From a virus, in the IMG/VR virus record IMGVR_UViG_3300009314_000089, positions 1 to 23,299 of that record: a stretch of 23,299 nucleotides of DNA; one strand, written 5' to 3'. The position numbers and the translations under genes were made by a program. This document shows positions 1 through 23,299 of the stretch, piece after piece. Below the pieces are notes generated by a model, which searched no databases, had not been told where the DNA came from, and worked only from the letters and a program-made list of their open reading frames with translations. Position 1 is the stretch's first letter. The number at the start of each line of letters is the position of its first letter.

Positions 1-1
1 G

Positions 2-121
2 TTTTTTAAGATGATCAAGCAAGAAACTGGTCAAGTTATTGAAGGATTAGTAGTTCGTACAAAATATTCAAATAACCTTTCAGTAAAGATAATTAATCAA
101 GAATACGATTCAAAAAATTGA
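2..121 (+). CDS. Unknown protein, C-terminal fragment (partial)
   Basis: An open frame enters from the left edge and ends at TGA 119-121, giving the last 39 residues of a protein that starts upstream. The visible part has alternating hydrophobic and polar residues (GQVIEGLVVRTKYSN, LSVKIINQEY) suggesting beta strands. The stop lies one base before the next ATG (123), a spacing typical of this operon, which supports it being a real gene end. I do not recognise the family. An internal Met at codon 4 is possible as a start, but the frame is open to the edge. Confidence 0.5.
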   Translation, partial: FFKMIKQETGQVIEGLVVRTKYSNNLSVKIINQEYDSKN

Positions 122-122
122 C

Positions 123-464
123 ATGAATAAAAAAAGAAAAGATAAATTAGAAAAACCAGTTATTGAGTTGATAGAATATTGGTTAGAATGCATTATGAAG
201 AAGATAAACAAAGAAATGGAGACTAAGATTAAAATGTTTCTATTTGCAAGATGGATATCTATTTGCTATGGCGATTCACAGCTTGATGGTAAAATGGTTG
301 ATGAAACAAATCCAAACTTTAATCCACAGGACGCGATGTCTGTATTAAACCGAGAATCAGGAGATTGGTGGAAATATCAATTAGAATATTTTGAAACGGT
401 TGTATATCCAAACTATGTGGACAATGGAACTGTTGAAAATACAGAAAAATTTTTAGATGAATAA
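123..464 (+). CDS. Hypothetical protein, 113 aa
   Basis: The protein begins with a very basic stretch ([11 protein letters not shown]), followed by a predicted helical region (roughly residues 12-45) and a Trp/Tyr-rich C-terminal half ([12 protein letters not shown]). It starts one base after the upstream stop and overlaps the next gene by 8 bases, so it is probably translated as part of the same message. No catalytic motif, membrane segment or signal peptide is visible. The family is not recognised. Confidence 0.7.
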
Positions 465-1149
465 TTACAAGATTATAATTGATCGGAAAATCCTATTGGA
501 TTTTATTAATTGGCTTCCAGAACTAGAATCTGGTGAGGCGTATTATGTCTGCCTGATGGCTAGAAGTAAGTATGTCAAAGACACAGGAATTACGCATATT
601 AGCAGTGATAAACAGCAACTAAAAAGATTCACATCAACCAAAGAATTTCTATTTGAGAAAATCAAGCAACTAGAATGTGAACTTGGTAATTACAAACAAA
701 AGCATACTAATATTCCACAAGAAGCACTAGCCATATATATTAGTCCAAATCCACGCAGTTATGAAAAAGCGGCTAAGAGTGGATTAATAAAACTAGCAAA
801 CTTGATAACCAAACCATATGGTGGATATAATCCACACCAAGAAATGATGAGTGAAATTCAAAAATCATGTAGTAGAAAAATATATCTTGATATTGATTTT
901 GATGATATCACAATTGAGTCTATTCTGAACGATCTAAAACAAATGATCAACTCAGAATGTCTTAATTTTCTGCAAACAAGAGGTGGATTTCATTTATTAG
1001 TGGAATTATCTAAGATTAAAGAGGAATATAAAAAAACTTGGTACAATAAAATAACCACATTATCGGGAGTAGATATTCGTGGCGATAATATGATACCAAT
1101 TCCTGGTTGTTATCAGGGTGGATTTGTGCCGAAATTTTATGAAATATGA
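457..1149 (+). CDS. Putative archaeo-eukaryotic primase (AEP)-like protein
   Basis: This 230-residue protein has a C-terminal half that resembles the small-primase (AEP/prim-pol) catalytic core. A strand ends in D145-I-D147 (IYLDIDFDD), matching the metal-binding hDhD motif. About 30 residues later comes T174-RGGF-H179 followed by a hydrophobic strand (LLVEL), matching the second AEP motif (small-G-x-H-hydrophobic). A conserved-looking Pro/Gly-rich end ([11 protein letters not shown]) follows. The third AEP motif is not clear and no zinc-binding or helicase domain is present, so activity is uncertain. The N-terminal ~130 residues are helical and unrecognised. It overlaps both neighbours by a few bases. 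The family call is inference from motifs. Confidence 0.5.
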
Positions 1150-1940
1150 AAAAATTTGTAGTAATAGGTGATATACATGGTCTCAATGTATGGAAAGAAT
1201 TAGTCGATATAAATAAAATGTCGACTGAAAAAGACTATATTCCAGAATATGACAAATATATTTTCTTAGGAGATTATGTTGATGCCTATACTAGAGATAA
1301 TGAAAGCAATACAATTAGTAATTTAATTGAAATCATTGAACTAAAGAAAAAATATCCATATCATGTCATTCTATTGTGGGGAAATCACGATAATCAATAT
1401 CATCTAGATCCACCGTCTGGAAGAGTATTTCGATATTATGGATGTTCTGGATATCGACAAACAATGCATTTTGATTTGTATGATATCTTTACTAAAAATA
1501 AAGATCTATTTCAATTTGCACATCAATATGAAAATTATTTATTCACTCATGCAGGAGTACATCGTGGTTGGTATGAATTTAGAGCAGAAAAAGAAATCGA
1601 TAAAATAGCAGAAGATGTAAAACACAAATATGACGGCGTTGATGGAATGTTTGATATTGAACCACATGATACTTTAGCTGATAAATTAAATCTTGCTTTT
1701 AATAGAAGATTAGAATGTATTTTTGATGTTGGGCGGATTAGAGGAGGAGATCATGATGTCGGTGGACCATTTTGGTTAGATAAAAGTAATGCTGATAAAC
1801 CAATTATTGGATACCATCAGTATGTTGGCCATACAAAAGTAGAAGATTTTATGACAAATAAAATTGATGAAAATACTAGCATTACGTTTTGCGATGTCTT
1901 ACAATTTAAAACTGATTATTACATTTTGGAAATAAAATAA
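1146..1940 (+). CDS. Metallophosphatase, PPP serine/threonine phosphatase-like
   Basis: This is a calcineurin-like phosphoesterase of the PPP type, 264 residues. All metal-binding blocks are present and in order: G8-D-I-H-G12, G42-D-Y-V-D46, G79-N-H-D82, H135-A-G-V-H139 and G228-H-T230. Family knowledge predicts a two-metal centre hydrolysing phosphomonoesters or diadenosine tetraphosphate; phage lambda carries a related enzyme. A GGPFW block around residue 205 also fits PPP enzymes. The substrate cannot be told from sequence. It overlaps the upstream AEP-like gene by 4 bases and is followed by the tRNA, so it probably ends a transcription unit. Start ATG 1146 is chosen because GDIHG must lie near the N terminus. 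Confidence 0.9.
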
Positions 1941-1959
1941 TCCGATATATATAGCACAT

Positions 1960-2042
1960 TGCGGGGTAGACTGGAGATGGCACCAGCGAAGTCTCATAAA
2001 CTTTAACCGAAAGGAACGCGGGTTCGAGCCCCGCCCCCGCTA
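1960..2042 (+). tRNA. tRNA with CAT anticodon (Met, fMet or Ile2), atypical
   Basis: A tRNA-like fold of 83 bases. The acceptor stem pairs GCGGGG (1961-1966) with CCCCGC (2035-2040). The T arm is GCGGG/CCCGC (2018-2022, 2030-2034) around loop TTCGAGC. The anticodon arm is GAAGT/ACTTT (1988-1992, 2000-2004) with loop CTCATAA and anticodon CAT at 1995-1997. CCA is not encoded. The oddities are three: the D stem CTGG/CCAG (1971-1974, 1983-1986) sits four bases from the acceptor rather than two; the variable region is 13 bases (2005-2017) and can form CC-GAAA-GG; and the outermost pair would be T1960-T2041. It could be a tRNA-Ile reading ATA after lysidine modification, a tRNA-Met, or a decaying copy. 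Confidence 0.7.
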
Positions 2043-2064
2043 CTTTTGACACTTTTGTACTTTC

Positions 2065-2081
2065 TGTATACTTATATATGG
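2065..2081 (+). promoter_or_regulatory. Promoter-like motif before the GIY-YIG gene
   Basis: The sequence TGTATACTTATATATGG resembles the motif found before the genes at 11935 and 13547 (shared core ATACTTATA). It lies between the tRNA and a GGAGG ribosome binding site (2080-2084) for the ATG at 2091. Function is inferred only from similarity of sequence and position. Confidence 0.25.
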
Positions 2082-2090
2082 AGGTACAAA

Positions 2091-2579
2091 ATGAGAAAAG
2101 AAAGAAAATATCATTACATTTATAAGATAACAAATGCAATAAATGAAGAATTTTATATTGGCATGCATTCAACTAAGGAATTAAGACAAGATAAATTATG
2201 TATGAATCTGACAAATGGAGGTGGTGGTGGATTATATAATGAAGAACATGCAAAAAAATTCCATATTGCTGGTGGTGTGGCCAACTTACCATTATTACAA
2301 GAAGGATATAAGATACATGCAGAAAAACTGAAGTCTGATTCCGAATACAGAAAAATATATTGTGATAAACTTAAAGGAAATCAAAACTGGTTAGGTAAAA
2401 AACATAAAGAAGAATCTAAGAAAAAAATAGGCTTAGCAAATTCCATAAACCAAAAAGGAGAAAAAAATTCTCAATATGGAACACACTGGATTACAAATGG
2501 TGTAGAAAATAAAAAAATTAAAAATAATGAAAAGCTACCAGATGGATACAATTTTGGTAGAAAATTCAATTATGTCTAA
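2091..2579 (+). pseudogene. Degenerate GIY-YIG homing endonuclease, nuclease domain internally deleted
   Basis: The N terminus carries the start of a GIY-YIG nuclease: Y9-I-Y11 (HYIYKITN) and Y22-I-G24 (FYIGMHST). Related phage enzymes then have about 50 residues holding the catalytic Arg and Glu (MGSG..., ...KKYG..F...). Here the sequence jumps directly to LCMNLTNGGGGG (residues 36-47), normally found after that block. The C-terminal part keeps the DNA-binding repeats typical of such proteins (GKKHKEESKKKIG, WITNGVENKKI, LPDGYNFGRK). The frame is intact but the nuclease core is missing, so it is probably inactive for cleavage while possibly still binding DNA. Start ATG 2091 has GGAGG seven bases upstream; a TTG further upstream lies next to the tRNA and is not used here. 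Its position beside a tRNA fits homing mobility. Confidence 0.75.
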
Positions 2580-2593
2580 CAAAATGGAGATTT

Positions 2594-3145
2594 ATGATAA
2601 AGAAAAACATTATGATAATAGTCCTTTGTATAGGATTATTATTTTGTTCGTCAGTATCAATACATTATTCAGTTAATAATATGATACTAAAAACCGAAAA
2701 GAATGTTTTGATTACAAAATTAGATCAATCAAAAATAGATAAAAAGAATTTAATCCAAAAAAACAATCATCTAAAAGATAGCATAGCTGGATTATTATCA
2801 TTTAACAGAAATAACGTAAAAAGGTTAATGAAATTATATGATATCAAACATCCAGAAATCGTATTTAAGCAAGCCACATTAGAAACAGGCAATTTTACTT
2901 CAAGAATATTTGCAGATAATAATAATCTGTTCGGTATGAAAGAAGCACGCATACGTGCTACAACATCAACTGGAACAGCTTTTGGGCATGCTACATATAA
3001 TAGCTATATTGACTCGATCAAGGATTATAAATTATGGCAAATGACATTATATGATGAAGATAAATACGATTCAGATTACTTTGCTTTTTTAAATGCGATT
3101 GGGTATGCTGAAGATAAAAAATATATACGAAAATTAAAAAACTAA
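2594..3145 (+). CDS. Membrane-anchored glucosaminidase-like peptidoglycan hydrolase
   Basis: Residues 7-24 form a hydrophobic helix after two lysines (signal anchor), and residues 30-65 look like a short coiled coil. From about residue 75 there is a glucosaminidase (GH73-like) domain: FKQATLETGNF with likely catalytic E97, then NNLFGMK, an Arg/Thr-rich stretch, ATYNSYIDSIKDYKLWQ and a final AIGYAED. These are the standard blocks of bacterial N-acetylglucosaminidases cutting the glycan strands of peptidoglycan. At 183 residues it is close to a minimal single-domain enzyme. The anchor suggests release into or across the inner membrane, so a lysis role is likely, though no holin or spanin is identifiable beside it. 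GGAG at 2585 precedes the ATG. Confidence 0.82.
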   Translation: MIKKNIMIIVLCIGLLFCSSVSIHYSVNNMILKTEKNVLITKLDQSKIDKKNLIQKNNHLKDSIAGLLSFNRNNVKRLMKLYDIKHPEIVFKQATLETGNFTSRIFADNNNLFGMKEARIRATTSTGTAFGHATYNSYIDSIKDYKLWQMTLYDEDKYDSDYFAFLNAIGYAEDKKYIRKLKN

Positions 3146-3150
3146 AAGTC

Positions 3151-3366
3151 ATGAAAAAGAAATCGCCGATATGTGATAATTTTAATATGAAAAGTAAGCA
3201 TTTTATTAAGATCAATAAAATTATTGAATCATGTAAAACAATAGAGCATATATATCAGGCTGATAATTGCATTGATACACTAGATTCAATATTTGATGTT
3301 AAATTAAGTAATTTAGGATATTTGCGTACAAAATTACATAAAAAACTGTCTTTAATTTCAAAATAA
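3151..3366 (+). CDS. Hypothetical protein, 71 aa
   Basis: A small, basic, mostly helical protein (start MKKKSPICDNFN, end HKKLSLISK) with three cysteines but no recognisable metal-binding spacing. It begins six bases after the glucosaminidase stop and its stop overlaps the next ATG (TAATG at 3364-3368), so it fits translational coupling within an operon. No family is recognised and there is no clear ribosome binding site. Confidence 0.55.
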   Translation: MKKKSPICDNFNMKSKHFIKINKIIESCKTIEHIYQADNCIDTLDSIFDVKLSNLGYLRTKLHKKLSLISK

Positions 3367-3806
3367 TGAATAGAGGCTATTTTGGCATTGGTATTATTGC
3401 TGGTAAAACACCAGAAAATCTTGGAATGCTTTTCCGATCAGCAAAAGCGTTTGAAGCTAATTTTATATTTACGATTGGATGTCGGTATAAGCGACAATCA
3501 TCTGATACTATAAATTCGTCGAAACATATACCATTGTTTGAATTTAGAGACTTTGAAGATTTCAAGAATCATATACCAAAAGATGCTAAGCTGGTTGGAA
3601 TTGAAGAAGGTAGTTTTCATGAAATCAGATCTTTTGTTCATCCAGAACGAGCAATATATATTCTTGGAGCAGAGGATACTGGCATACCACCAGAAATTAT
3701 ATCAAAGTGTGATATGTGCGTAAGCATACCAACAATGCATTGCTTAAATGTATCAGTTGCTGGATCTATTTTAATGTTTGACCGAAAAACCAAAACAAAA
3801 AATTAA
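3366..3806 (+). CDS. SpoU/TrmH-family RNA 2'-O-methyltransferase (SPOUT fold)
   Basis: All three SpoU motifs are visible in this 146-residue protein. Motif 1 is N18-L-G-M-L-F-R24-S-A, where the Arg is the expected catalytic/RNA-contact residue. Motif 2 is L100-G-A-E-D-T-G-I-P108. Motif 3 is C126-L-N128-V-S-V-A-G-S-I. Motifs 2 and 3 form the knot that binds S-adenosylmethionine. The length matches the minimal TrmL-type enzymes that methylate tRNA wobble nucleosides and lack an added RNA-binding domain. Motif 3 usually reads S-L-N; the Cys at that position is a small deviation. RNA target (phage tRNA, host tRNA or rRNA) is unknown. It is coupled to the upstream gene by TAATG. Confidence 0.9.
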   Translation: MNRGYFGIGIIAGKTPENLGMLFRSAKAFEANFIFTIGCRYKRQSSDTINSSKHIPLFEFRDFEDFKNHIPKDAKLVGIEEGSFHEIRSFVHPERAIYILGAEDTGIPPEIISKCDMCVSIPTMHCLNVSVAGSILMFDRKTKTKN

Positions 3807-3863
3807 AAATATTATATTTATTAACGCATATAAACTATTCATAAATAATTTTGGGAGATTAAC

Positions 3864-4547
3864 TTGAATACCGAACTGATTGTTATAATATCCGGATTTA
3901 TCATTACTGCACTTGGTATCATATTTAATCCAGCGATATCATCAAAAATTAACTCTTTAAGAAAAGACATTGAGATAAAACTTCAAGAAATGTTAAATTT
4001 AAGTAATAATCAATATAATATAATAAAAGAAGACGTTAGAGAAATTAAGAAAGATATAGTTAATATTGATTCTGAAATGAAGGATCATAATAAATTTATA
4101 TCAACATATATTGCAGAAAAAGGAACAATACAATGTTTGGATTTTGTTGTTAGCGATGCTTTAAAATATGTGTCTGAATATGATGAGAAATTATCTAATT
4201 TTATAATGTTTATATCAAGAATATCAATTGATTTATTTAGAGAATTAATTGATATAGGTGTTGATAATTTTACAAAAGAATTATTAAATGGAAAATTGAA
4301 AATGGCAAGAAATAAAGCATTTAATAATAAATATGATTTTGTTTCACCCGAATATTTAAAAAAATTCAAAAGCATTAGACTAAAAAATAAAAGTGGAGAA
4401 ATATTAATAAATCAATTATTGGATATAAGTTCAGATAATGTAAATTCAACTACAGAAAGATTTAGAAATATAACAGAGCATTATATGCAAAATTTAATGA
4501 AAGATATTATTATTACATGGAATGAACATAAATTAGAAACAAAATGA
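3864..4547 (+). CDS. Hypothetical membrane protein with coiled coil, 227 aa
   Basis: The start is TTG at 3864, preceded by GGGAG (3853-3857) with suitable spacing; no ATG is near. Residues 4-25 (ELIVIISGFIITALGIIF) make one transmembrane helix. Residues 30-75 look like a coiled coil (repeating Leu/Ile with Lys/Glu), followed by a long helical, charged domain of about 150 residues. It probably sits in the membrane with most of the protein in the cytoplasm. No family is recognised. It follows a 57-base gap containing TAATTTTG (3846-3853) and may start a new transcription unit. It overlaps the next gene by 4 bases. Confidence 0.7.
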   Translation: MNTELIVIISGFIITALGIIFNPAISSKINSLRKDIEIKLQEMLNLSNNQYNIIKEDVREIKKDIVNIDSEMKDHNKFISTYIAEKGTIQCLDFVVSDALKYVSEYDEKLSNFIMFISRISIDLFRELIDIGVDNFTKELLNGKLKMARNKAFNNKYDFVSPEYLKKFKSIRLKNKSGEILINQLLDISSDNVNSTTERFRNITEHYMQNLMKDIIITWNEHKLETK

Positions 4548-4777
4548 AAAAAGAAAAAGTTTTAACAAAGAAGTTTTTAGGAAAAACTGAGTTTCCTAAA
4601 TTAGAGCAACCAAAAACATCAAAGAAAAAAAGAGCAATTGCAAAAGAAGAAAGATTGTTTGAAAAGAAGCATCTTAAAGCATATTTACGAGGTGATGCGC
4701 GATTTTGTTATCGAGTAGATCCACAAACGAAAGAACCAATTTGGTTTGATGTTATGTTCAAGTATGAAATGGTATGA
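4544..4777 (+). CDS. Hypothetical basic protein, 77 aa
   Basis: A lysine-rich N-terminal half (residues 1-48, many KK and KKR runs) is followed by a short aromatic C terminus (RFCYRVDPQTKEPIWFDVMF). It overlaps the previous stop by 4 bases and the next gene by 4 bases (ATGA), so it is translationally coupled on both sides. The basic part could bind nucleic acid, but this is inference from composition only. The family is not recognised. Confidence 0.65.
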   Translation: MKKEKVLTKKFLGKTEFPKLEQPKTSKKKRAIAKEERLFEKKHLKAYLRGDARFCYRVDPQTKEPIWFDVMFKYEMV

Positions 4778-4980
4778 ATAAAAAAGTTGTTATGATTGGT
4801 GGCACCGGACTGCTTGGTAGATCAATCAAAATCATAAACAGAAATATTATAAAGGAACAGAACATAGATTATATAATAATACTAGCTCATAATTTTTCAG
4901 AGTATATAATTAAATCATTAAATAATTTTGGATATAAAGGTAAGTATATTACATTCTTACCAGAAATAAGAATACAATGA
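4774..4980 (+). CDS. Short chimeric remnant: epimerase-like start, methyltransferase-like end
   Basis: This 68-residue frame seems to join pieces of two larger families. Residues 1-18 (MNKKVVMIGGTGLLGRSI) look like the first strand and GxxGxxG turn of an NAD-dependent epimerase/dehydratase. Residues 29-68 (IDYIIILAHNFSEYIIKSL, then GYKGKYITFLPEI) resemble the C-terminal end of sugar C-methyltransferases, which typically read DYhhhLxWxF...GGKhIxPLPxh. Neither domain is complete, so enzymatic activity is unlikely. It overlaps the upstream stop by 4 bases. I see the similarity by eye only; a coincidental small protein remains possible. Confidence 0.5.
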   Translation: MNKKVVMIGGTGLLGRSIKIINRNIIKEQNIDYIIILAHNFSEYIIKSLNNFGYKGKYITFLPEIRIQ

Positions 4981-4996
4981 TATATATACGAAAAGG
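4978..4996 (+). promoter_or_regulatory. Promoter-like motif before the GH16 gene
   Basis: TGATATATATACGAAAAGG resembles the repeated motif at 11913 and 13521 apart from one extra base. It overlaps the end of the upstream gene and leads directly into the AAAAGGAGG ribosome binding site (4991-4999) of the gene at 5008. Promoter function is inferred only. Confidence 0.25.
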
Positions 4997-5007
4997 AGGT
5001 TACTGTA

Positions 5008-5970
5008 ATGAACACATTATATTACATAAGATTCTATCTATTACTCTGGTTTACAAACCATTTTAATAAAGAAAAAATAAATCCTATTGAAAAAGATGAT
5101 TGGGTTTTAATATTTCATGATGAGTTCAACGACAATAAATTAGATGAAAAAAAATGGACTACTAACGAACATTGGGGCTATATAAAACATGGTGTTGCTT
5201 GGTTAAAAGAACAAGTATCATTCAAAAATAAAACTTGTTATTTAACTACTGATAAATATGTCGGTCCTAATCCTGTAAAGGATCTAGATGGAACTATCAA
5301 ATATATAGATAATGTTTCTGGAATGCTTTGTTCAAACCCAACTTTATATTGTAAATATGGCTATTATGAAATAAGATGTAAACCACCACCAAAAGGAATA
5401 AAATACTGGCCAGCGTTTTGGTTTGAAAGTAAAAAATCATGGCCACCAGAAATTGATGTATTTGAATTAATGCAACCTGGAAATAGCAGACGATTAATAA
5501 TGACATATCATTGGTTGGATGATGAAAAAAATAAAGACCAAATTACAGCACTAATTATCCAATGCTACACAAAAAAATTAATACCATATGTTCCAAAAAA
5601 TATAGATGATGTTATACAATTATTGAGAATAGATTGGACTCAAGCAAAACAAGAATATATTGATAGTATTAATAAGTTAAGAATTCATAAAAGTTATCAT
5701 GTAGGATTTAGTGGATATAATTGGAGTAAAAAATATCATACATTTGCTGTTAATTGGGAACCAAAGAAAATAACTTGGTATATTGATAATATTGTAGTAT
5801 TTAGATTAAAAGAAAATCAATGGATAAATTTTGGCAAACGCATTAAATTACCAAAATATCCAATGTATGCAATAATTAACAATGCCACTACTCCTGGAAA
5901 TGTATTTGAGCCGGATGAAATCCCAATGCCAATGCCAGTAAGTTATTTTAGAGCATATGAAAAAGAATAA
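5008..5970 (+). CDS. Glycoside hydrolase family 16-like enzyme
   Basis: A GH16-type (beta-jellyroll) glycan hydrolase of 320 residues. The signature E148-I-D150-V-F-E153 matches the family pattern ExDxxE, with E148 the expected nucleophile and E153 the acid/base. Supporting blocks are the early strand LIFHDEFND...W, the YGYYEIRCKPP strand, WPAFWFE, and the late HTFAVNWEPKKITWYIDN block typical of laminarinase/carrageenase-like members. Members cut internal beta-1,3 or beta-1,4 links in glucans or galactans. Residues 4-15 are hydrophobic but lie after only one or two polar residues, so export is uncertain. A strong AAAGGAGG eight bases before the ATG fixes the start. In a phage it may degrade host capsule or slime; virion attachment is not evident. 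Confidence 0.87.
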   Translation: MNTLYYIRFYLLLWFTNHFNKEKINPIEKDDWVLIFHDEFNDNKLDEKKWTTNEHWGYIKHGVAWLKEQVSFKNKTCYLTTDKYVGPNPVKDLDGTIKYIDNVSGMLCSNPTLYCKYGYYEIRCKPPPKGIKYWPAFWFESKKSWPPEIDVFELMQPGNSRRLIMTYHWLDDEKNKDQITALIIQCYTKKLIPYVPKNIDDVIQLLRIDWTQAKQEYIDSINKLRIHKSYHVGFSGYNWSKKYHTFAVNWEPKKITWYIDNIVVFRLKENQWINFGKRIKLPKYPMYAIINNATTPGNVFEPDEIPMPMPVSYFRAYEKE

Positions 5971-6090
5971 CGGATGTAGTTCAAATGTAACAAGTAAAGT
6001 CTCACGCATTGTAAGTTTTGAGATAAAATATCTTTTGAATCATCTATGGTGATGAAAAAATTTGCAATATATTAAAAAGAAGGAGATGGA

Positions 6091-6945
6091 ATGAATAAAA
6101 ATCCACAGGCATTTATTGCCAAAAACAACAATAGATTTAAAGTCTATAATCCAGGAACCGTATATATAGATGACGGTACTGAGTTTCAATTAGAATTTTG
6201 GAACCCAACTGATAAGACTATCTTAGCTAAATTTTCTTTTAACGGAGAAGATAATTCAATGGGCACTGGTTTAATATTAAGACCAGCTGAAAGAGTTTGG
6301 TTAGATAGGTATTTGAATAAAGAAAAGAAATTCAAGTTTGAAACATATAAATTTGAAAACAATAAACAAGGAAGAGATGCGACTAGAAACAATGGTTTGG
6401 TGAGCATTTCTTTTTTTAAAGAAAAAAATCCAAACCATTGTATTAGACGGTACTGGAGTAGAGGATGGCAAAGCTATAATCCATCATGGACATATGATGC
6501 TAGTGCTTATACTTATAAACCAGGTACATTACCACCAAAATACGGATCAATTGAATTTATTTCACATATAACTGGTCCGTGTTTCGACGGTACAGTATTT
6601 ACTACAGATTCTGTAAATACTAATTATAAAGTAGATGAAAATCTGGTATCTGGAAATATGTCGGCTAATGTATTTAATTGTAATGCTAAACTTAATGAAC
6701 CAAAACAATCAAGTAATCTTGATGTAACTGGTAGAGTTAGTATCGGGAGCCATTCAGATCAAAAATTAACTGATATTGATATGGAATTTGAAGTATTTTC
6801 ATTCTATAATATTGAATATAAAATAAAACCAATTGAAAAGAAAACATCAGGTAATGTTACTACTTACTGTACTTCGTGTGGTTATCGAAAAAGAAAATCA
6901 CAATGGAAAGTTTGTCCAATTTGTGGTAATAAATTTGAATTTTAA
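6091..6945 (+). CDS. Conserved phage protein with C-terminal zinc ribbon, 284 aa
   Basis: The first ~80 residues are beta-rich (FKVYNPGTVYI, FQLEFWNPT, LRPAERVWLDRY), with a pattern I associate with a conserved protein of unknown function in large phages and large DNA viruses: an N-terminal strand pair, asymmetric Gly/Pro turn, and a basic ERVWLDR. The C terminus is a zinc ribbon: C260-x2-C263-x11-C275-x2-C278 (CTSCGYR and CPICGNKF). The middle is Gly/Ser/Tyr-rich and lacks motifs. GAAGGAGAT lies just before the ATG. The 120-base gap upstream suggests its own control region. The function is unknown; a virion or nucleic-acid-binding role is conceivable but not shown. Confidence 0.75.
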   Translation: MNKNPQAFIAKNNNRFKVYNPGTVYIDDGTEFQLEFWNPTDKTILAKFSFNGEDNSMGTGLILRPAERVWLDRYLNKEKKFKFETYKFENNKQGRDATRNNGLVSISFFKEKNPNHCIRRYWSRGWQSYNPSWTYDASAYTYKPGTLPPKYGSIEFISHITGPCFDGTVFTTDSVNTNYKVDENLVSGNMSANVFNCNAKLNEPKQSSNLDVTGRVSIGSHSDQKLTDIDMEFEVFSFYNIEYKIKPIEKKTSGNVTTYCTSCGYRKRKSQWKVCPICGNKFEF

Positions 6946-6972
6946 GTATTAATTAATTTCGTGAGATTTTAC

Positions 6973-7003
6973 TTGTTTTCTTCATGAAATTTTTGTATAT
7001 TTG
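6973..7003 (+). promoter_or_regulatory. Bacteroidota-type housekeeping promoter candidate
   Basis: TTG at 6973-6975, a 20-base spacer, and TATATTTG at 6996-7003 match the known Bacteroidota primary-sigma promoter pattern (TTG, 19-21 bases, TAnnTTTG). It lies in an 81-base gap and ends 24 bases before the ATG at 7027, so it is well placed to transcribe the genes starting there. In an AT-rich genome a single match can arise by chance. Confidence 0.45.
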
Positions 7004-7026
7004 TATAATAGTATAAAAAATTGTAT

Positions 7027-7299
7027 ATGGCCGATTTAGAAAAAATAAAAAGGTACGTATTACGAAATAATAATACTGCTAAATTATGCATTGATAAAAA
7101 TGGTTTATTTTATATAGCTGATCAAAATGGAAACTTGTTTACTGAATATTTTATACCACACACACCAAAAGCATTTAATGCTTGGAAAACAGCTAAAGAA
7201 ATAATTGAATTAAATAAAAATCTAAGACGCACGCATCCGCTGAAGAGTGTATTTTATGAAGATGCCGCTGATAGAATTAATGGAAGAAAAAAATTATGA
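7027..7299 (+). CDS. Hypothetical protein, 90 aa
   Basis: Start ATG 7027 (MADLEKIK) is preferred over an in-frame TTG two codons upstream. The protein has a strand-turn-strand centre (LCIDKNGLFYIADQNGNLF), then a helical basic C-terminal half (AWKTAKEIIELNKNLRRTH). No membrane segment or catalytic motif is visible. It follows the Bacteroidota-type promoter candidate and overlaps the next gene by 4 bases, so it may open a short operon running to 8352. The family is not recognised. Confidence 0.6.
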   Translation: MADLEKIKRYVLRNNNTAKLCIDKNGLFYIADQNGNLFTEYFIPHTPKAFNAWKTAKEIIELNKNLRRTHPLKSVFYEDAADRINGRKKL

Positions 7300-7517
7300 A
7301 CGAATATATCGCCGGAGCAGTATCATTTGTTGTCGGTTGTACTATAACGTATATACTTATAACCATAGCATATAAGCGTGCTCTGCGTCGTCTTATACAA
7401 GAAATAAATCTAAAAAGCGTCGTAATTGAAAAATTAAAAAATCAATCAAAAATAAGAGATACACATATTTATGATAGGGAATACAAAGCTAGAAAAAATG
7501 AAAAATCAAAGCGCTGA
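7296..7517 (+). CDS. Small single-pass membrane protein, 73 aa
   Basis: Residues 4-26 (YIAGAVSFVVGCTITYILITIAY) form one transmembrane helix, followed by a strongly basic, helical tail (KRALRRLIQ to the C-terminal EKSKR). Charge distribution suggests the tail is cytoplasmic. Such a layout occurs in several phage inner-membrane proteins, including some lysis regulators, but no family signature is visible. It overlaps the upstream gene by 4 bases and the downstream frame by up to 47. Confidence 0.65.
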   Translation: MNEYIAGAVSFVVGCTITYILITIAYKRALRRLIQEINLKSVVIEKLKNQSKIRDTHIYDREYKARKNEKSKR

Positions 7518-7848
7518 AGATATAAAAAAAATATCAAATGTTGAATCAATACTAACTGATTTATATGATGATAAGAGCTTATCTTCAAGAAAAATAATAG
7601 CCGAATCAGAGATAGAAAATCTATTTACTGTTGGTACATATGATTCTAAAAAAAGAATCTCAATTGAAAAGAGACTGATCATGCTATTAAAAAAAATAAA
7701 TGCATCAGATAAAGAAGCAATAAAGATAAACAAATTTTTTCTGAAAACGTGTTTGTCTAAAATTGGGATGGGATATTGTTTAAGTGTTGATATAATACGA
7801 TATTTGAATTACTTAAACGATATAGTAAACAACGATGGTACTAAATAA
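7471..7848 (+). CDS. Hypothetical helical protein, 125 aa
   Basis: The frame is read here from ATG 7471, overlapping the previous gene by 47 bases. A second in-frame ATG at 7498 (MKNQSAED) would shorten the overlap to 20 bases and may be the true start; neither has a clear ribosome binding site. The protein is mostly helical, Ser/Lys/Ile-rich, with a C-terminal hydrophobic patch (KIGMGYCLSVDIIRYLNYL). Its stop overlaps the start of the next gene by 14 bases. No family is recognised. Confidence 0.55.
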   Translation: MIGNTKLEKMKNQSAEDIKKISNVESILTDLYDDKSLSSRKIIAESEIENLFTVGTYDSKKRISIEKRLIMLLKKINASDKEAIKINKFFLKTCLSKIGMGYCLSVDIIRYLNYLNDIVNNDGTK

Positions 7849-8149
7849 AGCCATATACAATATTTATAATAAACTACAGTTACCCGATCGTTTATTATTT
7901 ACATATTATATGCTAAATAATGACGTAAAATCAATGTTAGATATATTTGTATGTCGAGTGTCAGTTGATGAAGAATTTATTGTATTTGAGTCAAATTATC
8001 CAAAACACATAAAACAATCAATTACAAAATTATTCATGGACGGCTTCATATTATCGTCTGCGTTTGGAAGTACTAATAAAGAAGGACCATATAAATATAC
8101 AAGATACTGCGTATTTAATGGATTCATACAACCAATAAGTTTGAATTAA
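7835..8149 (+). CDS. Hypothetical protein, 104 aa
   Basis: An N-terminal helical, aromatic stretch (IYNIYNKLQLPDRLLFTYYML) leads into a mixed region ending in a Tyr/Phe-rich C terminus (GPYKYTRYCVFNGFI). The helix-turn-helix-like spacing around KHIKQSITKLFMDGFILSS could suggest a winged-helix shape, but this is weak. It overlaps the upstream gene by 14 bases and the next ATG shares its final base (TAATG). The family is not recognised. Confidence 0.55.
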   Translation: MVLNKAIYNIYNKLQLPDRLLFTYYMLNNDVKSMLDIFVCRVSVDEEFIVFESNYPKHIKQSITKLFMDGFILSSAFGSTNKEGPYKYTRYCVFNGFIQPISLN

Positions 8150-8352
8150 TGTTTAAGAAAATCATAAATATAAATGGAGAATCATTCATTCTGAATAAAG
8201 TAAAACATAAGTCTTTAGAACCAGATGTTGAATATTGGAAAAAAATTACATGTTCGGATACGGTAGCTGAAGACAGAGATAATTATTATTTTGCAAGTAC
8301 GATTGAAGATGCTACTATAGTTCCAGAGCTATTGATTGAACATAAAGAATAG
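8149..8352 (+). CDS. Hypothetical protein, 67 aa
   Basis: A small acidic protein beginning with a beta-hairpin-like segment (FKKIININGESFILNKVKHKS) and continuing with YYFASTIEDATIVPELL. No membrane segment, cysteine cluster or catalytic motif is visible. It is coupled to the upstream gene by TAATG at 8147-8151 and is the last gene before a 94-base gap. The family is not recognised. Confidence 0.55.
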   Translation: MFKKIININGESFILNKVKHKSLEPDVEYWKKITCSDTVAEDRDNYYFASTIEDATIVPELLIEHKE

Positions 8353-8354
8353 TA

Positions 8355-8386
8355 CTGTGCTAGCTAGTATTAGCTCTCGGGTACAG
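8355..8386 (+). other. Possible small stem-loop in intergenic gap
   Basis: CTGT (8355-8358) can pair with ACAG (8383-8386), enclosing GCTA/TAGC (8359-8362, 8371-8374). AGCTCT also occurs twice (8372-8377 and 8385-8390). There is no T-run, so it is not a simple terminator. The pairing is short and may be chance. Confidence 0.2.
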
Positions 8387-8446
8387 CTCTAACTATGTAA
8401 TTGGAATTTAATAAAATGAGTTTTCTGAAAATAAAAGGAGAAAAAA

Positions 8447-8617
8447 ATGAAAAATAAAGAATTAATAATAGCAAATCTAGAATCAGTATCAAATTTAACA
8501 GAATATTATATAAAGGCGATTAATGGTACTAAAATATCGCCATCTGAACTGGTTGGAGGACTTGATACACTGAAGAAAAAAACTGATTATGTATTAGAAT
8601 TAATTAGGGTATCATAG
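8447..8617 (+). CDS. Small hypothetical protein, 56 aa
   Basis: ATG 8447 is preceded by AAAAGGAG (8433-8440) at good spacing, and the frame runs to TAG 8615-8617, one base before the next ATG at 8619. The product (MKNKELIIANLESVSNLTEY, ending DYVLELIRVS) is predicted to be two amphipathic helices joined by a short Gly/Pro-containing loop. The ribosome binding site, tight junction and lack of stops make it a real gene despite its small size. The family is not recognised. Confidence 0.7.
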   Translation: MKNKELIIANLESVSNLTEYYIKAINGTKISPSELVGGLDTLKKKTDYVLELIRVS

Positions 8618-8618
8618 A

Positions 8619-8975
8619 ATGAACAAACAATTTAATTTTCAGAACACCATGATATTGTTAATAATATTTATTGCTTTATCATTACTAAATACATGTAATT
8701 CATGTAATACAAATAGGATAGCAAAACAAAATCAAACAACGATTCATAAATTAGATTCCAGTATCAATGTTCTTGATTCAACGATATATTCAGATTTTTA
8801 TAATAAACAAGAATTAAATTTGAGAATGGAAATATTTGGTTTGAAAACATCCAAAAGAATGCTTTATGATAATAATGCTATTATTCGCACAGTGGTTCGA
8901 CCGGACGATCAGATGAATGAATATGATATATTGATTGAAGATTTACAAAAGGAGTTGGATGGGATCAAAAAATAA
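8619..8975 (+). CDS. Small membrane protein with coiled coil, 118 aa
   Basis: Residues 10-25 (TMILLIIFIALSLLNT) form one transmembrane helix, ending at CNSCN; the cysteine context is not a good lipobox, so lipidation is unlikely though possible. A heptad-like region (residues 40-75) and a polar C terminus with VVRPDDQMNEYDILIEDLQKEL follow. Short membrane proteins with such a coiled-coil tail and the RPDD..NEYD segment seem common in large phages, without known function. It starts one base after the previous stop; the ribosome binding site of the next gene lies inside its end. Confidence 0.65.
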   Translation: MNKQFNFQNTMILLIIFIALSLLNTCNSCNTNRIAKQNQTTIHKLDSSINVLDSTIYSDFYNKQELNLRMEIFGLKTSKRMLYDNNAIIRTVVRPDDQMNEYDILIEDLQKELDGIKK

Positions 8976-9678
8976 AATAGTACATTGGTTTATTATTATT
9001 ATATTTACATTTCTTTATTTTTTTGTAAGTTTAATATCGATGTGGCATGTGGTTGATTTTTTTGAATTATCAAATAATTTAACTATGTCTTGGATGTTAT
9101 CAATAGCATTTGAAATAGGAGCAGCAGCATCACTAGCATCATTAATAATTCTCGAGAAAATGAATAAGACAATTGTATGGTTCTTATTTTTGGTATTAAC
9201 AGTTTTCCAGGCAATGGGAAATACTTACTATGCATATGTTAATATTGGAGAGTTTCAATATTGGATAGAATTATTTGGATTAAATACTGAACCACTTATT
9301 GTTCAGAAAAGAATTATATCAACTGTATCAGGAGCAATATTGCCAATTGTGGCTCTTGGTTTTATTAAAGCACTTGTTGATTATATTAAACCAACACCAA
9401 AAGAGGAACCAGAAATAATAGATTCTAGAAAAGAGTTTGAAGATAAATTCTTAAAAAATCAAGAAGAAACAGATCCAGAAATCAAAGAAGTTGTTGATGA
9501 TAAATTGTGGGATATAGTGGACGATAGAGAACCACTTGAACCAGAAGAAATAGTAGATGAAGAAAAAACATCCGATTTCAATGATATTATAGACACAGCA
9601 ATTAAACCCAAGAAAAAAGATACTAATAAAGATACTTACGACGAAAACAAAAAATCATACTTAGATGTCAGAAAATAA
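8959..9678 (+). CDS. Multi-pass membrane protein with acidic cytoplasmic tail, 239 aa
   Basis: ATG 8959 has AAAAGGAG (8947-8954) five bases before it, so it is chosen over an in-frame TTG at 8935. Four hydrophobic helices are visible: about residues 8-29, 41-62, 68-88 and 115-137. From about residue 145 the protein is hydrophilic and acidic (many Glu/Asp, repeated EEP, VDD and EEIVDEE), ending in a Lys-rich stretch. The tail probably lies in the cytoplasm and could be a protein-binding platform. It overlaps the upstream gene by 17 bases and the downstream gene by 14. The family is not recognised. Confidence 0.75.
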   Translation: MGSKNKIVHWFIIIIFTFLYFFVSLISMWHVVDFFELSNNLTMSWMLSIAFEIGAAASLASLIILEKMNKTIVWFLFLVLTVFQAMGNTYYAYVNIGEFQYWIELFGLNTEPLIVQKRIISTVSGAILPIVALGFIKALVDYIKPTPKEEPEIIDSRKEFEDKFLKNQEETDPEIKEVVDDKLWDIVDDREPLEPEEIVDEEKTSDFNDIIDTAIKPKKKDTNKDTYDENKKSYLDVRK

Positions 9679-10114
9679 TCAATTGAAAGAGTTAGAGTGT
9701 AAAAGTTGTGGAAACATAGTCAAAAATTGCGATAATAGTTCTACATTAGTTATATGTTCAACATGTGTTATGGAGAATCTAGATAAAGAATTTCCATTAC
9801 AAAAAATCAATAAGACTAAGAGCGATAAACCTCGTGGTTGGCATTTAATGAAACAATATGTCCATAAAGATGGCACAGTATATAAATTTGGTAAAGAAAA
9901 TAAAAAATTAAAAGGCACACTAAATCCAACTAAAATAAAAAAGAAAACAAAGAAAAAATTAACAAATAAAGAATTAGAATTTAATAGATTAGATGTTATT
10001 AATGATATTAAGAAATTAAAAAAGAGATTAAAGATTGAAACTAATCCAAAACGAATGAATAAGATACATAGAGCTATTAATAAAAAACAAATTGAATTAG
10101 CAAAAATAAAATAA
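9665..10114 (+). CDS. Zinc-ribbon protein with basic C terminus, 149 aa
   Basis: The N terminus has a four-cysteine zinc ribbon, C12-x2-C15 and C31-x2-C34. Next comes PRGWHLMKQYVHKDGTVYKFG (about residues 57-77) followed by LKGTLNPTKI, a block I recognise in many uncharacterised phage proteins (usually GW.....V.KDG.V...G......LKGTL.PT). The C-terminal 60 residues are helical and very Lys-rich, suggesting nucleic-acid or acidic-protein contact. The role is unknown. It overlaps the upstream membrane-protein gene by 14 bases and sits three bases before the HD-domain gene. Confidence 0.75.
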   Translation: MSENNQLKELECKSCGNIVKNCDNSSTLVICSTCVMENLDKEFPLQKINKTKSDKPRGWHLMKQYVHKDGTVYKFGKENKKLKGTLNPTKIKKKTKKKLTNKELEFNRLDVINDIKKLKKRLKIETNPKRMNKIHRAINKKQIELAKIK

Positions 10115-10116
10115 TT

Positions 10117-10857
10117 ATGAGTAAAAAAATAACAGCAGACGAATTAGTCGTTAATTATGAAAAATTAATTAAAATAGCAGAAACATATTTTTCTGAAGAT
10201 AGAATGAAAAAGGTATCTGAACTTCTTAATTTCTACGAAGTTAGGATGTCGACTGCGCCGGCTAGTGGTAATATCGGTTATCATAATTGTTACGTTGGCG
10301 GATATTGTGAACATGTATTAAATGTAATTAATTTTGCATTGAAAATAAAAGAAAATATATGGACTGGAGCAGATTGTAATGCAACGGACGAGGAATTGGT
10401 ATTTTCAGCATTCTTTCACGATTTTGGAAAATTAGGCGATAAGAACCACGAGTATTATATAGTAGAAGAATCACAATGGCATGTAGAGAAGATGGGGCGT
10501 ATGTATAAAATTAATCCAAAAATACCATTCATGAAAGTAACAGACAGGTCATTATTTATACTGCAGGAATTTGGAATAAAATATACGATTAATGAGTTTT
10601 ATGGAATTAAATTATCTGATGGACTATATGACGAATCAAATAAATCATATTATATTAATTACGGCGATATGAGTATGTTTACAGCATTACCACATATCAT
10701 ACATTCAGCTGATTTAATGGCATCAAAAATTGAAGGTATGAATGTAATAGTTCCAGCACCTAAAAAATACAAAGATAGAAAACCAAAAATAGAGGAAATT
10801 GATACATCAAAATCAAAGATATTCGATAATCTATTTGATATAACAGAAGAGGATTAA
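10117..10857 (+). CDS. HD-domain phosphohydrolase
   Basis: A 246-residue protein with HD-superfamily metal motifs: H56 and H66 in YHNCYVGGYCEH, the doublet H101-D102 in AFFHDFGKLG, and H196..D199 in IIHSADLMAS. These residues bind divalent metal in enzymes that hydrolyse phosphoesters of nucleotides or RNA. Related HD proteins of unknown substrate are frequent in T4-like marine phages. The C-terminal 40 residues are charged and lack motifs. Nucleotide metabolism or signalling-nucleotide hydrolysis is plausible but cannot be chosen from sequence. It follows the zinc-ribbon gene by two bases and precedes a membrane-protein gene by two bases. Confidence 0.88.
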   Translation: MSKKITADELVVNYEKLIKIAETYFSEDRMKKVSELLNFYEVRMSTAPASGNIGYHNCYVGGYCEHVLNVINFALKIKENIWTGADCNATDEELVFSAFFHDFGKLGDKNHEYYIVEESQWHVEKMGRMYKINPKIPFMKVTDRSLFILQEFGIKYTINEFYGIKLSDGLYDESNKSYYINYGDMSMFTALPHIIHSADLMASKIEGMNVIVPAPKKYKDRKPKIEEIDTSKSKIFDNLFDITEED

Positions 10858-10859
10858 CC

Positions 10860-11150
10860 ATGGAAATATTTATTATTATTGTATTAGTTATTTTACTAAT
10901 TATTGGATCGTTTGCAATATACAACTTAATTATTAAAAATAGAAAATTGATTGAAGCAAATATTGAATATGACGACTGGTTCGGAATATTCAATAATAGA
11001 ATAAGAGAAACGATGGAGATGATTAACGAAGTCGATCACAGCGGGGTGTTTGAAGCTGACGATGATGTCGGGCATAGCTTCCAGAGCATTAAAGAAATTA
11101 TAAACGACTTAAATGATTTAGTAATACATGACGATAACGAAGACCTGTAA
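10860..11150 (+). CDS. Membrane-anchored conserved phage protein, 96 aa
   Basis: Residues 2-26 (EIFIIIVLVILLIIGSFAIY and onward) form an N-terminal transmembrane helix. The soluble part contains EYDDWFGIFNNRI, then ETMEMINEVDHSGVFEADDDVGHSFQSIKEII, a pattern I recognise from many T4-like phage hypothetical proteins (EYD.W...F...I......I..ID..G.F..DDEVG..F..IKEI). No catalytic function is known to me. It overlaps the sigma-factor gene by 23 bases, so the two may be co-regulated. Confidence 0.75.
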   Translation: MEIFIIIVLVILLIIGSFAIYNLIIKNRKLIEANIEYDDWFGIFNNRIRETMEMINEVDHSGVFEADDDVGHSFQSIKEIINDLNDLVIHDDNEDL

Positions 11151-11901
11151 TATTTCAGCAGGGAAAAAATTTTTATTATATGATTCAAAAAAAATACAAG
11201 AAATTCTAATAGAAAAGAAAACATCAAAAAAAGTATATTTTACAAAATTAGCAGAAGAAGCTATAATAGCATATAATATTGAAGAAAACAAAATAATCCG
11301 AGATAAAATATATACGGATTATATATATGTAGTACTTAATAAATTAGCTGAAAATGTGATACACTCTTTTGGGTGTCGGACATATTTGGATATACCATAC
11401 GAGGACTTCAAACACGAAGTTGTTTTATTTTTAACGGATAAATTACAAATGTACGATAGGAATAAAGGTAAAGCTTATTCATATTTTACTATTGTAGCCA
11501 AACATTATTGCATAGTTAGGAATCAAACCAACTATAATACTCTAAAAAATCGAGATGACATCACGACATATGATGATTCTCCCACCGCGCTCAATATATA
11601 TAATAATAACGAAAAATCAGTTGATTTGAAGAATTATCTAGATGAGTTTTTAGTGTACTTAAGCGATAATACACATTCATTTTTTACAAAACAAAACGAT
11701 CTACGAGTGGTTGATGCTTTTATAAAACTAATGGCCGACCGAGAGTATATAGATAATTATAATAAGAAAGCACTGTATATCTTATTAAAAGAAATGACAG
11801 GATTAACAGCGCAGCAAATAACTAGAGTTTTATCCCAGATTAAAGTTATTTTTAATCGGCTCTATGATATTTATTGCCGGGATGGAACAATAGTTGAATG
11901 A
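11128..11901 (+). CDS. gp55-like RNA polymerase sigma factor for late transcription
   Basis: A 257-residue protein resembling the T4 gp55 group of reduced sigma factors. Residues 36-55 (KVYFTKLAEEAIIAYNI) match the usual start of region 2. The region-2 core is visible as YEDFKHEVVLFLTDKL, then MYDRNKGKAYSYFTIVAKHY (A116-Y-S-Y-F120), where sigma-70 proteins bind the RNA polymerase clamp helix. The C terminus (ALYILLKEMTGLTAQQITRVL, then IFNRLYDIY) is helix-turn-helix-like and may contact DNA or the flap. In T4 such a factor recruits host polymerase to late promoters together with a sliding clamp. It precedes the structural genes, which are its expected targets. It overlaps the upstream gene by 23 bases. 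Confidence 0.85.
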   Translation: MTITKTCNISAGKKFLLYDSKKIQEILIEKKTSKKVYFTKLAEEAIIAYNIEENKIIRDKIYTDYIYVVLNKLAENVIHSFGCRTYLDIPYEDFKHEVVLFLTDKLQMYDRNKGKAYSYFTIVAKHYCIVRNQTNYNTLKNRDDITTYDDSPTALNIYNNNEKSVDLKNYLDEFLVYLSDNTHSFFTKQNDLRVVDAFIKLMADREYIDNYNKKALYILLKEMTGLTAQQITRVLSQIKVIFNRLYDIYCRDGTIVE

Positions 11902-11912
11902 AAAAATAAAAC

Positions 11913-11930
11913 GTGATACTTATAAAAAAG
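11913..11930 (+). promoter_or_regulatory. Repeated promoter-like motif, copy A
   Basis: GTGATACTTATAAAAAAG lies four bases before ATG 11935 and matches 16 of 18 bases of the sequence at 13521-13538, which also lies just before a gene. Its TTATA-A core resembles the T4 late-promoter core TATAAATA. It directly follows the gp55-like sigma-factor gene. If it is a late promoter, transcripts would start very close to the ATG, so it could instead be a translation-related or leader element. Confidence 0.4.
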
Positions 11931-11934
11931 AACA

Positions 11935-12357
11935 ATGGACAAAGATACCGAAATATTTAGAGGAAAAAATTTTAGCGATATACTAAAGGATATATACGAG
12001 AATACTAAAAAGAAAGAAAGACAGATTATACAATTAATATCTGATCTAAAACCATTAGTATCCAATGTCAAGGACGCTATGTTGGTTGTGCCACTTATAA
12101 GTGATTACTTGGAGATAGCAGTTAAAAACGACGAACATCTTGTAAAAATGGCAGCGATCGTACAACGAATGATGAATCGTACCAAGTTTGAAGGAGATGA
12201 TAATATGGTAATAACTGACGATGAAAGAGAAGAACTTATGCGTGAATACGAGGAACTTGAAAAGGAAAATAAAGTTATAAAAGAAGAGAAATCAAAGTTA
12301 CAAGATGATATAGTTACATCAAAAAATGATGTTGCTGGAGATACAAATGAACAATGA
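11935..12357 (+). CDS. Conserved phage coiled-coil protein, 140 aa
   Basis: The N-terminal two thirds (FSDILKDIYENTKKKERQII, LKPLV, VVPLISDYLEIAVKNDEHLVKMAAIVQRM) match a family I recognise in T4-like phages near baseplate and sigma genes, with no known function. Residues 100-130 form a Glu/Lys-rich coiled coil (REYEELEKENKVIKEEKSKL). It probably oligomerises. A baseplate-assembly or chaperone role would fit its position before the spike gene, but this is inference. Its end overlaps the next gene by 11 bases. Confidence 0.7.
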   Translation: MDKDTEIFRGKNFSDILKDIYENTKKKERQIIQLISDLKPLVSNVKDAMLVVPLISDYLEIAVKNDEHLVKMAAIVQRMMNRTKFEGDDNMVITDDEREELMREYEELEKENKVIKEEKSKLQDDIVTSKNDVAGDTNEQ

Positions 12358-13510
12358 TAATATTATTAAATTTGGTGAAGTAGTTAATATAAATTTCAAG
12401 GACGACGATCCAGAGATCATATATAGAGTTAAAATTAAAATATATGATTTTGAAACAATAAGCACTGGTGATATAATCAGTGCTTTACCATATAGTAATA
12501 ACACAATACATATACCACTTATAGGTGAAATCGTATCTATCCAAAGAGCTCCCTGTGCTACCGCTGCAGGAAATACAAAAATATTCAAATATTATTATTC
12601 ACAACCAATAAGCATACACAATAATAATCATTGTAATGCATTGCCAAAACTTGCAAAAATAAATGTGAGTGATGATACGTCAGATTATTCCGATCAACAA
12701 GCCGGTGTAAGCGAAACAAAGGCACAGAAACCATTCAAACCAGGAATTGGATTCAAAGAAAATAAGGACATTAAAAACCTACAATTATTCGAAGGCGATT
12801 ATTTGATAGACGGCCGTTGGGGCAATTCTATAAGATTTGGTAGCACAATCATTGACGGAGATTATTCGGTAGAACCAAGTTGGGAAGAAAGCAGTAATGC
12901 AAAAAACGGATCACCCATACTAATAATCCGAAATGGGCAGATAGACAATCCACCATCTGGCATAAATAATTTTATAGTTGAAGATGTGAACGATGATAAA
13001 TCATCTATATATCTTACTTCTGGACAATTAATACCACTTGATCCAACCAGCGATATATTTGATTCATATGATAGTAAACCAACATCATTCAAGAATTATG
13101 ATGAAGAACAAGTAATCATTAATTCAAATAGAGCGGTCATATCAGCTAAGAAAGATTCTGTATTTCTTAATTCAAGTAAATCAATATCCATATCAACAAA
13201 GGGGTTGATCAACCTGGATTCAGGCGACAAATATGTTGCTAATTGTCCCGAGATGTATTTTGGTGGAAAAGAAGCTACAGAACCACTTTTATTTGGGAAT
13301 AAGACAGATGATTGGTTGAATGAGTTACTTGATATTTTAAATGACATATTATTGAAATTATCTACTCACATACACCCAACCGGTGTAGGTCCATCAGGTC
13401 CGCCATTACCACCAGAATTATTAGATTTTTCAAATCAAATACCACTTGACGTTTCAACAATACGGCAGAAGATAATTGAACTAAAAAGTAAGAGGAATTT
13501 TACACTCTAA
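12347..13510 (+). CDS. Baseplate central spike protein, gp5/gpV-like
   Basis: ATG 12347 is chosen because GGAG (12337-12340) lies six bases before it; an ATG at 12326 has no such site. The 387-residue protein begins with a beta-rich, OB-fold-like segment (residues 5-90: FGEVVNINF, YRVKIKIYDF, HIPLIGEIVSIQR). A middle region holds FEGDYLIDGRWGNSIRFGST, and residues 250-310 show short repeated strands (VIINSNRAVISAKKDSVFLN, SISISTKGLINLDSG) typical of a triple beta-helix spike. The C-terminal THIHPTGVGPSGPPLPPE segment is common in phage spike/hub proteins. It would sit at the tip of the tail tube and pierce the outer membrane. No lysozyme domain is present, unlike T4 gp5. Confidence 0.8.
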   Translation: MNNDNIIKFGEVVNINFKDDDPEIIYRVKIKIYDFETISTGDIISALPYSNNTIHIPLIGEIVSIQRAPCATAAGNTKIFKYYYSQPISIHNNNHCNALPKLAKINVSDDTSDYSDQQAGVSETKAQKPFKPGIGFKENKDIKNLQLFEGDYLIDGRWGNSIRFGSTIIDGDYSVEPSWEESSNAKNGSPILIIRNGQIDNPPSGINNFIVEDVNDDKSSIYLTSGQLIPLDPTSDIFDSYDSKPTSFKNYDEEQVIINSNRAVISAKKDSVFLNSSKSISISTKGLINLDSGDKYVANCPEMYFGGKEATEPLLFGNKTDDWLNELLDILNDILLKLSTHIHPTGVGPSGPPLPPELLDFSNQIPLDVSTIRQKIIELKSKRNFTL

Positions 13511-13520
13511 AAAGAAAAAA

Positions 13521-13538
13521 GTGATATTTATATAAAAG
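13521..13538 (+). promoter_or_regulatory. Repeated promoter-like motif, copy B
   Basis: GTGATATTTATATAAAAG occupies half of a 36-base gap and ends eight bases before ATG 13547. It matches the sequence at 11913-11930 at 16 of 18 positions, differing only by C/T and A/T changes. The repeat in two short gaps next to late genes suggests a shared control signal. Confidence 0.4.
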
Positions 13539-13546
13539 CAAATGTT

Positions 13547-13957
13547 ATGAAAAAAAATGAATTAACAAAATTAATTAAGGATGCAGTAAAACAAGCGATT
13601 AGAGAAGAACTTGGTAGTGAATTAAAAGTGCTTAAAGAAATTCGAAGCAATAGCAAAAAAATCGTTGAGAATACCAAAATCAAAAAACCAACTAAAAAAA
13701 TAAACAAGAATATTAGTTATTCTAAAAACCCAGTATTAAATGACATGTTAAATGAAATGTCGCAAGAATTTGATAAAGGTAGTTGGGAATCTCAAAATCA
13801 AACGTCAGAAGATGAAATTATTACTGAAGATCAAGAACCAATAACAATTGATAATGTAAATCCAGCGGTTATACCAGAACCAGTAAAAATGGCACTGGGC
13901 AAAGATTACACTGCTTTGATGAAAAAATTAAATGATGAAAGAGGTGTTACAAAATAA
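13547..13957 (+). CDS. Hypothetical protein in structural operon, 136 aa
   Basis: The N terminus (MKKNELTKLIKDAVKQAIREE) is an amphipathic helix of a type often seen at the start of phage virion-associated proteins. A basic linker follows, then KNPVLNDMLNEMSQEFDKG and a C-terminal VKMALGKDYTALMKKL. Both latter segments recur in uncharacterised proteins beside gp25 genes in other T4-like phages. It probably helps baseplate or tail assembly, but the role is unknown. Its stop overlaps the gp25-like start by one base. Confidence 0.65.
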   Translation: MKKNELTKLIKDAVKQAIREELGSELKVLKEIRSNSKKIVENTKIKKPTKKINKNISYSKNPVLNDMLNEMSQEFDKGSWESQNQTSEDEIITEDQEPITIDNVNPAVIPEPVKMALGKDYTALMKKLNDERGVTK

Positions 13958-14460
13958 TGAGAAGGATTCCAAGACGGGAATTTCGCTATGATCCAGTTGA
14001 TACTGAAGCAGATGTTGCAGTTGGCATAAAGTTACCATTTAATAAAACACACGGTGGACTACCACAGAGTGCTGTAGCTGCTTCTGGTAGTATTGATGTT
14101 ATTAATCCATCAAGTGATGGGTTATTTGAATTATCATACACAACTGAAGAACAATCAACATCAAACTTAAAGCTATTATTGTTAACCAAAAAGGGTGAGC
14201 GGTTAATGCATCCAAACTATGGCACTGATATCCTATATTATATATTTGAGAATGATACTGATTTATTGCGAGATAATATACACAATGAAATCAACTCAGC
14301 AATACGATACTGGCTTCCATATATTATAGTAGACGACATTTCAGTTACATCTGATGGCGAGCATACAATCAATGTTTTATTAAAATATAAAGTAACCGAG
14401 AATGGTGCGAACGAGACAATTGTCTTATTTGTGGATCAATCCGGCGTAAATTTGGAGTAG
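13957..14460 (+). CDS. gp25-like baseplate wedge protein
   Basis: Residues 70-100 carry the gp25/GpW signature: NLKLLLLTKKGERLMHPNYG followed by TDILYYIFE. The C-terminal part has the family's alternating strands and helix (EINSAIRYWLPYIIVDDISV, HTINVLLKYKV). In T4 and other contractile machines gp25 joins gp6 and gp53 in the baseplate wedge and starts sheath assembly. At 167 residues it is longer than T4 gp25, owing to an N-terminal extension of about 60 residues (RRIPRREFRYDP...) of unknown role. It is immediately followed by its partner, the gp6/J-like gene. Confidence 0.92.
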   Translation: MRRIPRREFRYDPVDTEADVAVGIKLPFNKTHGGLPQSAVAASGSIDVINPSSDGLFELSYTTEEQSTSNLKLLLLTKKGERLMHPNYGTDILYYIFENDTDLLRDNIHNEINSAIRYWLPYIIVDDISVTSDGEHTINVLLKYKVTENGANETIVLFVDQSGVNLE

Positions 14461-14464
14461 AATA

Positions 14465-16345
14465 ATGGCAAACATCAAGAAATCCGTACCATTTCTTAAT
14501 AAAGATTTCGGCAATTTCCGAAAAAACTTAATAGATTTCACTAGGAATTATTTTCCTAATACTGTATCAGATTTCTCTGAAAGTTCTCCTGGCATGATGG
14601 CACTCGAATTGTGTGCTTACGTTGGTGATGTATTGTCGTTCTATGTTGATGAACAATTAAAGGAATCACTAATCCAACACGCTGAAGAAGAAGGAAACAT
14701 ATATACATTATCCAACGCATTCGGTTATAAAGCAAAAAATACAATACCAGCAACAACTACACTTGATGTATTTCAAATAGTGCCAGTAATTGGAGCAGGA
14801 ACAGCGGCAGCGCCTGATTATACTTATTGTATGATTGTTGATGATGGAATGACCATTCATTCATCAATAGACGATGATGTAAAATTTCGTACAACTGAAG
14901 TTGTTGATTTTAGTTATTCCAGCTCGCTTGATCCTACTTACGTAACGGTTTATCAAATAAATGATTCAACAAATATTCCAGATTATTATTTATTAAAGAA
15001 GCGAGTTAAAGCATCATCTGGTGAAATCAAAACCAAAACATATGCATTCGATACTCCAAAAATATATGACAAAATATTACTTGATGATGATGATGTTACT
15101 GAAATACTAGATGTAACAGATTCTGATGGAAATATATGGTACGAAGTACCATTCTTAGCACAAGATACAATCTTCAAATCAATTAGAAACATCCAACAAA
15201 ATGACCCAGATTTATATGAATATCGTGAAGCAGCTCCATATCTACTTAAACTAGTAAAAACATCAAGACGATTTGTAAAGAGGTTAAGGAGTGATCACAA
15301 GTTCGAGCTTCAGTTTGGAGCAGGAATATCCAGTGATGTAGATGAAGAAATCATCCCAACACCAGATAAAATTGGATCAACCTTAGCTGGAATATACAAA
15401 AATGTTGATACATCAATTGATCCATCTAACTTTCTATATACAAGATCGTATGGTCTCGCGCCATCAAACACTACATTAACCATAAGGTACATGGTTGGCA
15501 AGGGATTAAGCGATAATGTATCTTCAAACGATTTAACTAATATTGATTCAAAAACTACGACATTCGTTGGTAGTGGTTTGGATGGTTCGATGGAGATACT
15601 TGTAGGAAATTCACTGGCATGCACAAATCCAGGCGCAGCTGTTGGTGGTGCTAGCCGCGAGTCGATAGAGGATATCCGAAATAATACAATATCACTATTC
15701 GCAGCACAAAATCGGGCAATCACAGCAGATGACTATATAGTTCGTACATATACATTACCACCAAAATACGGATCAATCGCGAAGGCTTATATAGTGCAGG
15801 ATGACCAATTGGATCCACAAAATATAGATCAACGGATACCAAATCCTCTTGCTCTAAATCTCTATGTTCTTGGTTATGACAAAGACAAAAAATTAACACA
15901 ACTAAACTCAGCAGTAAAAGAGAACTTGAAGACTTACTTATCTCAATTTCGTATGTTAACTGATGCGGTCAATATAAAAGATGCATTCATTATTAATATA
16001 GGAATCGATTTTGAAATTATAACGTTGCCTGGATATAACTCTAATGAAGTGGTGTTTAGATGTATTGATCAACTAAGAAAACTAATGAACATCGAAAAAT
16101 GGCAAATCAATCAACCAATTATCAAATCACAACTATACACAGAATTAGATAAGATAGAGGGAGTTCAAACTGTAGTTAATATTAAGATTACTAATTTATG
16201 GGAGACGGACTATGGATATTCCGGAAATAGGTATGATATTAAAGCGGCAACGGAAAACGGAATTTGCTACCCCTCACGTGACCTAAGTATTTTCGAATGT
16301 CGCTTCCCGAATATGGACCTGAGAGGGAGATCGGTTAATTACTAA
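14465..16345 (+). CDS. Baseplate wedge protein, gp6/J-like
   Basis: A 626-residue protein whose N terminus (FLNKDFGNFRKNLIDFTRNYFPN, DFSESSPGMMALELCAYVGDVLSFYVDEQ) matches the T4 gp6/Baseplate_J family. Residues 410-435 (ESIEDIRNNTISLFAAQNRAITADDY) and the following YGSIAKAYIVQDD match the conserved J domain. In the baseplate two gp6 copies form the core ring that triggers sheath contraction. The C terminus (DLSIFECRFPNMDLRGRS) is also typical. The gp25-gp6 order and 5-base spacing match contractile-tail operons. The frame is intact. Confidence 0.93.
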   Translation: MANIKKSVPFLNKDFGNFRKNLIDFTRNYFPNTVSDFSESSPGMMALELCAYVGDVLSFYVDEQLKESLIQHAEEEGNIYTLSNAFGYKAKNTIPATTTLDVFQIVPVIGAGTAAAPDYTYCMIVDDGMTIHSSIDDDVKFRTTEVVDFSYSSSLDPTYVTVYQINDSTNIPDYYLLKKRVKASSGEIKTKTYAFDTPKIYDKILLDDDDVTEILDVTDSDGNIWYEVPFLAQDTIFKSIRNIQQNDPDLYEYREAAPYLLKLVKTSRRFVKRLRSDHKFELQFGAGISSDVDEEIIPTPDKIGSTLAGIYKNVDTSIDPSNFLYTRSYGLAPSNTTLTIRYMVGKGLSDNVSSNDLTNIDSKTTTFVGSGLDGSMEILVGNSLACTNPGAAVGGASRESIEDIRNNTISLFAAQNRAITADDYIVRTYTLPPKYGSIAKAYIVQDDQLDPQNIDQRIPNPLALNLYVLGYDKDKKLTQLNSAVKENLKTYLSQFRMLTDAVNIKDAFIINIGIDFEIITLPGYNSNEVVFRCIDQLRKLMNIEKWQINQPIIKSQLYTELDKIEGVQTVVNIKITNLWETDYGYSGNRYDIKAATENGICYPSRDLSIFECRFPNMDLRGRSVNY

Positions 16346-16355
16346 GGAATAAACC

Positions 16356-16913
16356 ATGGAAAAATGTAGTCTTTGTAATACAGAATTTAAGAATAAATAC
16401 TCTTTAGGAAATCATTTAAGATATGGGTGCACTAATAGTAGTGAATATCAAAGTTCTGTTAGAATAAAAAAAATAGTTTATATTGAGTGTAAAGAATGTC
16501 ATATCATATTTGAAGTTCCATATGCAAAAAGGAGAAGAAAATTTTGTTCTAATAAGTGTCATGGAATATGGATAACCGGAGATAATAATCCATGCAAAAA
16601 GAAAGGTAGATATATAAACTGTATTATTTGTGGTAAAGAATTCTATGTTACAGATAGGAATATTGATAGAAAATATTGTTCAATGAAATGTGTGTGGGAG
16701 GGTAATAAGGGCGACAACAATCCAGCAAAAAATCCCGAGGTTGGCAAAAAAATAAGCGAATGGAAAAAAGAAAACCACCATTGTGCTGGCAAAACATTTG
16801 AGGAATGTTATGGTGTCGAAAAAGCTAGAGAAATAAATTTATATGGAAAAATATTAACTCAAGCCGAAATCACACAAAATTACCAAGCAATGAAAAGCCG
16901 TTATGGAAAATGA
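16356..16913 (+). CDS. Zinc-finger/NUMOD homing-endonuclease remnant
   Basis: Three zinc-binding units are visible: C4-x2-C7...H20-x4-C25, C45-x2-C48...C64-x3-C68 and C89-x2-C92...C108-x3-C112. They are followed by GDNNPAKNPEVGKKISEW (NUMOD3-like) and GKTFEECYGVEKAREIN, both DNA-binding modules of freestanding phage homing endonucleases. No HNH, GIY-YIG or LAGLIDADG catalytic block is present in the 185 residues, so it is probably a DNA-binding remnant or a divergent nuclease. It lies just after gp6, inside the structural block, where phage homing genes often insert. Its stop overlaps the next ATG by 4 bases. Confidence 0.7.
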   Translation: MEKCSLCNTEFKNKYSLGNHLRYGCTNSSEYQSSVRIKKIVYIECKECHIIFEVPYAKRRRKFCSNKCHGIWITGDNNPCKKKGRYINCIICGKEFYVTDRNIDRKYCSMKCVWEGNKGDNNPAKNPEVGKKISEWKKENHHCAGKTFEECYGVEKAREINLYGKILTQAEITQNYQAMKSRYGK

Positions 16914-17380
16914 TTAAACTAAAAGAAATACTAAATGAATCAAAACAGGTTGGAATTATATATCACTATACTAACAAACGAGGATTAGATGGCATATTAA
17001 AAACAAATATAATAAAAGCATCAAAAGAAAAATATATGGGCAACACTATGTATTATGTATCGTTCACTAGAAATAAAAATTTCCACAAGAAGGGAATGAA
17101 ATTTGATGTTAAAATAGAATATAGAATTACAATTGATGGAAATAAATTATCAAACAATTATAAGATATATCCATTTGCTTATATACCAGGATGGAATTAT
17201 ACAGATAATTGGGACTATGATTGGTTGGATGATGAACCCGAAAAAGTTAAAAGAGATTTCTTAAATGCAACAGGTGATTATGATGAACAAGAGGAGCGAG
17301 TTTCATTAAAGAGCGCATCCGACAAAATAACGAACATTAAAAATTATATAATAAAAGTTGATAAAGTTGCTGATTTATAA
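16910..17380 (+). CDS. Putative ADP-ribosyltransferase-fold protein with capsid-targeting-like leader
   Basis: After a leader (MIKLKEILNE) the 156-residue protein reads I-I-Y18-H19-Y-T21, GLDGILKTNII, Y48-Y-V-S51-F-T-R54 and later E128-E-R-V131. A His-bearing first strand, an IL..G/N helix, an S-F-T-R strand and a late Glu are the pattern of DarT- and Tpt1-like ART folds; I also recall similar uncharacterised phage proteins. Activity is unproven and the catalytic Glu assignment is tentative. The leader closely matches that of the next gene and resembles T4 capsid-targeting sequences, with N9-E10 a possible protease cleavage site. It overlaps the upstream remnant by 4 bases and the Nudix gene by one base. 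Confidence 0.55.
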   Translation: MIKLKEILNESKQVGIIYHYTNKRGLDGILKTNIIKASKEKYMGNTMYYVSFTRNKNFHKKGMKFDVKIEYRITIDGNKLSNNYKIYPFAYIPGWNYTDNWDYDWLDDEPEKVKRDFLNATGDYDEQEERVSLKSASDKITNIKNYIIKVDKVADL

Positions 17381-17838
17381 TGATTAAACTAAAAAACATA
17401 CTATTAGAAGAACGTGAAGAACGTTCCGCTGGAATCATACCATACTATAATAATAATGGTGAAATCCAATACTTATTACTAAAGAATAAGAACATCTGGG
17501 GCTTTCCAAAAGGACATGTTGAAAAAGGAGAAAGTGAAATCAAAGCAGCAAAAAGAGAAACAAGTGAAGAAACTGGATTACATAATATTGAAGTACACTC
17601 TAACTGGAAAGCAACCACTAATTATATTATTAAATGGGACTTTGAAAATAATAGAAAGTTTGAAAAACCCAAACAAAAAGAGGTTACTTACTTTCTTGGA
17701 AAGACTAATTCCAAAAAGGTAAAATTATCACATGAACATGACGCTTATAAGTGGTTAACATATGAAAACGCAATGAACACAATCAGTTTTAATAAAAAAT
17801 TAATTAAAAGAGCAAACGAATATATAGTAAGGAAATAA
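17380..17838 (+). CDS. Nudix hydrolase with capsid-targeting-like leader
   Basis: The Nudix box is complete at residues 45-67: G45-x5-E51-x7-R59-E60-T-S-E63-E64-T-G66-L67 (GHVEKGE...RETSEETGL). WGFPKG just before it is typical of diadenosine polyphosphate (Ap4A)-type members, so hydrolysis of NpnN, NADH, ADP-ribose or mRNA caps are the main options. The N-terminal leader MIKLKNILLEE closely matches the preceding gene's leader and precedes the domain by only ~8 residues. At 152 residues it is a single-domain enzyme. It is coupled to the ART-like gene by a one-base overlap, which suggests linked function such as making and processing nucleotide modifications. Confidence 0.92.
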   Translation: MIKLKNILLEEREERSAGIIPYYNNNGEIQYLLLKNKNIWGFPKGHVEKGESEIKAAKRETSEETGLHNIEVHSNWKATTNYIIKWDFENNRKFEKPKQKEVTYFLGKTNSKKVKLSHEHDAYKWLTYENAMNTISFNKKLIKRANEYIVRK

Positions 17839-17843
17839 CAGAA

Positions 17844-18929
17844 ATGCAGTATAACATCTATTCTGAAAAAGACGCAACTATTTATGAGAGTTCTGCTTCA
17901 ATGAACACTGGAGTGGATGAAATATTAGAGGTTGATAAATTAGTAACAACATCCGAAAGAAATTATAATTCCAGAATATTAATGAAGTTCGACCTAACAG
18001 CAATAAGTGCGTCTATCGTTGCTGGTGATATTACTAGTCCAAAATTCTACTTAAATTTAAGTGTTACGGATGCATACGAACTTCCAGCAGAGCACACACT
18101 ATATATTTATCCAATTTCTGGATCATGGAATATGGGAATCGGCAAATATGACTACGACCCAGCAGTTGATGAAGGTGTTAGTTGGAAATATCGTCTAGGA
18201 TATACTGATGCAACAAAATGGGCAACAAGTAGTTTTGCAACAACTGAAACTGGATCATACTCAGTTGTAGAGGGTGGTGGTAATTGGTATACTGGCTCTT
18301 ATGCCTCTCAATCATATACTTTTGAATCAAATGATATGCGAGCAGATGTAACTGATGTGGTAAACTCTTGGTTGGATGGAACTTATACAAACCACGGATT
18401 CATAATTAAACGTCTGGATTCTGATGAAGCAAGTACTACTGAATTTGGTAGTATTAAATACTTTTCAACTGAAACGCATACAATATATGTGCCAAAACTT
18501 GAGACTGTTTGGGATGACTCTTCCTGGGCAACTGGCAGTTTAACAGAATTAACTGACGAGGATATTTCTATCTATACAAAAGGACTGAAACAAGAATACA
18601 TTGAAGATTCAAAAATCAAAGTAAGAGTATATGGAAGAGCAAAATATCCAACAAGGACATATTCTACTTCATCTAACTATTCTACGGTAAAATATTTACC
18701 ATCCTCTTCCTATTATGAAGTGCGAGATGCTTATACCGAGGAAGTAATAGTTCCATTTGATACAAGTTATACGAAAATAAGTTGTGATACAACTGGAAAC
18801 TATTTAAGATTCTGGACAGACGGACTACAAGTTAGCAGATTCTATAAATTTGTTTTCCGAGTTGATCGAGAAGGTGGAGATCGTATTGATTATTATGATG
18901 ATGATTACGTATTTAAGATAATTAAATAA
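17844..18929 (+). CDS. DNRLRE-like virion structural protein
   Basis: The N terminus (YSEKDATIYESSASMNTGVDEILEV) and SRILMKFDL match DNRLRE-type beta-sandwich proteins. Further blocks are LYIYPISGSWNMGIGKY, GGGNWYTGS, RADVTDVVNSWLDGTYTNHG, KYFSTETHTIYVPKLE and a C-terminal YLRFWTDGLQVSRFYKF. I recognise this whole series in virion proteins of tailed phages. It is entirely beta-rich with many Ser/Thr/Tyr and no catalytic motif, so it is probably an adhesin or fibre-like component next to the baseplate. It starts six bases after the Nudix stop, resuming the structural block. Confidence 0.75.
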   Translation: MQYNIYSEKDATIYESSASMNTGVDEILEVDKLVTTSERNYNSRILMKFDLTAISASIVAGDITSPKFYLNLSVTDAYELPAEHTLYIYPISGSWNMGIGKYDYDPAVDEGVSWKYRLGYTDATKWATSSFATTETGSYSVVEGGGNWYTGSYASQSYTFESNDMRADVTDVVNSWLDGTYTNHGFIIKRLDSDEASTTEFGSIKYFSTETHTIYVPKLETVWDDSSWATGSLTELTDEDISIYTKGLKQEYIEDSKIKVRVYGRAKYPTRTYSTSSNYSTVKYLPSSSYYEVRDAYTEEVIVPFDTSYTKISCDTTGNYLRFWTDGLQVSRFYKFVFRVDREGGDRIDYYDDDYVFKIIK

Positions 18930-18930
18930 G

Positions 18931-19305
18931 ATGGCAGCAAATAAAAAAAATATAGGATCAGTTTCAACTAAAATTTCAAAAGAAACAAAAAACACTATTA
19001 TCAAAAAGAAAGTTGGTGGTAAAACTACGCCACAGAAGAAAAAAACAGATGAAATCATACTAAATGATGAAGTATTATCAAGAGATAGTAATGTAGAAGA
19101 AATAGGACAAGAAAATATACTTAGAATGTCTAAAGATGTTGTAATCGATTCTAGTTTGAAAAGACACGAATCAGGCTACATAATATCAAATGACGATTAT
19201 ACTGAGCAAGATAAATCATATTTGAATATAGCATTAGTTGCAAAACGGTACTACAAAAAATCATATGAAGAAATAATTGATACTGAAATACGGGAATTAA
19301 CATAA
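18931..19305 (+). CDS. Hypothetical protein in structural operon, 124 aa
   Basis: The first 40 residues are very basic and likely disordered (many KK, KKK runs). The rest is acidic to mixed (DEIILNDEVLSRD, NVEEIGQENILRMSKDV) and ends in a Tyr/Lys-rich helix (YLNIALVAKRYYKKSYEEII). It lies one base after the previous stop and its stop overlaps the next ATG by one base, so it is likely made with the two virion proteins around it. It may be a small tail-assembly factor, but no family is recognised. Confidence 0.6.
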   Translation: MAANKKNIGSVSTKISKETKNTIIKKKVGGKTTPQKKKTDEIILNDEVLSRDSNVEEIGQENILRMSKDVVIDSSLKRHESGYIISNDDYTEQDKSYLNIALVAKRYYKKSYEEIIDTEIRELT

Positions 19306-22300
19306 TGTCGTTAAATCAATATACAAATACCAGTGATATAATCAATACCAACAAACCAATTGTTGGAAACTTCTATAGTGATGCTGATAGGACTCTATTA
19401 GAAGGCGAAATGACCAATGTTAATTTTGGTGAACAAACTACAGATTTAATTGAGTTTCATGTGTATGATGAGATTGGAAACATAATTAAGAGCAATCATG
19501 TTTTGGATGGTTGGTTTCTTAAGAAAAGTACAAGCAACGACCCAGCAAATATAGTGTCAGTTGATATACATGATAATATAAGAGAATTCAAATTAGACTC
19601 AGGAAAATATAGAGTTATATTAAATTTTCATCGTGATATTATTGGTAATGTCTATGGTGATAAATTATATGTTTCAAGAATTTCAGATACTAGAAAAGAA
19701 ATAAAATTATATGGTGGTTCTGAAATAATTAGAAAACAAGTACAAGAACTAGAATTGTCAAATGAAAATCTTGAATTTTATGAAGACTTCTTAATAAACT
19801 TTGGGAATAATGATCTGGTTAAAGTAACTAAAATCAAAATTATTGGCAATGAAATAATTTGTAAATTATATAATGAACTACCAGCAAATTTTACTGAAAA
19901 ATCATTATGTTGGTTAACAATTGACGTTCGTTCTCCATATATTGATAATGTATTATTGACCACATTATTCAGCGATAAACCAAAGAATACGATAGCCGAA
20001 CCCAATTTTGATATTAACGTAATGGATAACGTTAGTGTTGAAACCAATCTAAAAAACTGGAATGATATACTAAGTAGTAATCTAATTACTTCTCAACAAT
20101 TAATTGATACTTATTTTAGTTCGAGCATTGAAGGAATAGACTTAAATGTTGATTATTCAAGTTGGGATAATTTTATACATTTTAGTTCAGCAGAGGAGAG
20201 AATAAAGAATTTCAAGTACAAATTGGGAATTATTGAATACTACGAAAATAGAATTGAACTATTATCAGTAACAACCGGCAGCGTTCAGAATAATATTATT
20301 GATTCATTCAGTAAAAGAAACAATGTTATAGCTGGCTTTGATGGATTTGAAAAATATTTATATTACGAAACTGGTTCTAAATATACACATGTAACTGGAT
20401 CAATTGGCCAATGGCCAAAAAAATCAAATACAGTTGTGGCTCCATGGCAACAAAAATTTAAGGTATGGAATAATATTAATGCAATTACTCCAGCTGATGG
20501 AGGAACTCAATATGTCCAAACACCAATACCAGAATATACATTATATGCAACATCAGAATCTATAGCATCTGATTATTATGATGCCTTGTTGGTTTCGGCA
20601 CAGGACCATGATCGTGAAAACGACCATGCTTTAGTTAATACAATACCAGCGTCTATTTATAATGATACGTCAAATGATAATTATGTTTTATTTGTAAATA
20701 TGATTGGTCACCACTTTGATATATTGTGGTCATATGTAAAAAATCTAACTAGCATATACTCAAGAGAAGAACATCCGGACGATGGCATACCATCTGATTT
20801 AATATATGATACAACAAAAGCGTTTGGCTTTGAGTTAAGTTCCGGCAATAAATTAACAGATTTATGGAAATATACACTTGGGACTGATAACACTGGAAGC
20901 TTACAGCAAACCGGTAGCATGGCTTCGAAACCAAATCGAGATATCACAAAAGAAGTTTGGCGAAGAATATTGAATAATGTACCATATTTACTAAAAACAA
21001 AAGGAACCGAGAGAAGCATTCGAGCATTAATGTCGTGTTATGGTGTTCCAAATACAATACTTAGAGTGGTTGAGTATGGTGGTCCTAAAGTAGCGGATGA
21101 TATTCCAAAATATATTATAAATAAATTTAATTATGCTACGACATTTGACTCTGGCTCAGATCAATATGTTCTGATACCATCGCAGCCAGACTCAAATACA
21201 CCAAAATCAATTACATTTAGAATTAAACCAGTTGAACCAGAAGGAACTGACTGGAAAGAGATAATGTCGATTGGTTCTGATTTCAAATATGAAATACAAA
21301 AAACAGGATCAGCAGACGACGAACGTGGGAATGTTAGATTTACTAGTGGCAGCGTATCAATGTCAATAAATGATCAGCGGATATTTGATGGTGGGTTTTC
21401 TTCAACAATGATTAGATACACCAATAGCGGTTCATATCCAATTGATTTATTTTTGAAGAAATCAGAATATGGAAAACTTGTAATAAATGCTTCTGCTAGT
21501 GCAGATATAGATGCCGGCAATTGGAACTTTAGTGGCGACGTAACTTTCGGAGCGAGTCTGACCGGATCAGCACAAGAATTCCGATTATGGAAAACTACAA
21601 TAAACGAAAATATTTTTGAAAATCACGTACATTCACCAGAATCATATAATGGTAACGACCCAACAGCATCTTACTATGACTTGTTATGTAGAATACCAAT
21701 GATATATGGAATTGATTTATCTGTTACGTCAAGCATAACTTCAATGCATCCAGATCAATCATTCGTGGTTACAGCTAGTTTCTTTAATTTTACAACAGCA
21801 TCATATGAACCAATCGAAGAAGATCATTATATTGAAACTGTTAGTATTGGTGGTAATAATATATACTCAGATAAAATTCGTATAGAAGATAATTATCTGG
21901 TTAGAACTCTAGACTCTAAAACAAGAGCTGAAAAAAGTTCATTTGATCTTCACCCAGTTGATTCAAATGAAATTGGCATATATTTCTCACCACAAAATGT
22001 AATCAACGAAGATATATTTGATCACGTGGGATATACTTCTTTGGATAATTATATCGGCGATCCAGGAGATGTATTTAATCCATCTTATGAAGATTTAAGA
22101 TTATTCTCAGAAGAATACTGGAAGAAATATACAACAAAACCAAATATATCTGATTATCTGAGAGCTATTAGCATATATGATTTTTCAATTTTCAATCAAA
22201 TAAAAAGACTATTACCGCTACGAGTAAAGGCAATGACTGGTCTGCTGGTTGAACCAAATGTATTAGAGAGAAATAAAGTAGCATCAAGAAGACCATCTGT

Positions 22301-22892
22301 CGAGGATTTAACAAGAGAAACTGTAATTGATGCAAATGTTCTACCAGAACCATCTTCTGATTATATATATTATAGTGGTTCACTAGGACCATTAGTTACT
22401 GAAATAACCGGATCAGCAACAGATACAAAAACATATGGTGGAATCGTAACAGCAAGTTCTGGCGATGCATCAATATATAAATATACAAACTTAATCAAAA
22501 ACCAAAATCATGCTGACGGTGATGGTCTAGCGGTATTCGTTACAGCATCAAATTCATCTGACAATTATAATCCATTTGGAACAATAGTGACTGGTTCTCG
22601 ATTATCGACAATAAGATATAAAGATAATTATTTCTACTCATCTTCATATAGTTCTTCACTCAATGATTATTATTCAAGTTCAAGAGAGGTGGCAGAGGTT
22701 CAAGACTCTAATCAATTACCAACTGGACTATTTAGATCATTTTATGAAGGGTGCAAAATAACAGGACCAGCAGTAAACGCAGATAGTACAGAAACAGTAG
22801 ACGGTGGACCTGTAGTTGAGTTAATTGATGCTAATCCAAATCAAATTATATTAAATCAACCAGGAGCATCAGGAAGTTTGTTAGTTGAATGA
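19305..22892 (+). CDS. Large virion protein with LamG-like domain, baseplate/tail-associated
   Basis: A 1195-residue structural protein. Residues 1-210 are beta-rich. Residues 250-420 contain LITSQQLIDTYFSSSIEGID, then SSWDNFIHFSSAEERIKNF and YENRIELLS, which I recognise in large phage baseplate-associated proteins. Around residues 552-600, VWRRILNNVPYLLKTKGTE and IRALMSCYGVP followed by VEYGG resemble tail protein I-type segments. Residues ~613-805 form a concanavalin/LamG-like sandwich (ITFRIKP, IMSIGSDFKYEI, EFRLWKTTINENIFENHV), likely glycan-binding. The C terminus is Ser/Tyr-rich, ending in Gly-rich DGGPVVELIDANPNQI. It probably connects baseplate and receptor-binding parts. The frame is intact. 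Confidence 0.8.
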   Translation: MSLNQYTNTSDIINTNKPIVGNFYSDADRTLLEGEMTNVNFGEQTTDLIEFHVYDEIGNIIKSNHVLDGWFLKKSTSNDPANIVSVDIHDNIREFKLDSGKYRVILNFHRDIIGNVYGDKLYVSRISDTRKEIKLYGGSEIIRKQVQELELSNENLEFYEDFLINFGNNDLVKVTKIKIIGNEIICKLYNELPANFTEKSLCWLTIDVRSPYIDNVLLTTLFSDKPKNTIAEPNFDINVMDNVSVETNLKNWNDILSSNLITSQQLIDTYFSSSIEGIDLNVDYSSWDNFIHFSSAEERIKNFKYKLGIIEYYENRIELLSVTTGSVQNNIIDSFSKRNNVIAGFDGFEKYLYYETGSKYTHVTGSIGQWPKKSNTVVAPWQQKFKVWNNINAITPADGGTQYVQTPIPEYTLYATSESIASDYYDALLVSAQDHDRENDHALVNTIPASIYNDTSNDNYVLFVNMIGHHFDILWSYVKNLTSIYSREEHPDDGIPSDLIYDTTKAFGFELSSGNKLTDLWKYTLGTDNTGSLQQTGSMASKPNRDITKEVWRRILNNVPYLLKTKGTERSIRALMSCYGVPNTILRVVEYGGPKVADDIPKYIINKFNYATTFDSGSDQYVLIPSQPDSNTPKSITFRIKPVEPEGTDWKEIMSIGSDFKYEIQKTGSADDERGNVRFTSGSVSMSINDQRIFDGGFSSTMIRYTNSGSYPIDLFLKKSEYGKLVINASASADIDAGNWNFSGDVTFGASLTGSAQEFRLWKTTINENIFENHVHSPESYNGNDPTASYYDLLCRIPMIYGIDLSVTSSITSMHPDQSFVVTASFFNFTTASYEPIEEDHYIETVSIGGNNIYSDKIRIEDNYLVRTLDSKTRAEKSSFDLHPVDSNEIGIYFSPQNVINEDIFDHVGYTSLDNYIGDPGDVFNPSYEDLRLFSEEYWKKYTTKPNISDYLRAISIYDFSIFNQIKRLLPLRVKAMTGLLVEPNVLERNKVASRRPSVEDLTRETVIDANVLPEPSSDYIYYSGSLGPLVTEITGSATDTKTYGGIVTASSGDASIYKYTNLIKNQNHADGDGLAVFVTASNSSDNYNPFGTIVTGSRLSTIRYKDNYFYSSSYSSSLNDYYSSSREVAEVQDSNQLPTGLFRSFYEGCKITGPAVNADSTETVDGGPVVELIDANPNQIILNQPGASGSLLVE

Positions 22893-22910
22893 TGAAAATT
22901 TATATTTCTT

Positions 22911-22927
22911 ATATTTATACTAAATAG
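22911..22927 (+). promoter_or_regulatory. Promoter-like motif before the intron-split gene
   Basis: ATATTTATACTAAATAG resembles the motif at 13521 (shared ATATTTATA, then a weaker match). It lies 18 bases after the long virion-protein gene and before the next structural gene. Similarity is partial. Confidence 0.25.
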
Positions 22928-22935
22928 GAATACAT

Positions 22936-22968
22936 ATGAAAAAATCAGAATTCCGGAAAATAAATTAA
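22936..22968 (+). pseudogene. Ten-codon remnant, MKKSEFRKIN
   Basis: ATG 22936 opens a ten-codon frame ending at TAA 22966-22968. Its start (MKKSEFRKI) resembles the N terminus of the protein at 13547 (MKKNELTKLI) and of many phage proteins that continue as an amphipathic helix. It is therefore probably the stub of a truncated gene; a leader peptide for the next gene is the other possibility. AGGAA at 22926 precedes it. Confidence 0.35.
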
Positions 22969-22985
22969 TAAAGGAGATAAAAAAG

Positions 22986-23026
22986 ATGGGATATTTAAAT
23001 AATACGTCTATTACAGTTGATGCGAT
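22986..23026 (+). CDS. 5' exon of a phage structural protein, split by an intron
   Basis: ATG 22986 follows AAAGGAGAT (22971-22979). The first 13 codons read MGYLNNTSITVDA, matching the start of a conserved phage structural protein that I recall as MGYLxNxxVTVDAILTKKGRELL. After codon 13 the match stops abruptly: direct translation gives nine more residues and then a stop at 23050-23052. The predicted splice point after base 23026 leaves two bases of codon 14 (an Ile codon), so the intron is in phase 2. The remainder of the gene lies beyond the window. Confidence 0.7.
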
Positions 23027-23299
23027 AGAGATGTCGTCCCGTATGGTAACATAAGGGTAATAAATCGGGCAAAAACGGTGAAGGCTGAGATGTTAATACC
23101 GTGTTAACTAATATGAAGATTAAAATAGTATTAGTAATGTAGAGCATAGGAGATGAGAATCTAAACAATAATTCTCCCACGAGTGTCCGGCAACCAAGAT
23201 GAAAAGGTTGAAAATATATGCCGAACTTATAAGAAAAAAATTATAAGAACTAGGAGATAAAAAGCTCTTAGGATAACAGAATTGATTAACCTCTGCCGG
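23027..23299 (+). ncRNA. Group I intron, 5' part (IA-like), continues past window
   Basis: The helices of a group I core occur in order. P1 pairs exon GCGAT (23022-23026) with GTCGT (23033-23037), placing the conserved U-G pair at the splice site. P2 is CCC/GGG with TATG/CATA (23038-23057). P3 is TCGG/CCGA (23065-23068, 23221-23224). P4-P5 is ACGGT/ACCGT (23075-23079, 23098-23102), close to the T4 td core. P6 is CTAATA/TATTAG (23108-23113, 23129-23134). P7 is AGAGC/GCTCT (23141-23145, 23264-23268). P8 is CTTATAA/TTATAAG (23226-23232, 23241-23247). An added hairpin GAGAAT/ATTCTC lies between P7 and P3', as in IA introns. The 3' splice site is not in view. No intron ORF is visible in this part. 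Confidence 0.75.

What the first reader, a model, noticed from the sequence alone, without database searches (positions are those of the whole stretch)
16910..17838. ART-like and Nudix enzymes share a capsid-targeting-like leader: possible injected effector pair
Two adjacent genes of unrelated fold begin with near-identical leaders, MIKLKEILNE and MIKLKNILLE; the first 15 bases of the genes are identical. In T4, internal head proteins and the injected ADP-ribosyltransferase Alt carry a ~10-residue capsid-targeting sequence ending in a Glu cleaved by the gp21 prohead protease (MKTYQEFIAE in an internal protein). The leaders here have the same length, charge, hydrophobic spacing and terminal hydrophobic-x-Glu. 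That one of the pair looks ART-like and the other is Nudix makes a capsid-delivered NAD/nucleotide-modifying module plausible.
Basis: partly seen in the sequence, partly recalled or inferred. Interest (0 to 1): 0.8.

Follow-up and report, generated by a model that had tools for sequence, protein, structure and literature searches.

The report
Capsid-cargo tags on phage enzymes
Two neighbouring enzyme genes of a T4-like phage carry the same short, probably removable front tag that many related phage genes also carry and that looks like a signal for the phage's head-building protease, which suggests that the enzymes are packed inside the virus head and injected into the bacterium with the DNA.

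Summary
Adjacent ART-fold (16910-17380) and Nudix (17380-17838) genes start MIKLKEILNE|S and MIKLKNILLE|E, in the register of T4 capsid-targeting sequences (hydrophobic at 4, 7, 8; Glu 10). The leader is widespread and exchangeable: a degenerate MIKLxxLLxE scan hit 125 proteins in 63 unrelated clusters. The strongest evidence is the ART family: in all 72 distinct ART start regions examined, the ART is preceded by [LIVMF]-x-E, then A/G/S in 71, whether after a short leader or inside a multi-enzyme polyprotein. This is the gp21 prohead-protease motif (L/I-x-E) and matches the predicted major-capsid cleavage sites of the same phages. An S77 (gp21-type) protease is in 9/9 ART-bearing records over 150 kb. 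The window itself is a 23-kb fragment without head genes. HNH-like, ART and Nudix genes form a 1.5-kb insertion between two baseplate-region genes that are 5-62 bp apart in 80 relatives. Most likely both enzymes are packaged, trimmed after Glu10 and injected, as T4 internal proteins are. Packaging, cleavage and activity are inferred, not shown. New variant of a known kind; new are the scale of the tagging and polyproteins apparently cut at the same motif.

The parts
16356..16913 (+). HNH/treble-clef zinc-finger protein, first gene of the inserted cassette; its stop overlaps the ART start
   Evidence: PHROG HNH endonuclease phrog_1271 E=1.5e-7; a homologous start follows gp6 in L056
16910..16939 (+). 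leader of the ART gene, MIKLKEILNE, predicted prohead-protease cut after Glu10 (ILNE|SKQVG)
   Evidence: P1 Glu invariant, [LIVMF]xE followed by A/G/S in the ART family; residues 1-11 have pLDDT below 50 in the model
16940..17380 (+). ART-fold domain (Y18-H19-Y20-T21, S51-x-T53, E126/E128/E129 invariant in 14 sequences); ends at ...VDKVADL, where relatives continue into an LxE junction
   Evidence: Pfam Tox-ART-HYD1 2.8e-5; Tpt1/KptA Z 10.2; alignment A2; C-terminal junctions
17380..17409 (+). leader of the Nudix gene, MIKLKNILLE, predicted cut after Glu10 (ILLE|EREER)
   Evidence: same register as the T4 CTS; leader-tagged Nudix relatives in L154 and L141
17410..17838 (+). Nudix hydrolase with intact Nudix box GHVEKGESEIKAAKRETSEETGL; closest solved relatives are Ap4A hydrolases
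   Evidence: PF00293 1.9e-17; Ap4A hydrolase 3u53 E=2.2e-14
14465..16345 (+). gp6-like baseplate wedge protein, left border of the insertion
   Evidence: PHROG baseplate wedge 3e-18; 405 relatives among viral stretches
17844..18929 (+). conserved protein of the baseplate region (function unknown), right border of the insertion
   Evidence: 5-62 bp from gp6 in 80 relatives, 1502 bp only in the window

Best explanation
The 10-residue leader is a capsid-targeting and prohead-protease recognition tag. During head assembly it brings the ART and the Nudix enzyme into the scaffolding core. The gp21-type (S77) protease then cuts after Glu10, leaving mature ART starting SKQVG and mature Nudix starting EREER inside the head, and both are ejected into the host with the DNA. 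There the ART probably ADP-ribosylates a host protein or nucleic acid using NAD+, and the Nudix enzyme cleaves an NDP-X or dinucleotide compound (ADP-ribose, Ap4A or NAD-like). Shown by sequence: the leader and its register, the invariant cleavage motif, the polyprotein junctions, the ART fold, the Nudix box, the protease in relatives, and the cassette insertion among baseplate genes. Inferred: packaging, cleavage, injection, enzymatic activity, substrates.
For: 1) T4 register: CTS residues 4 and 7 direct targeting, 8 and 10 processing, and gp21 cuts after L/I-X-E (PMC9026906); the window leaders have L4, I7, L8, E10. T4 gp24, MAKINELLRE|S, loses exactly 10 residues. 2) ART family: P1 Glu 72/72, P3 L/I/F/M/V 72/72, P1' A/G/S 71/72, although these residues were not in the scan patterns. 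3) The same junction precedes the ART in standalone proteins with different leaders (MIKLIDLLNE|A, MKRFKEFLNE|S, MKSFKQYFLE|A) and inside polyproteins; the two ART ends are the only [LIVM]xE[GSA] matches in the L007 and L012 polyproteins. 4) Other modules (P-loop kinase 28/28, NMNAT-like 15/15, HAD 9/9, CLRIA 15/15, LHKWF 6/6, GSGRR 6/6) have [LIVMF]xE within 16 residues upstream; gp25 control 3/30. 5) Major capsid proteins of these phages have AKQ-[LI]-[LIV]-x-E, mostly followed by A, at the position of the T4 gp23 cut. 6) S77 in 9/9 ART-bearing records over 150 kb, in 5/6 leader-bearing records over 150 kb (the sixth also lacks gp23), and in isolates Mel-JY01 and immuto. 7) Leader on 125 proteins in 63 clusters, including Pfam ART-PolyVal and MPTase-PolyVal.
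Against: No virion proteomics for these phages was found. The window is a fragment without head genes, so its own protease is not seen. The Nudix P1' residue is Glu, not A/G/S. The looser motif h-x-x-h-h-x-E also fits ordinary N-terminal helices, for example the baseplate coiled protein MKxxxLVSLIKEVVKQEV. In Mel-JY01 and immuto the exact register is used by few ORFs (4 of 218 and 4 of 170). How often S77 occurs in large phages without the leader was not measured.
Confidence: 0.82

Rival explanations
1. The leader is only an amphipathic start helix with another role (protein-protein docking, membrane association, solubility) or a translation-start signal, and the enzymes act in the cytoplasm after late expression.
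For: Short hydrophobic helices are common at N-termini and some motif matches are clearly ordinary helices. The two window leaders share 15 identical bases.
Against: A start signal cannot explain LxE followed by A/G/S deep inside polyproteins or at ART C-terminal ends. Codon use in the leader varies synonymously. The Glu and the small P1' residue are more constant than the helix upstream.
Confidence: 0.1
2. The junctions are cut, but by another peptidase (the zincin-like metallopeptidase domains present in some polyproteins, as proposed for polyvalent proteins, or a host protease after injection) rather than by S77.
For: Several polyproteins contain a metallopeptidase-like HEMIHH module, and the polyvalent-protein paper proposes release by such domains (PMC5512222).
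Against: The motif equals the published gp21 motif and the predicted major-capsid sites of the same phages. Standalone tagged genes such as the window pair have no peptidase domain.
Confidence: 0.12
3. ART and Nudix form a cytoplasmic toxin-antitoxin-like or superinfection-exclusion pair carried by a homing cassette, unrelated to virions.
For: Overlapping start and stop codons next to an HNH-like gene, inserted at a site that is empty in 80 relatives.
Against: Location among baseplate genes, the cleavable-looking leader on both, and dozens of unrelated leader-tagged genes elsewhere.
Confidence: 0.06

Closest known systems
T4 capsid-targeting sequences of the internal proteins and the gp24 propeptide, cut by gp21
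   Same: N-terminal leader of about 10 residues, hydrophobic residues at 4/7/8, Glu10, L/I-x-E motif, S77 protease in related genomes
   Different: Here the tag is on a large, exchangeable set of enzymes rather than three small internal proteins, and the same motif separates domains of polyproteins; packaging not shown
T4 Alt, injected ADP-ribosyltransferase
   Same: ART fold, gene beside baseplate genes, N-terminal propeptide removed by gp21; Alt is also cut at its C-terminus (PMC9026906)
   Different: The window ART is 156 aa, matches Tox-ART-HYD1 with Tpt1/KptA as nearest fold; no link to the R-S-E Alt/VIP2 clade was seen
Polyvalent proteins (PMC5512222) and virion-packaged NAD/ADPr enzymes (PMC9503650)
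   Same: Multi-enzyme phage polypeptides with ART, metallopeptidase and nucleotide enzymes predicted to be injected; ART and Nudix proteins predicted to be packaged in myoviruses
   Different: In the passages read, those predictions rest on gene context and fusion to head proteins, and release is ascribed to embedded metallopeptidases; here a tag and cut motif of the prohead-protease type is seen
phiKZ/SPN3US head ejection proteins and the P1 DarB targeting signal
   Same: N-terminal targeting propeptides; Glu-directed prohead protease in the giant phages
   Different: SPN3US propeptides are mostly over 100 residues with an A-x-E motif (S-x-E in phiKZ); the DarB signal lies within 30 residues; no such family of short swapped leaders described there
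Ap4A hydrolases (NUDT2-like Nudix) and T4 NudE
   Same: Nudix box and overall Nudix domain
   Different: Carries the leader; substrate unknown

Membership tests
T4-type capsid-targeting sequence (CTS) | N-terminal leader of about 10 residues with hydrophobic residues at 4 and 7 (targeting) and 8 plus Glu10 (processing) | tested here: met
   MIKLKEILNE, MIKLKNILLE; register statistics; residue roles from PMC9026906
T4-type capsid-targeting sequence (CTS) | L/I-x-E motif of the gp21-type protease at the end of the leader (sequence only) | tested here: met
   LNE and LLE in the window; ART family P1 Glu 72/72, P1' A/G/S 71/72
T4-type capsid-targeting sequence (CTS) | S77 prohead protease encoded by the same genome | tested here: inconclusive
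   Not in the 23-kb fragment, which lacks head genes; present in 9/9 ART-bearing records over 150 kb
T4-type capsid-targeting sequence (CTS) | Tagged protein found in prohead and virion, leader removed by the protease | not testable with these tools
   Needs virion mass spectrometry or an in vitro cleavage assay
ADP-ribosyltransferase superfamily (Tox-ART-HYD1) | ART fold and family profile match | tested here: met
   Pfam 25.1 bits at cut-off 25; Z 10.2 to Tpt1, 7.4 to DarT; model pLDDT 75.7
ADP-ribosyltransferase superfamily (Tox-ART-HYD1) | NAD+-dependent ADP-ribosyl transfer | not testable with these tools
   Candidate residues H19, Y20, S51, T53, E126/E128/E129 invariant in 14 sequences
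T4 Alt/VIP2 clade | Sequence or fold membership in the R-S-E Alt clade | tested here: inconclusive
   No Alt-type chain listed among the neighbours; the invariant motif is Y-H-Y-T rather than Arg-based
Nudix hydrolase | Nudix box GX5EX7REUXEEXGU | tested here: met
   GHVEKGESEIKAAKRETSEETGL; PF00293 1.9e-17
Polyvalent protein | Two or more disparate domains in one polypeptide | tested here: not met
   The window ART and Nudix are separate single-domain genes; ART relatives do lie in multi-domain proteins

The most novel reading that the evidence does not exclude
Many environmental T4-superfamily phages use a general capsid-cargo code: a swappable leader of about 10 residues, and the same L-x-E junction inside polyproteins, by which dozens of unrelated NAD, nucleotide and protein-modifying enzymes are loaded into the head, cut apart by the prohead protease and injected as a cocktail.
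Probability: 0.6. Interest if true: 0.87.

Novelty: new variant of a known kind. Interest (0 to 1): 0.76.

Why it matters
If true, an effector injected by these phages could be recognised from its first ten residues, which would turn many hypothetical proteins into predicted virion cargo. It would also give a mechanism (the head-maturation protease) for separating the domains of multi-enzyme phage polyproteins. Both predictions are directly testable by virion mass spectrometry of existing isolates.

Tried and rejected
A single-protein search with the Nudix found no close viral relative; two leader-tagged Nudix relatives came from other scans. My first DNA pattern, ATGATTAAATTAAAA, was absent from the window (codon 4 is CTA). 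Fecal-phage Nudix hits (L248-L250) have long unrelated N-terminal parts and no leader. The broad motif h-x-x-h-h-x-E was too loose (it picks up helical baseplate proteins) and was replaced by the fixed T4 register. PDB sequence search with the ART gave nothing significant; no Alt-type chain appeared in the fold lists. Mel-JY01 ART-looking tagged proteins (L018:10276, 12056, 29976) have no Pfam match and are not counted as ARTs. Large leader records without S77 looked like counter-examples, but they also lack gp23, so their head region is probably missing or diverged. No paper of the held library contains the string MIKLKDLL, and the 15 papers since 2008 that use the term capsid targeting sequence do not include the polyvalent-protein or NAD-ADPr surveys.

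Full report
Check of the observation. The two genes, their coordinates and leaders are as stated. ART-like 16910-17380 starts MIKLKEILNESKQVG and Nudix 17380-17838 starts MIKLKNILLEEREER; the first 15 bases are identical and each start codon overlaps the preceding stop codon. In the fixed register of the T4 capsid-targeting sequence (hydrophobic 4, 7, 8; Glu 10) only these two of 32 called window ORFs match, expected 0.07.

What the genes are. The first is an ART-fold protein: Pfam Tox-ART-HYD1 just over its cut-off, and a model with mean pLDDT 75.7 whose best structural neighbours are Tpt1/KptA 2'-phosphotransferases (Z about 10 over 90-96 residues), then Scabin and DarT at Z 7-8. Foldseek alone gave no match below E 0.001. 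The leader (residues 1-11) is one of the low-confidence parts. The second is a Nudix hydrolase with a complete Nudix box, nearest to Ap4A hydrolases among solved structures.

The leader looks like a cleavage tag. An alignment-based viral scan returned 80 ART loci. Over all held loci, 72 distinct ART start regions were compared: the residue two before the KQVG motif is Glu in 72 of 72, the position two before that Glu is L, I, F, M or V in all, and the residue after the Glu is A, G or S in 71. These residues were not part of the scan patterns (KQVGx[LI]YHY and DG[DN]KLS...). The family occurs as standalone proteins with leaders such as MIKLIDLLNE|AKQVG, MKRFKEFLNE|SKQVG and MKSFKQYFLE|AKQVG, and embedded in long multi-enzyme proteins. 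The junction is constant while the sequence upstream changes. It is the published motif of T4 gp21 (L/I-X-E), and the leader register matches the residues shown in T4 IPIII to direct targeting (4, 7) and processing (8, 10) (PMC9026906). T4 gp24, MAKINELLRE|S, loses exactly its first 10 residues (PMC9958956).

Polyproteins. In relatives the ART sits in proteins that also hold an NMNAT-like domain and further modules (GSGRRLYTDE domain, metallopeptidase-like domain, HAD nucleotidase). In L007 and L012 the only two [LIVM]xE[GSA] matches of the polyprotein are the two ends of the ART. An LxE follows the ART in 11 of 12 embedded copies, and the window ART ends at the matching Leu. Six other modules show [LIVMF]xE within 16 residues upstream in 79 of 79 distinct cases, against 3 of 30 for a baseplate (gp25) control. 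Several modules occur both standalone with a leader and embedded, so cargo appears to be shuffled between the two formats (inference).

Protease and capsid. Several major capsid proteins of leader-bearing contigs have propeptides that begin leader-like (MSTIQSLLE|S, MNVQQLLE|S), and nearly all have AKQ-[LI]-[LIV]-x-E, mostly followed by A, at the position of the T4 gp23 cut. S77 proteases are found in both isolates, in 9 of 9 ART-bearing records above 150 kb and in 5 of 6 leader-bearing records above 150 kb; the exception also lacks gp23. The window has no head genes and no S77, so its own protease cannot be judged.

How widespread. In ART-selected contigs the register is used by 24 of 306 ORFs (expected 0.8), in 552 ORFs of baseplate-selected contigs by none. 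In Mel-JY01 and immuto it is modest (4 of 218 and 4 of 170). L154 carries four tagged genes in a row, the last a Nudix; L141 carries a protein with leader-like start, Nudix and a metallopeptidase-like HEIKH motif.

The cassette. In 80 relatives the gp6-like gene and the next gene are 5-62 bp apart; in the window they are 1502 bp apart, holding an HNH-like gene, the ART and the Nudix. One other contig, L056, has a similar HNH-like start at this place. T4 alt also lies beside baseplate genes (PMC5512222).

Mechanism and confidence. Most likely the leader brings both enzymes into the core, S77 cuts after Glu10, and the mature enzymes are ejected with the DNA (0.82 for this account of the tag). 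Enzymatic targets are open: an ADP-ribosylated host factor and a cleaved nucleotide compound fit PMC9503650, which inferred from gene context that ART and Nudix proteins are packaged in myoviruses. For the Nudix, a Glu at P1' and few relatives make the case weaker.

Novelty. Capsid-targeting leaders, injected ARTs and polyvalent proteins are known separately. What appears new is one tag and cut motif uniting them across many environmental T4-superfamily phages, and the prohead protease as the likely processor of the polyproteins. I found no paper in the held library stating this, but that library is not complete.

Noticed in passing
window 16346-17843: 1.5-kb insertion (HNH-like, ART, Nudix) at a site that is empty in 80 relatives; L056 has a similar HNH-like start after gp6 at its contig end, so the site may be a recurrent landing point.
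   Followed up: partly
L154:175-2013: Four consecutive genes each starting MIKLKD[LI]LxE, the last a Nudix hydrolase: a tandem array of tagged genes.
   Followed up: partly
L018:10276-10926, 12056-12718 and 29976-30464 (Microcystis phage Mel-JY01): Leader-like starts on proteins continuing DRVWHLT/DRVWHVT or VYHYT, reminiscent of ART starts but without Pfam matches.
   Followed up: no
L001:8637-9437, L165, L187 and others: Recurrent leader-tagged P-loop kinases (zeta-toxin/AAA_33-like), in L001 directly upstream of the NMNAT-ART polyprotein.
   Followed up: partly
L017:23870-24970 and L020:21627-22868: The probable scaffold/core proteins end in MKKLAGIVK or WQKLAGIIK, similar to a second leader type RMQKLAGIIxE on other proteins (for example L020:7676); possibly a shared core-binding motif.
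   Followed up: no
window 5008-5970: Glycosyl hydrolase family 16 protein in a phage (Pfam 1.9e-17).
   Followed up: no
window 3366-3806: SpoU-type RNA methyltransferase (Pfam 3.5e-22).
   Followed up: no
window 1960-2579: tRNA-Met (CAT) followed by a gene whose N-terminus looks GIY-YIG-like by eye, with a NUMOD3 motif.
   Followed up: no
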